Source: Siphonobacter sp. BAB-5405
GTDB lineage: Bacteria > Bacteroidota > Bacteroidia > Cytophagales > Spirosomataceae
NCBI RefSeq assembly: GCF_002872335.1
Contig: NZ_NJAG01000029.1
Location: 1 to 63,947 of the forward strand
Length of the DNA: 63,947 nt
Direction of reading: 5' to 3'
The notes beneath the pieces were generated by a model that made no database searches, had not been told where the DNA came from, and saw only the letters and a program-made list of their open reading frames with translations. Shown here piece after piece: positions 1-63,947 of the stretch (position 1 is its first letter; each line of letters opens with the position of its first letter). Both the position numbers and the translations under genes were made by a program.

Positions 1-387
1 GACCTGTCTATTAAAACTACGTAGATTAAAAAGCTTGGATGTTTTAAAATGTATTTTTAGAAAAAAAGGTCTGTTTTAAGTTCAAATAAACTTTACACAA
101 TAATTAGTCAATTCAGGCAAAAAAAAGACAAAAAACATCATACCAGATTTAGTATTGGTAAACAAGGATTAGCTAAGTACCATTCTTTAAATTATTGATA
201 ATCAGATTAATACTACTCAATCCGTATTTTTGGTAAATCTTATATTTATTTATTTTCTTCAAATAATTCAAGAATGTTTAATAAATAGGCAGGATTTTAG
301 TAAGACTATACGTTTTCGTTAATGAAGCGATGTGAAAGACTGGATGCCCTCTTAAACCAGACAGGTTAATTTCGTTGGATACACCAT
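1..387. other. AT-rich region without a recognisable gene
   Basis: This first stretch is very AT-rich, has stop codons in all frames, and shows no ORF of useful length. It lies downstream of the minus-strand acyltransferase and its terminator, so it may be the leader or tail of a gene outside the window. I see no tRNA-like or repeat structure in it. Confidence 0.5.
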
Positions 388-424
388 AAAAAACCCTCTC
401 ATTCTACGAACAAGAGGGTTTTAT
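388..424 (-). terminator. Intrinsic terminator of the acyltransferase gene
   Basis: Ten-base-pair stem AAAACCCTCT/AGAGGGTTTT with a 13-nt loop. Read on the minus strand it follows the acyltransferase stop codon by about 20 nt and runs into a T tract. Confidence 0.75.
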
Positions 425-444
425 GCTTTAAAAGTAAGGCATCT

Positions 445-1077
445 CTACATTTTCTTGGCGGGGTTTCCGAAGACGGTTGCTCCGGCCGGAATACTCTCGA
501 TGACGACTGAACCCGCACCGATCCGGGCATTTTTGCCAATCTCCACTCCTCCAACGATCGTTACACCTGCTCCTATAAACGTACTTTCACCCACTTTCGC
601 TCCGGCTCCTACTACGCTACCCGCTCCCACCTGCACAAAGTCAGCCAGCTCGGCTTCCGTGTCGATGATGGCTCCGGCGTGAAGCAGACAGTGATTATTT
701 ACTTTGGAAAAAGGTTGCAGGATTACTCCGGCGGCAATCAGGTTGCCGTGTCCGACGTGAGCTTCTTCCGAGATAGTTGCAGAAGGGTGTACCGCATTTA
801 CGGGTTGAACGTTCCGTACTTCATGTAGAAAATCCACGAGGCTCTTTCGCTCGGTACGATCTTCCACAGCCACAAAGACTTCGCACTTGTGGCCAATCAG
901 CTTGGTGAATCCTTCATTGTCCGTGGCACCAACTACGGAAATATCGCCAATTTCGGTGCCGTGGATGTTTTCATCGTCATCCAGAAAACCGTAAACGAGC
1001 ACTTCATTTCGGTTAAAAATATCCAGGGCCGTTTTGCCGAGAGCCTTTGCTCCAAAAATAATAACGGGGTTTTCCAT
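445..1077 (-). CDS. NeuD/PglD-like sugar O-acyltransferase (left-handed beta-helix)
   Basis: Probably transfers an acetyl group from acetyl-CoA to a sugar, as in surface polysaccharide building. The N-terminal part (MENPVIIFGAKALGK) is the nucleotide/sugar-binding Rossmann-like domain of the NeuD/PglD family. From about residue 85 onward come repeated hexapeptides (AGVILQ, IGAGVTI, IGAGSVV), the left-handed beta-helix of hexapeptide acyltransferases, ending in the typical GNPAKKM. The start was set at the ATG at 1077 because the family begins directly before the IIFGA strand; five extra residues upstream are possible. It stands alone on the minus strand, with a TATTTTTG promoter element about 45 nt upstream. 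The exact acceptor sugar cannot be told. Confidence 0.85.
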   Translation of the reverse strand: MENPVIIFGAKALGKTALDIFNRNEVLVYGFLDDDENIHGTEIGDISVVGATDNEGFTKLIGHKCEVFVAVEDRTERKSLVDFLHEVRNVQPVNAVHPSATISEEAHVGHGNLIAAGVILQPFSKVNNHCLLHAGAIIDTEAELADFVQVGAGSVVGAGAKVGESTFIGAGVTIVGGVEIGKNARIGAGSVVIESIPAGATVFGNPAKKM

Positions 1078-1121
1078 CTTCGTATGCAACAATGATCCGT
1101 ATCGTGTAAGCTTGTTTCGGA

Positions 1122-1129
1122 CAAAAATA
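1122..1129 (-). promoter_or_regulatory. Bacteroidota -7 element for the acyltransferase
   Basis: TATTTTTG on the minus strand is a perfect match to the Bacteroidota -7 consensus TAnnTTTG, 44 nt upstream of the chosen ATG. A matching TTG at -33 is not clear. Confidence 0.5.
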
Positions 1130-1245
1130 GTTCATCCGCGTTCGATCTGCATACACCCGACCCGGAAAGGGTACTCTTCCCACTTCTTCAAAAGACTCCT
1201 GGTAAAAAAATGCCCAGGCTACCAGTGACATTCCACATTCCTTAG

Positions 1246-1253
1246 TAAGTTTG
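1246..1253 (+). promoter_or_regulatory. Promoter -7 element of the metY leader
   Basis: TAAGTTTG matches TAnnTTTG exactly and lies about 32 nt before the first base pair of the SAM riboswitch, so transcription would start just upstream of the aptamer. The -33 region reads GTGACA rather than TTG, a weak match. Confidence 0.55.
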
Positions 1254-1284
1254 CGAATGAAAAGTCAGCCGTACTACGCGTTGG

Positions 1285-1393
1285 CTTATCGAGAAGCGGG
1301 GAGAGACGGGCTCTATGAACCGCTGGCAACCTATTCCAACTGGGAACAAGGTGCTAATTCCTGCCCTGAAGAAGGTCTTCCGGGAGAGATAAG
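1285..1393 (+). ncRNA. SAM-I (S-box) riboswitch
   Basis: The closing helix P1 is CTTATC (1285-1290) with GATAAG (1388-1393). Between them sit the conserved S-box elements in order: the purine-rich GAGAAGCGGGGAGAGACG segment, CTATGAACC, the GGCAACC block, the CAAGGTGCTAATTCC block, and a final GGGAGAGATAAG. It binds S-adenosylmethionine and should lower expression of metY when SAM is abundant. The spacing to metY (start at 1601) leaves about 200 nt for the expression platform. A reading frame that crosses this region is an accident of the RNA sequence. Confidence 0.93.
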
Positions 1394-1420
1394 GATAAAC
1401 ACGATTCATGCTACGGACTA

Positions 1421-1549
1421 CCCCTTCTTTTGGGGCGGCAGCTCTGCCCCCACTTTTATCCCTACGTTTCGCGTCTTTTTATACCACCTCCGCAGGTGGC
1501 CTCTGTTCTTGTTGTTGGTTGCATTCTGGAAAGCAGCTCTCTGCTTTCC
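1421..1549 (+). promoter_or_regulatory. Probable expression platform of the SAM riboswitch
   Basis: Several hairpins follow the aptamer: CCCC/GGGG (1421-1435), which competes for the same G run with GGGGC/GCCCC (1432-1450), then CCACCT/AGGTGG (1484-1499) and a 9-bp perfect stem GGAAAGCAG/CTGCTTTCC (1528-1549). The 1432-1450 stem is followed by a pyrimidine-rich tract with TTTT, so it could act as the terminator. Which hairpin does the switching is inference. Confidence 0.45.
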
Positions 1550-1588
1550 CACACTTACCTTGAAGCCTATTTTCTTTTAACGCATTAA

Positions 1589-2905
<1,317 letters not shown>

Positions 2906-2986
2906 TAGTACTTCGGGAGTGCAGCCGTATGACTGTACTCCCAAATCTAAAGCATACATACGAGTCTTTTAAACGAGTTTACTGAG

Positions 2987-4354
2987 TTGTCTGCGTTACA
3001 AAAATTTCATTACCCGCAGGAGTTTGCACTGGAATGTGGGCGGGTGCTGCCAGAGATTGAGCTGGCCTATCATACGTTTGGAACCCTGAATGCTACTGCT
3101 AGTAATGTGGTGTGGATTTGCCATGCCTTAACGGGCAATTCAGATGTAACGGATTGGTGGAGCGGTCTGGTGGGAGAAGGAAAACTTTTGGATACGCGTC
3201 AGTACTTTATCGTTTGTGCCAATGTGCCGGGTTCAGCGTACGGTTCTACGTCGGCCCTCTCGATCGATCCGCTCACGCAGGAACCCTATTATCAGGATTT
3301 TCCATTGATTACCATTCGTGATGTGGTCAAGAGTCTGGACCTGTTACGGGAACACCTGAACCTCCAGCAGATCCGTATGCTCGTTGGCGGTTCGCTGGGA
3401 GGTCAGCAGGCTCTGGAATGGGCCATTCAAAAGCCTGATCTTTTTGAGCAGCTAATTTTAATTGCTACCAATGCTCGGATGTCGCCCTGGGGTATTGCCT
3501 TTAACGAATCCCAGCGGATGGCCATTGAAGCCGACCAGACGTGGCAGGAACGCCGTCCTGACGCGGGTACCGCCGGAATGAAAGCGGCCCGGGCAACCGC
3601 ATTACTCAGTTACCGCAGTGCGGTTATGTATGAATTCACTCAGGCTCGGGAAGAATCCGCCCTTGAACATTACCGGGCAAGTTCGTATCAACGGTATCAG
3701 GGGGAGAAGATTGGCAGTCGTTTCAATGCCTTTTCCTATTATACACTCTCGCGTATGATGGATTCACATGACGTTGGCAGGAATCGGGATGGAGCCATGA
3801 CCGCTCTCAACCAGATTAAAGCTCAGACCTTAATTATTGGTATTCAGTCGGATGTACTTTTCCCGGTAGAAGAACAGCGATTCCTGGCCCGTTATATTCC
3901 CAATGCTGAACTCACCGAGATTGACTCGCTGTATGGACATGATGGATTTCTGGTAGAAAATGAACTCATGACGAAGACGATTCGTACGTGGGAACTATCC
4001 AATCAGCTGGGCTCCGCCGAAGAAGAAGACGAACTCATTGTACGCGATCGGGTACGAGTGGATGTTCGCAAGGGCGTTCGCGAGTACATTGCCGTGGACA
4101 ATATTTCGTTCCTAGCCAAACCCTATACAATCCATTTAATTAGCGGTCATCGCATCGAGTCCGATACGATATTAGATAAGGTAAGTCAGGCTTTACAGGA
4201 TAGCTATGACTTCAGTGATTTAAGTCCGGAGCTACCGCACATTCTGGCCAACATGCGAAACATCAAGAATTTTGATGAAAAAACGCATCGCATCTATCTT
4301 AGCGATGGCCGGAGTCAAACGCTGCCACCCGCGTTTCCGTTAAAGACCCTGTAA
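2987..4354 (+). CDS. metX: Homoserine O-acetyltransferase with a C-terminal LytTR-like domain
   Basis: Residues 1 to about 340 are an alpha/beta-hydrolase of the MetX family, which acetylates homoserine with acetyl-CoA. The nucleophile is Ser136 in LVGGSLGGQQ, with Asp289 (GIQSDVLFP) and His318 (LYGHDGFL) completing the triad. MetX proteins usually end near here, but this one continues to residue 455. After an acidic linker (SAEEEDE), residues 352-455 follow the pattern of a LytTR DNA-binding domain: YIAVDNISFL, a YTIHLISG strand pair, an ILDKVSQAL helix, NMRNIKNFD and IYLSDG. The start is a TTG; no ATG or GTG lies in a better place. Enzyme function is secure; the DNA-binding role of the tail is inference. 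Confidence 0.93.
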   Translation: MSALQKFHYPQEFALECGRVLPEIELAYHTFGTLNATASNVVWICHALTGNSDVTDWWSGLVGEGKLLDTRQYFIVCANVPGSAYGSTSALSIDPLTQEPYYQDFPLITIRDVVKSLDLLREHLNLQQIRMLVGGSLGGQQALEWAIQKPDLFEQLILIATNARMSPWGIAFNESQRMAIEADQTWQERRPDAGTAGMKAARATALLSYRSAVMYEFTQAREESALEHYRASSYQRYQGEKIGSRFNAFSYYTLSRMMDSHDVGRNRDGAMTALNQIKAQTLIIGIQSDVLFPVEEQRFLARYIPNAELTEIDSLYGHDGFLVENELMTKTIRTWELSNQLGSAEEEDELIVRDRVRVDVRKGVREYIAVDNISFLAKPYTIHLISGHRIESDTILDKVSQALQDSYDFSDLSPELPHILANMRNIKNFDEKTHRIYLSDGRSQTLPPAFPLKTL

Positions 4355-4949
4355 TAACAGATCAAGGTTTCTTGTTTCCTTCTAAAACACAAAACCCGGC
4401 ATCCAGAGGATAACCGGGAGTGTATAAACCTGTCCTTGGCGGTAGGATGGTCTATCAACCACTCATGGGCCGCTTAGTATTCAAAAAAAGAATACGTAAT
4501 AAATCATTTGGCGGTATGAGTTATAACGTTAAAAACAAAAGTAATCGACGGTTAAGCTAAAGTGATACGCTAAAGACTTCTATCAAATCAGTTTCTGGTC
4601 TTACTTTGTCAAATCAATACATGCTAAACCTTAAAAGCTCAACGGATGTTTAAATAAAAGTAAGTTTTTTCTTTTTTCCCATTGCGTGCCGCATTTCTTA
4701 CCAAAAATCACCTTTGGTACAAGTTTTTAAACGCCATCAGAGGTGCAGTCATTGGCTTGGCTAGTTAATCAGTCTTATCAGGCGTATAGCTGCAAACGTC
4801 AATCCTTATTCTCATTCAAAACTATTCAAACCAAACGTAAGGCTATCGTTAATGGACGCATAGCCCCGTAATTCCTTAATCCCATTTGATCCAGGTTATG
4901 CCTTGTAACCTACGTACTGGTTTTCCGCCAATTCACAGTATGAACTTTT
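4355..4949 (+). other. Intergenic region between metX and the PagL-like gene
   Basis: No gene is seen in these roughly 600 bases. Just after metX there is a weak imperfect stem (CCCGG at about 4395 with CCGGG at about 4418) without a clear T tract, so it is a poor terminator. A TTACTTTG at 4601-4608 resembles a -7 element but lacks a TTG partner and is 340 nt from the next gene. Confidence 0.4.
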
Positions 4950-5567
4950 ATGAAAACACTTCTACGCAGTTTACTCTGCCCAGCTTTCGTCTGGGCCGGC
5001 TCCGCTATGGGGCAAAATCAGCCTCTTACCAATACACACAAGTATGTGGGCCTGACCATTGAACGAAGCCTCAAAAGCGGCTACAAGCTTGATCAGGATT
5101 ACGATTACCACGCTACACTGTTTGAACTGAACTACGAAAAGCCGATCAGCAGTATCGTGAAAAACAATATAGCCGTTAATCTTCTCATCCAACCTCAGTT
5201 CAACTGGGCTACGTATCGTGACTGGAAAGTTGAACAGTACCAAGATACCTGGGAAGCTGGCATTAACGCAGGCGTGGTCTTCCACGCCTATTTAGACGAA
5301 TCTTCGACCCGAACATACATTACCATTTCGGGTAGTTCCGGACCTCATTTTATCGATGATACACCCGTAAGACAAGCCTCAGGTTTTATCTTTTGCAATA
5401 ATATTCGGTTCGGTTTTCATTACCCCATTACCAGAAACTTTAACGCTGAAGTGAGAATGGGCATTCGACACCTTTCCAACGCTGGTTTAGTTATGCCTAA
5501 CTACGGCATTGATAATATTTTCGTTGGTTTAAAATTGGATATTTTAATGAATCCTGAATCTGAATAA
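4950..5567 (+). CDS. PagL-like lipid A 3-O-deacylase (acyloxyacyl hydrolase family)
   Basis: A 205-residue exported outer-membrane barrel protein. Residues 1-21 are a signal peptide ending AMGQ. The C-terminal motif RHLSNAGLVMPNYGIDN matches the active-site region of PagL, with His174 and Ser176 as the catalytic pair, followed by the last strand FVGLKLDI. PagL removes the 3-position acyl chain from lipid A in the outer leaflet, altering surface charge and immune recognition. The ATG is the only start that gives a signal peptide. It is a single-gene unit closed by a strong terminator 36 nt downstream. Its in vivo lipid substrate in this organism is not known. Confidence 0.85.
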   Translation: MKTLLRSLLCPAFVWAGSAMGQNQPLTNTHKYVGLTIERSLKSGYKLDQDYDYHATLFELNYEKPISSIVKNNIAVNLLIQPQFNWATYRDWKVEQYQDTWEAGINAGVVFHAYLDESSTRTYITISGSSGPHFIDDTPVRQASGFIFCNNIRFGFHYPITRNFNAEVRMGIRHLSNAGLVMPNYGIDNIFVGLKLDILMNPESE

Positions 5568-5603
5568 TAAATTTGGATTTTCATTTTTAAAACCAACAAT
5601 AAA

Positions 5604-5634
5604 AAAGCCTAATCAGAGACTGATTAGGCTTTAT
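5604..5634 (+). terminator. Intrinsic terminator of the PagL-like gene
   Basis: Near-perfect 12-13 bp stem AAAGCCTAATCAG/CTGATTAGGCTTT with a 3-nt loop and trailing T residues, 36 nt after the stop codon. Confidence 0.85.
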
Positions 5635-6479
5635 CCGTTTAAGTGTTTTTTAACCCGCCAAGATTAAAATAACAAGAATGAGCGAAGAATTTTACTGACC
5701 GCCAAGTTATATACGTTAGAGCCTTATTGCCAAATATCAATGAGAAAATTTTCAGTATTTGTAGACGAACAGAGCATTTACGTATATATGTTATTACACT
5801 TATTTATATTATAAAATATTTTAATAATACAATTAAATACTCTTTTGAATCTTGCGGTATTTACACGCCTGGTTGAAATCAAGTCGAGTCTCCAGCCGTA
5901 GCGTTATTAGTATCTTTTCACCTCAAAGCTGTTTACCAAAAAATATTATAATATCCTACCATTAACTTAAAATGAAGATTATTACTCAATTTATGTAATT
6001 TATCATTTCGTTTTATTTCCCTCTACCTTAGTCGTTTAATAAGCCATTGGCTTCTATCTACTTTTTCCAAAGCTCACACTTGGTTTAACAAAACCGTCAA
6101 GCCAAGTACCTATTCAAACCTTGTTTAGCATCAGTTGATTGATTTACTCATGGAATGCTACGTAGGCTTCCTCCCCCTGTAATGGTATCATCTAAAACTA
6201 TATCAATGGTTATTCATGCAAAAATGCACCCTAATTATAGCCAATTAATACCCCCTATATTTAGGGGTCGTCTTGTTCTTTCTGGATTCTTTACAACGAT
6301 TCTCTTTTATACTCTACATGCATTTTTTATCACTTATCTGCTCTTTTACTAGAAAATTCCTTGCGGAACCTTCACTTATCTCCTAAACTTTCTGTTTTAA
6401 ATAGCTCTGCTTTTCAAGACCCAAGGTTTTATCAGCGAATCCATGCTTGCCAAGGCCACCTGTTGACTTATGGCCATCA
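5635..6479. other. Long AT-rich gene-free region
   Basis: About 850 bases of low-GC sequence that lack a credible coding frame on either strand. A 65-codon frame at 6155-6352 starts in pyrimidine-rich sequence, has no family resemblance and reads through AT-rich spacer, so it is not called. The base composition differs clearly from the neighbouring genes. No tRNA, repeats or inverted ends were found. Confidence 0.5.
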
Positions 6480-6510
6480 TTGACATTCACAATTTATGTA
6501 CGTACCTTCA
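6480..6510 (+). promoter_or_regulatory. Promoter of a candidate small RNA
   Basis: TTGACA at 6480-6485 and TACCTTCA at 6503-6510 are spaced as in Bacteroidota promoters (20 nt between TTG and TA). The second element differs from TAnnTTTG at two positions. It lies 45 nt before a strong terminator with no gene between. Confidence 0.45.
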
Positions 6511-6515
6511 ATTGC

Positions 6516-6590
6516 TCTTAACGTATACGGAGAGTAAGTGCCCAAGGTGCCTTGAACACTCGCTGTTGGCGGACAGCGAGTGTTTTTTTA
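6516..6590 (+). ncRNA. Candidate small RNA of about 75 nt
   Basis: A promoter-like pair ends at 6510 and a strong intrinsic terminator ends at 6590, and no reading frame lies between them. The predicted transcript begins near 6516 and contains a short GC-rich segment (GTGCCCAAGGTGCC) before the terminator stem. It does not show the conserved parts of tmRNA, RNase P RNA, 6S RNA or the SRP RNA. Function is unknown; transcription is inferred from the two signals only. Confidence 0.4.
6555..6590 (+). terminator. Strong terminator with no gene upstream
   Basis: Perfect 12-bp stem AACACTCGCTGT/ACAGCGAGTGTT with a 6-nt loop, followed by T7. The T tract is only on the plus strand, so it ends rightward transcription, but no plus-strand gene lies within the preceding 980 bases. 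Confidence 0.8.
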
Positions 6591-6854
6591 TGGTCTTCCC
6601 TGTACAGTCCGCTTTTGCTCTCTTTACTTAGGTACTTCTCATATGCTTAGCATTAACGTAGAAATACCTGAGTGTTTTTTCATCAACTTTCCACCGAATG
6701 CTTCACCCACCGGAAGCAAAATATTTACAAGAATGAACGCTTCAGCTGCTGGCTGGCTCATTTTCAGGCCACAAGCCGTCTTCACTCAACCCTAAGCTCT
6801 GGAGAGCTTCCTCGTTTAAGAAAATTTAACCCCGACAATAGGACATTTCAGCGA

Positions 6855-6883
6855 TTGAATTTTGTCTATCAATGTTAATTTTG
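6855..6883 (+). promoter_or_regulatory. Promoter of the subunit-3/GMC operon
   Basis: TTG at 6855-6857 and TAATTTTG at 6876-6883, a perfect TAnnTTTG, with an 18-nt spacer. Transcription would start near 6890, which supports the coding start at 6967 rather than upstream codons. Confidence 0.65.
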
Positions 6884-6966
6884 TAATTTTCCATGCTTAT
6901 TCAGCCTCTTGCTATTGGGTTCTGAATGACCTAACGTTTTACGTACTTAACACTCTTACTTTCCGC

Positions 6967-7539
6967 ATGAAACGCAGAGAAGCACTACAAATGGTAGGGG
7001 TTATGATGGGAGGTCTGCTGGTAACGCCAGCATTGGCCGACATCGTAGAGGGTCGCCGGGCCCTTCCCACGACATCCGCTAAACTGGTGTTTGACCAGCC
7101 TACCGAAGATCTCATCGCTGAAATTGCTGACGTGATTATTCCAACGACAGCAGACTCACCCGGAGCCAAGGCTGCCGGAGTAGGCCCTTTCCTGAACGTA
7201 CTGGTTTCCGATTGTTACCCCAAGGAATACCAGGAACGCCTGCAAAATGGCCTGGCTCGCGTAGACCGCGAAACCAAAGCTGTATACGGAAAATCGTTTA
7301 AGGATGCCTCTCTGGAGCAGAAAACCAATATTCTGAAGCTCGAAGAAGCCAATGCCTACGCTGACCGCAAAGCAGGTGTCAAAGAGGCTCCCTTCTGGTT
7401 TACGATTAAGGAGTTGAGCATGTTTGGCTACTTCACTTCGGAAATCGGAGCTACGCAGGCCCTCAGTTATGAATATGTACCGGGTCGTTACGAAGGTTGT
7501 ACGCCTTTGAAACCCGGACAAAAAACCTGGGCTACGTAG
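6967..7539 (+). CDS. Gluconate 2-dehydrogenase subunit 3 family protein
   Basis: Small exported partner of a GMC-type flavin dehydrogenase. The N-terminus MKRREALQMVGVMMGG followed by TPALA is a twin-arginine type signal, so the folded pair would be carried to the periplasm together. The mature part (from about residue 35) has the family's pattern: DLIAEIADVIIPTT near the start, a conserved acidic/aromatic middle, and a C-terminal MFGYFTSEIGATQAL and YEYVPGRYEGC. The ATG at 6967 was chosen because it gives the signal peptide and lies after the promoter. The GMC oxidoreductase follows after 86 nt. In related systems this pair oxidises sugars, often at C3; the substrate here is not shown. Confidence 0.88.
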   Translation: MKRREALQMVGVMMGGLLVTPALADIVEGRRALPTTSAKLVFDQPTEDLIAEIADVIIPTTADSPGAKAAGVGPFLNVLVSDCYPKEYQERLQNGLARVDRETKAVYGKSFKDASLEQKTNILKLEEANAYADRKAGVKEAPFWFTIKELSMFGYFTSEIGATQALSYEYVPGRYEGCTPLKPGQKTWAT

Positions 7540-7625
7540 TTGATTACCCTGGAGGTTTGTACACCCCTTTTGTTATCGGGCCTTCCATAGGTCTGCTAAC
7601 CATCAAACATTGAACCCTTAAGGAA

Positions 7626-9335
7626 ATGAATATTCTTCGAGCAAACGAACAAAATACGTATGATGCCATCGTGGTAGGTTCGGGAATCTCCGGCGGCTGG
7701 GCTGCCAAGGAGTTGACCGAAAAAGGCCTGAAAACGCTGGTGCTTGAGCGTGGTCGTAAATTCGAACACGTAACCGATTACGAAAATGCATTAAAGAAAC
7801 CCTGGGAATTGACCCACCGGGGTCGAATTACGAACGAAGAGCGGGCAAGTCACCCCTTCCTCAGCCGCGATTATCCCTACGGTGAAGCAAACAAAACTTA
7901 CTGGTTTAACGATTCGGATGCTCCGTACAGCGAGCTCAAGCGTTTCGACTGGTACCGTCCTAACATTGTTGGTGGTAAATCCATCATGTGGGGTCGTCAG
8001 AGCTACCGCCTGTCGGATCTGGACTTTGAAGCAAACCTGAAAGAAGGAATCGGTACGGATTGGCCCGTTCGCTACGCTGAAATTGCACCTTGGTACAGCT
8101 ACGTGGAGAAATTCGTGGGCGTATCGGGTAGTAAAGATGGTCTACCTCAATTGCCCGACGGCGAGTTTCTGCCGCCCATGCAAATGAACTGTGCGGAGCA
8201 GGCTGTTAAAAAAGGTATTGAAGGTAAATTCCCCAACCGGGTGATGACGATTGGTCGGGTAGCCAACCTCACCCAGGCCGGTCCCGCCCAGCAGAAAGTA
8301 GGTCGCGGTCCCTGTCAGTACCGGAACCTGTGTTCCCTGGGCTGTCCGTACGGCGGCTATTTCAGCAGCCCTTCGGCGACCATCCCTGCGGCTATGGCTA
8401 CCAAGCGACTGACGATCCGCCCCAACAGTATTGCTTCTGAAATCATTTATGACCCAGCGGCTAAAAAAGCCAAAGGCGTTCGGATCGTTGATTCAGAAAC
8501 CAACGAAGTGATGGAGTTTTTCGCCAAAGTGATCTTCGTCTGCGGTGGAGCCATCGGTACGACTGCTTTGTTACTGAATTCTACGTCTGACCGTTTCCCC
8601 AATGGTTTTGGTAACGATTCGGGTCAGTTAGGTCACAACCTCATGGACCACCACTTCCGTACGGGAGCCAGTGGTATCGTGGAAGGTCTGGACGATAAAT
8701 ATTACTTCGGTCGCCGGGCAAATGGTATCTACATTCCCCGCTACCGGAATGTGGGCAACGACAAACGTGATTACGTTCGCGGTTTCGGTTATCAGGGCGG
8801 TGGTAGCCGTCAGGGCTGGAATGGCCTCGTTGCCGAAATGGGCTTTGGAGCAGAGCTGAAAGAAAAGGCTACGAAACCCGGTCCCTGGAGTATGAACCTC
8901 GGTGGCTTCGGTGAGACACTGCCTGCCTACGAAAACCGGATGTTCCTGGATAAAGACAAAAAGGACAAATGGGGTCTGCCCACGGTTGTTTTCGACGCAG
9001 ACTTACGCGAAAACGAAAAGAAAATGCGGAAGGACATGATGAACGATGCTGCCGAAATGCTTGAAGCAGCGGGCGTGAAGAATGTCCGTACGTTTGATAA
9101 CGGCTCTTATCTCGGTATGGCTATTCACGAAATGGGTACCGCCCGCATGGGACGCGATCCCAAAACGAGCGTACTGAACGGTAATAACCAGGTCTGGGAT
9201 GCCAAAAACGTATTCGTTACCGACGGTGCTTTCATGGCTTCAGCGGGGTGCCAAAATCCCTCGCTGACGTACATGGCCTTTACCGCCCGTGCCGTTGACT
9301 TCGCTGTGAAAGAACTCAAAAAGAAGAATTTGTAA
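7626..9335 (+). CDS. GMC family FAD-dependent sugar/alcohol oxidoreductase
   Basis: Catalytic flavoprotein of a periplasmic dehydrogenase. The FAD-binding motif is VGSGISGGWAAKEL (residues 17-30), followed by LVLERG. The middle holds a cysteine-rich segment (GPCQYRNLCSLGCPYGG), and the C-terminal GMC domain contains HEMGTARMG and the NPSLTYMA end, with histidine/asparagine residues that act in hydride transfer. The 569-residue length is normal for the subgroup that pairs with a subunit-3 protein. It lacks its own signal peptide, fitting co-export with its Tat-type partner upstream. It may be a glycoside 3-dehydrogenase (LacA-like); gluconate or other polyols are alternatives. No dedicated cytochrome subunit is adjacent. 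Confidence 0.9.
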   Translation: MNILRANEQNTYDAIVVGSGISGGWAAKELTEKGLKTLVLERGRKFEHVTDYENALKKPWELTHRGRITNEERASHPFLSRDYPYGEANKTYWFNDSDAPYSELKRFDWYRPNIVGGKSIMWGRQSYRLSDLDFEANLKEGIGTDWPVRYAEIAPWYSYVEKFVGVSGSKDGLPQLPDGEFLPPMQMNCAEQAVKKGIEGKFPNRVMTIGRVANLTQAGPAQQKVGRGPCQYRNLCSLGCPYGGYFSSPSATIPAAMATKRLTIRPNSIASEIIYDPAAKKAKGVRIVDSETNEVMEFFAKVIFVCGGAIGTTALLLNSTSDRFPNGFGNDSGQLGHNLMDHHFRTGASGIVEGLDDKYYFGRRANGIYIPRYRNVGNDKRDYVRGFGYQGGGSRQGWNGLVAEMGFGAELKEKATKPGPWSMNLGGFGETLPAYENRMFLDKDKKDKWGLPTVVFDADLRENEKKMRKDMMNDAAEMLEAAGVKNVRTFDNGSYLGMAIHEMGTARMGRDPKTSVLNGNNQVWDAKNVFVTDGAFMASAGCQNPSLTYMAFTARAVDFAVKELKKKNL

Positions 9336-9360
9336 ACTTACATAGCATAGATACAATTGA

Positions 9361-9394
9361 AAAAGCGTGGAAGTGATCCTTCCACGCTTTTTTG
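9361..9394 (+). terminator. Intrinsic terminator of the GMC operon
   Basis: 13-bp stem AAAAGCGTGGAAG/CTTCCACGCTTTT, 5-nt loop, T tract, 26 nt after the stop codon. Confidence 0.85.
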
Positions 9395-9524
9395 TTGTCC
9401 ACCTCTTGAAAGGTTTAACCAGCGAATTATTTTTAATCTCGTTTTAATTAATCTAATTTAAAATAGTTTGGGAATTACTGAGAGCATGCTTTGTTTTGCG
9501 GGCTATTTAGAAAAATTCCAAATT

Positions 9525-11936
9525 ATGAGAGCATTTCGACTCCTCTTTCTTTTTTCCCTCCTTACTATTCCTCAGCTTTATGCACAGCACACGGGTTCAA
9601 TCCGTGGACGCATCACGACCAAAGATGGTAAACCTGCCGAAGGGGTTTCGGTAGGCATTCAGGGCACCACGCACGGCTCCCTGACCGACGAATTTGGCGA
9701 ATACCGAATCAACAAAGTAAGCTCCGGCACACACGTCCTTGTCGTATCGGCAGTTGGCTTGAAAACGCAGGACAAAACCATCGATGTAGAGCCTAAATCT
9801 AGTATCATCGTTGATTTCTCCCTCATCGAAGACTTGGCTCAATTACGGGAAGTCGTCGTAGCCGCCAGTCGTAATCGTTTCAAGGCGGACAAGGTTTCGC
9901 CTTCGCTACGTTTACAAACGCCGTTACTGGAAGTTCCGCAAAATATCAAAGTCATCACGAAAGAATTGCTGGCCGATCAGCAGGTATTTGATATGGTTGA
10001 TGGCGTGACGCGTAACGTCAGCGGAGCGATCCGTTCCGGCCACTGGGATAATCAGTATGCCAATATTTCGATGCGGGGTACGTCCATTCCGGCGTTTCGT
10101 AATGGCATGAACGTAAAAATGCCCTGGGGTCCACTGGCCGACGATATGTCGACGGTGGAACGCATTGAGTTTGTGAAAGGCCCCGCCGGTTTTATGATGG
10201 CCAACGGCGAACCGGGCGGGATGTACAACGTAGTAACGAAAAAACCAACGGGCACGAACCAAAGCTCCGTCTCCTTCACCACGGGTAGTTACAACACCGT
10301 ACGAGCCGCCATTGACCTCGATGGCAAACTTTCCAAAAACGGAAAACTGCTGTATCGATTCAATACGGCTTACCAGACGCGGGATACTTACAACAAATTC
10401 AACTACAATGACCGCTATGTCATTGCACCGGTCGTCAGCTACCAGATTGATTCCAACACCGTTATTACGGCCGAGTATACCCACCAGCACGTAGAGGCCC
10501 TGGCTTTGGGTAATTATACTTTCTCGAAAAAAGGTTTTGGTGAAGTAGGTCCGGAATTCTTTCTGGGTGATCCGGCTCTCAATCCCCGAATCATCAGAGA
10601 TCACAACGTATTCCTGTACTTCTCCCACCGAATCAACGACCGCTGGAAGCTGAATGCTCAGATTGCGTACTTCAATTATTCCCTCGGTGGTGGCGGTACG
10701 GTATGGGTAACGTCCATCGACAGTCTGGGCAATATGCGTCGGAACTATAACATCGGTGACGAGCTGGCGATTAACAAAACGGGTCAACTTACCTTACAGG
10801 GCGAAGAGCGAACCGGCTCCGTATTGCACCGCATTCTGGGTGGCATTGACATGGGTAACCTGAAAACCTGGGGTGATTTCAGCAGTACGACGCTGGGTGA
10901 CCTGCAACTGGCTGGTAATGCTCCGTTTAACATCTATAATCCTACGTACGGTATTCCGTTGGCGAACATTCCGCAGTTCGACCGTTCGCATAGCATCCGG
11001 GAACGTTCGGGTTCTAACGTATACGCAACGAACCTGACCTATTCGGGTATTTACTTACAGGACGAAGTTCATTTGTTCAACGACAAACTACGCCTGACCG
11101 TAGCTGCCCGGTATACGCAGTCCCGGACGGTAGGTAAAACGAAAGCCACTGACATCAAGGATAACGTGGTAACGCCGCGTTTTGGCTTTAGCTATTCCGT
11201 AAATCGCGAGATGAGCATCTATGGTCTGTACGACCAAAGCTATCTGCCCCAGGCCGGGGCCGATTTCGATGGAAACGTCTTCAAACCCGTATATGGCACC
11301 AACACGGAATTTGGTATCAAGAAAGACTGGTTTGGTGGAAAGTGGAATTCTACCTTCACCATTTATCAGATTACCAAAAACAACGTCCTGACCCCTGACC
11401 CCCGTTTCGGTATCAACAACCCGCAGAACTGGCAGGTACAACTGGGCCAGATTCTGTCGAAAGGCGTAGAGTTTGACCTGACGGGCGAAATTGTTCCGGG
11501 CCTGAATGCTACCCTGAACTACGCCTATACCGATCCGAAAGTAACGAAAGATGAAACGGCTAATCCCGTCAACAATCGCAAAGGTACCTACCTGGCCGGA
11601 ACAGCCAGACATATTACCAACGGCTGGTTAACCTACCGCATCAAAAGTGAGCGTTCGGCCCTGCGGGGACTAGGCTTCTCCGGAGGGTATCAATACCAGG
11701 GTGAGCGTTTTGCCGGAGCCGGTTTGAAGGACTCCAACTTCCCGGACTTCTTCCGTCTCGATGCTGGCGTTTCGTACCAGGCCCGAAAGATTAACGTTTC
11801 GTTACTGGTGAACAACCTGGCTGACAGACGCATGTATACGTCGGGAAGTGCCCCGGCTAACCCCCGAACCGGTTACTACACGTACATCTACGAATTCCCC
11901 CGGAATTTCCGACTGAACCTTGGTTACAAGTTCTAG
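9525..11936 (+). CDS. TonB-dependent siderophore-type receptor
   Basis: Outer-membrane receptor for energy-dependent uptake, most like ferric-siderophore receptors. After a signal peptide (MRAFRLLFLFSLLTIPQLYA) comes a carboxypeptidase-D-like regulatory domain (GSIRGRITTKDGKPAEGVSV), common in Bacteroidota receptors, then the plug (REVVVAASRNRFKADKVSP, DGVTRNVSG, VERIEFVKGPAGFMM, GGMYNVVTKKP) and a 22-strand barrel that ends with the aromatic residue of LNLGYKF. The VERIEFVKGPA and GGMYNVVTKKP segments are signatures of the siderophore-receptor subfamily. The ATG at 9525 was preferred because it gives the signal peptide. It is a monocistronic unit closed by a terminator; the substrate is unknown. 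Confidence 0.92.
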   Translation: MRAFRLLFLFSLLTIPQLYAQHTGSIRGRITTKDGKPAEGVSVGIQGTTHGSLTDEFGEYRINKVSSGTHVLVVSAVGLKTQDKTIDVEPKSSIIVDFSLIEDLAQLREVVVAASRNRFKADKVSPSLRLQTPLLEVPQNIKVITKELLADQQVFDMVDGVTRNVSGAIRSGHWDNQYANISMRGTSIPAFRNGMNVKMPWGPLADDMSTVERIEFVKGPAGFMMANGEPGGMYNVVTKKPTGTNQSSVSFTTGSYNTVRAAIDLDGKLSKNGKLLYRFNTAYQTRDTYNKFNYNDRYVIAPVVSYQIDSNTVITAEYTHQHVEALALGNYTFSKKGFGEVGPEFFLGDPALNPRIIRDHNVFLYFSHRINDRWKLNAQIAYFNYSLGGGGTVWVTSIDSLGNMRRNYNIGDELAINKTGQLTLQGEERTGSVLHRILGGIDMGNLKTWGDFSSTTLGDLQLAGNAPFNIYNPTYGIPLANIPQFDRSHSIRERSGSNVYATNLTYSGIYLQDEVHLFNDKLRLTVAARYTQSRTVGKTKATDIKDNVVTPRFGFSYSVNREMSIYGLYDQSYLPQAGADFDGNVFKPVYGTNTEFGIKKDWFGGKWNSTFTIYQITKNNVLTPDPRFGINNPQNWQVQLGQILSKGVEFDLTGEIVPGLNATLNYAYTDPKVTKDETANPVNNRKGTYLAGTARHITNGWLTYRIKSERSALRGLGFSGGYQYQGERFAGAGLKDSNFPDFFRLDAGVSYQARKINVSLLVNNLADRRMYTSGSAPANPRTGYYTYIYEFPRNFRLNLGYKF

Positions 11937-11953
11937 GAATTCCATACATATTC

Positions 11954-11986
11954 ACTCCCCGGAAGCAATTTCGGGGAGTTTTTTTA
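11954..11986 (+). terminator. Intrinsic terminator of the TonB receptor gene
   Basis: Stem ACTCCCCG/CGGGGAGT with a 10-nt loop and T7, 17 nt after the stop codon. Confidence 0.85.
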
Positions 11987-12016
11987 TACATGCTAAAAGC
12001 AGCAACGAGCTCAGCT

Positions 12017-12289
12017 TTAGTAGTTTCCTTTTTCCAGCATTTCGTTCGAAAGTGGATTGTTTATATCCAATGGCAGAAAGAAAGTATGCTGACAAAAGCG
12101 GCAACGTATATATTTAAGCGGTAGAAATCCGGCTAATTTCTTCATCCACTCCGGACGACCCAGACGTTCCAGATGGGCCGTGCGGTTACACTTGGGACAA
12201 ACCCACTCATGAGCGGTACGGAGTCGAATGCTAAGTAGTAGGCCTGCGTATAGGGCTACTACGAGAAACACAAGGGCGGCAGCAATCAT
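12017..12289 (-). CDS. Small membrane protein with a zinc-ribbon
   Basis: A 90-residue protein with one N-terminal membrane helix (IAAALVFLVVALYAGLLLSI) and two cysteine pairs, VCPKCN (about residue 32) and RCRFCQ (about residue 63), the arrangement of a zinc ribbon on the cytoplasmic face. Between them is a basic segment. I do not recognise a named family. It is alone on the minus strand between two plus-strand genes. It is credited because of the clear membrane-plus-zinc-ribbon design; the function is not known. Confidence 0.65.
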   Translation of the reverse strand: MIAAALVFLVVALYAGLLLSIRLRTAHEWVCPKCNRTAHLERLGRPEWMKKLAGFLPLKYIRCRFCQHTFFLPLDINNPLSNEMLEKGNY

Positions 12290-12462
12290 AGCAGTATAGA
12301 GGTGAAAGATTACAAAGTTACTCTTTTACACCAAGCGGGCAAGTCGTAGTGGATTAAGTATTACTGAGCAATTTGTTAATAAAAGACAATCTATCGTCGG
12401 AAGGTTTCCTGCCATTCTTAAAAATAAATGCGGCTTCGTTCAGTAAAGTCCGTTCAAGGTTT

Positions 12463-12470
12463 TATCTTCG
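12463..12470 (+). promoter_or_regulatory. -7 element for the acyltransferase gene
   Basis: TATCTTCG fits the consensus TAnnTTYG and lies 84 nt before the ATG at 12554. It would place the transcript start inside the longer reading frame, so the shorter start is preferred. No TTG is clear at -33. Confidence 0.4.
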
Positions 12471-12553
12471 AAAACCCTACCCTTGTTGTCTTTTCACTTA
12501 ATTTATTTCATCTCACCTCACAGGCCGCCCTGGTGAACAGAAGTATTTTATAC

Positions 12554-13729
12554 ATGCGTAAAGAAGTCTCCCGGCAACTTGCCCTTTTCGACGTATTACG
12601 GGGTATCGCGATTATTTTTGTATTTGGCTATCATTGGCATCAGGCTTATTTCCCGCAGGCATTAACCGCCACTAATGGTCCGGTGCTTTCGTTCCAGCAA
12701 GCTACACTCTCTAATCTATACGCTACTTTTTCACCCCTGGCCTACGGTAATCTGGGCGTGCAACTGTTTTTAATCATCAGTGGGTTTCTCATTCACTATT
12801 CGTTTCTGGGAAAACAGGAACCCCTTAACTACAGGCAGTTTATGCTTAGGCGGTTCTGGCGGATTTACCCGACGTATTTGTTGGTACTCCTCTTCTTCGC
12901 CTTTCAAAATCAGCAGCTCACGCAGTACGTTTTACGTGAAGAACGCGGACAGCTTTCCTTTATCACTCACCTGTTCCTCATTCATAACCTGTTTGATGAT
13001 GCCGATATTCTTTTTGGCTTCAACGGTTCTTTCTGGAGTTTGGCCCTGGAGATGCAGCTATACGCCTTGTATCCGCTTCTGCTGGTCCTTCGCAAGCGGT
13101 ACTCGTTATCTAAAGTCTGTCTGGGCTTGCTACTGGTTCACCTCGTCGTGATTTCCTACTGCTTTTATCACCTGCGATTCAAGTTTAGTGAGATCACTTT
13201 CGTGGGTCATTTCTGGATTATGTGGGCGTTGGGAGCACTGGTAGCCGAAAACTATTACTACGGCAGACGTACGTTTCGCGTATCTGCTCCGATCCTGGCC
13301 GCTTTGTTTCTGGTTTTCCTGAGTACCAAGTTTTTCCCCACGTTTTACGTCTTTTTCCAATACATCGGTTCGGCCATTCTGTTTGCCATGCTGCTGGATT
13401 ACCTGCTGGTGAGTCGTCTGAATTTTACGGCACCTTCCTATAAAATCCTCAGCCTGATTGGCGTGTGCAGCTACAGCATTTACCTGATTCACCAGCCAAT
13501 TCTGGGTACGATTTACAGCTCCATTGATTTGCTGGGTATGGCCCGCCACTGGCCCTGGTTCAAATTTGTGAATGCCAGTGTTGCCTTTGCTTTCATTACG
13601 TTCCTTTCGTACAGCCTTTATCTGGTGGTGGAGAAAAACTCCGTTACCCTGGGCCAACGCCTCAGCTTTCTACGAAAACCCGTCCGCGTTCCAAAACCGC
13701 AGAAAACGTACGAGTCCGTAGAAGAATAA
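12554..13729 (+). CDS. Membrane acyltransferase (acyltransferase-3/OafA family)
   Basis: Integral membrane acyltransferase with about ten helices that O-acylates surface polysaccharide or another exported glycan. The N-terminus has the family hallmark LALFDVLRGIAIIFVFGYHW, where Arg and His act in acyl transfer, then LGVQLFLIISGFLIHYSF and RRFWRIYPTYLL, also signature segments. The C-terminal end is cytoplasmic and basic. A frame open from 12428 would add 42 residues that do not resemble the family and would precede the likely promoter, so the ATG at 12554 is used. No neighbouring glycan genes identify its acceptor. Confidence 0.88.
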   Translation: MRKEVSRQLALFDVLRGIAIIFVFGYHWHQAYFPQALTATNGPVLSFQQATLSNLYATFSPLAYGNLGVQLFLIISGFLIHYSFLGKQEPLNYRQFMLRRFWRIYPTYLLVLLFFAFQNQQLTQYVLREERGQLSFITHLFLIHNLFDDADILFGFNGSFWSLALEMQLYALYPLLLVLRKRYSLSKVCLGLLLVHLVVISYCFYHLRFKFSEITFVGHFWIMWALGALVAENYYYGRRTFRVSAPILAALFLVFLSTKFFPTFYVFFQYIGSAILFAMLLDYLLVSRLNFTAPSYKILSLIGVCSYSIYLIHQPILGTIYSSIDLLGMARHWPWFKFVNASVAFAFITFLSYSLYLVVEKNSVTLGQRLSFLRKPVRVPKPQKTYESVEE

Positions 13730-13732
13730 ACC

Positions 13733-14779
13733 TTAGTTTGACTTTGGCACGGAGGGCTGATACAGAAAGTAGTCGTACACACTCCGACTGATCTGGGCAA
13801 TGGTTTGCTCCCGCAGCTCGGATGGAGCCTGCGAAGCTCCGACAAATACCGCAATAGCAATGTGGCCAGCATCACCCGGCAACGTAATGATTCCAACATC
13901 ATCGGTAGCCGATGCACCCATGGTACCTGTCTTATGAGCCACCACCGTTTCGGGGGGCAAATAGCCTTTTAAACGACCCTGCCCGCCCCGGCAACGTTCC
14001 ATGATCGCCAGCAGCGTATCCCGACTGGCAACGGATACCGCCCTGGCCTGATAAATCTGCGTGAGTAACTGAACCATCGCTTCCGGCGTAGACGTATCCC
14101 GGGGATCTTTGTCGAAGGTAGCCTGGGCCGTTTTACGTATTTCCGGTGTTAATTGATCTTCCAGACGGGTGTAGAAACCAGGATTTTTCCACTGACTCGT
14201 ATCGGGTAAGGTTACGCCTTCCCAATCGGCAATGAGCTGAATGATGTTCCGATCTACGGACATGCCTTCGATCCCTAAAGCCTTGAGCCGATTTTGTACC
14301 GTCCGGGTTCCACCCGCCAGGCGAATGAGTATATCCGTGGCCGAGTTATCACTGATGACCATCATCAGTTCCATCAAGTTCTGAAGCGAAAGCTGAACGC
14401 CCGGCTTGGCAAACAGCGTTTCGAGCGTACCACTGCCCGGATGCAGATCCGAAGGCTGTAGCTCGGTCATGGTCAGGTACGAAAGTTCTCCTGTTTCGAT
14501 CTTGCGGAGTAACTCTACGGCTACCGCCACTTTCATTGTACTCGCCATCGGAAAACGATCTTTCGCGTTCATTCGAATTTCCCGTCCACTTTCCAGGTGC
14601 AGGGCACAGACCCCTACTTTGCCTTTGGCCAGCTTCGCCATACGTTCGAGTTCCTGTTGTAAACGCTGCGTGGCGAGGTCGGTCGTTTTTAACGAAGATT
14701 GTGCCGAAACCAGTAGCGGCAAAAGAATGAAACTACAGATAAGCCTTAGGGATGGAAAGCCGGAAAAGATCATTTTCAT
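13733..14779 (-). CDS. Class A beta-lactamase
   Basis: Secreted serine beta-lactamase. After a signal peptide (MKMIFSGFPSLRLICSFILL then PLLVSAQS) the protein has the class A motifs: STMK (nucleophile Ser70 and Lys73), SDNSATD (the SDN loop, 130-132) and KTGT (234-237). The region before the conserved RDTSTPEAM should hold Glu166 and Asn170; here it reads LTPEIRKTAQATFDKDP, so the Glu is two residues farther away than in TEM and Asn170 is replaced. It may therefore have a changed omega loop, as in PER-type enzymes. The start at 14779 or 14773 is chosen for the signal peptide. It probably gives penicillin or cephalosporin resistance, unless it acts on another substrate. The convergent gene ends only 4 nt away. 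Confidence 0.9.
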   Translation of the reverse strand: MKMIFSGFPSLRLICSFILLPLLVSAQSSLKTTDLATQRLQQELERMAKLAKGKVGVCALHLESGREIRMNAKDRFPMASTMKVAVAVELLRKIETGELSYLTMTELQPSDLHPGSGTLETLFAKPGVQLSLQNLMELMMVISDNSATDILIRLAGGTRTVQNRLKALGIEGMSVDRNIIQLIADWEGVTLPDTSQWKNPGFYTRLEDQLTPEIRKTAQATFDKDPRDTSTPEAMVQLLTQIYQARAVSVASRDTLLAIMERCRGGQGRLKGYLPPETVVAHKTGTMGASATDDVGIITLPGDAGHIAIAVFVGASQAPSELREQTIAQISRSVYDYFLYQPSVPKSN

Positions 14780-15087
14780 AGGAACGAACGCCTGAACGAG
14801 TGTCAGTTTATGATTAAACGTCGAACCTAGCATTTTTCCTACATAAAATAAAATCACTTGAATAGTTTACGTACATCTTTCCCAAATGTCAAAATAATAT
14901 TTTTACTTTGATGCTTTTCTCAGAATAATGTTCATTTCAAACATTTCACTGCTTTATCTTCATTCCATGAAGCCGATCAAGGATGGAAGCGGATCGTACC
15001 GGCCCAACGCTCATTTGTGAACGCTGCTACCTCTCAACCCGCCACCGCTGGATCTTTAGCTCTGCTTTTTAACCAATTAAACCATTT

Positions 15088-18000
15088 ATGCAGAAACGCT
15101 TACTACTTTCCATTTTTACGCTTTTCCTGTTTTCGGGTTCGCTGGCTCTGGCTCAGCAAATTCGTGGAAAAGTTACTGTAGAGGGAGATAATACGCCGCT
15201 CCCCGGTGTTAACGTTTCCCTGAAAGGTACCTCCAGTGGTACGGTTACGAACGCGAACGGAGAATACAGCATTAACCTTACCTCTGGGCGTACGGTGCTG
15301 GTTTTCAGTTACATCGGTTATGTAAATCAGGAAGTTGACGCCACCGGCCGTAGTACCGTAGATGTGACGTTGAAGGCCGACAACAAGCAATTTAATGAAG
15401 TTGTTGTCACCGCTTTGGGAATCAGCCGGGATAAGAAGGCGTTGGGCTACGCTGCTCAGGGTGTCGGTTCGGAGGAACTCGTACAGAACCACCAGCCTAA
15501 CCTGGTAAATGCCCTGCAGGGAAAAGTGGCCGGGGTTACCATTTCGAGTACGGGCGGTGCACCCGGTCAGGGGGCTCGTATTTTGATTCGCGGGATTAAC
15601 TCCATTGACGTCAGTCGTGATAATCAACCCTTGTTCGTGATTGATGGGGTTCTGCTGGACAACTCCACTTCTACCCTGGGCAATGATGCCGCGGGTCGTG
15701 GCATGAGCAACCGGGCCGCCGACATCAACCCCGAGGACATTGAAACGATCAACATCCTGAAAGGGGGAGCGGCTACGGCTCTCTACGGTTTACGCGGAGC
15801 GAACGGTGTGGTCGTCATTACGACGAAATCAGGCAAAGCCGGAGCCCTACGGGCCAACTACAGCGGTACGTACGGTTTTGAAAATGTAAACAAATACCCA
15901 GACGTACAGGATAAGTACACCATTGGCTGGCAGGGTCAGTACGATCCGAACAGCTTCTGGCCTTCCTGGGGACCGACGGTTGAGGAAGCCCGGAAAATTG
16001 ATCCGACGCACCCGGCCAAGCTGTACAATCACTTTAAGGATGCATACCGTACGGGTCAACAGTTTCAGAATAACCTTTCATTTTCGGGAGGTACGGATAA
16101 AATCAACTTCCTCTCCTCGATCTCGCACCTGAATCAGCAGGGCGTTATTCCCTTCACCAATTACGAAAAGCTTTCGCTGCGATTGAATAGTAATATCAAA
16201 TTCAGCGATAAGTTTACGACGGGTGTGAACCTGAATTTCATCAACTCCGGTGGTGACCGCTACAATGCCGGTCGGTACAACGAAACCTTGAGTTACTGGT
16301 CACCCCGCTACGACGTACGCGACTATCTGACGCCCGACGGAACCATGAAGGCCTACTCCGGTGATAACGCCAACCCGATGTACAACGCGATGACGAATAA
16401 ATTCCGGGACAACGTCAATCGTCTCATTGGCGGGGTAAATTTCACGTATGCTCCCCTTTCCTGGTTGACGTTTACCTACCGGGCTGGTCTGGATACCTAT
16501 TCGGAAGACCGGCTGCAAACGGCTCCGGGACCCAAAGGCATTGCGGGTGAATACATTTCCGGAGATAACGGGCTGGGCTTTGTCTATCAGTACCATACCA
16601 ATTTCCGGGCCATTACGTCTACGTTTGCGGCCAGTGCTACCCACAAATTTGGGGATCTGAATACGACGCTCCGTTTAGGACACGATCTGTACGACCGTCG
16701 CATTCGCAGCTTTGGAGCCGAAGGCCGCGAACTGACCGTTTACGATTACTTTGATTTGCGGAATGCCAAAACCATCGTTCCGGTACAATCGGCCGAAGAC
16801 TACCGCTTAATGGGTCTTTTCGGTGAATTGACATTCGACTATAAGGATTATCTGTTCTTAACCCTTACGGGCCGGAATGACATGACGTCTTCCCTGCAAT
16901 CGCCTAACAACTCGTTTTTCTATCCTTCGGCCAGCCTGGGTTACGTATTTTCCCAACACTTTAACCTGCCGGAGGTACTGAGCATGGGTAAACTCCGGGC
17001 CTCGTACGCTCAGATTGGGAAAGACGCCGCTCCGTATTCGACCGCTACGGGTTATTCGTCGTACCAAAACCTGCCTTCGGGCTTGACGGGCTTTACCCGC
17101 GGGGCTCTGCTGGGCAACCCAAACCTGCGTCCGGAATTTACGGATACCTATGAAGCGGGTCTGGAACTGGGCTTCCTCAATAACCGCCTGGGACTGGATT
17201 TCACGTATTATAACTCGCTGAGTAAAGATCAGATTATTCAGGTGAATGTCTCCTCCGGTACGGGTTATGTACGGGCGGCTATTAACTCCGGAGAAATGCG
17301 GAATCGGGGCGTTGAATTGATTTTACGGGCTACGCCGATCAAGACCAGCAAGTTCAACTGGGACATCAACCTGAATTTCTCGGCCAACCGGAACAAGATT
17401 GAAAGCATTCGGCAGGATTTGACTGAGATCAGTTACGCTTCCGAATTCGGGTACGCGAACTCAACCGTAACGATGAAACTTGTTCCCGGTCTGGCCTACG
17501 GTAACCTCTACGGAAGAGCCTACCAACGGTACTACCCCAACACCGGAGAAGAACAACCAGCGGTACTGGATCGGGATCGACCCATTGTGATCGGAGCCAA
17601 TGGTTTCCCGGTGATTGGTACGGCTCAGAAGCTTCTGGGCAATACGCAGCCCAAATGGCTGGGCGGTTTGAACAACACGTTGCGTTACGGCAATTTCACG
17701 TTTACGGCTTTGTTCGATGCTCGCGTCGGTCAGGATCGGTACAACCAAATGGGTAACTTCTTCTCGGCATTTGGAATCGCCAAATACACCGAAAACCGCA
17801 ACGATACCAAGGTGTTTGAAGGCGTACTGGCCAACGGAACACCCAACACCAAGGCCGTCTGGCTCGGTCAGGGCGTTGGTCCGGATGGCGTTAACTACGG
17901 AAATGGCTTCTACCGGAACGTCCACCGAGGTGTTTCAGAGTTGTTCATCGAGGATGCTTCCTGGGTACGTCTGCGTTCGGCGAGTTTATCGTATTCCATT

Positions 18001-18201
18001 CCTTCTTCCTGGATTAAATCGTCCATCGTGAAGAACGCCCGCCTCAGCGTAACGGGCAATAACCTGTGGCTGTGGACCAAGTACACGGGTTTTGACCCCG
18101 AGGCTTCAACCACCAACAGCGGTAGCAACGTAGACGGCTTTTCAGGCTTTAGCTATCCAGCCGTGCGTAGTTTCCTGTTTTCTCTGAATGTAGGTTTTTA
18201 A
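15088..18201 (+). CDS. SusC/RagA-type TonB-linked outer-membrane protein
   Basis: A 1,037-residue nutrient importer of the SusC family. Order of parts: signal peptide ending LALAQ, carboxypeptidase-D-like regulatory domain (IRGKVTVEGDNTPLPGVNVS, residues about 24-105), the SusC box (FNEVVVTALGIS), plug domain (GAPGQGARILIRGINSI, ILKGGAATALYGLRGANGVV) and a 22-strand barrel. It lacks the N-terminal STN signalling domain, unlike the SusC at 55.9-59.2 kb, so it should not talk to an anti-sigma factor. It overlaps nothing and is followed after 13 nt by its SusD-type partner. The SusC opens and closes under a SusD lid to import oligomers. Substrate unknown. Confidence 0.95.
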   Translation: MQKRLLLSIFTLFLFSGSLALAQQIRGKVTVEGDNTPLPGVNVSLKGTSSGTVTNANGEYSINLTSGRTVLVFSYIGYVNQEVDATGRSTVDVTLKADNKQFNEVVVTALGISRDKKALGYAAQGVGSEELVQNHQPNLVNALQGKVAGVTISSTGGAPGQGARILIRGINSIDVSRDNQPLFVIDGVLLDNSTSTLGNDAAGRGMSNRAADINPEDIETINILKGGAATALYGLRGANGVVVITTKSGKAGALRANYSGTYGFENVNKYPDVQDKYTIGWQGQYDPNSFWPSWGPTVEEARKIDPTHPAKLYNHFKDAYRTGQQFQNNLSFSGGTDKINFLSSISHLNQQGVIPFTNYEKLSLRLNSNIKFSDKFTTGVNLNFINSGGDRYNAGRYNETLSYWSPRYDVRDYLTPDGTMKAYSGDNANPMYNAMTNKFRDNVNRLIGGVNFTYAPLSWLTFTYRAGLDTYSEDRLQTAPGPKGIAGEYISGDNGLGFVYQYHTNFRAITSTFAASATHKFGDLNTTLRLGHDLYDRRIRSFGAEGRELTVYDYFDLRNAKTIVPVQSAEDYRLMGLFGELTFDYKDYLFLTLTGRNDMTSSLQSPNNSFFYPSASLGYVFSQHFNLPEVLSMGKLRASYAQIGKDAAPYSTATGYSSYQNLPSGLTGFTRGALLGNPNLRPEFTDTYEAGLELGFLNNRLGLDFTYYNSLSKDQIIQVNVSSGTGYVRAAINSGEMRNRGVELILRATPIKTSKFNWDINLNFSANRNKIESIRQDLTEISYASEFGYANSTVTMKLVPGLAYGNLYGRAYQRYYPNTGEEQPAVLDRDRPIVIGANGFPVIGTAQKLLGNTQPKWLGGLNNTLRYGNFTFTALFDARVGQDRYNQMGNFFSAFGIAKYTENRNDTKVFEGVLANGTPNTKAVWLGQGVGPDGVNYGNGFYRNVHRGVSELFIEDASWVRLRSASLSYSIPSSWIKSSIVKNARLSVTGNNLWLWTKYTGFDPEASTTNSGSNVDGFSGFSYPAVRSFLFSLNVGF

Positions 18202-18214
18202 TGATTTGATGGAC

Positions 18215-19636
18215 ATGAAAAACACGTTGAAACGATATACCCTTTTAGCTCTCACCACCCTGGGCCTGACAACGCTCGCGGGTTGTAAGGATTACTTTGA
18301 TTTAAATAATAACCCCAACCTCATTTCCAATCCGCCGCTGGCCTCCCTGCTTTCGACCACGACGCAGAAAACGGGCCTGAACTCCCAGCGGGTGGGTGGG
18401 CTTACGTCGTATTTCGTGCAGTACCTGGCCAGTCCCAGTACGGCCAGTCCCACGGACACGTATCAGGTAACCGATTACACCAGCACCTGGGATGCGGTCT
18501 ATTTTGGTATGGCCGATTTGAGTGATCTCAAGCGACTGGCTCAGGAACAGGGGGCATCGGAATACGTAGGGGCCGCCGATGTGATGCTTTCCTATCACCT
18601 TACTCTGATTCATGATCTTTTTGGGGATGCTCCCTTCTCGAACGCGTTCGCCGGTACTACGCTTACGCCGAAGTACGACAAAGCGGAAGATCTTTATGCT
18701 TCCGCCCTAAGTCTGGTCAATGAAGGGATTGCGGAACTGAGTAAAACCGATTCCCGCGTAAAACTGGCCGCGGCCAACGATCTTATTCACAAAGGCAATA
18801 CGGCCGCCTGGATTAAAACGGCCTACGCCCTCAAAGCTCGCCTGCTGACTAAAGTCTCTAAAACGAGTGCCTATAAGCCCGCTGATGTATTGGCTGCGGT
18901 GGAAAAGTCGTATACGTCGAACGCCGATGATGCTCAGATGGCCAGCTTTCAGCTCCGTAACCCCTGGGCTCAGGTAGCCCGTGATAACGCAAACTTGCTG
19001 CTCGACGGCTGGTTGTCGGAGCAACTCGTCGATCAGTTGAATGGTACGACGTACGGTTTGTTCGATCCCCGCGTAGAGAAGATTACGGATAAAACGGTAA
19101 ACGGCGTCTATAAGGGTACTATCAACGGACAGGGAAACATTGGAGCTGCCAACACAATCAAGGATGAAAGCTACATTACGCTGAATTCGCCCCTGACGGG
19201 TGATGCTTCGCCCCTGCTGATCGCGACCTTCGCCGAACTCAAATTCATTGAAGCCGAAGCGGCCTTCCGGAGTGGGGATAAAACCCGGGCCTACGCGGCG
19301 TACCTGGCGGGTATTCAGGCCAACATGGACAAACTAGGCGTGGCTTCAGCCGCCAGCCAGACGTATCTGTCGAACGCTACCGTAGCCGTGGGAGCTCAAA
19401 ATCTAACGCTCGATCTGATTTTCAAAGAAAAGTACGTGGTCACGTACCTCAATCCCGAAGCCTGGAATGACGCCCGCCGATCCGATTACAAATACAAAAA
19501 CTTTACCCTGCCCCTGAATGCAGCTCTGCCTACGTTCATTCGCCGGGTAGCGTACCCCAACGGTGAACAGGCCAAAAATACTTCCAACGTTCCAACGGAA
19601 GTACCTTTGTCTACGCCGCTTTGGTGGGATAAATAA
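18215..19636 (+). CDS. SusD/RagB-type nutrient-binding lipoprotein
   Basis: Surface lipoprotein that caps the SusC channel. The N-terminus MKNTLKRYTLLALTTLGLTT ends in the lipobox LAGC, then KDYFDLNNNPNL, typical of the SusD-like_2 group. It has TPR-like helices (WIKTAYALKARLL, ATFAELKFIEAEAAFRSG) and the conserved C-terminal EAWNDARRSDY. Length 474 is normal. A TTG at 18206 and an ATG at 18209 are possible alternative starts; 18215 gives the best lipoprotein signal. It is co-transcribed with the SusC gene and ends at a terminator. No glycoside hydrolase or peptidase is in the unit, so the ligand class cannot be inferred. Confidence 0.92.
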   Translation: MKNTLKRYTLLALTTLGLTTLAGCKDYFDLNNNPNLISNPPLASLLSTTTQKTGLNSQRVGGLTSYFVQYLASPSTASPTDTYQVTDYTSTWDAVYFGMADLSDLKRLAQEQGASEYVGAADVMLSYHLTLIHDLFGDAPFSNAFAGTTLTPKYDKAEDLYASALSLVNEGIAELSKTDSRVKLAAANDLIHKGNTAAWIKTAYALKARLLTKVSKTSAYKPADVLAAVEKSYTSNADDAQMASFQLRNPWAQVARDNANLLLDGWLSEQLVDQLNGTTYGLFDPRVEKITDKTVNGVYKGTINGQGNIGAANTIKDESYITLNSPLTGDASPLLIATFAELKFIEAEAAFRSGDKTRAYAAYLAGIQANMDKLGVASAASQTYLSNATVAVGAQNLTLDLIFKEKYVVTYLNPEAWNDARRSDYKYKNFTLPLNAALPTFIRRVAYPNGEQAKNTSNVPTEVPLSTPLWWDK

Positions 19637-19658
19637 GCCAACGAACTACGTTTTCCAG

Positions 19659-19688
19659 AAAAGGCGACTTTACGAGGTCGCCTTTTTC
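19659..19688 (+). terminator. Intrinsic terminator of the first SusC/SusD operon
   Basis: 10-bp stem AAAAGGCGAC/GTCGCCTTTT with an 8-nt loop and T tract, 23 nt after the SusD stop. Confidence 0.85.
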
Positions 19689-19807
19689 ATGGCTGAATTG
19701 TATGCTTTTTGCAGTCACGGGCTTTCGCGAGTCCTTCTTTGCCGCTCCTGAGAAACGCTACTTTTTTTCTGATGTTTTGAAGAGAACGGGGGCTTTACGA
19801 CCAGGCC

Positions 19808-21694
19808 TTACTCCAACAGGGAAGCCGTTGCCTTAGGCGATCGAATGGTATACGAAAACGGTGCACTTTGGGCTTCGCCGGGTTTCAGATTCCATCGCCA
19901 GTGGAAAATACCCGTCTCGTGATTCACTTCGGCTCCGCTGGCCTGACGATCGAGGATTTCAATCTCTTTCATTTTCGAAATGGGAAACTGATCGTATACC
20001 ACCAGCGAGATAGGTTGGCGACGGGTATTGCGTACGCTGATTTCGTAGCGGCGTTCTTCGGACTGTGTACTGCCCAGGAAGGATTTCTTTGTGAATTCCT
20101 TCTTCTTGATTCGCTGTACCTGCACAGCTTTGTCGCGTCCGAGTGACAAGCGAAGCGTATCGCCCGTATGTTCCAGATTCAGCGTCGATTTCCCTACGTA
20201 ATTGCCCTCCAGGAACAACTGAATATCGCCGTTTAACAAACCGTATTGCTCCCAGTTGGGAATCTGAGCGGTCAGGAATACATCCGAATTGAGTTTGGGT
20301 ACGGCACTGTATTCGTACAGAGCCGGTAATTCGACCTGTTTCACTTCTACGGCGTATACTTTTCCATCCGATGGAATGGTATAGGGCATTTTAATGTCGT
20401 AGGTGAAACTGGTGGGTGCCTCTTTTTCATTCAGCTCCAGGGGTACACCCGCTACTTTTCCCTTCACAGTAGCTACGGCTCCGACTATATCCTGTTTACG
20501 TGGCGTGCCGTATCCTATGGCTACTACTTCATTTAAAGCCTGTTGGTCTGCTTCCAGTTGCACATCCAGTATTTCCGAGAAGAAGGGTTTTCGTTGGGAT
20601 CGAAAGCCAATCCCAGCAAAGACAAGTTGGGTCGCATTTTGAGGTAGTTTCGGTGGAATGCTCAGGCGATATAAGCCATTCTCATCCGTCAGCGTGCCCA
20701 GACTCGTGCCCGATAACGTCACGGAAGCATTGGCAAGGGCTATTCCCGACACGTCTGTTACCTTACCAGAAACCTGGGTAACCGTAGGATTGTACGTTTG
20801 ACTGATGGGTGTATCCTGTTCGGGGTAATAGTTCGTTTGCCCCGTCACCCAGGGTCGTAGCATGGATTGCGTTGCCCGTTGTCGGGGGTCTGCGTTGGAA
20901 AGGCTTAGCTGTACCTGATTCCAGTTTTCGCCCGTGTACTGAAACACCTGAGCTTTGTATCCCATTTGCAGTGGTTTGGTCAGGTCATTAACCCGAGCAT
21001 CATAACTGGGAATCCAGCCGGCATCAGCCACAAAGTAGGTCAGCGTAAACTGAGCCTTTGGGATAGGCTGAGTGCTGGAAACAGTAATCCATACCTCCCC
21101 CACCTGCTGATCCGTATTCGTGTTTATTCGGGTGCGTTCACTGTTCAGAGCTTTGATCTCCTCCTCATACTGGCTGATTTTTCGCTCCAGATCCAGTTGT
21201 TTGGTCAGCACTTCCGTCAGGCGGGTTCGCTGGAAATCCGCCGCTTCTTTAATCTCACTGGCTTTGAGGGTTTGTACTTTCCCACCCAGTTCCTGATTTT
21301 TCAGTAAAAGACTTTCTTCCTGCTTATAGACCTGAAGCAGCTTTTGTTCCAGTTGGATTTTGGCTTCGATCTCAGCCCGACGTTTCTCGAACTGCCGCGT
21401 TTTCTCAAGCCGCGACGAGCCCTCTTCGGCATAACTCTGCTGAGCCTGTACGGACAGAACCGTAAAGTTCCCTTCTCCACTGAGCTGAATACTTTGTTTG
21501 TCAATTTTGGACGAGAGCTCTTTGAAATACAGTTCCGTTCGCCCGGCGGGCAAGGAGGTTTGAGCCGTTCGCTGAATCTGGGCTCCGTTCAGGAAAACCG
21601 TTACTTTTTCGAGTTTGGACGTTAGAGGTACGGGTGTGGATTCCGCCCAGGCTACGGCTGAGCTAAAGAGTAAGAAAAGCAGATACCGCTTCAT
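19808..21694 (-). CDS. MuiA-family (DUF4140/DUF4139) protein with inserted regulatory-like domain
   Basis: Exported protein (signal peptide MKRYLLFLLFSSAVAWA). The N-terminal DUF4140 part (KVTVFLNGAQIQRTAQTSLP) is followed by a coiled coil (about residues 95-190), then DUF4139 strands (YFVADAGWIPSYDARVNDL) and the C-terminal conserved RRYEISVRNTRRQPISLVVYDQ. Between the two DUF4139 parts is an insert: a carboxypeptidase-D-like domain (VSGKVTDVSGIALANASVTL) and then LNEVVAIGYGTPRKQDIVGA, the same motif that links this domain to the plug in SusC proteins. No plug or barrel follows. MuiA was linked to mucoidy in enterobacteria but its mechanism is unknown. The start at 21694 gives the signal peptide. 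Confidence 0.88.
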   Translation of the reverse strand: MKRYLLFLLFSSAVAWAESTPVPLTSKLEKVTVFLNGAQIQRTAQTSLPAGRTELYFKELSSKIDKQSIQLSGEGNFTVLSVQAQQSYAEEGSSRLEKTRQFEKRRAEIEAKIQLEQKLLQVYKQEESLLLKNQELGGKVQTLKASEIKEAADFQRTRLTEVLTKQLDLERKISQYEEEIKALNSERTRINTNTDQQVGEVWITVSSTQPIPKAQFTLTYFVADAGWIPSYDARVNDLTKPLQMGYKAQVFQYTGENWNQVQLSLSNADPRQRATQSMLRPWVTGQTNYYPEQDTPISQTYNPTVTQVSGKVTDVSGIALANASVTLSGTSLGTLTDENGLYRLSIPPKLPQNATQLVFAGIGFRSQRKPFFSEILDVQLEADQQALNEVVAIGYGTPRKQDIVGAVATVKGKVAGVPLELNEKEAPTSFTYDIKMPYTIPSDGKVYAVEVKQVELPALYEYSAVPKLNSDVFLTAQIPNWEQYGLLNGDIQLFLEGNYVGKSTLNLEHTGDTLRLSLGRDKAVQVQRIKKKEFTKKSFLGSTQSEERRYEISVRNTRRQPISLVVYDQFPISKMKEIEILDRQASGAEVNHETGIFHWRWNLKPGEAQSAPFSYTIRSPKATASLLE

Positions 21695-21785
21695 AAGGAA
21701 AGGGTTAAGATTCATCCTCTGGATGCAGGCTTAACTTCAATTCCATACGACTACTGATTTTTTTTTCTTTTTAATTTTCAGGCGA

Positions 21786-21832
21786 TCACAGGAAAAGCCC
21801 ACTGACAGCTAGTCAGTGGGCTTTTCCTGTGA
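21786..21832 (-). terminator. 21-bp perfect hairpin ending the gene remnant
   Basis: TCACAGGAAAAGCCCACTGAC pairs in full with the other arm at 21812-21832 around a 5-nt loop. It lies 18 nt after the stop codon of a minus-strand gene remnant, so it most likely was that gene's terminator. It has little T tract (TTTTTAGTTTTC read outward on the opposite strand), so assignment by position is inference. Confidence 0.5.
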
Positions 21833-21850
21833 AAACTAAAAACGTTTCAC

Positions 21851-22012
21851 CTATTGCTTCGCATAACCACGAAGCTGTCTTTTCACCCAATCCATATCCG
21901 ATTGCAGGGAAGCGGTTTCTTTCCGAAGATTCTCGTTGGTCGCCCGAAGTTTCGCATTTTCAGCTTTCAGCTGATTCACCTCTTCGATGAGTGCTTTGAT
22001 TGCAATCCTGCA
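21851..22012 (-). pseudogene. C-terminal remnant of a coiled-coil gene
   Basis: On the minus strand a frame of about 53 codons ends at the TAG at 21851 and begins abruptly after a stop near 22013, with no usable start codon. It reads IKALIEEVNQLKAENAKLRA, then NENLRKETASLQ, DMDWVKRQL and YAKQ: a heptad coiled coil like the tail end of secreted Bacteroidota proteins with an intramolecular-chaperone (peptidase S74) or tail-fibre domain. The rest of the gene is missing, so this is a deletion scar. Codon usage and the terminator-like hairpin after it support a former real gene. Confidence 0.5.
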
Positions 22013-22245
22013 CTATCTACACCAAACAGAACAGTTTTACCGGGGCAACATGAAAAAGCCTGGGAGAAGAAGTACCAATACCCACCTGAGCCTACGAAGA
22101 AAGAGCGGCAGCCAGCAGGCCCGCCGTAAGTAAAGCGTGTTTACAAAAGGTGTGTAAATAAGGTTCAACCCATGGGCAATGCTTGTAAAGATAGAGTATA
22201 CGTATACACCTTACTTCCGGGAAATTAAGCATTCGTCAGAGGATT
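22013..22245 (+). other. Possible second gene remnant and leader of the sigma-factor gene
   Basis: On the plus strand a short frame ending at 22129 reads HEKAWEKKYQYPPEPTKKER before QPAGPP and a stop. It could be the tail of another lost gene abutting the remnant on the opposite strand, or chance coding. No family is recognised. From 22130 to 22245 there is only AT-rich leader of the ECF sigma gene, with TAACCTTTG near 22245-22253 resembling a -7 element. Confidence 0.3.
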
Positions 22246-22265
22246 AACCTTTGTTACCTACTATC

Positions 22266-22871
22266 TTGCCAGCGGCTACCAACGCCCTATTGACTGTGTT
22301 TCTGAAACTATTCCGCAAATCCGATGCCGTCCCCAGTGAAACCGAACTGCTTGAGCAGTATCGGCAAACGGGTGATTTGCGGATTTTGGGGCAGTTGTAC
22401 GAACCGCACATGGAAATGCTGTACGCCGTTTGTTACAAGTACCTTTCCAGCGAAGACGCCGCCAAAGATGCCGTTATGCAGGTGTTTGAAGAACTGGTAA
22501 ACAAAGCCCGTACGCACGAGATTAGTAACTGGAAAAGCTGGCTGCACAGCGTAGCCAAGAACTACTGTCTGATGCAATTGCGAAGCCGCAAAGAATTTGT
22601 TGACGCCGAACGTATGGAATCGGAAGACCGTTTGCATCTAGTAGAAGAAGCCCCCGAAGAACCGTTGCCCTTGCAGGAGCTGGACGATTGTCTGAAAAAA
22701 CTCAATCGCGAACAGCAACAAACGGTATCGCTGTTTTTTTTACAGGAAAAAAGTTACCGACAGATTGTCGAGGAAACGGGTTACGAACTCAATCAGGTGA
22801 AGAGTTATTTACAGAACGGGCGGCGGAATCTCAAGCTTTGCATGGAAGCCCAGGTAGAGCGATTTTCCTAG
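22266..22871 (+). CDS. ECF-type RNA polymerase sigma factor
   Basis: Alternative sigma-70 factor of the extracytoplasmic function class. Region 2 covers ILGQLYEPHMEMLYAVCYKYL, then DAAKDAVMQVFEELVNKAR and NWKSWLHSVAKNYCL (core and -10 binding); region 4 is LNREQQQTVSLFFLQEKSYRQIVEETGYELNQVK cut into shorter helices, including the helix-turn-helix for -35 recognition. There is no ATG before the conserved part; TTG codons at 22251, 22266 and 22290 and a GTG at 22296 are candidates, and because the likely promoter lies at 22245-22253 a start at 22266 or later is preferred. The next gene starts 14 nt after and looks like its membrane anti-sigma partner. Confidence 0.85.
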   Translation: MPAATNALLTVFLKLFRKSDAVPSETELLEQYRQTGDLRILGQLYEPHMEMLYAVCYKYLSSEDAAKDAVMQVFEELVNKARTHEISNWKSWLHSVAKNYCLMQLRSRKEFVDAERMESEDRLHLVEEAPEEPLPLQELDDCLKKLNREQQQTVSLFFLQEKSYRQIVEETGYELNQVKSYLQNGRRNLKLCMEAQVERFS

Positions 22872-22885
22872 TACCTAAATCAAGC

Positions 22886-23929
22886 ATGGCAGCACCCCAA
22901 ATCACCGCAGAATTGCTCCGCCGTTACGTGGCGGGTCAGGCATCGGATGCCGAGCAGCACGCCGTCGAGCGGGCCGCTCTGGAAGATCCGTTTGTGGCGG
23001 ATGCTTTGGAGGGATTTCAGACCCTGCCTTCACCCGTACCCACTGATTTATCGCAAAAACTCTCGTCCCGTATTACTTCGCCCCGGCCTCTCTCTATCGT
23101 TTACGGACGAAGAATCGCCGTTGCGGCGAGTCTGGTTGGCGTACTTGCTACGGCCTACGTACTGCTAACGAGCATTCCCCAAACGCCACCAGCGATAAGC
23201 GTAGCGACTCAACCTTCGCCCACTCTGCCAGCAGCCCCTGCGGATACGGCGGTCGAGCAGCCAGCCCCTGCCTTACAGGCTATGGAGGCTCCCACTCCGT
23301 CGGCCCGCAAGAAAATCGACGTACCCGCTCAGGTGCAGGAAATGTCGGTGGATACGGCTATCCATTTATCCCCGCTCGCGGTTGAAGCTCCGATGATGGC
23401 CACGCGTATGCTGCGAGAGCCGCTGCCTGCCCAGGTTGATTCCTTGGCCGCTAGCTCAAAAGAGCATAGCGTTGCCCTGGGTTCTACCAAACTGGACGGT
23501 ACGTCCCGGCAACCCTCGCTGATGATGCGTCGTAAAAAACCGGCGGCTTCCGTAGAAACAGGTTCCGTATCCCGCCTCAAGCGTTCCGATAGTACAGGCG
23601 AACTGGAACTGGAAACCGAAGCTGATTACGCCGCCCGGACGCGTGATTCGGTTGTAGTAACCGAAGTTCCTACCGTACCGCCGCAGCCCCAGGGCGGTAT
23701 GGAAGCGGTGCAAGCGTATCTGCTCGAAAAGAGCCAGCAACGCCTGCAGGGAGCTCTACTGGAAATTAATTTCCGGAAAAATGGTTCGATTAGCCGCGTA
23801 CGATTCCTGCAGAATCCGGGTCGGGTTTCCCGCCGGGAAGTGCTGCTCTGGTTACAGCAAGGGCCTCGCTGGCAAGCGGCCTTCACGGCTCAGGGCTCAG
23901 TAGCTTTCACGCTGAACCTTTCCCTTTGA
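22886..23929 (+). CDS. Membrane anti-sigma-like protein with TonB-like C-terminus
   Basis: Single-pass inner-membrane protein, 347 residues. Residues 1-50 (ITAELLRRYVAGQASDAEQH, then DPFVADALEGF) resemble the cytoplasmic anti-sigma domain of Bacteroidota, followed by one membrane helix (RRIAVAASLVGVLATAYVLL, about residues 70-90), a long proline/alanine/serine-rich periplasmic spacer and a final segment (YLLEKSQQRLQGALLEINFR, then GSISRVRFLQNPG) that looks like the beta-alpha-beta end of TonB. The arrangement suggests it holds the upstream sigma factor and senses an outer-membrane or envelope signal. It is not a FecR protein, since it lacks the FecR middle domain. The start is the ATG after the sigma stop. 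Confidence 0.75.
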   Translation: MAAPQITAELLRRYVAGQASDAEQHAVERAALEDPFVADALEGFQTLPSPVPTDLSQKLSSRITSPRPLSIVYGRRIAVAASLVGVLATAYVLLTSIPQTPPAISVATQPSPTLPAAPADTAVEQPAPALQAMEAPTPSARKKIDVPAQVQEMSVDTAIHLSPLAVEAPMMATRMLREPLPAQVDSLAASSKEHSVALGSTKLDGTSRQPSLMMRRKKPAASVETGSVSRLKRSDSTGELELETEADYAARTRDSVVVTEVPTVPPQPQGGMEAVQAYLLEKSQQRLQGALLEINFRKNGSISRVRFLQNPGRVSRREVLLWLQQGPRWQAAFTAQGSVAFTLNLSL

Positions 23930-23935
23930 GCATAA

Positions 23936-23969
23936 AAAATCCCTGTTCTGGTGAAATGAGAACAGGGAT
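23936..23969 (-). terminator. Intrinsic terminator of proC
   Basis: 11-bp stem ATCCCTGTTCT/AGAACAGGGAT with a 9-nt loop. On the minus strand it is followed by TTTTTT, 20 nt after the proC stop; the plus side has no T tract, so it may only partly serve the anti-sigma gene. Confidence 0.8.
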
Positions 23970-23988
23970 GTATGGTTCGTAATTTCTC

Positions 23989-24789
23989 TTACTTCGATAG
24001 TTCTGTGGAGCGTTTCTGAGCGGCGTGTAAACCCGCAATCAGCGATTCGGCCAGGTGATTCTCTTCGAAGGTTTTCAGGGCCGCTTCGGTCGTACCGCCC
24101 TTGGAGGCTACAGCTTTGATCAGCTCATCAAGACTTTTATCGGCCGTCTGAATTAAATGATATGACCCTAACATGGTTTGTTTGACGAGTTGTGCCGAAA
24201 GACTTTCGGGGAAACCCATTTGCTTTCCGGCTTCAATCATCGCCTTTACCAGATAGAAAAAGTACGCGGGTCCGGAGCCACTGACGGCGGTCACGGCATC
24301 CAGCAGACTTTCGTCCTCCAGAAATACTGAACGTCCCGTGGCGTTGATGAGGTTTTCGACCCGGCGTAAATTTTGAATATCGACTTCTTTCGCCGCCGCA
24401 AAAGCTGTCATTCCCATTCCCAACATGGCCGGGGTATTGGGCATGGCCCGTACCACCAGCGGGTGATCCAGCACGGTCTGAATTTTCTGAATGGATACGC
24501 CTGCCATGATACTCAGAACCACCTGATTATACCGAATAACGGGTTTCAGTTCCGCGTGTACGCCCGCAAAATCCTGGGGTTTTACCGCCAGAATAATCAA
24601 ATCGGCTTCACTGATTCGCGGTCCGATGGTATCCACAACGACCCCCGTCCGCTCGGCCCGGAGTGCCTCGCCGCGTTCGGCCGATTTCTCGATCAGAAAC
24701 AGGTTTTCTTTTTGAACCAGATCGTACTGAATAAAGGATTTGGCAAAAGCCATTCCCATATTCCCACACCCAATAATGGCAAGCTTCAT
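23989..24789 (-). CDS. proC: Pyrroline-5-carboxylate reductase
   Basis: Last step of proline synthesis: reduces pyrroline-5-carboxylate to L-proline with NAD(P)H in the cytoplasm. The Rossmann motif is IGCGNMGMAFAKSF at the N-terminus; the dimer/active-site region is VSGSGPAYFFYLVKAMIEAG, and GGTTEAALKTFEENHL is the conserved C-terminus. Length 266 is normal. A longer frame exists, but the ATG at 24789 starts right at MKLAIIGCGNMG as in other ProC proteins. It is 29 nt from the next minus-strand gene, a four-helix-bundle protein, so the two may be one transcript. Confidence 0.95.
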   Translation of the reverse strand: MKLAIIGCGNMGMAFAKSFIQYDLVQKENLFLIEKSAERGEALRAERTGVVVDTIGPRISEADLIILAVKPQDFAGVHAELKPVIRYNQVVLSIMAGVSIQKIQTVLDHPLVVRAMPNTPAMLGMGMTAFAAAKEVDIQNLRRVENLINATGRSVFLEDESLLDAVTAVSGSGPAYFFYLVKAMIEAGKQMGFPESLSAQLVKQTMLGSYHLIQTADKSLDELIKAVASKGGTTEAALKTFEENHLAESLIAGLHAAQKRSTELSK

Positions 24790-24818
24790 AACAGAGGAAA
24801 GATGATAGATGAAAGACG

Positions 24819-25172
24819 TTATCGTTTCATTTTGGAGGTTTTGATACTGGCAATGAGAAGCTTTTGAATCTCTTCGCAATCCATTAAAAAGGAATTTGCC
24901 AAGCGATCTTCCAGTAATTTACTATCCCTGAGCAAGGAAAGCCAGTAATGCGTCTCACTAGCCTCCTTATTAGCAATTGCCAGCTTATGAATAAAATCGG
25001 GTCTACTTTCAGCCTGTTCAGCTTCGCGAATAAGAGCACCAATGGCCGTACCACTTCTCAGTACCTGTTTTGAAAGGACGTATTCTTTCTGCTCGTCCCT
25101 GAGAAAAGAATACAGTTTGATGATACGCAGAGCAAAAGCATAAGATTTTTGGTTAGCGACTTTCTCTTTCAT
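24819..25172 (-). CDS. Four-helix-bundle (23S rRNA intervening-sequence type) protein
   Basis: 117 residues that fold as four amphipathic helices: SYAFALRIIKLYSFLRDEQK, LSKQVLRSGTAIGALIREAE, DFIHKLAIANKEASETHYWL and a final helix after LLEDRLANSF. This is the S23/IVP family first seen inside 23S rRNA intervening sequences and common as small genes dispersed in Bacteroidota chromosomes. The pattern KQVLRSGTAIG.L..EA is conserved. Its function is not established; RNA-binding has been suggested from its origin. Here it is embedded between proC and a thioredoxin-like gene, with no rRNA nearby, so it is a dispersed copy. Confidence 0.85.
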   Translation of the reverse strand: MKEKVANQKSYAFALRIIKLYSFLRDEQKEYVLSKQVLRSGTAIGALIREAEQAESRPDFIHKLAIANKEASETHYWLSLLRDSKLLEDRLANSFLMDCEEIQKLLIASIKTSKMKR

Positions 25173-25256
25173 ACAAGAAGCAGGCTAAATTTGAGTAAAT
25201 ATACTCAGACCTAACCGTAGTCACTATCCTCTCACCTCTTTACTCTACTTATCTAC

Positions 25257-26369
25257 TTAGGGCATTAACTCCTTCAACTTGGCCTCTAAAGCCTCGCCGC
25301 GAAGTTCTTTGGCGATGACCTTTCCCTGCGGATCGATGAGTACCGTGAAGGGAATGTGCTGGATCCCGTAATCAATGGCCGCGGCGGAATCGAAGTATTT
25401 CAGGTCGGATACCTGCGTCCAGGTCAGGCCATCCTTCTGAATAGCGTCCGTCCACAGTTTCCGGTCTGAATCCAGCGATACACCATAGACCGTAAAGCCT
25501 TTGTCTTTGTACTGATTGTACAGGCGAACCACGTTGGGGTTCTCCCGACGGCAGGGACCGCACCAGCCCGCCCAGAAATCGATGAGTACGTATTTACCGC
25601 GTAACGAAGAAAGCGAGACAATCTTCTGCTGCGGATCGGGCAGGTTGATTTCCGGAGCCGGACTACCAATGCTCAGGCCTTTCCGACTGGTTTGTACCCG
25701 ACGCACCGTAGCGATAAACGCTTTGTAAATCTTAACATTAGGCTTTTCTTTTTCAAACCGATCGGCCAGTTGTTCGAATACTTCGAAATCCTGTTCCTGG
25801 TTCAGGAAATTGGTAGCGTACAGAGCCGCCAGCGAAGAGCCCATTTCCGGCAGTAAAGCCTTGACCTTGGTTACCATGTCGGTCTGACCCTGTTCAAACT
25901 GCTGCTGAATTTTCTGCTGAGCCGCTTTATCTTTTTTCTGGGTAGCCTGTTCGTACGACAAATTCAGTCGATCCACCTGATTCTTGAAAGCGGCGGCCAT
26001 GGCATTGAGCTGATCGTAGTAAGCCATGTTTTTCGAGCCCGTCACCTTGGTTGCCTGCGGAGCCTTTACGTCGGCCTCTACCTGAAGATTTTCGCCGCCT
26101 TCCAGCAGCAGAATAACCGGTTTGCTTCCGCCAAGCAACAAGCGGTAAAAACCACCTCCATCGAGTACTTTCCCTTTCATTTCGAATCCCTGACTCGTAA
26201 TCACGGACGAATCAATGGATACGGGCAAGCCGCGATCATTGACGATTTGCAGGTATGCTTTTTCATTAACATTCGGGTTTCGTACCTGGCCCTGAATATG
26301 GTAGGTATCCTGCTGAGCGAAACCCGTCAGCGTACCCAGGAAAAGAATCGTGGAAAAAATCAGTTTCAT
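25257..26369 (-). CDS. TlpA-like thioredoxin domain protein (DUF4369 type)
   Basis: Periplasmic or membrane-linked thiol-disulfide protein. Signal peptide MKLIFSTILFLGTLTGFAQQ; residues about 25-110 resemble the DUF4369 beta domain (YHIQGQVRNPNVNEKAYLQI), then helices, then an AhpC/TSA-type thioredoxin fold with the redox motif WAGWCGPCRRENP (both Cys present) and the cis-Pro region IPFTVLIDPQGK. It may reduce or repair exported proteins or cytochrome thiols. It overlaps gatB by 4 nt (ATGA), so the two are translationally coupled, which is unusual for such unrelated functions but likely just chromosomal crowding. Confidence 0.92.
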   Translation of the reverse strand: MKLIFSTILFLGTLTGFAQQDTYHIQGQVRNPNVNEKAYLQIVNDRGLPVSIDSSVITSQGFEMKGKVLDGGGFYRLLLGGSKPVILLLEGGENLQVEADVKAPQATKVTGSKNMAYYDQLNAMAAAFKNQVDRLNLSYEQATQKKDKAAQQKIQQQFEQGQTDMVTKVKALLPEMGSSLAALYATNFLNQEQDFEVFEQLADRFEKEKPNVKIYKAFIATVRRVQTSRKGLSIGSPAPEINLPDPQQKIVSLSSLRGKYVLIDFWAGWCGPCRRENPNVVRLYNQYKDKGFTVYGVSLDSDRKLWTDAIQKDGLTWTQVSDLKYFDSAAAIDYGIQHIPFTVLIDPQGKVIAKELRGEALEAKLKELMP

Positions 26370-27829
26370 AGCGTACTAGCGTCTAACGATTGGGCGACGA
26401 GCTGATTGGTTACTTTCGGGTCGGCCTGGCCTTTCGACTTTTTCATGACTTCGCCCACGAATAATCCAATCAGTCCTTTTTTGCCTTTTTTGTATTCCTT
26501 GACCTTATCGGGCCAGGCTTGTAATACTTCATCAATCAACGCCTGAAGTACGTCACTATTGCCCTGTTGCAGCAGTTGCAAACGTTCGGCCAGTGCCAGC
26601 GGCGAAACATCAGGCGTTTGAATCAGAGCCGGAAACAGCTTCTGAGCGGCCGCCGAGTGACTGACTTTGTTTTCTTCCACCAGTTGAATCAGAGCCGCCA
26701 GCGTCTGCGGGGCTAACGGAAAGTCCGTCAGATCCTGCTTGCTTTCGTTCATCCAGGTACGAACGGAACCCATCAACCAGTTTGCAGCCGTTTTTGGAGT
26801 CGTCCCTGCGGCAATTAGAGCCTCCAGATACGCAACCGTTGCTTTCGATTCAGTCAGCGACAAAGCATCGGCTTCGTTGAGTCCGTACTGCGTCGTGTAG
26901 GTTTGAACCAGCTGGCGGGGCAGCGTTGGCATCTGGCTACGGATGCTTTCCAGCTGTTCGTCCGTAATCAGAATGGGCACCAGATCCGGCTCGGGGAAAT
27001 ACCGATAATCGTTCATCGTTTCCTTCACCCGCATGCCGTAGGTCCGACCCGTTTCGGGATCGAACATCCGCGTTTCCTGAATGATGGTTTCGCCGGCTTC
27101 AACCATGGCTACCTGCCGCTCGTATTCGTACTCGATGGCTTTTTGCAGAAAACGAACCGAGTTCATGTTCTTTACTTCCACCTTCGTACCCAGCACCGGA
27201 TCGCCGAACTTGCGAACAGAGATGTTGGCGTCGCAACGCAAACTGCCTTCCTCCATGTTGCCATCGCAGATGTCCAGGTAGCGAACCAGCTTCCGTACCT
27301 CCGTCAAATACGCTCCGGCTTCTTCAGCCGAACGCATCGAGGGGTCCGATACAATTTCAATGAGTGGAGTTCCGGCCCGGTTGTAATCGAGCAGGGTATC
27401 GCTGGAATGTTCGTCGTGAATGGATTTGCCCGCGTCTTCTTCCAAATGCGTATGGTGCATCGGAATGGCCTTTTCCTGCCCATCTTTTCCCTTAATCCAG
27501 ATTTCACCACCGATACAGATCGGATGTTTGTCCTGTGAAATCTGATAGCCTTTTGGCAGATCGGGATAGAAGTAGTTTTTCCGGTCGAATACCGTACGGC
27601 GGGCAATCTGACTATTGGTCGCCAGTCCGAAACGTACGGCCAGTTCTACCGCTTTGGCATTCAGCTTGGGCAAGGTGCCGGGATGCCCCAGCGTGATAAC
27701 GGAGATATTCCGGTTGGGCAGTGAGCCGAACTGGTTGGCATCAGCCGCGAAAATTTTACTTTCGGTCAGTAACTGGGCATGGACTTCCAGACCAATGACC
27801 AGCTCGTACTGGGATTTAATCGACGACAC
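26366..27829 (-). CDS. gatB: Aspartyl/glutamyl-tRNA amidotransferase subunit B
   Basis: Subunit of GatCAB, which converts Glu-tRNA(Gln) or Asp-tRNA(Asn) to the amidated form, using glutamine and ATP; GatB binds the tRNA and ATP. The family sequence is clear: YELVIGLEVHAQLLTESKIF, the kinase-like core with MEEGSLRCDANISVR and EVKNMNSVRFLQKAI, and the helical YqeY-like tail ending PKVTNQLVAQSL. Length 487 is normal. The start is GTG at 27829, which begins one residue before the usual SIKSQYE. gatA and gatC are not in the window, so the subunits are dispersed. Confidence 0.95.
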   Translation of the reverse strand: MSSIKSQYELVIGLEVHAQLLTESKIFAADANQFGSLPNRNISVITLGHPGTLPKLNAKAVELAVRFGLATNSQIARRTVFDRKNYFYPDLPKGYQISQDKHPICIGGEIWIKGKDGQEKAIPMHHTHLEEDAGKSIHDEHSSDTLLDYNRAGTPLIEIVSDPSMRSAEEAGAYLTEVRKLVRYLDICDGNMEEGSLRCDANISVRKFGDPVLGTKVEVKNMNSVRFLQKAIEYEYERQVAMVEAGETIIQETRMFDPETGRTYGMRVKETMNDYRYFPEPDLVPILITDEQLESIRSQMPTLPRQLVQTYTTQYGLNEADALSLTESKATVAYLEALIAAGTTPKTAANWLMGSVRTWMNESKQDLTDFPLAPQTLAALIQLVEENKVSHSAAAQKLFPALIQTPDVSPLALAERLQLLQQGNSDVLQALIDEVLQAWPDKVKEYKKGKKGLIGLFVGEVMKKSKGQADPKVTNQLVAQSLDASTL

Positions 27830-27927
27830 GGTAGGCTATAATGGATCAGAACGCAAAGGTACGCTTTTATGGGGAAAGGCTTTAGCCCGGCTCCGAATTC
27901 AACGGTACCGGGCTATGGGCTCAAGGG

Positions 27928-28389
27928 TTACTCGCCGCGGGCCATGTCGCGTTTGACGTCTTTTTCTTTGATGTCCTGACGTTTATCGTGCAGTTTTTTC
28001 CCTTTTGCCAAAGCAATATTGAGCTTGGCAAAGCCGCGATCCGAGATGAACAGACGCGTTGGGACAATCGTTAGGCCCTGGTCTTTCAGCTTACCCACCA
28101 GGCGACGGATTTCCTTTTTCTGGAGGAGTAACTTGCGATCACGAATGGGTTCGTGGTTGTAGTGCGTGCCCTCTTCGTACTTGGAAATGTTCATGTTCCG
28201 CACGTACAGCTCGTCGTTGAGCAGCAGACAGTACGCATCGGTAAGGTTGGCTTTCCCCTGACGAATGGATTTAATTTCGGTTCCGGATAAGATGATGCCC
28301 GCCGTGAAGGTTTCTAAAAACTGGTATTCAAACGAAGCCCGGCGATTTTTGATCTCGACGTGCTTTTGTATTTTTTCTTTTTCTGCCAT
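27928..28389 (-). CDS. smpB: SsrA-binding protein
   Basis: Partner of tmRNA in trans-translation; it binds tmRNA and takes the place of a codon-anticodon pair in stalled ribosomes. The sequence has the full SmpB fold: NRRASFEYQFLETFTAGIIL, GTEIKSIRQGKANLTDAYC, then NMNISKYEEGTHYNHEP and the basic tail GKKLHDKRQDIKEKDVKRDM. Length 153 is normal. A frame continues upstream but the ATG at 28389 begins MAEKEKIQKHVEI, the expected N-terminus. It lies 98 nt upstream of gatB and could be co-transcribed with it. The tmRNA gene itself is not in this window. Confidence 0.95.
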   Translation of the reverse strand: MAEKEKIQKHVEIKNRRASFEYQFLETFTAGIILSGTEIKSIRQGKANLTDAYCLLLNDELYVRNMNISKYEEGTHYNHEPIRDRKLLLQKKEIRRLVGKLKDQGLTIVPTRLFISDRGFAKLNIALAKGKKLHDKRQDIKEKDVKRDMARGE

Positions 28390-28571
28390 ATCGGTTCCTG
28401 TAATACCTGGCCGGTACTTGTTTAGCCGGTTCTTTTTCACGAAAAAAAGTGGACCTATCGACCCGCTGCGTGAATTGGTTTCAAAGATAGCTTTCGAATG
28501 GACATCTTGACGCGTTTCTACTGGGCCCGACCGGTTTCTACGCTGGACCGTAGCCGGAAATAAACAATCGT

Positions 28572-29858
28572 TTATTCGCTCCAGAAACGCTGAATATGCT
28601 GGTGACAAAGTTCATGCACCGGATAGCGGGCACATTCCTTCGCCAGTCGTTTGACATTCCGGCGATAGCTTCCCTCCTGTATTACCTGATCTACGGCCTT
28701 TTTGATCTCACGGGCTGTCGCCATTTCCGTTTTCAGGCGAATACCCAGCCGAAAATACGCCACCCGGGCCGCAATCTCATTTTTCCCTTCGTACAATCCT
28801 GTCGCGACGATGGGTACGCCATGTTGCACGGCGGCCAGGGTACTCGCGTAACCCGCGTTCGTCACGAATACGTGTACCTGCGGCATGAGAGCCTGGAAAT
28901 CCACGTAATCTTCCAGTACAAAATGGGTCTGCGGAAACTGTTGCCGCAGCTGCTGGGTCTGGTGTCCGCCAGTGGTGGCAATCACCAGCGTAGACGCGTC
29001 GGATTTAAAGGCTTCCAGGGTTGGAATCAGGAGTTTTTTCGGATCGGGCTGATGCATGCCCTGGGAAACCAGCACGACTCGCTGGTATCGCTTCGGACAA
29101 ACCCGGAGGGGCAATGAACCCGGCATTGCCGCCCGGTACGGAAAGAGCGGCCCGACAAACTGAACGTTCGGACTTAGATCCCGGCGTTTGTATTCGAAGC
29201 CCGGTACGCCGCTTTGCAGATACACATCTGCTTCCCGCAGGACTGCATCCTGACAAAATTCCCGACTGACGGGTAATCCATGCTGCTTTCGCAAGGTATT
29301 GTACAGATGCGTAGAAGGCTTGAAGAAGTAATTTCGAACCCAGTACTGCAACAACCGCTGGCGACTTTTGCCGAGGAGCGACTGAGCGGGTAGCCAGCCT
29401 AATCCATGCAAAGGGGCATCGCTTGAAGAAACGCCCAGCGGCCCCAGACCCACTACCCCCACGGGAACATTAAAAACGGCTTTCAGAAAAGGAGCTGCCA
29501 TAAAAGCCATGTCGCACAACACCGCATCGAAGGGAAACTGTGCATAAACGGCTTTCAGATCGGTCAGAAAATCAGGAATGGGAGCCAGGAAGCGGTAGGT
29601 CAGATCAAAACGGAAGCGGGTGAGCGTACGCGTGAGCTTTTTACGTTGCGGCCAGACTTGGTTGACTTCCGTAGCATGCACTTCCGTAGCCCGCTGAAAA
29701 GGGTAAAAGCCTAAACCGAGTTTGGTAATGAGGGACTGATAACTCGGACCCGTATACCAACCCACCTCATACCCCTGGGATTGGAGATATACTGCCAGAG
29801 CCGTCAGCGGCCTTACGGAGTCGGGGGTTGTCGCTACTAATAGTTTCTTCGCATTCAT
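28572..29858 (-). CDS. Glycosyltransferase, UGT/MGT-like (GT1)
   Basis: Cytoplasmic or membrane-linked GT-B glycosyltransferase of 428 residues. The N-terminal Rossmann half starts KKLLVATTPDSVRPLTALAVYL and the C-terminal half has the sugar-nucleotide site around VFVTNAGYASTLAAVQHGVPIVATGLYEGKN, split into shorter motifs: NAGY, HGVP and KNE, with a GT1-like donor loop. This resembles UDP-glucuronosyltransferases and macrolide or sterol glucosyltransferases. The acceptor is unknown. It is separated from smpB by about 180 nt and from the OmpH-like gene by about 170 nt, so it is likely its own unit; a TAGGTTTG element lies just upstream. Confidence 0.85.
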   Translation of the reverse strand: MNAKKLLVATTPDSVRPLTALAVYLQSQGYEVGWYTGPSYQSLITKLGLGFYPFQRATEVHATEVNQVWPQRKKLTRTLTRFRFDLTYRFLAPIPDFLTDLKAVYAQFPFDAVLCDMAFMAAPFLKAVFNVPVGVVGLGPLGVSSSDAPLHGLGWLPAQSLLGKSRQRLLQYWVRNYFFKPSTHLYNTLRKQHGLPVSREFCQDAVLREADVYLQSGVPGFEYKRRDLSPNVQFVGPLFPYRAAMPGSLPLRVCPKRYQRVVLVSQGMHQPDPKKLLIPTLEAFKSDASTLVIATTGGHQTQQLRQQFPQTHFVLEDYVDFQALMPQVHVFVTNAGYASTLAAVQHGVPIVATGLYEGKNEIAARVAYFRLGIRLKTEMATAREIKKAVDQVIQEGSYRRNVKRLAKECARYPVHELCHQHIQRFWSE

Positions 29859-29879
29859 TCCTGAAAGTCAACAATTCAG

Positions 29880-29887
29880 CAAACCTA
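29880..29887 (-). promoter_or_regulatory. Promoter -7 element of the GT1 gene, with a nearby palindrome
   Basis: TAGGTTTG (minus strand) fits TAnnTTTG exactly. About 20 nt upstream on that strand is the palindrome AGTCAGG-CAG-CCTGACT (29907-29923), in the -33 area where TTG is missing, so it could be an operator. That role is inference. Confidence 0.45.
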
Positions 29888-29973
29888 CACCGCCTTCCGG
29901 CAGGCTAGTCAGGCAGCCTGACTGAACTGTTTAAAAGAGAACATGAACTGTAGGGGCCCATCCATCGTCCAAC

Positions 29974-30008
29974 AAAAAGCCCTGACATCGACGATGTCAG
30001 GGCTTTTT
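29974..30008 (-). terminator. Intrinsic terminator of the OmpH-like gene
   Basis: 15-bp stem AAAAAGCCCTGACAT/ATGTCAGGGCTTTTT with a 5-nt loop, 20 nt after the ompH-like stop. Poly-T on the minus side (TTTTTG). Symmetric A tract could also stop rightward transcription. Confidence 0.85.
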
Positions 30009-30028
30009 GAGCAATCCGATTCAAGAGC

Positions 30029-30646
30029 TTATTTCTTTTCCTCTTTCTTCTCTTCGGTTTTGGGCTGCGTCGCCTTGTATTCTTTGTTCAGACCTTCGAT
30101 CATTTTTTGCGTAATGTCGAGTTTTGAGTCTGCAAACAGAATGCCACCGCCTTTCTGATAACCCAGTACGTATTGGTACTTATTATCGTTGTTGTATTTT
30201 TTGATGTACTCGAAAATGTTGTCGTACAGCTTTTCGGTTTGATCCGCCCGCTCTACGGACAGATCATTCGCGGCTTTCTGACGGTAGTTTTCGAAGTCAG
30301 ACGCCTTTTTCTGTAACTCCAGTTGTTTAGCCTGAGCTTCAGCGGCTAACATGCCACCGGCCCGTTGTTGGAAAATCTGAATTTCACGCTGGATGGCTCC
30401 GCCTTTCTGGTTGAGTTCCACGTCGAGTTGCGTACCCTTCTGTTCGAAGGCTTTCTGAGTATCTTTAAAGAAATCGTAGTTATTCAATAAGGAATCGGCA
30501 TTTACATACACGATGGCCCGACCGTCAGCGGTCACGGCGGCACTACTGCCACTCGAAGAGCTACTATCGCCTTTAAAATGCAGGTAATACAAAACGGCCA
30601 CCGCCACGACCAACACGGCATTAAGGGCTAACGAAAGGTTTTTCAC
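30029..30646 (-). CDS. OmpH/Skp-like periplasmic chaperone
   Basis: Protein of 205 residues with an N-terminal membrane anchor (LSLALNAVLVVAVAVLYYLHF) and a Skp/OmpH coiled-coil domain (IVYVNADSLLNNYDFF then KAFEQKGTQLDVELNQKGG, and the helical pair ending LYDNIFEYIKKYN). Skp-type proteins form trimers that hold unfolded outer-membrane proteins in the periplasm. A serine-rich segment follows the anchor, and the tail is a lysine/glutamate-rich extension. The anchored form is common in Bacteroidota. It is the last gene of the minus-strand stretch with the next two genes upstream; a terminator lies 20 nt after it. Confidence 0.88.
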   Translation of the reverse strand: MKNLSLALNAVLVVAVAVLYYLHFKGDSSSSSGSSAAVTADGRAIVYVNADSLLNNYDFFKDTQKAFEQKGTQLDVELNQKGGAIQREIQIFQQRAGGMLAAEAQAKQLELQKKASDFENYRQKAANDLSVERADQTEKLYDNIFEYIKKYNNDNKYQYVLGYQKGGGILFADSKLDITQKMIEGLNKEYKATQPKTEEKKEEKK

Positions 30647-30749
30647 TGAGTCTAGCTGGTTTGATTAAACAATTAGGTCGGCAAAAATAGCCAATTGCCC
30701 CGAAGTGGCAAGCTCGGTTGCACGCAGTATTTCAGGAATTTACGCAAGA

Positions 30750-31124
30750 CTACCAATAGGCTTGTGCTTTTTCGGCGGGGGAAGGGTTCTTGGGGAAAAC
30801 GGCCTGCCGTACCAAATACCCACTCAGGGAGGCCATTCCACCCAGTAGGGCTCCGCTCCAGGTCGTAGCCGTCAGCAAACCAATGGTGCCAATCCCCCGA
30901 AAAAGCTCACTGATCCGGTCCGTCAGAATACCCCCTGACCGAAGGTGTTCGTAGTAAGCCATGCCAAACCAGAGCAGGGCGGTGGCGAGAAAACCATTTA
31001 AAAAAGCCTTACTCCCACTCTTGCCTTTCCAGGCTGAAATCAGGAACGGTATGATGACAACGGACCACCAGGGGAGAAAGTACTGGACCATTGCGGAAAG
31101 TAAAATCATCAAAACGAATTGCAT
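30750..31124 (-). CDS. Small integral membrane protein, unknown function
   Basis: 124 residues with about four membrane helices: FVLMILLSAMVQYFLPWWSVVIIP, then AFLNGFLATALLWFGMAYY, GTIGLLTATTWSGALLGGMA and the SGYLVRQAVF end (each quoted by part). The pattern has Gly-rich turns and a cytoplasmic KGKSGSK segment. I do not recognise a named family. It lies 36 nt after the penicillin-acylase gene, so it may be in the same transcript. The ATG at 31124 is the only good start. Confidence 0.65.
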   Translation of the reverse strand: MQFVLMILLSAMVQYFLPWWSVVIIPFLISAWKGKSGSKAFLNGFLATALLWFGMAYYEHLRSGGILTDRISELFRGIGTIGLLTATTWSGALLGGMASLSGYLVRQAVFPKNPSPAEKAQAYW

Positions 31125-31160
31125 AACGAACGTTTTAATACAGGTAAAGGGTATCTGGCC

Positions 31161-33593
31161 TTAGCGTTTACTGATTTTCAGCGTACTTAAAACCTTGGGA
31201 TGGTTTTCATCAATGGCTTTCAGATACAAAAGTTCATTCAGTTTTCCCTCGGCCCAGGTATTAACCATGTTATCATAGTACGGACTACCCGGATTGCCCG
31301 ACTGTCCGCCGGGATATACACCATAGGCCGTTGGTCCCTCTTTTCCCAGAGCCACCACCATTCGCCAGGACGGTCCCCATTTACCCCGGAAGGCATTCGG
31401 CACATCGGCACCGCCGCCCGCTACTACGTTCGTACGACCAAAGGATTTCAAGGGAGGTACCAAGTGAGCAATCGTCGATCCTTTCACCGCTCCCCAAGCC
31501 CAGTTTTTCGAGGAATAGGTCCCGTACTGGCGGGTGAGCGAATCGACGGTCGCCTTGAAGCTAAGCCGAATAATATCCGTCTGATTCTCTTTTACGTCCG
31601 CCGTTTCGACGCGATCAAACCATTTCGAATCCGGTTCTTTTAGAATGAGTTTCCAGAGTCGGTCTTTCTGCGGACGCTGTAACGGTTTCTTCGCGTCCGT
31701 CGTGAATTCATCCCAGACAAAAGAAGGAAGATTTTCCACCCATTTTTCAAAAATGGTCGGAGCTACGGCCTGCGTCGTGTACTCATAATCCCACTGCTGC
31801 AGAGCCGTGTACGTTGAGTATTGGGAGGCATTAAGTTCCCCTACTTTGATCTGCTCCAGTAAAGTAGGGAGCAAGTCCCGGGCCAGCACGTTGTAGTTGT
31901 CGTTTTGTAATAATCGCAGGCTGTCAATGGTAGCCCGCTGCATGGCTTCAAGTCGTTCATTAATCCGAATAGCCCGGTTAGCCTCCGCAAAACGCCAGTG
32001 CAGGTAATACGGATACGACTCATCGACGGGGGCCTGGTTGGCCGAACTTACGTATCCTTGTTTGGGATTTTTTACATGGGGATTGTGTTCGTGAGGAATC
32101 CAGCCCTGCCAGTCGTGAGCAGATTTAGAGCCGTCCAGCAGGAACTTACCCTGTTCTTTCCATTTTAACGGAAACTTTCCATTCACCCAGATGGCAATGT
32201 CGTTTTCATTACTGGCGAAGACAAAGTTTTGTGCCGGAGCGACGTAATGACTCAAGGCTCGTACGTAATCGTCGTAATTTTTCGAGCGGTTGAGCATATA
32301 GAACGTTTTGACGGGATTACCCGGCTCGTGGGCAATCCAGCGTAAGGCCAGACTCGGCGTAGGGTCATTCCCCCAGCGGGGCAGTGCCACCGGCCCGTGA
32401 TGCGTATACACCACCGTATCGATCACGGACGGTTTGCCTTTGACCTTGATTTCCTCCACCCGGAAGCTGGTTTTGTGCCATTGCCGCCGGTACAGGTATT
32501 CACGTCGCGTAGAATCTTTAAATACGATGGTGTACAAATCAGCTACGTCGGAGCCTACGTTGGTTTCGCTCCAGGCAATGTCGTGGTTGAATCCAATAAT
32601 GATGCAGGGAGCCCCCGGCAGCGATACCCCGTAGGCATTGCTTTCGGGCGTGGTGAGCTGAATTTGGTACCAGATGGAAGGAAGCGTTAAGCCCAGGTGC
32701 GGATCACCCGCCAGAATGGGTAAACCCGTAGCGGATTTCTCACCCGCAATCGCCCAGTTGTTTGACCCGATTCCTTCGACCCGCTCGGGCCAGGAAAGTG
32801 GCTCGCGGACGGAAGCCGTCCCTTCGGTATAGTCTTTCGGTACTTTGGGAAGGGGGCTGCGTTTGAAATTCCATTTCGTCCCTTTGGGGATGATCGGACT
32901 TTCACGATCGGCGTAATCGGGGTATAAATCCTGGAGTACTTCCAGACCAAACTTTTGCAGCACATTGGTCAACGCCGCATCACCGTCGCGGGGGGTCGCC
33001 AAGGTATGAGTCATTTCTACCATGAGTAACATGGACTTTTCCGGCGTCCAGGCTTCGGGCGTAAAGCCCAGCATTTTGTACTCAATGGGATAATCGGCAG
33101 GCCGCAGATTGGACAGGTACGCATTGATCCCATCACTGTATGCTTCGATGACACGGCGAATTTTCGCGTCCTGTTGCACAAACTTCCAGGCTTCCTCGGC
33201 GGCTTTTACCGAACCCGTCCGGCGTTTGTATAAATCCAGGGGCAGAGCCTGCTCCCCTACTACTTCACTCAGACGTCCGGCGGCAGAACGGATCGTCAGA
33301 TCCATTTGAAACAGGCGATCCCGAGCCGTTACGTAGCCTTGAGCGTAGTATAAATCGTGATCATTGCTTGCGAAAATGTGCGGAACCCGGTTGTCGTCGA
33401 AGCGAATAATGACCTCCGATTCAACGCCCGGCAGATGTATTTCAGCGTCGAGCATCTGAATGCGACGCTCATTACTCCAAAAACCCGAAAATGGACTTAA
33501 GAAGGCCCCCAGGGCGGGCAAGGGACTAAATGAAGTGCCCAGAGCCCACAACAACCCACCCGTGAGGGTCAGACTAAGAACCGCTTTCTTCAT
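31161..33593 (-). CDS. Penicillin acylase family protein (Ntn amidohydrolase)
   Basis: A precursor of 810 residues that cleaves itself into alpha and beta chains. The N-terminal signal anchor (KKAVLSLTLTGGLLWALGT) leads to the alpha chain (ITIRFDDNRVPHIFAS-like start, YYAQGYVTARDRLFQMDL). The beta-chain nucleophile is Ser277 in IGSNNWAIAG, followed by AGDPHLGLTLPSIWYQI, both hallmarks. It acts in the periplasm and can remove acyl groups from amides, such as penicillin G, N-acyl-homoserine lactones or other N-acyl compounds; the substrate here is unknown. The acyl-homoserine-lactone option would make it a quorum-quenching enzyme. It is followed by a small membrane protein and the OmpH-like gene. 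Confidence 0.9.
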   Translation of the reverse strand: MKKAVLSLTLTGGLLWALGTSFSPLPALGAFLSPFSGFWSNERRIQMLDAEIHLPGVESEVIIRFDDNRVPHIFASNDHDLYYAQGYVTARDRLFQMDLTIRSAAGRLSEVVGEQALPLDLYKRRTGSVKAAEEAWKFVQQDAKIRRVIEAYSDGINAYLSNLRPADYPIEYKMLGFTPEAWTPEKSMLLMVEMTHTLATPRDGDAALTNVLQKFGLEVLQDLYPDYADRESPIIPKGTKWNFKRSPLPKVPKDYTEGTASVREPLSWPERVEGIGSNNWAIAGEKSATGLPILAGDPHLGLTLPSIWYQIQLTTPESNAYGVSLPGAPCIIIGFNHDIAWSETNVGSDVADLYTIVFKDSTRREYLYRRQWHKTSFRVEEIKVKGKPSVIDTVVYTHHGPVALPRWGNDPTPSLALRWIAHEPGNPVKTFYMLNRSKNYDDYVRALSHYVAPAQNFVFASNENDIAIWVNGKFPLKWKEQGKFLLDGSKSAHDWQGWIPHEHNPHVKNPKQGYVSSANQAPVDESYPYYLHWRFAEANRAIRINERLEAMQRATIDSLRLLQNDNYNVLARDLLPTLLEQIKVGELNASQYSTYTALQQWDYEYTTQAVAPTIFEKWVENLPSFVWDEFTTDAKKPLQRPQKDRLWKLILKEPDSKWFDRVETADVKENQTDIIRLSFKATVDSLTRQYGTYSSKNWAWGAVKGSTIAHLVPPLKSFGRTNVVAGGGADVPNAFRGKWGPSWRMVVALGKEGPTAYGVYPGGQSGNPGSPYYDNMVNTWAEGKLNELLYLKAIDENHPKVLSTLKISKR

Positions 33594-33622
33594 GTCGATG
33601 TACTGTACGTGATGTAAGAATA

Positions 33623-33630
33623 CAAACGTA
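33623..33630 (-). promoter_or_regulatory. -7 element of the penicillin-acylase gene
   Basis: TACGTTTG on the minus strand, a perfect TAnnTTTG, about 30 nt before the ATG. No TTG at the right distance was found. Confidence 0.5.
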
Positions 33631-33734
33631 AGGGTTCTAACGGCAAGAAAAAAGAGATTTTCCCGGTGATTCGGTACGCGACCAGCTCGATAGAGTGATT
33701 GGTAATTTCGATTTAGGTAGTACTTTTTACCGCA

Positions 33735-34520
33735 TTACTTACCCATCCATTTTTTAAAATCGCTTACTTTTTCCCGACTCACCAACGCTTCTTTTTCAAA
33801 GACGGGCTTCAGCCCTAGTGCCAGGCGATTACCAAAATACGGCTGAATCTGTTCCACACTGGCGTGCGTAACGATGACGCCCCGACTGATTCGGAAGAAC
33901 AAATCCGGATCAAGCATATCGGTTAGTTCATCGAGGGTATAGTCTACCAGAAACTTCTGACCGGCATGGGTTTTAAAAAAGCTGAATCGCTCGTCGGTAA
34001 AGAAAAAGGCAATTTCGGCTACTTCTACTGATAACAGCCGCTGCCCCTGCCGTACCAGAAACCGCTTGCGGTATTCTTTGGTCTGCATCTGATTTCGCCA
34101 GGCCTGTAGCACCTGATCCAGATTGAAGGGTAAGGAAGGCTGTGCCCGAGCTGACAGATCATGGTACTTGCGAAGCCCGCGTTCGAGTTCTTCCCGCTGT
34201 ACGGGTTTGAGCAGGTAGTCGATACTATTGACTTTGAAGGCCTGCAGAGCGTATTCGTCGTAGGACGTGGTAAAAATGATGGTACTGAAAATATCGACCT
34301 GTTCGAAAATGGCAAAGCTTTGTCCATCGGCCAGTTCAATATCCATGAAAATCAGATCCGGTTCGGCATGGCCCTGCTGTCGGTTGCTTTCAATCCAGTC
34401 AACGGTTTCTTCGATACTCGCCGTCGAGGCCAGTACTGTTAGACTGGGTTCGATTTCCTGTAACAACCGAATCAGCTTGCGGACGGCTAATTCTTCATCT
34501 TCAACGATTAAAACGTTCAT
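33735..34520 (-). CDS. LytTR-type response regulator
   Basis: Two-component response regulator of 261 residues. The receiver domain (1-125) has the acid pocket VEDEE, the phospho-acceptor Asp60 in DLIFMDIEL, Thr/Ser in IIFTTSYDEYALQAF and Lys in DYLLKPVQR. The C-terminal LytTR DNA-binding domain (about 155-255) has FLVRQGQRLLSVEVAEIAFF, LFFRISRGVIV and the basic EKVSDFKKWM end. It overlaps by 4 nt the upstream histidine-kinase gene, so phosphorylation by that kinase is very likely. Its target genes are not shown; a direct or inverted LytTR binding pair near the operon promoter was not identified. Confidence 0.95.
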   Translation of the reverse strand: MNVLIVEDEELAVRKLIRLLQEIEPSLTVLASTASIEETVDWIESNRQQGHAEPDLIFMDIELADGQSFAIFEQVDIFSTIIFTTSYDEYALQAFKVNSIDYLLKPVQREELERGLRKYHDLSARAQPSLPFNLDQVLQAWRNQMQTKEYRKRFLVRQGQRLLSVEVAEIAFFFTDERFSFFKTHAGQKFLVDYTLDELTDMLDPDLFFRISRGVIVTHASVEQIQPYFGNRLALGLKPVFEKEALVSREKVSDFKKWMGK

Positions 34521-35668
34521 ATATCCGATACATTTTCAGTGAATAAAGGCAACAGAATTTTAAAGTGATCGGGACCGTTGGTAATCTGCGGTTCCGGCTG
34601 ATCGAGTAAGCGGTAACGGGCGGTAATGTTAGACAGCCCCACCTTCGTCGATTCAACGACGCCCGGACGTTTGGCTTTGGTTTGCAGGTTATTACTTACC
34701 AGCAATTCACCCGTCGTTGTCGTACCAATGTGAATATGCAGGGGCTTGGTAGCCAGAATGACGTTGTGCTTCACCGCATTTTCCACCAGCATCTGAAGGG
34801 TCAGGGGTGGCAACTGGTACTTGAGATATGCCGGATCGACGACTACATCCAGGTGTAAACCAGCTCCGTACCGGGTTTTGAGCAAGTGGTAATAGGAATG
34901 AATAAAGGCCAGCTCTACCGAGAGCGGCGTTAGTTCGCGTTCGCTGGTCTGTAGCAGATAGCGATAGACTTTCGCCATTTCATTGACAAAGTCCTCAGCT
35001 TTCTGCGGCTCGTCGGCGATGAGTGACGAGAGTGAGTTTAAACTGTTGAACAGGAAATGGGGACTGATCTGACTCCGCAAGCTCTGCAATTGACCCTGCA
35101 AACGGGCTTTCTTGAGTGTTTCCTTATTTTTCTGGCTCGCCTGCCATTGTTCCAGAGAATAAAATACTTCATAGATAAAGACAAAGGCTAGCAGCGAAAA
35201 CACATCGACAGCGTACAAAAACACGAGCGTGGGCGGCGTGACATCTGCTCCGGCAAGCCGCTTGAACAGATGATTCCACGTGGGAATGATGCCATGATTG
35301 GCCTGCATGGCTTCGAGCGATATTTCCGTGTGAAAGAACCCGCCCAGAGCAAACAGCGTCAGATAGAAATACAGAAAAAAGGCGGTCAGGAACGTGAAAC
35401 TCAGCGTCATCCAGATAATCCGCTTGACCGTTTGCCGCAAGTGGGGGTACCGACGGGTAATTACGTCAGCCGCGTAGTTATGAGCGACAAAAGCAACGGT
35501 ACTCAGGATACCTACCACCAGCGTTCCGCCCAGGAAATTTGACCAGTTTTGCAGGTACGGACGCCCAATCAGCAAATACGCCATCAGGGGAATAATCCAG
35601 GGAGCGATGAAGGCGTACATCCAGCGACTCCGGGCCGTGGGGAAGCAGCGATGAATCAGCTCTTTCAT
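34517..35668 (-). CDS. LytS-type sensor histidine kinase (first of two)
   Basis: Membrane sensor kinase of 383 residues with several N-terminal helices (WMYAFIAPWIIPLMAYLLIG, then TLVVGILSTVAFVAHNY and others to about residue 170). The catalytic part is the His-kinase_2 type: His204 in SQISPHFLFNSLNSL, and the ATP-binding N box QMLVENAVKHN. The sensing part has no known ligand domain, so the stimulus is unknown. It overlaps the response regulator (4 nt) and the second kinase gene upstream (4 nt), so all three are one translationally coupled operon. Confidence 0.93.
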   Translation of the reverse strand: MKELIHRCFPTARSRWMYAFIAPWIIPLMAYLLIGRPYLQNWSNFLGGTLVVGILSTVAFVAHNYAADVITRRYPHLRQTVKRIIWMTLSFTFLTAFFLYFYLTLFALGGFFHTEISLEAMQANHGIIPTWNHLFKRLAGADVTPPTLVFLYAVDVFSLLAFVFIYEVFYSLEQWQASQKNKETLKKARLQGQLQSLRSQISPHFLFNSLNSLSSLIADEPQKAEDFVNEMAKVYRYLLQTSERELTPLSVELAFIHSYYHLLKTRYGAGLHLDVVVDPAYLKYQLPPLTLQMLVENAVKHNVILATKPLHIHIGTTTTGELLVSNNLQTKAKRPGVVESTKVGLSNITARYRLLDQPEPQITNGPDHFKILLPLFTENVSDI

Positions 35669-36810
35669 ACCGCCTGTAGTAAAGGAAGTTCGACGATATA
35701 CCGCTGATCCTCAACCAGCACCTGCACCGATTCACCCTGTAGTAAGCGGTAGCGGGCCATGAGCATCGACAGGCCAGCCCGGTTAAGCGGAATGGTTACG
35801 GAACGTTTCTGGAGGGAATTGCTTACTCGTAATAGCGTTGGTGAATTCGCCCGAATCTGAATGGATAAGGGCTGCTGGGCCAGTACGACATTGTGTTTGA
35901 TGGCATTATCGACCAGCGTCTGGAGTGTCAGCACGGGTAGGTACTGCGTCCGGGCGGCCTCGCAGACGTTCACTTCCAGTGAAATGGCCGATCCATACCG
36001 GGTGTCGAGCAAATAGGAATAGGCCTGCAAAAAACGTAGTTCGGCTTCCAGCGTGACCAGTCCACCGCCCGGCATACTCATTTGCCCAGCCTGCAACAGA
36101 TAACGGTATACGGTTGCCATCTCGTCCACAAAACGTTCCGCCTGACGCGGATTGTCGGCAATGAGTACGGACAGAGAATTTAAGCTATTAAACAGAAAAT
36201 GCGGGTTCACCTGCTGTTTTACTTCTTCGAGCTGCATTTGTAACTGCTGATGTTCCAGAGCCTCCAGTTCTTCCTGATGAATCCGCCACTGCGTAAAGGC
36301 ATACACGCCCTCGCTTATCCCGGCCAGTAAAATGTTCATACACGTCATCGCTGCCAGCACCCACGGAGCCTGTGCCGGTTTGTAGGAATAGCCGAACCAC
36401 TGCGTAGCACCCAACGCATACATCAACTGCTGTCCCAGAAAAAAGTTGATTCCCACAAACAGACTGATCATACTGCTGAGCCGCAGAGCGGACTGGTGGG
36501 GATGCGGGAAATACACGCCAATTTGCTGAGCGAGCCACTGAAGGAAGAAGGCATCCATGGCATTGAAAACAAACATGATCAGGGAAATTCCCAGCATGTT
36601 TGTCCAGCTGGCCCAGTACAAACTTCCCCAAAAGAGGTAACAGAATACGGGCGTGTACACGACAATCAATAACCAGAGCAGGCCACCCCTGAACAAGTTG
36701 CGTTGTTCCAGAAAAGGAAATAATCTGGGCATGAGCGGATCCTGATTTTCAAACTTCGGTCGGATTTTCAGGGCCCTTGCCACTTTGCGTAGCAGCAATG
36801 AAAATGGCAT
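35665..36810 (-). CDS. LytS-type sensor histidine kinase (second, tandem)
   Basis: Paralogue of the following kinase, 381 residues, with its own N-terminal helices (RGGLLWLLIVVYTPVFCYLF, NMLGISLIMFVFNAMDAFF, and a third pair to residue 165) and the same core: His204 in QQVNPHFLFNSLNSL and the N box TLVDNAIKHN. The membrane parts of the two kinases differ, so they may sense different stimuli and share one regulator. A start at Met27 (36732), MPRLFPFLEQ, matches the sister kinases better than the annotated 36810. It is first in the operon; a TTTAC-type element lies at about 36840. Confidence 0.9.
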   Translation of the reverse strand: MPFSLLLRKVARALKIRPKFENQDPLMPRLFPFLEQRNLFRGGLLWLLIVVYTPVFCYLFWGSLYWASWTNMLGISLIMFVFNAMDAFFLQWLAQQIGVYFPHPHQSALRLSSMISLFVGINFFLGQQLMYALGATQWFGYSYKPAQAPWVLAAMTCMNILLAGISEGVYAFTQWRIHQEELEALEHQQLQMQLEEVKQQVNPHFLFNSLNSLSVLIADNPRQAERFVDEMATVYRYLLQAGQMSMPGGGLVTLEAELRFLQAYSYLLDTRYGSAISLEVNVCEAARTQYLPVLTLQTLVDNAIKHNVVLAQQPLSIQIRANSPTLLRVSNSLQKRSVTIPLNRAGLSMLMARYRLLQGESVQVLVEDQRYIVELPLLQAV

Positions 36811-37223
36811 TTCTTGGGGGCTTGGTCAGGGTAGGTAAAGCTACAATGGATTTAGTAAACCCCTGAGACTGCTCCTCCCCGAGCTGAAAAGATTTCTGAC
36901 TGAATTGTTAAAAATCGTACATGAATTGCGGTACGGCAGGAAGTAACGTACAGACTGGGGCTGGAGAGGTGATGTATAGCGGAGCCGCTGGATTCCGGCG
37001 AACGTTCGGATGCATAGTCAGGTATCGTTTAGGTGGATAAAGATTATGGCAAACGTACCTCCTTCGTGCAAGGGCTTAAACGCTTCGCTGGTTCAACTGG
37101 AAAAAGCGAGGAATGAACTGTTTTTTTTGTGCTATAATCCGGAAAAGCTCAATCATTCAAGCAATCTACTCTTTTGATAATCTGCACGTTACTAATTAAG
37201 AGTCGTTACATATGTCCCAGTCA
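36811..37223. other. Divergent intergenic region
   Basis: Between the minus-strand kinase operon and the plus-strand cytochrome gene no gene is seen. It should hold the operon promoter (a TAGCTTTA near 36840 is a 7 of 8 match to the -7 consensus, minus strand). A plus-strand terminator ends it at 37250, without an upstream gene. Confidence 0.4.
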
Positions 37224-37250
37224 GTCCGATACAATTGATCGGGCTTTTTC
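37224..37250 (+). terminator. Short terminator-like hairpin without a gene upstream
   Basis: 7-bp stem GTCCGAT/ATCGGGC (one G-T pair) with a 7-nt loop and T5 on the plus strand. No plus-strand gene lies in the 410 bases before it, so it could end a small RNA or stop read-through toward the cytochrome gene. Confidence 0.45.
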
Positions 37251-37293
37251 GGCGATTCATCCTTTGGAAGCCTCACTTGAGTAGAAACGCTCC

Positions 37294-37323
37294 TTGGAAG
37301 CAGCCGGGCGGCGTAAATCTTTG
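37294..37323 (+). promoter_or_regulatory. Promoter of the cytochrome c gene
   Basis: TTG at 37294-37296 and AATCTTTG at 37316-37323 (7 of 8 to TAnnTTTG) with a 19-nt spacer, about 160 nt before the coding start. Confidence 0.5.
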
Positions 37324-37482
37324 TATCACCAAACCGATTTCTACTTGGTTAAGGGATTTAAGGAGTTAGTACCGTTCAACCTTCCAATCAACGTCTGGAG
37401 AGATTCCTGCGATTTGAGTAACACCCAAGCGTAGGATCTCTCTTGTTTTTCACCTTCACCTTTCTTATTCCTCTTTTCAATT

Positions 37483-38361
37483 ATGTTGGTAAAAATCCTA
37501 AAAGGAACCGGCATGGTACTGGGCTCCCTCGTCCTACTGCTGGGCATCGCCTATGCCGTCATTGCCCGGAACATTACGGAACGCGTCGAAAAAACGTACG
37601 ACTTTGCCCGCGAAAGCTTTCCCATCCCAAACGACTCCCTCAGTATTGAACGCGGGAAACACGTCGCTCTCATCAAAGGCTGTATCGAATGTCACGGTGA
37701 AAACCTGGCCGGAAAAGTAATGATCGACGAGCCCCCCATGGGCCGACTCGTTGCCACCAACCTGACGCGTGGAAAAGGCGGCTTACCCGACGACTACGCC
37801 GCCGAAGACTGGATACGAGCCCTGCGACACGGTGTGGGGCGTAACGGACGACCACTCATTTTTATGCCCTCGCACGAAACAACCCTGTTATCCCAGGAAG
37901 ATATGGCCGCCCTGATTGCGTACTGCCGGCAACTACCCCCCGTGGACCAGGCGTGGGCTCCGATCAAGCTGGGACCCGTCGTTCAGGTGTTTTCATATTT
38001 GGATAAAATGCCCCTGCTGTCGGTTGAAAAAATTGATCACCACCGAGCCCTTCTGACGCAGGCTGATACCAGCGGTGGTATTGCTCAGGGAAAATACCTG
38101 GCCGTATCCTGCTCGGGTTGCCATCAGCCTGATTTCAAAGGCGGCGAAGGAGCCGCTCCCGGTTCGCCCCCCGTACCGAATCTGACCCGCAGCGGACACG
38201 TGGGCCAATGGACGCAGCAGCAATTCATCCATACGCTTCGAACGGGCCATACACCCGAAGGACGTGTCCTCAAGAATGAAGATATGCCCTGGAAAATGAC
38301 CGCTCAGTATCAGGAAAAAGAACTCGTGGCTCTGTATAAATACTTCCGGAGTTTACCCTAA
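37483..38361 (+). CDS. Diheme cytochrome c
   Basis: A 292-residue periplasmic electron carrier with an N-terminal membrane anchor (MVLGSLVLLLGIAYAVIA). Two heme sites CIECH (Cys67, Cys70, His71) and CSGCH (Cys210, Cys213, His214) lie in two tandem cytochrome domains, each with a later methionine as a possible sixth ligand. It resembles cytochrome subunits of alcohol, aldehyde and gluconate dehydrogenases, which pass electrons from the flavin enzyme to the respiratory chain. It is monocistronic here, 28 kb from the GMC oxidoreductase, so any partnership is inferred from family use. The start gives the membrane anchor. Confidence 0.9.
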   Translation: MLVKILKGTGMVLGSLVLLLGIAYAVIARNITERVEKTYDFARESFPIPNDSLSIERGKHVALIKGCIECHGENLAGKVMIDEPPMGRLVATNLTRGKGGLPDDYAAEDWIRALRHGVGRNGRPLIFMPSHETTLLSQEDMAALIAYCRQLPPVDQAWAPIKLGPVVQVFSYLDKMPLLSVEKIDHHRALLTQADTSGGIAQGKYLAVSCSGCHQPDFKGGEGAAPGSPPVPNLTRSGHVGQWTQQQFIHTLRTGHTPEGRVLKNEDMPWKMTAQYQEKELVALYKYFRSLP

Positions 38362-38515
38362 CGGGGTCTTAGTCGGCTCTCCAAATCAACACACGAAGTC
38401 CGGCATCCGATTGCGTTCTTCATCTTCTTTTCAATCGAAGTCGGTTTTCTGTGGATTCAGTGCCTCCATTTACCAGTTGATTCGGATTAGCCCTCCGCCT
38501 TCCATGTACCTGTTC

Positions 38516-38523
38516 AATCTTTG
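38516..38523 (+). promoter_or_regulatory. -7 element of the lipoprotein gene
   Basis: AATCTTTG lies 31 nt before the ATG at 38555. The 13 bases AATCTTTGTATCA are identical to those at the -7 region of the preceding cytochrome gene (37316-37328). It places transcription downstream of longer frames, so the start at 38555 is used. Confidence 0.45.
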
Positions 38524-38554
38524 TATCAGTATTCTATCAAATCAACCTTCAATC

Positions 38555-39112
38555 ATGTCACGTTTATCTGTATCTCTTTCGCTTAAAATGTTTTTGTTCG
38601 GACTAATTCTGCTGGTTAGTTCCTGTAAAAAAGATCCCGAACCCCTTGATCCCGATAACCCAGGGCAAGAACAGCCCGGTGGTGGCGGTGGCGGCAACAA
38701 TGGTACGTCGTCCTTACCCTGTGCGGGGAAAGATTTAAAGATTCAATCCTTCATTTTTACCCTAACCGAGGATGAAAGCGGTGAAGAAACGGGCGGCGAT
38801 TTAGTCGATGAATTTCCTGAATGTGCCAAGGACGATCGCATCCGCTTCGAGAAAAGCGGTAAAATCTCTGGCAGCGAAGGAAGTAACGTATGCCCCCCCG
38901 ACGAAGAGCCGGATACCGAAGTTCCCGTACCGGTAAACAGCCTCTGGAGCTACAATGCCCAGAATAAAACCTTCAAGATGTACGAGGAAGGAAATCCCAA
39001 TGAGGCCGTTGTCTGGAAAGTGGATGAAGTCTCCAGCAGCTCGCTCAAAATCAGCATCACTGAAAAGTCCGAGGGCTACACGACCAAAATCGTTTTGTCT
39101 TTAAAAGAGTAG
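38555..39112 (+). CDS. Predicted lipoprotein, unknown function
   Basis: 186-residue exported lipoprotein: signal peptide SLSLKMFLFGLILLVSSC with the lipobox LVSSC and then KKDPEPLDPD, so it goes to a membrane. A short proline/glycine-rich linker (EQPGGGGGGNNG) is followed by a compact beta-rich domain with two cysteines near the start (LPCAGKDLKI) and pairs such as ECAKDD and NVCPPDEE, probably a disulfide-linked lipocalin-like domain. The closest impression is the small lipocalin-like lipoproteins of Bacteroidota. The function is unknown. The ATG at 38555 gives the lipoprotein signal. Confidence 0.7.
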   Translation: MSRLSVSLSLKMFLFGLILLVSSCKKDPEPLDPDNPGQEQPGGGGGGNNGTSSLPCAGKDLKIQSFIFTLTEDESGEETGGDLVDEFPECAKDDRIRFEKSGKISGSEGSNVCPPDEEPDTEVPVPVNSLWSYNAQNKTFKMYEEGNPNEAVVWKVDEVSSSSLKISITEKSEGYTTKIVLSLKE

Positions 39113-39122
39113 AAGTCGCACG

Positions 39123-39162
39123 AGAACGGACGTTTATGCCAACCCACGCGTCCGTTCTTTAT
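39123..39162 (+). terminator. Intrinsic terminator of the lipoprotein gene
   Basis: 10-bp stem AGAACGGACG/CGTCCGTTCT around a 16-nt loop, followed by TTTATT, 11 nt after the stop codon. Confidence 0.7.
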
Positions 39163-39260
39163 TCATTGTAAAAAATCGAGAGCGGTGTTTCTCTTCCGCA
39201 ACCCGACCACGACTAAGCGTGTAGCATTGCTTTTCTCACTCCTTTCTGATGGATCGCACC

Positions 39261-39926
39261 ATGAAACTATTTTCCATCCTAGTCGGCCTCCTGTTTTCGA
39301 CTGCAGCTCTGGCCCAACTTCCGAATGCCAACACCCTGAAAGCAACCATTAACGGGGAAGAATTCAAGAGTCAGCCCCGCCGGATTCGCATTGGAGCGTA
39401 CTGGTGGATTACCGCCAACACGAACAAGCCTGATCAGTCCTTGCGTATCTGGCTGGGCAGTTACGATCATACGGACGGCATTGAGCCCGGTACATATCTG
39501 GTGGTAGACGCCGATAAAGCCGATAGCAAGGCCAATAAAGCCAAGGTTCAGGCAGGCAGCGGCTACAAGGGGCTGGCGGTGATTAAGTACGTAAAAGAGA
39601 CTCGGGAGCCTCGCATGGAATACCACGTGGGCAAATCCCAGAATAATGATGAAACGGTAGTCGTGAAGAAGAATGCCGACGGTTCGCTTGAAGCTACGTT
39701 TAGCGGCGTACTGGCAGGCTCGTACTGGAAAGAAAAATCGAGTGCTACAGTTTTCGGCGGCATGGGCCGACTCATGAACAAAATGGAAGATAAAGTGATC
39801 ACCAAAACGACGGGCTTTGATTCTTCCATCGATCCCGAAGGGAATGGGTACAAACAGCAGAGTAAAAAAGATTCGCTGGTTCTAACCAATGGTACCTTTC
39901 ATCTGCCCCTACCCAGCAAGCAATAA
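39261..39926 (+). CDS. Secreted protein of unknown function
   Basis: 221-residue exported protein (signal peptide MKLFSILVGLLFSTAALAQ). The mature part starts ANTLKATINGEEFKSQPRRI and looks like a small beta-sandwich: short strands YWWITANTN, SLRIWLGSYD, GIEPGTYLVVD and a lysine-rich second half. The pattern ATINGEEF...G.Y..V resembles the DUF6252-type proteins of Bacteroidota, but this is a weak similarity. No enzymatic motif is visible. The ATG at 39261 is favoured over 39249 because it begins the signal peptide. Confidence 0.65.
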   Translation: MKLFSILVGLLFSTAALAQLPNANTLKATINGEEFKSQPRRIRIGAYWWITANTNKPDQSLRIWLGSYDHTDGIEPGTYLVVDADKADSKANKAKVQAGSGYKGLAVIKYVKETREPRMEYHVGKSQNNDETVVVKKNADGSLEATFSGVLAGSYWKEKSSATVFGGMGRLMNKMEDKVITKTTGFDSSIDPEGNGYKQQSKKDSLVLTNGTFHLPLPSKQ

Positions 39927-39950
39927 TTGTCTATTCTGACCCTTGTAATG

Positions 39951-39984
39951 GCTCGCCACTCTAGCAGTGGCGAGCTTATTTTTT
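39951..39984 (+). terminator. Intrinsic terminator of the secreted-protein gene
   Basis: Stem GCTCGCCACT/AGTGGCGAGC with a 4-5 nt loop followed by TTATTTTTTT, about 25 nt after the stop codon. The T tract is only on the plus side. Confidence 0.8.
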
Positions 39985-41045
39985 TAGAGTAACGACTGGT
40001 ATACGTCCAGGTACTGGCTGGCACTGCGTTCCATACTGAAATTTTCGGCTCTTTTCTTCAACTGTTCAGCGAGTGGCGTGGTATTATAAGTATGCATGCC
40101 CTCCCGGAACACGCGTTGCATGTGCTCGGCTTCGAAATCGGAGAAATAGAAGGCGGCATCACCGCCGATTTCGGGCAATGAGGTCAGATTCGAAATAAAG
40201 ACGGGTTTACCAAACGACATGGCTTCTACGACCGTAAAGCCAAAACCTTCGGCCAGTGAAGGATGTAGAAAGGCCATACAATGGTTGAGGTACCAGGCCT
40301 TTTCGCTTTCCGAAACCGGACCCGCCAGGAAAAGCCGGTCGCTCACGCCCATGTCTTCGGCCATGGTCCGCATTCGGGAGGCGTATTCGGGTTCATCGTG
40401 ATGACCGGCTACGACTAACTCCAAATCGGGATTCGCCAGTAATAAAGGCAGTAGTACGTGGTAATTCTTTTTGGTATTCACGTAGCCCAAACCAAACAGA
40501 AAGGGACGACGGGGCCGATAGGAAGTAGATTCCAGGTGGGGTGCACTCAGCTTATTAAGACCATTGTGAATGACGTGAATGGGCTTACCATTTACGTCAC
40601 AATTATTGAGTACGTCATTTTTAGTGAATTCCGAGATGCAAACAATGGCATCACTTCGGTCAATGAGGTTTTGCGTGTGGGCCAGACTGCGGAGTTGTTC
40701 CTCGCGGGCTTTGCCTTCGTGCAGAGCATTTAAGTCATGGACCGTGAGTACCACACGGGTATCGCTATCCCGCTCGGGAATGATGCGGCCCGATTGAAAC
40801 GGAGCATGCCAGACTTTACAGCCTGCCAGAAAAGGTTTCCAGATTTTATGCCATTTCCGTTCGATGATATGATGCTTCTCCGGCCGAAGCTGAAGCCGTT
40901 CTGCCGGTGGGACGTACATCATCATCGGCGGCATTTGCTGTTTTCGCAACAGCTTGTTCACCTGTTCGCTCATGTTTAAGCAATAGTGATACAAGCCTGA
41001 GTTGGGAAACTTCATTAACCCGCAGTCAAGGATTATTGAGGACAT
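39984..41045 (-). CDS. Glycosyltransferase family 4 (GT-B)
   Basis: Cytoplasmic or membrane-associated glycosyltransferase of 353 residues. The C-terminal half holds the GT4 signature: FLFGLGYVNTKKNYHVLLP, RLFLAGPVSESEKAWYL, and HPSLAEGFGFTVVEAMSFGKP, where the glutamates of EGFGFTVVEA hold the donor sugar. The N-terminus (IILDCGLMKFPNSGLYHYCL) is the acceptor side. It probably acts on LPS or exopolysaccharide. It is convergent with the upstream secreted-protein gene and divergent from the MsbA-like exporter, so any link to LPS is inference from family. Confidence 0.88.
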   Translation of the reverse strand: MSSIILDCGLMKFPNSGLYHYCLNMSEQVNKLLRKQQMPPMMMYVPPAERLQLRPEKHHIIERKWHKIWKPFLAGCKVWHAPFQSGRIIPERDSDTRVVLTVHDLNALHEGKAREEQLRSLAHTQNLIDRSDAIVCISEFTKNDVLNNCDVNGKPIHVIHNGLNKLSAPHLESTSYRPRRPFLFGLGYVNTKKNYHVLLPLLLANPDLELVVAGHHDEPEYASRMRTMAEDMGVSDRLFLAGPVSESEKAWYLNHCMAFLHPSLAEGFGFTVVEAMSFGKPVFISNLTSLPEIGGDAAFYFSDFEAEHMQRVFREGMHTYNTTPLAEQLKKRAENFSMERSASQYLDVYQSLL

Positions 41046-41808
41046 AAATTTCTATATATTAAAGGACACGACTGTATTCGCTGCCTAGATAGAGCAGGTT
41101 CTGACGATAGGGAGCATACCCCAAAATGGGCTTGCTCCTGCGAATACAGACGAACGAAATAATTGACGAACCTGATTAGCTCAGACCCTCCGGGCCCGCC
41201 TGTGGAAGACCTAAAAAAGGCTTTCCAGCAAAGCTACCCTGTTTGTACAGACACCAGTTGTAGAGCAGGAGTTGGATTGCCTCCAACAAATAATGTGCAA
41301 ACGGGCGTATTCGTTGCGTGTATAATTAACCGATTCAGTGGAAGCCTTATTGTTCATTGCTCGAAAACACCCGAATTTACTGTCTCTTTTTTAAAGGAAT
41401 GGCTCGGGATTTTTATACCTATTAAAGCCCTGTTTTTCTGATTCATACCTATAGCACTGGTAAAAGCTTTAAAAAGACATTTTGTTTTTCTTACCGCCGC
41501 ACTACCGTTTATTTTTTCATTATTTTTTCTGTTGTTTCCAACGTTTTACCCCTCAAATCGGGTCTTTGAGAGGCCATTTGGGAGTATTGTTAAGGCAAAG
41601 ACCTTTCATGGATTGCCGGAAAAATAGCCAGTCAAAGGTGTCATTCGCCCCATTCCGACTTTATTTTTGCCCTGGTAAAGCCTCTATCCATACATAAACC
41701 AATCTCCAGTTCGTTGATTCGAGGGTGGTAAGTTGTTTGATCTTCCTGTAATTCCGAGTAACGTGTCAGCGTTCTTACTCCCTAAAAAATTTAGAAGTTA
41801 GCAAGTAA
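41046..41808 (+). other. Gene-free region before the ABC exporter
   Basis: About 760 bases between the glycosyltransferase and the exporter lack a convincing gene. Short frames at 41163-41441 and 41482-41697 have no family pattern and no typical codon use, so they are not called. It should carry the divergent promoters; a weak TTG (41714-41716) and TTGTTTG (41733-41739) pair lies 70 nt before the exporter start. Confidence 0.4.
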
Positions 41809-43644
41809 ATGAAAATCTATAGTCGTCTTCTGAAGTACGTAACGCCACTCAGAAAATTCATCGTTCCGTTTTTTCTGTTTACGTTAGCGTCGGTCTTTTT
41901 TAGCGTTTTTCAATTCGCTCTGATTATCCCCCTTCTGAACTTTCTATTTGACTCTTCACACATCGCTGAAGAGGCTGCCCAATACGCCCGGGAACCTGAA
42001 TTTACATTTTCAGGTAGCTATTTTAAGGACTATTTCTATCACTTGATTTACCAGTTCAAAGTCAGCGATCCCATTTATGCCCTGTACTTTTTAGCGGCCA
42101 TGATCGTGACTTCGGTATTATTGTCGAACACCTTCCGGTATTTCGCCCAGCGTTGTCTGCTCAATGCCCGTACCATGCTGGTCAAACGACTGCGAGAAGC
42201 TCTTTTCGAAAAAATCAATCATCTGCACCTGGGCTATTTCACCAAAGAACACAAAGGCGATTTGCTCTCCCGACTCAACGGGGATGTATACGCGATCGAA
42301 AGCGTAGCTTCCAGTTCGCTCGAAGTTATTTTCAAAGAGCCCTATACGTTCATTGGATACTTCATTGCTCTGTTTGCCATCTCTACGAAGCTGACCCTGT
42401 TTACACTGGTTATCATTCCGGTATCGGCCATAGGAATTGCCGCCGTTACGAAGAGTCTACGCAAAGAAGCTCAGGATGTACAGGCTTCCATGGGCCGTTT
42501 GCTGACGCTGATGGACGAATCGCTGATGGGTATGCGTATCATTCGGTCCTTTAATGCTACGCCGTTTATCCTGAAACGCTTTAGTCAGGAAAACGACTTT
42601 TACCGCAAAGCCAGCTCCCAGGGTTTCAAACGTCGCGAACTGGCTCCGGCCTTTTCGGAGGCGTCGGGTGTTTTTGTAGTAGCCTGTATTCTGGTGTACG
42701 GGGGTAGTCTGGTACTGAGCCAGGAAGGAGGCTTGCAGGCGAGTGCTTTCATCGCGTTCATTGCCATTTTCTCGCAGGTGATCCGCCCGGCGAAGGCTAT
42801 TGTGGTAGCCCTTACGAACATTCAGCAGGGACGGGCCGCGGGCGAGCGTATCCTGGAAATTCTGGACAAGCCCATTCTGGTACAGGATAAACCCGATGCC
42901 GTAGAGCTAACGAACTTCCACGATAAAATTGAATTCCGGAATGTTTCCTTCCAGTACGGCGATGCGGCAGTTTTACAAAACATGAGTTTTACGCTTGAAA
43001 AAGGCAAGAAAATGGCTCTTGTTGGACCTTCGGGTGTAGGTAAATCAACCATTGCGGATCTTATCCCGCGTTTCTACGACGTAACCGACGGTGAGATTTT
43101 GATTGATGGCCGGGATGTACGGGATTATAAGATGGAATCGCTACGGAATCAGATGAGTTTTGTATCCCAGGAAATCATTCTCTTCAACGATACGATTTTC
43201 AATAACATCGCCCTGGGTCAGCCCAACGCGACGATGGAGGAAGTCATTCACGCGGCCAAAGTAGCCAATGCCCACGATTTTATTACGCAAACCGAAGACG
43301 GTTACCAGACTATTATTGGCGATCGGGGCATCCGGCTATCGGGTGGTCAGCGTCAACGCTTGAGCATTGCCCGGGCGGTATTCAAAAAATCATCCATTCT
43401 GATTTTGGATGAAGCAACCTCTGCGTTGGATACGGAATCGGAAAAATCCGTTCAGGAAGCCCTGGATCATCTGATGGTTGATAAAACCACGCTGGTAATT
43501 GCCCACCGGCTTAGTACGATCAAGGATGTCGATGAAATCCTTATCTTACATCAGGGACAAATTGTTGAACGGGGTAGCCACGAAGAACTCGTCGAAGTAG
43601 AAGAAGGCGTATACCGCCGCCTGACGATGTTGCAAAACGTATAA
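41809..43644 (+). CDS. MsbA-like ABC exporter (fused permease-ATPase)
   Basis: Half-transporter of 611 residues that works as a homodimer in the inner membrane. Residues 1-330 form six membrane helices; the ATP-binding domain has Walker A GPSGVGKST (about residues 405-413), signature LSGGQRQR (about 509), Walker B ILILDEATSALD and the H-loop AHRLSTI. The N-terminal helices resemble MsbA, which flips lipid A-core across the inner membrane, but peptide or drug export is also possible in this family. The ATG at 41809 fits the usual N-terminus. It is followed by a terminator, so it is its own unit. Confidence 0.9.
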   Translation: MKIYSRLLKYVTPLRKFIVPFFLFTLASVFFSVFQFALIIPLLNFLFDSSHIAEEAAQYAREPEFTFSGSYFKDYFYHLIYQFKVSDPIYALYFLAAMIVTSVLLSNTFRYFAQRCLLNARTMLVKRLREALFEKINHLHLGYFTKEHKGDLLSRLNGDVYAIESVASSSLEVIFKEPYTFIGYFIALFAISTKLTLFTLVIIPVSAIGIAAVTKSLRKEAQDVQASMGRLLTLMDESLMGMRIIRSFNATPFILKRFSQENDFYRKASSQGFKRRELAPAFSEASGVFVVACILVYGGSLVLSQEGGLQASAFIAFIAIFSQVIRPAKAIVVALTNIQQGRAAGERILEILDKPILVQDKPDAVELTNFHDKIEFRNVSFQYGDAAVLQNMSFTLEKGKKMALVGPSGVGKSTIADLIPRFYDVTDGEILIDGRDVRDYKMESLRNQMSFVSQEIILFNDTIFNNIALGQPNATMEEVIHAAKVANAHDFITQTEDGYQTIIGDRGIRLSGGQRQRLSIARAVFKKSSILILDEATSALDTESEKSVQEALDHLMVDKTTLVIAHRLSTIKDVDEILILHQGQIVERGSHEELVEVEEGVYRRLTMLQNV

Positions 43645-43657
43645 ACTTCCCTGACTA

Positions 43658-43691
43658 AAAAAAACCGCTTCCTGCCGAAGCGGTTTTTTTG
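43658..43691 (+). terminator. Intrinsic terminator of the ABC exporter gene
   Basis: Stem AAAAACCGCTTC/GAAGCGGTTTTT around a 5-nt loop with T7, about 14 nt after the stop codon. Confidence 0.85.
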
Positions 43692-43838
43692 TTTTCATTT
43701 AGCTATATGTACTGAATGACGGACCTTCGTTCTGAGCTGACGTTTAGGCGAACGCATGGCCCGTTAGTCATGAATATGTATGCAGGATTATCTTTTTAGA
43801 AGTTTTCGTATTACTTTTTCAGCCTCGAATGTTCGTCC

Positions 43839-44696
43839 ATGCGGTTACTCTATTTCCAAGGTCTGCTGATGATGCTTTCTTACGTAACTACTGCTCAATC
43901 GTTTGAAGTACAGGGACACCGCGGTTGTCGGGGGTTAGAACCCGAAAATACGATCCCGGCTTTTCTGAAAGCTCTGGAGCTGGGGATAGTTACGCTGGAG
44001 CTTGACGTGGTGCTTTCGCAGGATCATCAGGTAGTCGTTTCTCACGACTGGTACTTCAATGCCCGCTTTAGCACGAAACCCGATGGAACGCCCGTACGCC
44101 GGGCCGAAGAGAAAACCTTACGTTTGGATCAGATGCCGTATGATCGAATCAAACGTTATGATGTCGGGCAACGCGGCCACGCCGATTTCCCGGAGCAGAA
44201 AGCCCAGGCAGCCTACAAGCCGCTCCTGAGTGAAGTAATTGCGACGGCAGATGCCTATGCTCAGCAGCACCAGCTGCCCCTGCCCCAGTACAACATTGAA
44301 ATCAAAACGGAAGCACATACCACTCCGGAGATCATTTGTCCGCTGGTAGCTCAGGTGTTAACCATTCCCGCAGAACGCTTTTGTATTCAAAGTTTTGATT
44401 TGGCCGTGTTACGCTACTGGAAAGCCCAGCAAGAGAAGGGTACCTTTTCCAACAATAAGCTTTCCGTGCTGGTTACTATGAAAGGTCTGACTCGTAGTTT
44501 GAAAGAATTAGGATTCCGGCCCGATATTTTTAGTCCTCAATACCGATTCATTTCCAGGCGAACCGTACGTAAAGCTCACGATCTGGGCATTCGAGTCATT
44601 CCCTGGACCGTTAACGAGCTGCAAACCATGCAGCACCTGCAACAGATCGGGGTGGATGGATTGATTACGGATTATCCAAATCGATTTAAAAAGTGA
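43839..44696 (+). CDS. Glycerophosphodiester phosphodiesterase
   Basis: Exported enzyme (signal peptide ending TTAQS) that hydrolyses glycerophosphodiesters to glycerol-3-phosphate and an alcohol. Catalytic residues: His27 in GHRGCRGLEPENT, Glu/Asp in LELDVVLSQD and His in VVVSHDWYF, binding the metal and phosphate. The TIM-barrel C-terminus VIPWTVNELQTMQHL and DGLITDYPNRF is typical. The signal peptide suggests a periplasmic role in recycling phospholipid head groups. The next gene, GH3, lies 80 nt downstream and may share its transcript. Confidence 0.9.
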   Translation: MRLLYFQGLLMMLSYVTTAQSFEVQGHRGCRGLEPENTIPAFLKALELGIVTLELDVVLSQDHQVVVSHDWYFNARFSTKPDGTPVRRAEEKTLRLDQMPYDRIKRYDVGQRGHADFPEQKAQAAYKPLLSEVIATADAYAQQHQLPLPQYNIEIKTEAHTTPEIICPLVAQVLTIPAERFCIQSFDLAVLRYWKAQQEKGTFSNNKLSVLVTMKGLTRSLKELGFRPDIFSPQYRFISRRTVRKAHDLGIRVIPWTVNELQTMQHLQQIGVDGLITDYPNRFKK

Positions 44697-44776
44697 TAGA
44701 TTTGAGTCTCTGGTTTTCGTGAATGTGGTGATTCGCACTGAAATGTTCTAAAACCCTTCGTCCGTTAAGCTTCAGC

Positions 44777-46333
44777 ATGCCTATGCTACCCCTTTTTAAT
44801 GATACGCTGGTCTGGATTCTGCAACGTCGGCTAGCCCGTATCGAAGCCTTTCGCCGTGATCCCTGGCCTATTCAGGAACGACAGCTCCAGCGGCTTATTC
44901 GCTCGGGACGGTCAACCGTGTGGGGTAAACAGTACGGCTACCGTCACATCCGTAGCCTCGCCGATTTCCAACGCGAGGTGCCTGTCTCAACGTACGAAGA
45001 TCTGTTTCCGTACATTGAGCGAGTGATGAAAGGAGAAGATCGGGTACTATGGCCTTCACCGATTCGTTTTTTCTCGAAATCTTCGGGCACGACCAATGCC
45101 CGTAGCAAGTATATACCCGTCACCCGCGAAGCCCTCGATGAAGGGCATTTCCGGGCGGGTAAAGACATGATGGCCCTCTGGGTAGATCATAAGCCTGATA
45201 CCCGGGTGTTTGAAGGAAAAGGTCTGTCTATTGGGGGAAGTTTAGCCCAGAATCAACTTAACGAACGCACCGTAACGGGTGATATTTCGGCGGTAGTGAT
45301 GAAAAACCTGCCTTCCTGGGCTCAGTTCATTCGTACGCCTTCCCTGCAAACGGCCCTGATGGACGGTTGGGAATCGAAAATTCAACGGATGGCCGAAGAA
45401 GTTTCGCAGGTCAACGTTACGAGTGCTCTGGGCGTACCCACCTGGACGCTCGTTCTGATTCAGAAGGTACTGGAACTGACCGGCAAAAAGAATATTCTGG
45501 AGGTTTGGCCAAATTTTGAAGTCTTCATTCACGGAGCCGTGGCCTTTCAGCCTTACCGTGAGCTTTTCCGAAAAGAAGTCTTTCAGGGGGATACGGTCCG
45601 GTACCTGGAAACGTATAATGCCTCCGAAGGTTTCTTTGGTCTACAGGATGACCTGAGTCGGGTAGATGAATTGCTACTGATGCTGGACTATGGCATTTTT
45701 TACGAATTTGTCCCGCTGGAAGAACTCGGTAAAACGCATCCGAAAGCCTATACGCTACCCGAAGTAGAATTGAACCGCAATTACGCCGTAGTTATTTCGA
45801 CGAATGCCGGTTTGTGGCGATACCTGATCGGTGATACCGTACGCTTTACTTCCAAGTATCCGTACCGTATTAAAATCTCTGGTCGTACCAAACACTTCAT
45901 CAACGCATTCGGTGAAGAAGTTATCATTGAAAATGCTGAAACAGCCCTGACGCGGGCCTGCCAGGCGACGGGAGCCACCATTGCCGACTACACCGCCGCT
46001 CCGGTCTACATGGGCAATGGCAGCAGTCGGCACGGCAATCGCGGTGGTCACGAGTGGGTGATTGAATTTTCAACGCCGCCCAGCAATCCAGACTTGTTTG
46101 TAGATGTGCTCGACGAAACGCTTCGGCAGGTTAATTCTGATTACGATGCCAAACGCAGCTTTGATCTGGCTCTGATTCGTCCCGTCGTTCACATGGTGCC
46201 GCACGGCACCTTCTACGAATGGATGAAAGTGAAAGGCAAACTAGGCGGTCAGCATAAAGTACCCCGCTTATCGAATTCAAGAGAATACGTGGAAGAAATC
46301 CTGCACATCAGTCCTGAACATCTGGAAATCTGA
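44777..46333 (+). CDS. GH3-family acyl-adenylate/amide synthetase-like protein
   Basis: 518 residues like the plant GH3 proteins (auxin/jasmonate-amino acid synthetases) of the ANL adenylating group. The adenylation signature is FFSKSSGTTNARSKYIPV, followed by YNASEGFFGLQ, and a late TNAGLWRYLIGDTVRF and ISGRTKHFINAFGEEV, all conserved. It would activate a carboxylate with ATP and join it to an amine, but the substrate in bacteria is not known. It follows the glycerophosphodiesterase gene and ends at a shared terminator. This bacterial branch is common in Bacteroidota and should not be taken as auxin metabolism. Confidence 0.88.
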   Translation: MPMLPLFNDTLVWILQRRLARIEAFRRDPWPIQERQLQRLIRSGRSTVWGKQYGYRHIRSLADFQREVPVSTYEDLFPYIERVMKGEDRVLWPSPIRFFSKSSGTTNARSKYIPVTREALDEGHFRAGKDMMALWVDHKPDTRVFEGKGLSIGGSLAQNQLNERTVTGDISAVVMKNLPSWAQFIRTPSLQTALMDGWESKIQRMAEEVSQVNVTSALGVPTWTLVLIQKVLELTGKKNILEVWPNFEVFIHGAVAFQPYRELFRKEVFQGDTVRYLETYNASEGFFGLQDDLSRVDELLLMLDYGIFYEFVPLEELGKTHPKAYTLPEVELNRNYAVVISTNAGLWRYLIGDTVRFTSKYPYRIKISGRTKHFINAFGEEVIIENAETALTRACQATGATIADYTAAPVYMGNGSSRHGNRGGHEWVIEFSTPPSNPDLFVDVLDETLRQVNSDYDAKRSFDLALIRPVVHMVPHGTFYEWMKVKGKLGGQHKVPRLSNSREYVEEILHISPEHLEI

Positions 46334-46349
46334 TGGCTTCGTGATCCGT

Positions 46350-46386
46350 AAAAAAAGAGCGACTTCTGGAGAAGCCGCTCTTTTTA
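46350..46386. terminator. Bidirectional terminator between GH3 and the outer-membrane protein
   Basis: Stem AAAAAGAGCGACTTCT/AGAAGCCGCTCTTTTT (one mismatch) with a 2-nt turn, A7 before and T5 after, 17 nt after the GH3 stop and 21 nt from the convergent gene's stop. Confidence 0.8.
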
Positions 46387-46406
46387 TGGGTGAAAAGGAA
46401 AGCTAA

Positions 46407-47021
46407 TTAAAGCGTTACGCCAACGGAAAGTTGAGCAGATGTATTTTTTGCATTACCCAACACTTGTTGAGCCACAAACGAATCCGCCACTTTCTGCAGA
46501 CCCAGGTTGTACCGCGTACTGATCAGGAATTTACCAAAATACAGGGTTAGTCCTGCTCCTACACCGTAATCAAACCGTTTGAAGTTATCGGTATCCAATA
46601 CCGTTGATGCTCCACCTAAACTATTATTGTTTTCAGCGGCAGCTTTCAACAGATAGCCAACATACGGTCCGGCGTGAATATCGACAAAATCTCCAATCTT
46701 AAACGTAGCCAGCACGGGTACTTCTACATAATTCAATTTGAACTTGTTTTCATTTTCAAAATTAGCGACATTAAAGGTAGCCCGGGTTCCTTTGTTCGTA
46801 TAACCTACCTCCGGCTGGATATACAGGAAATCGGTAATCACCGGAATCTGGGTAAAGGCACTGACGTGGAAACCGTACAAGGGATTTCGGTCCGTGTATT
46901 CCTTGATGCGAAGGTTACTGGCCGAGAATCCTCCCCGAATCCCGGTACGAGCCGTAATAGACTGGGCAAAAACGCTGGTCGTAGCCAGACAGAAGGCAAA
47001 AATGATTGCTAATTTTTTCAT
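46407..47021 (-). CDS. Outer-membrane beta-barrel protein, PorT-like
   Basis: 204-residue small barrel with a signal peptide (MKKLAIIFAFCLATTSVFAQ). Alternating strands such as ARTGIRGGFSASNLRI, YGFHVSAFTQIPV, LYIQPEVGYTNKG and LNYVEVPVLATFKIG end in QLSVGVTL, with the aromatic/hydrophobic last residue. This is the PorT-family (outer_membrane_beta-barrel) type that is very common in Bacteroidota, function unknown. It is in the same direction as the OmpA lipoprotein gene 69 nt upstream and might share its transcript. Confidence 0.82.
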   Translation of the reverse strand: MKKLAIIFAFCLATTSVFAQSITARTGIRGGFSASNLRIKEYTDRNPLYGFHVSAFTQIPVITDFLYIQPEVGYTNKGTRATFNVANFENENKFKLNYVEVPVLATFKIGDFVDIHAGPYVGYLLKAAAENNNSLGGASTVLDTDNFKRFDYGVGAGLTLYFGKFLISTRYNLGLQKVADSFVAQQVLGNAKNTSAQLSVGVTL

Positions 47022-47089
47022 GGATTAAAAGGGTTGAGCGATGAATGTGTTCCTAGGGCTTACTTATTGCCCCTTCTGAGCGTCCTGTT

Positions 47090-47770
47090 TCATTTGTTCG
47101 TTCGCAGAATCGCGATTTCTACCCGGCGGTTCAGGCGACGACCGTCTTCGGTATCATTGCTGGCTACCGGTTGATTGAAGCCGTACCCTTTGATGGTCAT
47201 CCGACTGGCTCCTACGCCTTCCTGACGTAAAAAGCTGGATACGGCAGCGGCCCGGCGTTCGGACAGATCCTGGTTGTATTCGGCCGTACCCCGGTTATCG
47301 GCGTGACCTTCAATCAGCAAATTGGTATCGGGATTTTTCTTCAGCGTTTCAGCCAGTTTAGCCAGATTTTCGCGGGTTTGCGGACTGATTTCCGTCGAGT
47401 TATAGGCAAACAGTAACTGGCCATCCATCGTTACGCGAATCCCTTCACCGACGCGTTCTACCTTGGCGGCTTCGCCCATGTCTTTCTCAATCTGTTTGGC
47501 CTGTTTATCCATCTTACGACCAATGATTGCTCCGGCGGCACCCCCTACAGTAGCTCCCAGAATCGCTCCAATGGCGGTGTTCTTCGAAGCACTACCAATC
47601 ACGCCTCCGACTACGGCTCCGGCACCTACGCCAATGGCCGTACCTTTCTGCGTTTTATTAAACTTGGATTTTTTCGGTTCCTGAGCGTTTCGGTTACACG
47701 AGAAAAAACTGGCACTAAGCGTGGAAGCCAAAACCATCATCCACATGCCTTTTACAATTACGCGTTTCAT
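47090..47770 (-). CDS. OmpA-family lipoprotein with glycine zipper
   Basis: 226 residues. Lipobox-like SASFFSC at the N-terminus, then a glycine-zipper region (GVGAGAVVGGVIGSAS, then GAILGATVGGAAGAIIG, two hairpin-like helices) and an OmpA domain (about 120-225) that binds peptidoglycan: LFAYNSTEISPQTRENLAKL, LLIEGHADNRGTAEYN, LSERRAAAVSSFL and NRRVEIAI. It anchors the envelope to peptidoglycan, like YiaD. The start is the ATG at 47770. Several residues of the peptidoglycan pocket (Asp in HADNRG, Arg in NRRVE) are present. Confidence 0.93.
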   Translation of the reverse strand: MKRVIVKGMWMMVLASTLSASFFSCNRNAQEPKKSKFNKTQKGTAIGVGAGAVVGGVIGSASKNTAIGAILGATVGGAAGAIIGRKMDKQAKQIEKDMGEAAKVERVGEGIRVTMDGQLLFAYNSTEISPQTRENLAKLAETLKKNPDTNLLIEGHADNRGTAEYNQDLSERRAAAVSSFLRQEGVGASRMTIKGYGFNQPVASNDTEDGRRLNRRVEIAILRTNK

Positions 47771-47965
47771 GGCTTTACTAAAGATTGTTTACGAATGTAC
47801 CTACGAAAAAAAGGTCGCCCGGAGTTTAAAAATGATCTTGAGATTTGTTAAAGAGCGTTAAAATCATTTATACGTCACTGATATTCAGCCTAATGCTTAA
47901 AGATCACACCATTAATCCGCAACGATGAAAAATGGGAAATTATTTACTCAAACCACAAATACTCT

Positions 47966-48003
47966 AAAAAAAAACGACTCTTCCCAAGGCTGGAAAGAGT
48001 CGT
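47966..48003 (-). terminator. Intrinsic terminator of the ferredoxin gene
   Basis: 9-bp stem ACGACTCTT/AAGAGTCGT with a 12-nt loop. On the minus strand the T tract is TTTTTTTT, about 28 nt after the stop codon. Confidence 0.8.
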
Positions 48004-48031
48004 CAGTACTAAAATAAAAACCAAATAAATC

Positions 48032-48337
48032 CTATACGTTAAGCTTCAGGCGTTCGACGACCTGATTTCCAACGAGGTGGCTCTGAACGATTTCTTCTAC
48101 GTCGGATAATTGTACATTTCCGTAAAATACGCCTTCCGGATACACGACCATGGCAGGTCCGAATGCACATACGTCCAGACAACCCGTCTTCTGAGCACGA
48201 ATATCGACTTGTAAACCCAGTTCCTTGATTCTTCCCTTAAAGGCTTCTACCAGAGCCAGTCCGTGTTCTTCGCCGCAGGAACGCTTCGGGGCAGGTTTTT
48301 GATTGGTACAGATGAAAAGATGCTTTTTATATTTCAT
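48032..48337 (-). CDS. Thioredoxin-like 2Fe-2S ferredoxin
   Basis: 101-residue cytosolic iron-sulfur protein with the thioredoxin-like ferredoxin fold. The four cluster ligands are Cys10 (LFICTNQ), Cys21 (KRSCGEEHG), Cys53 (KTGCLDV) and Cys57 (VCAFGPAM), the C-x10-C...C-x3-C pattern of the family. It may supply electrons to a cobaltochelatase- or formate-dehydrogenase-like enzyme; no partner is adjacent. The frame is open further upstream, but the ATG at 48337 begins MKYKKHLFICTNQ, the usual start. Confidence 0.9.
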   Translation of the reverse strand: MKYKKHLFICTNQKPAPKRSCGEEHGLALVEAFKGRIKELGLQVDIRAQKTGCLDVCAFGPAMVVYPEGVFYGNVQLSDVEEIVQSHLVGNQVVERLKLNV

Positions 48338-48357
48338 AAGGCTCGTTACTTGAGCTA

Positions 48358-48365
48358 CAAAAATA
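48358..48365 (-). promoter_or_regulatory. -7 element of the ferredoxin gene
   Basis: TATTTTTG on the minus strand, a perfect match to TAnnTTTG, 20 nt before the chosen ATG. GTG lies at the -33 place instead of TTG. Confidence 0.5.
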
Positions 48366-48401
48366 AGGCTCAAACACTGGTATACACTACTTTCCTTGGT
48401 T

Positions 48402-49490
48402 TTAGATCAGAGCCGGGGCTAAGAGAGGCATCGTTACCACAAAATGACCGTCGGTATCACTGATAACAGGCTCGGGTTGAGCCAGTAGGCGATACTTCGA
48501 AGCAATGTTCGCCAGTCCTACCTGATGCGATACGACCCGCGTTGTTTTGCGTTGCAGGTTATTGCCCACCCGTAACCATCCCTCTTCGGTAACACCGATG
48601 GTGATACGTAAGGGCTGATGGGGCTGGATTCGATTGTGTTTCACCGCGTTTTCAACCAGTAACTGTAGGGTTAGCGGAGGTAATAACCACTCCCGATACG
48701 AAGCGGCTACCTCAATCGACAACTCAACTCCCTGCTGGTACCGCGTCCGGAGCAAATGATAGTAGGCTTCGATGAAATCCAGTTCCTGGGAAAGACAGGC
48801 CAAATCCTGATCATTGGTTTGCAGCAAATACCGATAGACGCGGGCCAGTTGTTCGACGAATTGCTCCGCCTGACGAGGTTCCTCCGTAATCAGCATTGAG
48901 AGCACATTCAAACTATTAAAGAGAAAATGCGGATTGACCTGATTTTTGAGAATTTCCAGCTGATTGACCAGAGCTTCGCGTTTGTACGCCTCGGCCATGA
49001 GCGTCTTTTCTTTCCATTTCTGGAAGGTATAGTAACTCTCGTACAAGCCTACCGTTAAGAAACTGGCCGTAATACTGATGCAACCAATCGTTACATACGT
49101 AGAAAAGGTTGGAGCAAAAGTCGCCATTCGTTCATACACCCCTACCTGTTTGTACACGCCCCAGAAGATAAGAACGGTAACTACGGTATTCATCAGAACA
49201 AACACTCCCAACTCCAGAGCAATCCGTTTCGGCGTTTGTTCAATGCCCGGATATCGGCTGATGATTCGACGGATGAGTACCGCCTGAATCAACAATCCAC
49301 CAAAAACAATCAGGTACGAGGCACTGGTGGTCACCAGAAAAATCTTTCCGTTCTGAACATAAGGTTTGCCCAGCCATACGAAGTTGCCCAGGGGTACGGT
49401 CCAGGAAACAATGCCCAGTAACATCCAGACATTCGCTCCGGATAGTTGAATAAACGGTAAGCTAAATAAACGGTGGATAAACGTTTTCAT
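48402..49490 (-). CDS. Orphan LytS-type sensor histidine kinase
   Basis: Third kinase of this family in the window (362 residues), with five or six N-terminal helices (VWMLLGIVSWTVPLGNFVWL, LIVFGGLLIQAVLIRRII, ALELGVFVLMNTVVTVLIFW), the conserved His188 in LKNQVNPHFLFNSLNVLS and the N box LLVENAVKHN. Its N-terminus (MKTFIHRLF) resembles the kinase at 34.5-35.7 kb (MKELIHRCF), so they are paralogues. No response-regulator gene is adjacent, so it must signal to a distant regulator, perhaps the LytTR one at 33.7 kb. This is inference. Confidence 0.92.
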   Translation of the reverse strand: MKTFIHRLFSLPFIQLSGANVWMLLGIVSWTVPLGNFVWLGKPYVQNGKIFLVTTSASYLIVFGGLLIQAVLIRRIISRYPGIEQTPKRIALELGVFVLMNTVVTVLIFWGVYKQVGVYERMATFAPTFSTYVTIGCISITASFLTVGLYESYYTFQKWKEKTLMAEAYKREALVNQLEILKNQVNPHFLFNSLNVLSMLITEEPRQAEQFVEQLARVYRYLLQTNDQDLACLSQELDFIEAYYHLLRTRYQQGVELSIEVAASYREWLLPPLTLQLLVENAVKHNRIQPHQPLRITIGVTEEGWLRVGNNLQRKTTRVVSHQVGLANIASKYRLLAQPEPVISDTDGHFVVTMPLLAPALI

Positions 49491-49680
49491 TCCAGAGCCG
49501 GATCGGATACAGAGGTAGGCATGCAGCCCGATAGGTCCTGAAAAGCGATCAGGCCCCTACCTTTGAAAAGAATCACACACCGGGCGGAAAAGCGTACTTA
49601 CCTTTTCATAATGGCTACGTAAATATAAGTAAAGCAGTCCCGTATTTGATGGATCCGATCCGGTAAATTCTTGCGTTTGG

Positions 49681-50202
49681 CTACTCTTTTTCAGACGCTT
49701 GTACTTCGTCCAGCACTTCCAGCGAATCACCGACCTGAATGTTTCCCTCCTGTAAGACTTTCGCCGTAATGCCGCCGTGTCCCCGCATGGCGTTGTATCC
49801 ACCCACACCGAGCACTTCTTCCATCCGACTGCAGGGATGGCATTCACCCGTGTATTCGAGTACGACTTCACCGATTTTAAACTGTTTACCTTTTAAGGCC
49901 TGTAGGTTCACGCCCCGAATGACCAGATTTCTGCGTACGTCAGCCGGGTCTACCTGTTCGCGGCCGACGAAAGAAGCAACGGCATCCAGGTGCTCGCGGG
50001 AAATCAGCGTTACCTGTCGTTTGCTTTCGGGTTGACCTTTATAACGGTCGCCATCCAGTCCCGTACCGATGCGTACGTAGGTTTCGGGTACGGATTCTAC
50101 GGGTTTACGCGGACCGGTTCGTAAGCCAATCCATTCCAGGGTGCCGGGCTGGCTAAAGTGATTCATCAGTCCGTGCATGGGTCTTTCCTCTGCCATTGTC
50201 AT
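49681..50202 (-). CDS. MOSC-domain protein
   Basis: A 173-residue MOSC-domain protein related to the molybdenum cofactor sulfurase C-terminus. The MOSC fold is shown by LEWIGLRTGPRKPVESVPETY, GLDGDRYKG, VTLISREHLDAVASF and the conserved cysteine region YTGECHPCSRMEE, plus RGHGGITAKVLQEG. It may handle sulfur or molybdenum-cofactor intermediates; stand-alone MOSC proteins also include the YiiM group that detoxifies hydroxylamino-purines. The start has several possible codons at MTMAEERPMHG; the first ATG is used here. Confidence 0.85.
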   Translation of the reverse strand: MTMAEERPMHGLMNHFSQPGTLEWIGLRTGPRKPVESVPETYVRIGTGLDGDRYKGQPESKRQVTLISREHLDAVASFVGREQVDPADVRRNLVIRGVNLQALKGKQFKIGEVVLEYTGECHPCSRMEEVLGVGGYNAMRGHGGITAKVLQEGNIQVGDSLEVLDEVQASEKE

Positions 50203-50233
50203 TTCTAGTTTGTATAACGAAAGATACCCATAA

Positions 50234-50281
50234 AAAATCGTACGTCCGGTAACTCACCCCACGGGTAAGCCACCGGACGTA
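50234..50281 (-). terminator. Terminator of the glycan-locus operon
   Basis: Outer stem TACGTCCGGT/ACCGGACGTA (50241-50281) enclosing a smaller CTCACC/GGGTAAG-type pair; on the minus strand it is followed by CGATTTTTTATG. It lies 24 nt after the stop of the last gene. Confidence 0.7.
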
Positions 50282-50304
50282 GCGAAAATCGATGCAAAAA
50301 GAGA

Positions 50305-52268
50305 TTACTTTTTCAACGAATTAATCCAGGCTGCAATTTTCAGAGCATCTGCTTTCGGAACCTGCGGCATGGGCGGCATTTCCGTGGCGTAATCCGGCCA
50401 GTTCTCGGGCTTGGGATTGTGAATCAGCTCAACAATTTTTTCGTTGGTATATCCCCGCTTGGCTACTTCCGTATACGCCGGACCCACCTGACGCTTACTG
50501 GTCTGATGGCAGGCCAAGCAGGTATGCTTGGTGAGTAAGGGCTTCACTTCATCGTAGCTCGGTACATTTACCTTTACGGTTTTGGGTCCGGTTTTGGCAG
50601 GAGTGGTTTTTCCGTTACCCGTAGCAGGCGTTTCTTTTTCCGGAGCGGACGTTTCAGCGGCTACGGCCGTGCTCCGCGTACTGACTTCACTCATGGCCAG
50701 TTTTTTACCCGTTGGAATATTGTTCAGGGTATAGAACGCCTGCGGGTGTACGAGTGAGTAAAAGCCTTCCGTACTCCGCACGCCATCCAGACGCAGTTCG
50801 TGGATGTAATAGCGACGCAGATTATCGACAATCAGGCGAGCTTTCAGTCCATCTTCCGATACTTTAACCCCTTTAATGGCATTGCTCTCCCGTAGAATTG
50901 GAGGGCTACCATACACCGGGTGGTACTTATAAACAAAGCTATCCACCGTATACGAAGCCAAGTCTTCGGCCGACTTCCGATCCACGGGTTGCGTAAATTC
51001 GATTTCAAACCCATCGGGCATGGCCCGTACGGCCTTCATTTCGAACGGCGTTTTTTCATTCCAGACCAGGCGTTGGAGACCTTCGCTGGCTTCACCGGCG
51101 GAGCCCCAGCCCCGATTGGTTTCACCCACGAACAGTGAGCCATCTTTACCCCAGGCCATCCGCAGTACGCCTGACTGGAAACCAGCCCGGAAATCGAAGG
51201 ACGCTCCCTGGTATTCATCGTTAATTTTTTCCATGAACACCCGCATGATCTTCGATTGTCCCTGATCGCCTACCAGTACCTGTCCGGCGAACGGACCGAA
51301 ATTACCCTGAGGAATTTCAAGAATCTCGGAGTTGGAAATACCCTGGATACCGTGGGGTAACCAAACGGCGGGCAATTGCAACGCCGGGAATTTCTCTTTC
51401 AGCGTGTATAAAGGAATCGGCGTTTCGTCGACCACGTTCTCGGGTTTGATGGCCCGACCATTGGCATCGCGACGACGACGGGAATCCACAATCGCATACA
51501 CGTCCTCCTGCTTGATCTTCACGGGGGAGTTTGGCAGGTCCGACCAGCGTAAACCCGCTGGGTGACCCACCCAGGCTCCTTTTTTCAGGTGCCATACGCC
51601 ACCCGAACCAATCCAGTCGCCCTGGTTATCGCTGTAGAATAATTCACCGTCGATGATCCCTAAACCGCAGGGCGAGCGTACGCCCGTGGCCCAGGGTTTC
51701 ATTTGCCCGTCTTCGGTAATGTTCATCACCCAACCCCGCCAGGGACGCGACTTTCGCCCGCCCACCATTCTTCGTTACCAAAAGCCACGTTGCCCGAAAC
51801 AAAGAAGCTACCGTCCGGAGCGATTTTAGGGCCGAAGCTGTACTCGTGATAGTGACCGGACAAAGGCCAGGCGTATACCGTCTCCAGTACATCGGCTTTG
51901 CCGTCCTTATCCGTATCGGTCAGTTTGGTCAACTCGCCGCGTTGGGCACAGTAGAAGGATCCGTTTTTGTAAACCAGACCCAGTATTTCGTGCAGGCCGC
52001 TCGCGAACTTGCGGAAAAACGGGCGACGGCTCGTCGGGTTTTCAACTATATAGATGTCGCCCCGACGGGTGGATACGCCCAGATCTCCGTTGGGCAATAC
52101 GGTCATTCCGCCCACTTCCAGTAGCGTACCTTCGGGAGCGGGTACGCGAAAGATGCGGAAAAAATCTTCTTCTTTAGGTGATTCCTGAGCCACGGCAAGC
52201 GTAGTCGTCAGTGCCAGCGAAGCCAGCATCGACGCCCGACGGAACCAGGAAGTATGGAATAAAGCCAT
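50305..52268 (-). pseudogene. Frameshifted beta-propeller dehydrogenase-like protein with cytochrome c
   Basis: Two overlapping frames make one protein. The N-terminal part (start 52268; signal peptide, then RVPAPEGTLLEVGGMTVLPN and a beta-propeller) stops after GNEEWWAGESRVP. The second part (to 50305) resumes with RPWRGWVMNITEDGQMKPW and continues the propeller, then a proline-rich linker and a C-terminal cytochrome c domain with CLACH. Near 51742-51744 the plus strand reads AGGGAC where AGGGGAC (one extra base) would rejoin the frames. The product resembles PQQ-type or L-sorbosone-like sugar dehydrogenases. It is the last gene of the sugar locus, 9 nt after the DUF1080 gene. A sequencing error is as likely as true loss. 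Confidence 0.8.
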
Positions 52269-52277
52269 AACGATTGC

Positions 52278-54122
52278 TTAGAATAAAAGGGAGTAACTGA
52301 GTTTTCCACTACGCATGGGCACGAGCAGTTCCTGCTGGCCATTCACCTGACGAATCAGGGGTTTCACACCACTTTCCAACTGGATGTAGTAGGCTTTGTC
52401 ACCGATCAGGTACAACTGATCATTCAGCGTTTGAATACGCTCGGCCTGAGCCAGACGGGCGTACAGATCAGCGGCGGGTTTTTCTACCGTAATCTCACGC
52501 TTCACGCCTTCCCGACCGGGCAATACCTGAATGGCATCCTGTACCAGCGAACCGTAGCTCTGGTAGCGAAACGTCGGCTGATTTTCCTTTAGCGTATAGC
52601 CTTTCGGACGGAACTGACTGCCCACCGTATCCGCAACCCAGGCGGCCTGCGGCGAAGACAGACGACTCAGGCTCAAAGCCGGTACACCGAACCGTTGCAC
52701 CATACCCGTAGGCCGTGAAGAGCCATCGCCCCGACTGTTCCACATGGGCGTAGCGTCGAGAAATTCTCCTTTCCAGACTTGCACCAGGGCTCCCTTGTCA
52801 AGATCGTAGGTATAATGAACCTCTTCCGGACTACCGACAGAAATGGCATGCGTGACGCGTACCCGCTCGCGGCCGTTCGGCACGTCCATGAAACTGCGGT
52901 GTACAATTGGGTTGTTCGCTTCAATCAGGATGGGGCCATTTTCGTTACCCGTCATGCCTTCCGCATTCCCATCGCCCAGGTAAAAGGGACGCAGACCCGT
53001 ACCCGAGATCATCAGTCCGAGCGAAGGTGCACCGCGACCGTTGAGTTTGGAATACATCAGTTCAACCGGCACATTTCCGGCGGGGAGTTCTACCGTTACG
53101 GGAGCACTCCGCATGGTCCAATCACCGACCGATTTGCCATTTACTTTCAACGCGGTAAAACCGTTGACGCCTACGACCTGCATCGTGTACGAACCCGCTT
53201 CTTTCACTTGCAGCGTGCCCTTGTACTGAATCAGGAAGTTACTTGGCGTGGAAACGACACCAGCCGACAGGGATTTGGCATTTCCTTTCGAAGCTGGCGT
53301 AGCCGTCTTCAGATCGGGTTCCTTGTCGTAAGCACCGGTGTATACTTGATAGGTCAGAGAGGTTAAAGCGGGACGAGGTGTATCGTACGCAGTGTATTGA
53401 ATATTACGGAAAGCCACGGCTCCGTGATCGCCCTGAATCAGGATCGGGCCATGGGCTACTTCATTATTCGCCAGCGGACCCCGCGTAGGACCGGAAAGCT
53501 CTACGTTTTCGTGGATGGCTACGCCATTGAGTTCCAGCCGAACGATACGGGCATTTTCAATCTTTACGCCTTTGGCATCGAAACGGGGAGCCTGAAAGGA
53601 GATCCGCAGGTGTTGCCACAGACCGGGAGCCTTGCTGGCATTTTGCCGGGCCGCCTGGCCTTCGTAGCCTTCTTTACCCGCTCCGCGTTTGTCATCCCAG
53701 CGTTGGTAGATGGAACCGTTATCACCGATTTTAGCTCCTTTGACGCCCCAGCTGTCCATAAGCTGGATTTCGTAACGACCTTGCAGGTAAATGCCCGAGT
53801 TGGAACCTTTGGCCATCAGGTAGTCAAGCTCCAGATCGATGTCTCCGTGTTCGAGGCTCGAAAGCAGGTTGGCTTTATTTTTCTCGTTGGGAAGATTGAC
53901 CAGTACGCCTGAGCCTTTGCTTGTACTGAGCGTGGCCGACAGGGGAGCTGACGCGTCCCCTACAATCTGCCAGTTCGAACCATTCGGTTTCTTGAAGGCA
54001 CTCAGATCGGTCAGCTTCAGGGCCTGCCCCGTGGGCGTCTGCTGAGCCCAAACACCGGAGTGAAGCACGCAGCCGACCATCAACCCCCAGAGCAGAGGTT
54101 TATACGGTTGTTTCAATTGCAT
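52278..54122 (-). CDS. DUF1080 (3-keto-disaccharide hydrolase family) protein with PA14-like domain
   Basis: Exported protein of 614 residues (signal peptide LLWGLMVGCVLHSGVWA). Residues about 30-235 are the DUF1080 beta-sandwich (DIDLELDYLMAKGSNSGIYL, QGRYEIQLMDSWGVKG, then GPILIQGDHGAVAFRNI), whose known members hydrolyse 3-keto-glycosides. A PA14-like domain follows (FLIQYKGTLQVKEAGSYTMQ, ALKVNGKSVGDW, about 290-380), likely a carbohydrate binder, then a C-terminal beta-rich part. The start at 54122 gives a signal peptide. It is co-directional with SusD (98 nt upstream) and the propeller-cytochrome gene, so they form one operon. Confidence 0.88.
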   Translation of the reverse strand: MQLKQPYKPLLWGLMVGCVLHSGVWAQQTPTGQALKLTDLSAFKKPNGSNWQIVGDASAPLSATLSTSKGSGVLVNLPNEKNKANLLSSLEHGDIDLELDYLMAKGSNSGIYLQGRYEIQLMDSWGVKGAKIGDNGSIYQRWDDKRGAGKEGYEGQAARQNASKAPGLWQHLRISFQAPRFDAKGVKIENARIVRLELNGVAIHENVELSGPTRGPLANNEVAHGPILIQGDHGAVAFRNIQYTAYDTPRPALTSLTYQVYTGAYDKEPDLKTATPASKGNAKSLSAGVVSTPSNFLIQYKGTLQVKEAGSYTMQVVGVNGFTALKVNGKSVGDWTMRSAPVTVELPAGNVPVELMYSKLNGRGAPSLGLMISGTGLRPFYLGDGNAEGMTGNENGPILIEANNPIVHRSFMDVPNGRERVRVTHAISVGSPEEVHYTYDLDKGALVQVWKGEFLDATPMWNSRGDGSSRPTGMVQRFGVPALSLSRLSSPQAAWVADTVGSQFRPKGYTLKENQPTFRYQSYGSLVQDAIQVLPGREGVKREITVEKPAADLYARLAQAERIQTLNDQLYLIGDKAYYIQLESGVKPLIRQVNGQQELLVPMRSGKLSYSLLF

Positions 54123-54219
54123 GATGGTAAAATGTTGAATAAAAGGCGGCAAGTAGAAAAAAAGAGGATTAACGTTCGGAACATACGTTGCTCCGTCCGT
54201 TAATCCTCCAATCAATCCC

Positions 54220-55851
54220 TTATTGAGCCGGATAACCCGGGTTTTGCTTCAGGTTCGGGTTGGCTGCCAACTGACGCTGGGGCAGCGGATACAGGTTTTT
54301 GTTTTGATCACCGCTCGGCGTGTGATCCCACCAGCTGGCAGTCACGAATTTGCCAAAGCGAATCAGATCCGTCCGGCGTTTGCCTTCGAAGATGAATTCG
54401 CGACCACGTTCGGCCAGCATTTCATCCAACGTCAGCGTAGCCGTCGTGTAGGCTTCTTTCTCGAAATCAGCGGCGGAGAATGCCCGCTTGCGAACGTCGT
54501 TCACCAACTTCACGGCCTCTGCCGTAGCCGTTCCACCGCTTTTACGCATGAGGGCTTCCGCCTTGTTGTAATAAATTTCTGAGAGACGGTACAGTGACCA
54601 GTCGTTGCTCCAGTACTTCGGCTCCGACTGGCGGCCCGGACGGTACTTGTTGAAACGAGCACCGCTGTTTTCTTCACCCGTAATCATGGAAGAAGCGGTT
54701 CCGTTTTCACTCGCCCGACGGATTTCTTTCACAAATACCAGCTGGCGATCTTTGTATTCTTCCGTACCCAGTACCGGACGGGTGGGATCAGCCGCGTAGA
54801 ATTGGGGTCCAATCAAAAACCACTGTTTCTTGCGAAGATCCGTATCCTTAAACGCATCGTAAGCCGAAGGAATGACAACGACCCCGTTATTACCATTATT
54901 ATCACCATCGTAGATGTACCGCTGGTTAAAGTGGTAGAAGTCACTATTCCAACCACAACGCGTGGAGGTTAACTGAGCATCGTACACCAATTGGAACAGG
55001 ATTTCCTTCGAGTTATTATTGGTGTTACTGTAAGTAGATACTAAATCCGCATCCAATACAGGAGCTCCGTTCAAACCTCCCGTCTGACCGCTGATGATCT
55101 TGTCGCAGGCGGCAATACATTCATCCCAGCGGGCCTTTCCAGACCATACTTCGGCATTGAGGTATAACTCAGCCAGCATGGAGTAACCCGCCGCTTTCGT
55201 GATCCGGCCGATATACTTTTGTTCGAGGTTGGGCAGTAAGTCAACGCTTTCGGTCAATTCCTTTTCCACGAAAGCGAATACTTCCGCCCGGGGACGTGTC
55301 TCGGGACTCGTTGGCGTTCCTACCGTCGTAACGATGGGAATATTGCCGTACATGTCCATCAGTTTCATGTAGTGGTACGCCCGGAATACTCGCAATTCAG
55401 CAATGAACGCGTTTTTGTCCGTTTCACTGACACCTACTTTCGCAAAATCCACCCGGCTAAAATCGCCCAGGGCGTTATTACAGAAACCTACCCCCGTAAA
55501 CATCAGGTTATAGGGGTTCCATACGGTGTTTTCGGTGTACGACCAGCTGTGACCATGCAGACGAATCCACTGGGCATCATCGTACCCGTGACGACCCTTC
55601 TGCGGCCAGGCTAACTGATCCGCCGAAAGTTCGGTAATCCGCCAGTGACCGTTTTGTCCGGTCGGAGCAGTCCAGGCGTTCGCGTGCGTATACGGACGCA
55701 GTACGGCTGAAAGAATTTCCTGACGGTTGTTATAGAATTTGGAAGCGTCAATTTCATTATACAGCGTCTCATCAAGATCGGTACAAGCATTCGTACCCGT
55801 GAGAATCGCCAGTAAGCCAGCGTACACCAGCCCTTTATAGTAACGTTTCAT
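54220..55851 (-). CDS. SusD/RagB-type nutrient-binding lipoprotein (second pair)
   Basis: 543-residue surface lipoprotein: signal peptide ending in LTGTNAC with the lipobox, then TDLDETLYNEIDASKFYNN. It has the TPR-like helices typical of SusD (FIAELRVFRAYHYMKLMDMY, AAGYSMLAELYLNAEVW, LYRLSEIYYNKAEALMRKSG) and the C-terminal ERGREFIFEGKRRTDLIRFG. It belongs to the main SusD group (PF07980-like), distinct from the SusD-like_2 protein of the first pair. It is the partner of the STN-SusC gene 15 nt upstream. A bound glycan is expected; no specific sugar is indicated. Confidence 0.93.
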   Translation of the reverse strand: MKRYYKGLVYAGLLAILTGTNACTDLDETLYNEIDASKFYNNRQEILSAVLRPYTHANAWTAPTGQNGHWRITELSADQLAWPQKGRHGYDDAQWIRLHGHSWSYTENTVWNPYNLMFTGVGFCNNALGDFSRVDFAKVGVSETDKNAFIAELRVFRAYHYMKLMDMYGNIPIVTTVGTPTSPETRPRAEVFAFVEKELTESVDLLPNLEQKYIGRITKAAGYSMLAELYLNAEVWSGKARWDECIAACDKIISGQTGGLNGAPVLDADLVSTYSNTNNNSKEILFQLVYDAQLTSTRCGWNSDFYHFNQRYIYDGDNNGNNGVVVIPSAYDAFKDTDLRKKQWFLIGPQFYAADPTRPVLGTEEYKDRQLVFVKEIRRASENGTASSMITGEENSGARFNKYRPGRQSEPKYWSNDWSLYRLSEIYYNKAEALMRKSGGTATAEAVKLVNDVRKRAFSAADFEKEAYTTATLTLDEMLAERGREFIFEGKRRTDLIRFGKFVTASWWDHTPSGDQNKNLYPLPQRQLAANPNLKQNPGYPAQ

Positions 55852-55866
55852 GAATGCGTTCGAATA

Positions 55867-58800
55867 TTAGAATTGAACATTAAGACCAAGCGTGTACGAC
55901 TGCGTACGGGGGTAGAAACCACGACCATCGATACCAGGATCCAGTCCGACATCATTGATTTCCGGATCCATACCACGGTATTTGGTAATGGTCAACAGGT
56001 TACGACCCGTAGCGTACACCCGCAGATTCTTGATTACGGGTGAGTTGAATCGCCAGTTATAACCTAGCGTTACGTTGTCCAGCTTTACAAATCCACCCGG
56101 TTCTAGGTAATAATCCGAATACTGGAGAGCATCGTTGATCTGGTTGTTACGACCCAGGGCATCTTTCAGTACGTTCGTGGGCAAGTATACTTTGTTTCCG
56201 AAGAATACCTGTTGCAGATTCAGGATGTCATAACCCAGCTTGCTGCGGAAGAATACCGTCAGATCAAAGTTTTTGTACTGCAGACGGTTGTTCCAGGATA
56301 GGTATACTTTCGGAATACCATTACCGATGTAGGTGTAATCTTCGTTAGCCACAATTTTATCCGCCGTTACGGCTTCACCGGAGGCTTTGTAGAACAACCA
56401 TTTGCCTTCGGGTGTGAAACCGGCAAACCGTTTTCCGTAGAAGCTACCCAGTGAACCACCTTCGATGGTACGGATCGCATCTCCTAAAGCACCGGTACCA
56501 CCGATACCACCGAAGTTCAGGAATGTAGCCTTGAAGACATCACTCGACAGCGAAACCAGTCGGTTTTTCTGCGTGCTACCCACAACGTCCATACTCCAGG
56601 AGAAATCCTTCTTCTTGATGACCGAGCCGCTCAAGCTTAATTCTACCCCGTTGTTATCAATCGTACCTACGTTCGTAAACAGCGTAGCCTGGATGTAAGG
56701 AGGCAATTGAGTATTAAAATCACCTAATAAGTCTTTTGTCCGGCGACGGTATACGTCAAACGTACCACTCAAACGACCTTTGAAGAGGGCAAAGTCCAAA
56801 CCAAAGTTTAATTCCGCCTTCCGCTCCCAACGAAGATTCGGGTTGGGGTTATTAGTCGGTCCGTAGGTTTGACGCCATACGTTATCGTCGTTCAAGTAGA
56901 AGTTACCCGTACTTAAACGTACCAGTGAACGGTAGTTTGGGATTCCCTGGTTACCCGTGATCCCATACCCTACGCGGAACTTCAAATCATCAAAGACATT
57001 GAGTGACTTGATGAAATTTTCCTGAGCTAAATTCCAACCTACGGAAGCGGCGGGGAAGTTACCGAACTTGTTATTCTTACCGAAGCGAGAAGAGCCTTCC
57101 CGACGCAGAATGAACTGAGCGATGTACTTGCCTTTGTAATCGTAGTTCAACCGGCCGAAAAACGCAACGAGCGTATTGTCTTCTTTAAAGCTGCCCAAGG
57201 AAGATTTACCCAAAGCGATGAAGTTACCTGCACCGAGGTTATTTTCCTGGAACTGATCGTTTAAGAATCCACTGTTTGCTCCTTGAAACCAGGAACGCAC
57301 GTTATACTGATAACTATACCCAGCCAGTGCTTTGAATCCATGATCCTGATGAAACTTGGTTTCGTATTCCAATGTAGACTCGAACGTAGACAAGTTTCTG
57401 ATCTCATTGTACTTACGTGCATACCCTGTTCCAGCGATGGGCGTACCGTTTAACTGATCCAGCACCGAGCGACGCGAATCCCGGTTCCGGTATTCATCAT
57501 CATTCCAAACATCCCGCTGAACAGCTCCAAAGGCACTCGCTTTAAAGCCTTTAAAGGGTTCTAACGTAAAGCGGATATCGGCAGAAGTCGTTTGCTGATC
57601 CCGAGTCAACCTCTCTTGGTTCAAGCGACCAATGGGGTTTACGGTCGACCCTTCCTCGTAGTAGCGGCCCGTCTTAGGGTCAAACAGCGGTTGCGTCGGG
57701 TTACGGCCCAGGGCCTCTTCAAAATCACCCGTATTACCACCTAGCAAGTTCGCTTTATTGAAGTTGGTCGCCAGATTAGCCGACGTAGAAAGCAGGTTAT
57801 TTAATGATTTCTGAAAGACGCTTAAACGACCACCAAATTGCTTCCGCCAGTTTTGAATCGTAATGGGGTTGGCTTCGTTGTAGTACATCGAAACGCGGTA
57901 ATTACTATTCGCACCGCTACCGCCTGAAAGAGCCATGTTGTGGTAGTGGCTTAAATTACCTTTATCAAGCATCAGATCGTAGAAATCCGTATTCGCCCCC
58001 CAATCACGCATTTGGCTAGCCTTGGGGTTCGTTGGATCCTGCATCGCTGCCCGCCAATCCGCAGCGGTTAAAAACTGAGGGCGTTTAGCAACGACTTCGT
58101 GCTGAGCATAGGTAGAATACGTCAGCGTTGGAGGGCCTCCTTTTCCTTTTTTCGTCGTCACCAGAATTACCCCGGCATTTCCCCGTGTACCGTAGATTGC
58201 CGCCGCTGAACCGTCTTTCAATACGTCAAACGATTCAATATCATCCTGTTGCAGCAGATCCAGATTACCACCGGGAATACCATCGATAACGACCAGGGGT
58301 GAACGATCTCCATTGATGGAGACAATACCCCGCAGCTGAATAGCCGGGCTAGAGTTCGGGTTGTTACCCTGGGTACGCGTAATCTGCAGACCTGCTACTT
58401 TACCCTGAATCAAATCCAGTGCATTCCGGGTACCACCCTGGTTGAAGTCTTCGGTTTTGATCGTCGATACCGCCGAAGTTACTTCCTGCCGACGCTGCGT
58501 ACCGTAACCGACTACTACGACTTCATTCAGGGACTTGATGTCCGATTTCATCGTCACATCAATCGTCGTCTGGTTATTGACGGGAACTTCCTGTGACTCA
58601 TAGCCAATCGAAGAAAATACCAGTACGGCATTGCCATCGGGTACGTTCAGGGAGTAACGACCTTCGGCGTTCGTAACCGTACCTACGTTCGGCGTACCTT
58701 TCAGCAAAATCGTTACACTCGGTACTACCGATCCCGTTTCATCTTTTACCTGTCCCGTAACCGTCAGCAGGGGCTTGTCACCCTGAATCTTGCTGGGCAT

Positions 58801-59205
58801 CATCAGCGTGATGTACCGCTCAATGAACGTAGGCTCCAGCCGGTTGGCACGCGTGAGAATCAGGCGATTGCCGACCAGTTCAAACTTAATCTGAAGGGGT
58901 TGGAGCAAACGTTGCAGTACCACACTCAGGCTTTCATTCGACGCGTTCAGCGTTACCGAACGTTGCGATTGAATCAGGTCAGGGCTATACGAAAATTTAA
59001 CACCCGCTGCTTTTTCCAGCTGGGATAGTACTTCACTCACACTCTTATTTTGAAGCTCGATGCTGATCTTTTTATTCATGAACTCCTGAGCTCTACCATC
59101 AAGGGCGACGGAGACATTCGTAAAGAAGGCAACAATCAGAAGCTGGAGTACGGTTAATCGCATGATCTTCCACCCAATTTCTTTGGAGAATAACGGTTGT
59201 TTCAT
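55867..59205 (-). CDS. SusC/RagA-type importer with N-terminal STN domain
   Basis: 1,112-residue TonB-dependent importer. After the signal peptide come an STN signalling domain (about 45-100; KKISIELQNKSVSEVLSQLE, FELVGNRLILTR), a carboxypeptidase-D-like domain (LTVTGQVKDETGSVVPSVTI), the SusC box (LNEVVVVGYGTQRR), plug (GSAAAIYGTRGNAGVILVTT) and barrel ending LGLNVQF. The STN domain contacts a FecR-type anti-sigma factor, here encoded next to it, so ligand uptake should trigger its own transcription. It starts a separate transcript, because a terminator sits between FecR and this gene. Confidence 0.95.
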   Translation of the reverse strand: MKQPLFSKEIGWKIMRLTVLQLLIVAFFTNVSVALDGRAQEFMNKKISIELQNKSVSEVLSQLEKAAGVKFSYSPDLIQSQRSVTLNASNESLSVVLQRLLQPLQIKFELVGNRLILTRANRLEPTFIERYITLMMPSKIQGDKPLLTVTGQVKDETGSVVPSVTILLKGTPNVGTVTNAEGRYSLNVPDGNAVLVFSSIGYESQEVPVNNQTTIDVTMKSDIKSLNEVVVVGYGTQRRQEVTSAVSTIKTEDFNQGGTRNALDLIQGKVAGLQITRTQGNNPNSSPAIQLRGIVSINGDRSPLVVIDGIPGGNLDLLQQDDIESFDVLKDGSAAAIYGTRGNAGVILVTTKKGKGGPPTLTYSTYAQHEVVAKRPQFLTAADWRAAMQDPTNPKASQMRDWGANTDFYDLMLDKGNLSHYHNMALSGGSGANSNYRVSMYYNEANPITIQNWRKQFGGRLSVFQKSLNNLLSTSANLATNFNKANLLGGNTGDFEEALGRNPTQPLFDPKTGRYYEEGSTVNPIGRLNQERLTRDQQTTSADIRFTLEPFKGFKASAFGAVQRDVWNDDEYRNRDSRRSVLDQLNGTPIAGTGYARKYNEIRNLSTFESTLEYETKFHQDHGFKALAGYSYQYNVRSWFQGANSGFLNDQFQENNLGAGNFIALGKSSLGSFKEDNTLVAFFGRLNYDYKGKYIAQFILRREGSSRFGKNNKFGNFPAASVGWNLAQENFIKSLNVFDDLKFRVGYGITGNQGIPNYRSLVRLSTGNFYLNDDNVWRQTYGPTNNPNPNLRWERKAELNFGLDFALFKGRLSGTFDVYRRRTKDLLGDFNTQLPPYIQATLFTNVGTIDNNGVELSLSGSVIKKKDFSWSMDVVGSTQKNRLVSLSSDVFKATFLNFGGIGGTGALGDAIRTIEGGSLGSFYGKRFAGFTPEGKWLFYKASGEAVTADKIVANEDYTYIGNGIPKVYLSWNNRLQYKNFDLTVFFRSKLGYDILNLQQVFFGNKVYLPTNVLKDALGRNNQINDALQYSDYYLEPGGFVKLDNVTLGYNWRFNSPVIKNLRVYATGRNLLTITKYRGMDPEINDVGLDPGIDGRGFYPRTQSYTLGLNVQF

Positions 59206-59300
59206 ACATTTGAAATGGTTTTTTTAAACAGAAAAACGCAAATGAATCCCTGCATCCGTTAGAAGCGGATGAGCACAAGCTATGCAGAGGGAATTGTTTG

Positions 59301-59337
59301 AAAAGTCAGTGATGGTAGGAACATCACTGGCTTTTTT
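59301..59337 (-). terminator. Terminator between FecR and the STN-SusC gene
   Basis: 13-bp stem AAAAGTCAGTGAT/ATCACTGGCTTTT (one G-T pair) with a 9-nt loop and T tract on the minus strand, about 70 nt after the FecR stop. It means SusC is read from its own, presumably sigma-dependent, promoter. Confidence 0.75.
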
Positions 59338-59405
59338 CACTTATAGAAAGGGGTTACGACATAAAAGGGGGTTAGGGGTTATAGTACAGGGTTTAGTTCA
59401 AATGT

Positions 59406-60485
59406 TTAAGGTCGGCAGCCCCGACCGCTCACGGCTACGAAATTTTCCTGAGCAGCCCAGTTGGCTTCTATCGTCTTGCAGATAATATCTAATTTCTGTG
59501 AAAGCGTTCCTTCTTTCAAATCGGTCGTAATGCGGCAATTGCTCAGCGAAGGATTTTGGAAAATGACCTTAATACCATAGGTCCGCTCAATTTCAGCAAT
59601 GACTTCGCTGACAGGAACGGCGTTATACACCAGATTGACGGGCCGGAGTACCAGCGTCTTCGCCTCCACCAGCGTATTCACGGGGCTTCGGAATAACCGG
59701 GATTCTTTCCGGGCGAAAACGACCTGTTCATTGGGCTGCAGCACCAGATCATCTGCTTCTTTTGAAGCATCCTCGAAGACTTTATGAGACGAAACCGAAA
59801 CCTTCCCTGTCCGTACGGTCAGGATGACATTATTATCGCGATTGTAAGCCTTGATGTTGAAACTAGTCCCTAATACTTTAGCCACCAGTCCATTGGCGTA
59901 TACCAGGAAGGGCCGGGTGGTGTCGCGGACTACCTCGAAATAGGCTTCCCCAGACAGAGAAACCATACGATTCTGAGTCCGGAATGGATTTTCGTAGCGA
60001 AGATTACTTCCCTTTTGCAAAATAACGGAGCTTCCGTCGGGCAGGGAAACCAGACGAGGCTTGGTGTTGACGTTGCTAATGGTGACTGAATCGGGTTGCG
60101 GGATCGGCGTCACCTGAGCGAGCTGCGGAGCTTCTGCAGGCTGGAGCATCGTCCAGCTTAAACCGATACCCAGCACCACTACTGCCGCTGCTACCCAGCT
60201 CCAGGCAAACGAACGCCGTACGGGTGCCGGGAATAATTGCTGGCGAACGGATTGCCAGATTTCTTCTTCTTTCCGGGGGTCTGGCTGAACCTGAGCCAGT
60301 TCCGTACTCGCTTTTTTGAGCCTACGCACTACGGTAGCAGCCTGCCGAATTACGGCTTCCTGTTCGGGGTGTTTCCGGCGATAGCTTTCCCAATGGGCCA
60401 CGGTGGACGCATCGGGGTCATTTACCCACTTCCGAAACGAAGGATTGCCAATAAAATCTTGTAGCAAGTCAGGCTTTTGATCCAT
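59406..60485 (-). CDS. FecR-family anti-sigma/sigma regulator
   Basis: 359-residue single-pass inner-membrane protein. The N-terminal cytoplasmic part (DLLQDFIGNPSFRKWVNDPD) binds the sigma factor; a helix (SFAWSWVAAAVVVLGIGLSW, about 87-107) spans the membrane; the periplasmic FecR domain has TKPRLVSLPDGSSVILQKGS, VSLSGEAYFEVVRD and FNIKAYNRDNNVILTVRTGK. The last domain (NLVYNAVPVSEVIAEIERTYG, TTDLKEGTLSQKLDIIC) is the DUF4974-like STN-related tail that contacts the STN domain of SusC. It lies 131 nt after the sigma gene. It should hold the sigma factor until the ligand signal arrives. Confidence 0.93.
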   Translation of the reverse strand: MDQKPDLLQDFIGNPSFRKWVNDPDASTVAHWESYRRKHPEQEAVIRQAATVVRRLKKASTELAQVQPDPRKEEEIWQSVRQQLFPAPVRRSFAWSWVAAAVVVLGIGLSWTMLQPAEAPQLAQVTPIPQPDSVTISNVNTKPRLVSLPDGSSVILQKGSNLRYENPFRTQNRMVSLSGEAYFEVVRDTTRPFLVYANGLVAKVLGTSFNIKAYNRDNNVILTVRTGKVSVSSHKVFEDASKEADDLVLQPNEQVVFARKESRLFRSPVNTLVEAKTLVLRPVNLVYNAVPVSEVIAEIERTYGIKVIFQNPSLSNCRITTDLKEGTLSQKLDIICKTIEANWAAQENFVAVSGRGCRP

Positions 60486-60616
60486 GCAGACGAACTTTTC
60501 TAGTAGAGATAGTGCAGAATCACACCCCTCAACTCAGTTTTTAAATTATTTTTTTAATTAATTGGACTTCGCAGCTTTCGGGTGATAGCTTCAGCTCGTA
60601 GAAATGCAATGACTTA

Positions 60617-61222
60617 TCAGCGTAACCAGTACAGTATCACCACTAAAAGTGTGTCTGTCAGCAGTTTACGCAACAGTCCATACGCCCGGTTGAGATGATT
60701 GTTGACGGATTGCTGGTTTATACCCATAATACCCGCAATTTCTTCCGTGCTGAATTCATCGTAGAAAGCAAGCATAATGGCCTCCCGCTGCCGGCCGGGC
60801 AGTTCTTCCAGGGCTTTCTTCAAGCGGGCATTTTGTAAGGAAGTGACTTCTTCTTCAATCAGGCTGGCTTCAATGGCAGGACTATACAGTTCCTGAAATT
60901 TGTCTTCCGGATTATCCTCGTCATCTTCGGCCACAAGGGGCAGGTCCGCCTGTCGCAGGTTATACAGGCGATTTCGTAAAACCCGAAACAGGTAAAATTT
61001 GATGGTATGCAGGCTTTTCAAATTTTCCCGTCGCTTCCACAATTCCACATATACGTCCTGAATGGCATCTTCTACCAGTTCGGGATCATTACTAATGCGT
61101 TTTCCGTAGGAAAGCAGCATGGTAAAATGGTCGCGGTAAATTTGCTCAAACGCCTGGATGTCGCCTTGCTTGAAGGCGATCCAAAGTTCCGTATCGTCCG
61201 TGTATGTCAGGCTTTTCGTCAA
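60617..61222 (-). CDS. FecI-like ECF sigma factor
   Basis: 201-residue ECF sigma factor of the Bacteroidota FecI type. Region 2: AFEQIYRDHFTMLLSYGKRI and ELVEDAIQDVYVELWKRREN; region 4: ALEELPGRQREAIMLAFYDE, FSTEEIAGIMGINQQSVNNH (helix-turn-helix) and LNRAYGLLRKLL. It directs RNA polymerase to the SusC promoter of the same locus when released by FecR. A clear promoter (TTG, 18 nt, TATATTCG) lies just upstream, so the regulator is made constitutively with a short leader. It is the first gene of the locus. Confidence 0.95.
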   Translation of the reverse strand: MTKSLTYTDDTELWIAFKQGDIQAFEQIYRDHFTMLLSYGKRISNDPELVEDAIQDVYVELWKRRENLKSLHTIKFYLFRVLRNRLYNLRQADLPLVAEDDEDNPEDKFQELYSPAIEASLIEEEVTSLQNARLKKALEELPGRQREAIMLAFYDEFSTEEIAGIMGINQQSVNNHLNRAYGLLRKLLTDTLLVVILYWLR

Positions 61223-61242
61223 GGGCTACTCGTTCTAACCTT

Positions 61243-61271
61243 CGAATATACGGCCTAAACTACGCGAACAA
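61243..61271 (-). promoter_or_regulatory. Promoter of the FecI-like sigma gene
   Basis: On the minus strand TTG at 61271-61269 and TATATTCG at 61250-61243 (matches TAnnTTYG) with an 18-nt spacer, 20 nt from the coding start. It is a good vegetative-type Bacteroidota promoter. Confidence 0.7.
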
Positions 61272-61366
61272 AAATCTATTCGGTGGTAAGAAGTCTTTAA
61301 CTATACGTTACTGCCCGAAATGGTATAACTTTTTCTGTTGTGCTGCCTAACCAACCTTTTAAAGCA

Positions 61367-61564
61367 ATGCCTTGGACGCACACGAATTATCCGGATTCCC
61401 TGAAAAACTTCATGGCTCCGGTTCGAAAAAAAGCCATTGCGATTGCAAACGCCCTTCTGGCCGATGGCCGACCGGAAGACTCCGCAATCGCGATTGCCAC
61501 CGAAAAAGCCAAAGAATGGGCCGAAAACCGCGGCATGAAAGTTCGCAAAACCCGAACTACCTGA
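61367..61564 (+). CDS. Small YdaT-like protein
   Basis: 65 residues starting MPWTHTNYPDSLKNFMAP, followed by RKKAIAIANALLADGRPE and IAIATEKAKEWAENRG. This matches the short N-terminal domain of the YdaT-type proteins, helical and highly conserved in stress-related small proteins across bacteria. Function unknown. The start at 61367 begins the typical MPW motif; 61340 is a longer alternative. It shares a bidirectional terminator with the cytochrome gene. Confidence 0.8.
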   Translation: MPWTHTNYPDSLKNFMAPVRKKAIAIANALLADGRPEDSAIAIATEKAKEWAENRGMKVRKTRTT

Positions 61565-61565
61565 T

Positions 61566-61610
61566 AACAAAACCCCACCCCCGAAGCCTCCTCCGGGTGG
61601 GGTTTTGTTT
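61566..61610. terminator. Bidirectional terminator between YdaT-like and cytochrome genes
   Basis: 15-bp stem AACAAAACCCCACCC/GGGTGGGGTTTTGTT with a 14-nt loop, 2 nt after the plus-strand stop and at the minus-strand stop; T residues follow on both strands. Confidence 0.85.
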
Positions 61611-62584
61611 TAATACGGAATAAATCGCTGGGTAACTCGCAAAACGGGTTTGAGTGTTTGCAGGTACGCATACATGGCTCCCAGGTCTTTCTCCGCCATA
61701 CCGCCATACATGGTCCAAGGCATGATCGTCTGAAAGTCGCCGTGTTTCAGCGAACGAAGTTCGTAGGTAGAATCGGCAAAAGACTTAAAGCGGGCAATGA
61801 AGTCCTGACGGGTCCAGCGGCCCAAACCCGTTTCCGGATCGGGCGTCAGGTTGGCCGATACCAGTACCCCAATGTCAGAAGCAAACTCCCGCCCTCCGGC
61901 AAAGGCCTCTGTTTCAATAACTTGTCCATTCTCTTCCCGGGTGTGGCATTCTTTACAGCCCGCGGCGTTCACCAGGTAAGCTCCATAGGCTACTTCGTCC
62001 GACTCGCCGGGTCGTTGCTGTGGCGTCGCTGGTTCAGGAATGGTATTCAAAATAAAGTTAAACGGAAAGTCAGCTTTACTTTCGGGTACCGCATTTTCCT
62101 GGGCAGGGATACTCCGCAGGTAAGCGATGATGTCGTACACGTCTTCGGGGTCCATGCGGCCATAATAGCTATAGGGCATGACCGGAAACAAGGCGTGCCC
62201 ATCTTTGCTAACCCCCGTCGTAATGGCCCGAAAGATTTCGCCGTCGGTCCAGTTTTTCAAGGCAGTCGGGGTAATGTTGCTCGCATAAAATGTTCCGGGG
62301 AAACCTTCGTCCTCGCCAAACACGGCCCCGCCTTTGCCCAGCGTACCTTCGACCATCGGTCCCGAAAATTTGCGAAAATCGCGGGTACTGTGACAGTCCA
62401 TGCAAACGGACACGTGATTGGCCAGGTATTCACCCCGGCGGACCCGCTCGGGACTGACTGTCACTTTTAACTGTGGCGGGGGTCCTACATCAGGCAGAGC
62501 CATTTTCAGGTAGGTAAGGCCCCCACCTATGGCTATGACGATTCCCAATGCCGTGTAGGCAAGGATTTTTCCAACTGGTTTCAT
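61610..62584 (-). CDS. Diheme cytochrome c (second)
   Basis: 324-residue membrane-anchored cytochrome (anchor AYTALGIVIAIGGGLTYLKM near the N-terminus). The two heme sites are CMDCH (Cys61, Cys64, His65) and CKECH in NAAGCKECHTREE. The domains read RGEYLANHVSVCMDCHSTRD and GAYLVNAAGCKECHT, the double-domain pattern of dehydrogenase-linked cytochromes. It could take electrons from the GMC or propeller dehydrogenases. The start at 62584 places the anchor at the N-terminus; a longer frame begins at 62641. It is on its own transcript. Confidence 0.9.
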   Translation of the reverse strand: MKPVGKILAYTALGIVIAIGGGLTYLKMALPDVGPPPQLKVTVSPERVRRGEYLANHVSVCMDCHSTRDFRKFSGPMVEGTLGKGGAVFGEDEGFPGTFYASNITPTALKNWTDGEIFRAITTGVSKDGHALFPVMPYSYYGRMDPEDVYDIIAYLRSIPAQENAVPESKADFPFNFILNTIPEPATPQQRPGESDEVAYGAYLVNAAGCKECHTREENGQVIETEAFAGGREFASDIGVLVSANLTPDPETGLGRWTRQDFIARFKSFADSTYELRSLKHGDFQTIMPWTMYGGMAEKDLGAMYAYLQTLKPVLRVTQRFIPY

Positions 62585-62761
62585 TGACTTTGGCGGTAAG
62601 GATAAGTTCTTTATACCGTTGACGGAGAGGGCAAGAGTCAACGGAAGTGCGTGAAGAACAAACCTATGAAAAAATCCTGAAAGCGAAGCCCGGCATCGTT
62701 CACACTAAAGCCTTTTTACTCACCGTTTATAGCTTTGACTCCGTAGTTACGAGCCTTCTTT

Positions 62762-63643
62762 ATGATCCGTATGAAATCTTTTTTGATTGGTAGTTTAGTA
62801 CTTATTTCTTCGGCCCTGCACGCTCAGGACGCCAAAAGCTTACTCGATGATGGCCTGAAGAAAGCCCAGGCTGGTCAGGTCCGCGAAGCCCTTACGTCGT
62901 TCGATCAATCCATTGCCCTTAAAGATGACTATCCGGTACGCCAGAGCCGGGGAATGGCCTACTCACTCTTACGGCGGTACGAGGATGCGGTTACGGATTT
63001 TACCAAAGCGATTACCTTTAAACCGGATGCGAAAAAATCCATGGTGAGTCGGGGAATTGCCCGTAAGAAATTAGCCGATTATCGCGGAGCCCTGAGCGAT
63101 TTCTCGGCCGCCCTGAAAGTCGATAGCAAACTTGCTGAGGCTTACTATAACCGAGCTTTGGTCTATGAATTACTGGGCGAAACGGAGAAAGCCTGTAGCG
63201 ATTACAAAGCAGCCTTTGCCCAGGGGATGAAACCCGCCGAGCTGAAAGTGGAAACCTGTAATAATCCGTTACCTACGCCGGCGAACCGGAAGCCTTTGTT
63301 ACAACTGGCGGGTACGGCGACGGATGCCAAATACGGTACGACCAAAGCTACACCCATTAAAGTCGGAACGAGTCCGGCTGGCGAATACGAAAACCTGACG
63401 ACGTACCTGGATCTACTCCGCGACGGCCAGAATAAACCCGTGGAGTATAAGAAGACGGGTTCGTTACCCTATGCCTCCAGTAACGCTCCCAACGGAAAAG
63501 GCACCATCGATGTCGTGGAGATTAACTACCGGGATACGAAAAATGTAGCCAAGAAAACGACCCTGTATTTGACCATCTTCGATTTTGAAGCTCCCAAAGC
63601 TCCCCTGGGTCTGAAAAGTGTAGTAGCCGTGGCTAGCAAATAA
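62762..63643 (+). CDS. Secreted TPR protein
   Basis: 293 residues with a signal peptide (IRMKSFLIGSLVLISSALHA). About three tetratricopeptide repeats follow (KSLLDDGLKKAQAGQVREAL, RQSRGMAYSLLRRYEDAVTD, RGIARKKLADYRGALSDFSA, AEAYYNRALVYELLGETEKA), then a basic C-terminal half (about 190-293) with no repeats or known family. TPR proteins serve as protein-protein scaffolds. It is a single gene. A start at Met4 (62771) is equally possible. Confidence 0.85.
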   Translation: MIRMKSFLIGSLVLISSALHAQDAKSLLDDGLKKAQAGQVREALTSFDQSIALKDDYPVRQSRGMAYSLLRRYEDAVTDFTKAITFKPDAKKSMVSRGIARKKLADYRGALSDFSAALKVDSKLAEAYYNRALVYELLGETEKACSDYKAAFAQGMKPAELKVETCNNPLPTPANRKPLLQLAGTATDAKYGTTKATPIKVGTSPAGEYENLTTYLDLLRDGQNKPVEYKKTGSLPYASSNAPNGKGTIDVVEINYRDTKNVAKKTTLYLTIFDFEAPKAPLGLKSVVAVASK

Positions 63644-63655
63644 GTAGTATTTCTT

Positions 63656-63705
63656 GTAGACACACGAACGGCTCGCTTCAGAAAGCGAGCCGTTCGTGTG
63701 TCTAC
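63656..63705 (+). terminator. 23-bp perfect inverted repeat after the TPR gene
   Basis: The arms at 63656-63678 and 63683-63705 pair perfectly around the 4-nt loop CAGA. It starts 12 nt after the stop. There is no T tract (the sequence after is GCCATT), so it may be a transcript-end stabiliser rather than a classical Rho-independent terminator. Confidence 0.5.
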
Positions 63706-63947
63706 GCCATTGTTGGGAATTGGCATACCATCATCAGAACCCGGCTATGGCTATACGCTCAAGAATCTTAATATAGTGATTACATGGAATAGGTTATTCC
63801 TTCGGATGGATCGTTTAGCTTTGGCACCCGTGACAAGACCTTTGCCCTTTCTAATCAAACGATTATGCGTGTATCCTTCGTAATCATCCCACCAACTCCC
63901 TTTCCCTTTTTTTACTGTTCCTTTCGCTGGTTGATGTTTAGCATTGC
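63706..63947. other. Unassigned end of the window
   Basis: No gene can be supported in the last 240 bases; a 61-codon frame (63698-63883) overlaps the inverted repeat and has no family pattern. A neighbour probably starts just past the end. Confidence 0.4.

Follow-up and report, generated by a model that had tools for sequence, protein, structure and literature searches.

A conserved C-terminal domain of probable LytTR ancestry fused to the homoserine O-acetyltransferase MetX in Siphonobacter

The homoserine O-acetyltransferase MetX of Siphonobacter sp. BAB-5405 carries, behind its catalytic core, a C-terminal tail that is conserved in all six genomes examined of the genus and that resembles a subgroup of LytTR domains, a family known as the DNA-binding output domain of regulators. 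We lean, with moderate confidence, towards the reading that a LytTR fold was taken over here as an accessory domain with no DNA role, on the sole full-length MetX that the genome encodes. The gene was analysed within a stretch of 63,947 nucleotides (contig NZ_NJAG01000029.1, positions 1 to 63,947 of the forward strand), hereafter the window, and its features are collected in Table 1.

Table 1. Features of the metY-metX operon and of the MetX protein; positions are those of the window.
Feature	Position	Strand	Basis or remark
SAM riboswitch (RF00162) in the metY-metX leader	1283..1395	+	Rfam, 78 bits
metY, O-acetylhomoserine sulfhydrylase-type	1601..2905	+	434-aa ORF, presumed metY from sequence and context
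metX	2987 (TTG)-4354	+	single open frame, 455 aa, no internal stop
MetX core (homoserine O-acyltransferase), residues 1-337	2987..3997	+	TIGR01392 E=1.7e-105, residues 11-334
Acidic linker, residues 338-351	3998..4039	+	E-rich in 6/6 genus sequences
Probable LytTR-derived domain, MetX residues 352-443 (tail residues 11-102)	4040..4315	+	hhalign vs 11 receiver-LytTR regulators
Loop at the FxRxHRS site after its F, tail residues 69-74	4214..4231	+	motif absent
Last 12 residues and stop	4316..4354	+	lacks the Ser-Arg and last helix of LytTR

By the four top-scoring NCBIfam MetX models the core ends at residue 334-335, and the best PDB MetX sequence match spans residues 13-341, leaving about 114 residues that consist of an acidic stretch and about 105 more. 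The preliminary description of this DNA, made from the sequence, had claimed an extra C-terminal domain on MetX; it is indeed encoded in the same uninterrupted frame, and all the segments quoted there (YIAVDNISFL and others) are present in the tail. MetX scores 353 bits with TIGR01392, under the equivalog cut-off of 500, and 319 vs 331 bits with PRK00175; model scores favour acetyl rather than succinyl as the donor group. Ser136, Asp289 and His318, which we take to be the catalytic Ser-Asp-His triad, are present in 30 of the 30 MetX rows aligned. The apparent start is a TTG, with no in-frame ATG upstream in the window; the Leu-Ser pair at the start is common to the genus (window, L002, L008-L011), and L009 has an ATG a few codons earlier. 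The genome holds one full-length MetX match and two distant relatives with partial matches. A second MetX-like protein of 377 aa (G000:C43:175158-175640, L148) scores 101.6 bits with TIGR01392 over model positions 4-179 only; it is perhaps an esterase, and carries a likely secretion signal as judged by eye.

The SAM riboswitch which the preliminary description had assigned to the metY-metX operon is recovered by Rfam, and a metY-like ORF also lies directly upstream of metX in L008-L013. The riboswitch precedes metY in four genus records and equally in three relatives whose MetX is tail-less; the tail has thus not taken the place of the riboswitch. The region upstream of metY was searched for direct repeats in three records; none was found in the window or in L008, and L010 has one imperfect 16-nt pair containing a TTTGC, presumably a promoter-like element. 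The absence of direct repeats in two of the three records and the presence of the riboswitch in tail-less relatives both speak against the earlier proposal that the tail controls the methionine operon. A gene at 445-1092, which we take to encode a NeuD-like hexapeptide acyltransferase, is divergent from metY-metX, an arrangement kept in L008-L011.

The tail is present in all six Siphonobacter genomes examined (the window genome and G001-G005); since these agree, a frame artefact or assembly error was rejected as its origin. A tail search over 59 genomes, our own included, returned the six genus genomes and, as the sole other match, a protein of G012 (E 0.008) that is not LytTR, and a profile of the six tails run over 222 family genomes matched the six genus members at E 1.8e-60 or lower, with two weak matches at E 0.003 and 0.007. 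No further MetX-tail fusion appeared in 395 phylum genomes (E<=0.05) or in 390 order genomes (E<=0.02), both sets being samples from larger groups. At E<=1e-40, MetX itself is detected in 212 of the 222 genomes of the family, and in 181/181 of those with a completeness of 90% or more and a contamination of 5% or less. In 33 loci the residues following the MetX core profile number 119-124 in the six genus members and 5-33 in 27 others (26 distinct). The MetX frame of G176 (427 aa) was rejected as a tail carrier, its extra length lying at the N-terminus. The fusion is thus confined to Siphonobacter among the genomes searched; the preliminary description had pointed to other Cytophagales as the place to look for it, and what emerged was its presence in all six genomes of this one genus and none beyond in the four scans. 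No LytTR gene that could be the fusion source adjoins metX in the 33 loci, taken with flanks of about 1.5-3 kb.

Within the genus, the tails are 63-79% identical to that of the window, whole MetX sequences are 76-89% identical to one another, and 52 of the 92 positions of the LytTR-derived domain are invariant in the six sequences. For the sister-genus genome G170 the MetX identity is 68%. Eight of the 15 pairs within the genus give a finite dS and a tail dN/dS of 0.015-0.17, a rough ratio with dS >1 in these pairs too, and in the other 7 dS is saturated; core dN/dS is 0.023-0.076 in 14 of 15 pairs, and dN is higher in the tail than in the core in 13 of 15. The tail is under purifying selection. 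A chance extension with no conservation in close relatives, which the preliminary description had named as the alternative to its proposal, does not agree with the tail's occurrence in 6/6 genus genomes or with these ratios. Marks of a docking face on the MetX core were sought by comparing six genus rows with 24 family rows; eight columns are genus-specific, three of which are gapped in the family, and the set is not interpretable.

Family models do not see the domain. The window tail has no Pfam match at E<=10, PF04397 (LytTR) included, and no NCBIfam match; PF04397 matches none of the six genus tails at E<=10, and the sole Pfam match among these is DUF1357 in two of six (best E 0.036). The family scan against Pfam LytTR thus came out negative, and annotation by these models would miss a LytTR kinship. 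PF04397 has 19 matches in our own genome, the MetX tail not among them; one is the regulator at 33.7 kb, to which the tail had been likened earlier, and as this scores 61.9 bits where the tail has no match, the direct likeness falls away. The regulator (33735-34520, -) adjoins genes at 34517-35668 (-) and 31161-33593 (-), presumably for a LytS-like kinase and a penicillin-acylase-like protein, within positions 31161-35668 of the window. A PDB sequence profile search of the tail gave nothing useful (phage scaffold protein, E 0.13; zinc metallohydrolase, E 1.3).

An HMM of own-genome LytTR domains reached E 0.026 at best in a search of the six tails, and these domains score against a tail HMM better than shuffled sequences (p=2e-6) but not better than reversed ones (p=0.097). 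Four tail searches gave weak matches at 18 distinct loci, of which a local LytTR HMM recognized two, L021 and L022, as LytTR and 16 as not; the latter include a GlmM-type phosphohexomutase and SufD (Pfam), as well as proteins that we take to be LmbE-like and thiamine pyrophosphokinase-like. Both weak matches of the 222-genome family scan are LytTR proteins: L021 (31.9 bits to PF04397) is a receiver-LytTR response regulator (1048-1890 of that locus) adjoining a LytS-like kinase, and L022 (58.1 bits) is a lone LytTR of 108 aa.

Because only 2 of the 18 weak-match loci were LytTR, a set of L021 relatives was built from 81 family genomes, with resemblance to L021, rather than to the tail, as the criterion. 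All 30 loci contain LytTR, and the 11 regulators used first also have a receiver domain (local HMMs); the seed L021 (L117) and its 77% ortholog (L118) were left out of the hhalign sets. Aligned with the 11 L021-type regulators, the tail reaches 96.8% hhalign probability (P=3.1e-10, score 58.5, 89 columns), with 15 other relatives 86.5% (P=4.5e-6), and with all 26 together 95.7% (P=8.3e-9). Control scores are 10.6-11.9 for reversed tails, 12.6 for receiver domains, and on average 11.7 (SD 2.5, maximum 22.6) in 150 trials with shuffled-column tails, the latter run against 28 subgroup rows, two of them wrongly extracted, where the real tail has 86.5%. The register between tail and LytTR is nearly full-length and collinear, running through the beta region, the helix "ILDKVSQAL", the N of "HILAN" and "IKNFD...IYLSDG". 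Against 49 LytTR rows chosen regardless of subgroup (19 from our own genome and the 30 best PF04397 matches, one row being repeated) the match is not significant (hhalign 0.4%, P=0.13), nor do the parts fare better, with 0.2% for the 30 best-PF04397 rows alone and 4.3% or 3.7% for the 19 own-genome rows; the 71% and 74% reached when the LytTR panels include L021/L022 are selection-biased and were discounted. The link therefore runs through the L021-type subgroup only, and the proposed homology depends on a subgroup whose seed was a single weak match. With this reading of the profiles, the tail is very probably a divergent LytTR relative. The LytTR identity proposed in the preliminary description thus stands as kinship to one subgroup, and does not stand as membership in the family that PF04397 or the 49-row panel describes. 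Since defining features of the family fail, we call the tail LytTR-derived and not a LytTR DNA-binding domain.

That the tail has some other fold, or one newly arisen, and resembles LytTR by chance convergence is quite improbable. The failure of the family model and of the 49-row panel, the mere two LytTR loci among 18 weak matches, and a best weak match that is a GlmM-type protein (E=5.9e-4) would all fit such a coincidence, and BLASTP too puts a 43-aa GlmM fragment (7e-7) ahead of L022 (1e-5) and L021 (4e-5). Against it, the GlmM signal falls to 0.5% in hhalign when 30 orthologs are used (1.5% if the seed is included), for which reason GlmM kinship was rejected and its likeness taken as a chance match, whereas LytTR holds its 96.8% without the seed, over the nearly full-length register. 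Structure prediction gives weak models, with an AlphaFold pLDDT of 47 for the tail alone and of 59 for full-length MetX, where most of the tail is under 50. A Foldseek search of the tail-only weak model against 350,542 PDB chains has as its first match the AgrA LytTR chain 4g4k_B (110 columns, E=0.22, probability 0.14), and five more AgrA LytTR chains (3bs1_A, 4g4k_A, 4xqj_D, 4xqn_A, 4xqj_A) stand in the top 22. The E-values of these AgrA matches are 0.22-0.71, with probabilities of 0.14-0.18 and a TM of about 0.2; ferredoxin-reductase fragments (35-38 columns) rank between them and reach probabilities as high as 0.57. The first place of LytTR points away from coincidence, at the strength that a weak model allows.

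What the tail has kept and lost of LytTR can be read from the DNA-contact positions. Within LytTR domains the motif FhRhHRS, residues 196-202 of AgrA, is the most conserved; in AgrA, R198, N201 and S202 contact DNA, H200 is needed for binding, and F196, N206, I210 and N224 are among the residues whose change impairs stability (PMC4227749). The equivalent columns were counted in 49 panel rows, 28 rows of the L021-type subgroup and six tails, given below in this order. F is kept in the F196 column (46/49, 28/28, 6/6), N in the N206 column (36/49, 28/28, 6/6) and I, V or L in the I210 column (49/49, 25/28, 6/6). The first motif Arg, R198, is present in 49/49, 18/28 and 0/6, the tails having L in three and otherwise D, Q and P, and the Ser of S202 in 33/49, 21/28 and 0/6. 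The H200 column reads H28 N13 S8 in the panel, H17 S7 and others in the subgroup and S5 T1 in the tails, and position 201 reads R43 K6, then Q9 K8 R5 N3 and others, then P5 Q1. FxRxHRS is lost from the tails except for its first F. Further on, where the alignment is uncertain, the C-terminal Ser is found in 33/49, 26/28 and 0/6 (K5 P1 in the tails) and the next Arg, likewise in an uncertain part, in 30/49, 23/28 and 0/6; the Arg of this Ser-Arg pair has a role in DNA contact in LytTR domains. MetX ends before the last LytTR helix. The loop after the motif F has one invariant position in six, vs 52/92 for the whole domain, and is the lowest of the segments compared. The net charge of the domain without its linker is 0 to +2, and the LytTR medians are +3 and +2.5.

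All ten of the 28 subgroup rows without the motif Arg belong to the 13 seed-like regulators L117-L129, and the Arg is missing in 8 of the 11 regulators nearest the tail, the very set behind the highest hhalign value. Its loss therefore looks at least partly older than the fusion, and is by itself no proof of lost DNA binding. As a separate observation, L117-L129 form a Cytophagales receiver-LytTR subgroup with a degenerate FxRxHRS (10/13 without Arg), the subgroup mostly keeping the C-terminal Ser-Arg. The losses of the motif Ser, of the C-terminal Ser-Arg and of the last helix appear to be private to the tails. Fold-associated positions that are kept beside a DNA loop that varies freely are what would be expected if DNA binding had been given up, and we consider it probable that the tail does not bind DNA. 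The earlier suggestion that MetX could also act on DNA fits poorly with a motif reduced to its F, a C-terminus without Ser-Arg and helix, and a motif loop that is the least conserved segment.

A trigger enzyme is nevertheless conceivable, in which the tail, with changed contacts, would still bind DNA or the leader RNA and MetX would signal the state of its pathway to the metY-metX operon or elsewhere. The LytTR ancestry and the charge of 0 to +2 are in keeping with it, and with the motif Arg missing from 8 of the 11 response regulators nearest the tail, there is room for a subgroup with another binding mode. This is nonetheless unlikely. The motif Ser is gone from the tails as well, with Pro at the preceding position in five of six, and so are the C-terminal Ser-Arg and the last helix, which most of the subgroup retains; the variable loop, the scarcity of repeats upstream of metY and the riboswitch shared with tail-less relatives tell against it as well. 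Its specific form, in which the subgroup-derived tail would bind operon DNA or the SAM-riboswitch leader non-canonically and couple the state of the enzyme to sulfur-metabolism expression, appears rather unlikely; if true, it would present a LytTR regulator without receiver or membrane sensor. Nor is it likely that the domain is a LytTR-derived passenger kept only for the solubility or stability of MetX, with no regulatory role. The variable motif loop would suit a passenger, as would a tail under purifying selection yet with dN above that of the core in most pairs; the many invariant domain positions count against one, to the extent that from these alone a role in stability and one in regulation look the same.

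A protein-protein module, which the preliminary description had offered beside a DNA-acting MetX, would fit better than the latter. In the accessory-domain reading that we prefer, the fusion would have arisen once, at the base of the genus, from a LytTR of the divergent Cytophagales subgroup. The tail would no longer read DNA and would work by contacting proteins, most likely as a module for oligomerisation, docking or allostery on MetX, which may set the activity of the enzyme or keep it close to MetY, the enzyme that follows in the pathway. If this is true, the LytTR fold has been reused for the control or assembly of a core biosynthetic enzyme, and the MetX tail would provide a small, testable module.

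In comparison with known systems, the tail shares with LytTR (PF04397; C-terminal domain of Staphylococcus aureus AgrA, PDB 3bs1, 4g4k) a profile homology to one subgroup over 86-89 columns and the positions equivalent to F196, N206 and I210 of AgrA; it differs in having no Pfam match, no FxRxHRS apart from the F, no Ser-Arg and no C-terminal helix, and in being joined to an enzyme instead of a receiver or sensor domain. Its closest relatives found, the L021-type Cytophagales regulators with receiver and LytTR, share the missing motif Arg in 10 of 28 rows; however, they mostly keep the C-terminal Ser (26/28) and Arg (23/28), and the 11 used are regulators and not enzymes. The enzyme part agrees with known homoserine O-acetyltransferases (TIGR01392; PDB 2vat, 6iog, 2b61) in its core, its Ser/Asp/His, the metY-metX order and the SAM riboswitch, and differs from them by the extension of about 114 residues. 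In the open-licence literature searched, we found no paper naming both homoserine O-acetyltransferase and LytTR, no LytTR paper with the phrase 'not bind dna', and, among titles and the opening lines of abstracts, no mention of a fusion of this kind. Trigger enzymes with DNA-binding domains are known in PutA and BirA, which, as MetX very probably does, join a metabolic enzyme to a domain of DNA-binding ancestry; unlike them, the MetX tail lacks the canonical DNA-contact residues. Both parent families are already known, and what is new is the joined MetX-LytTR architecture together with the degenerate state of the domain.
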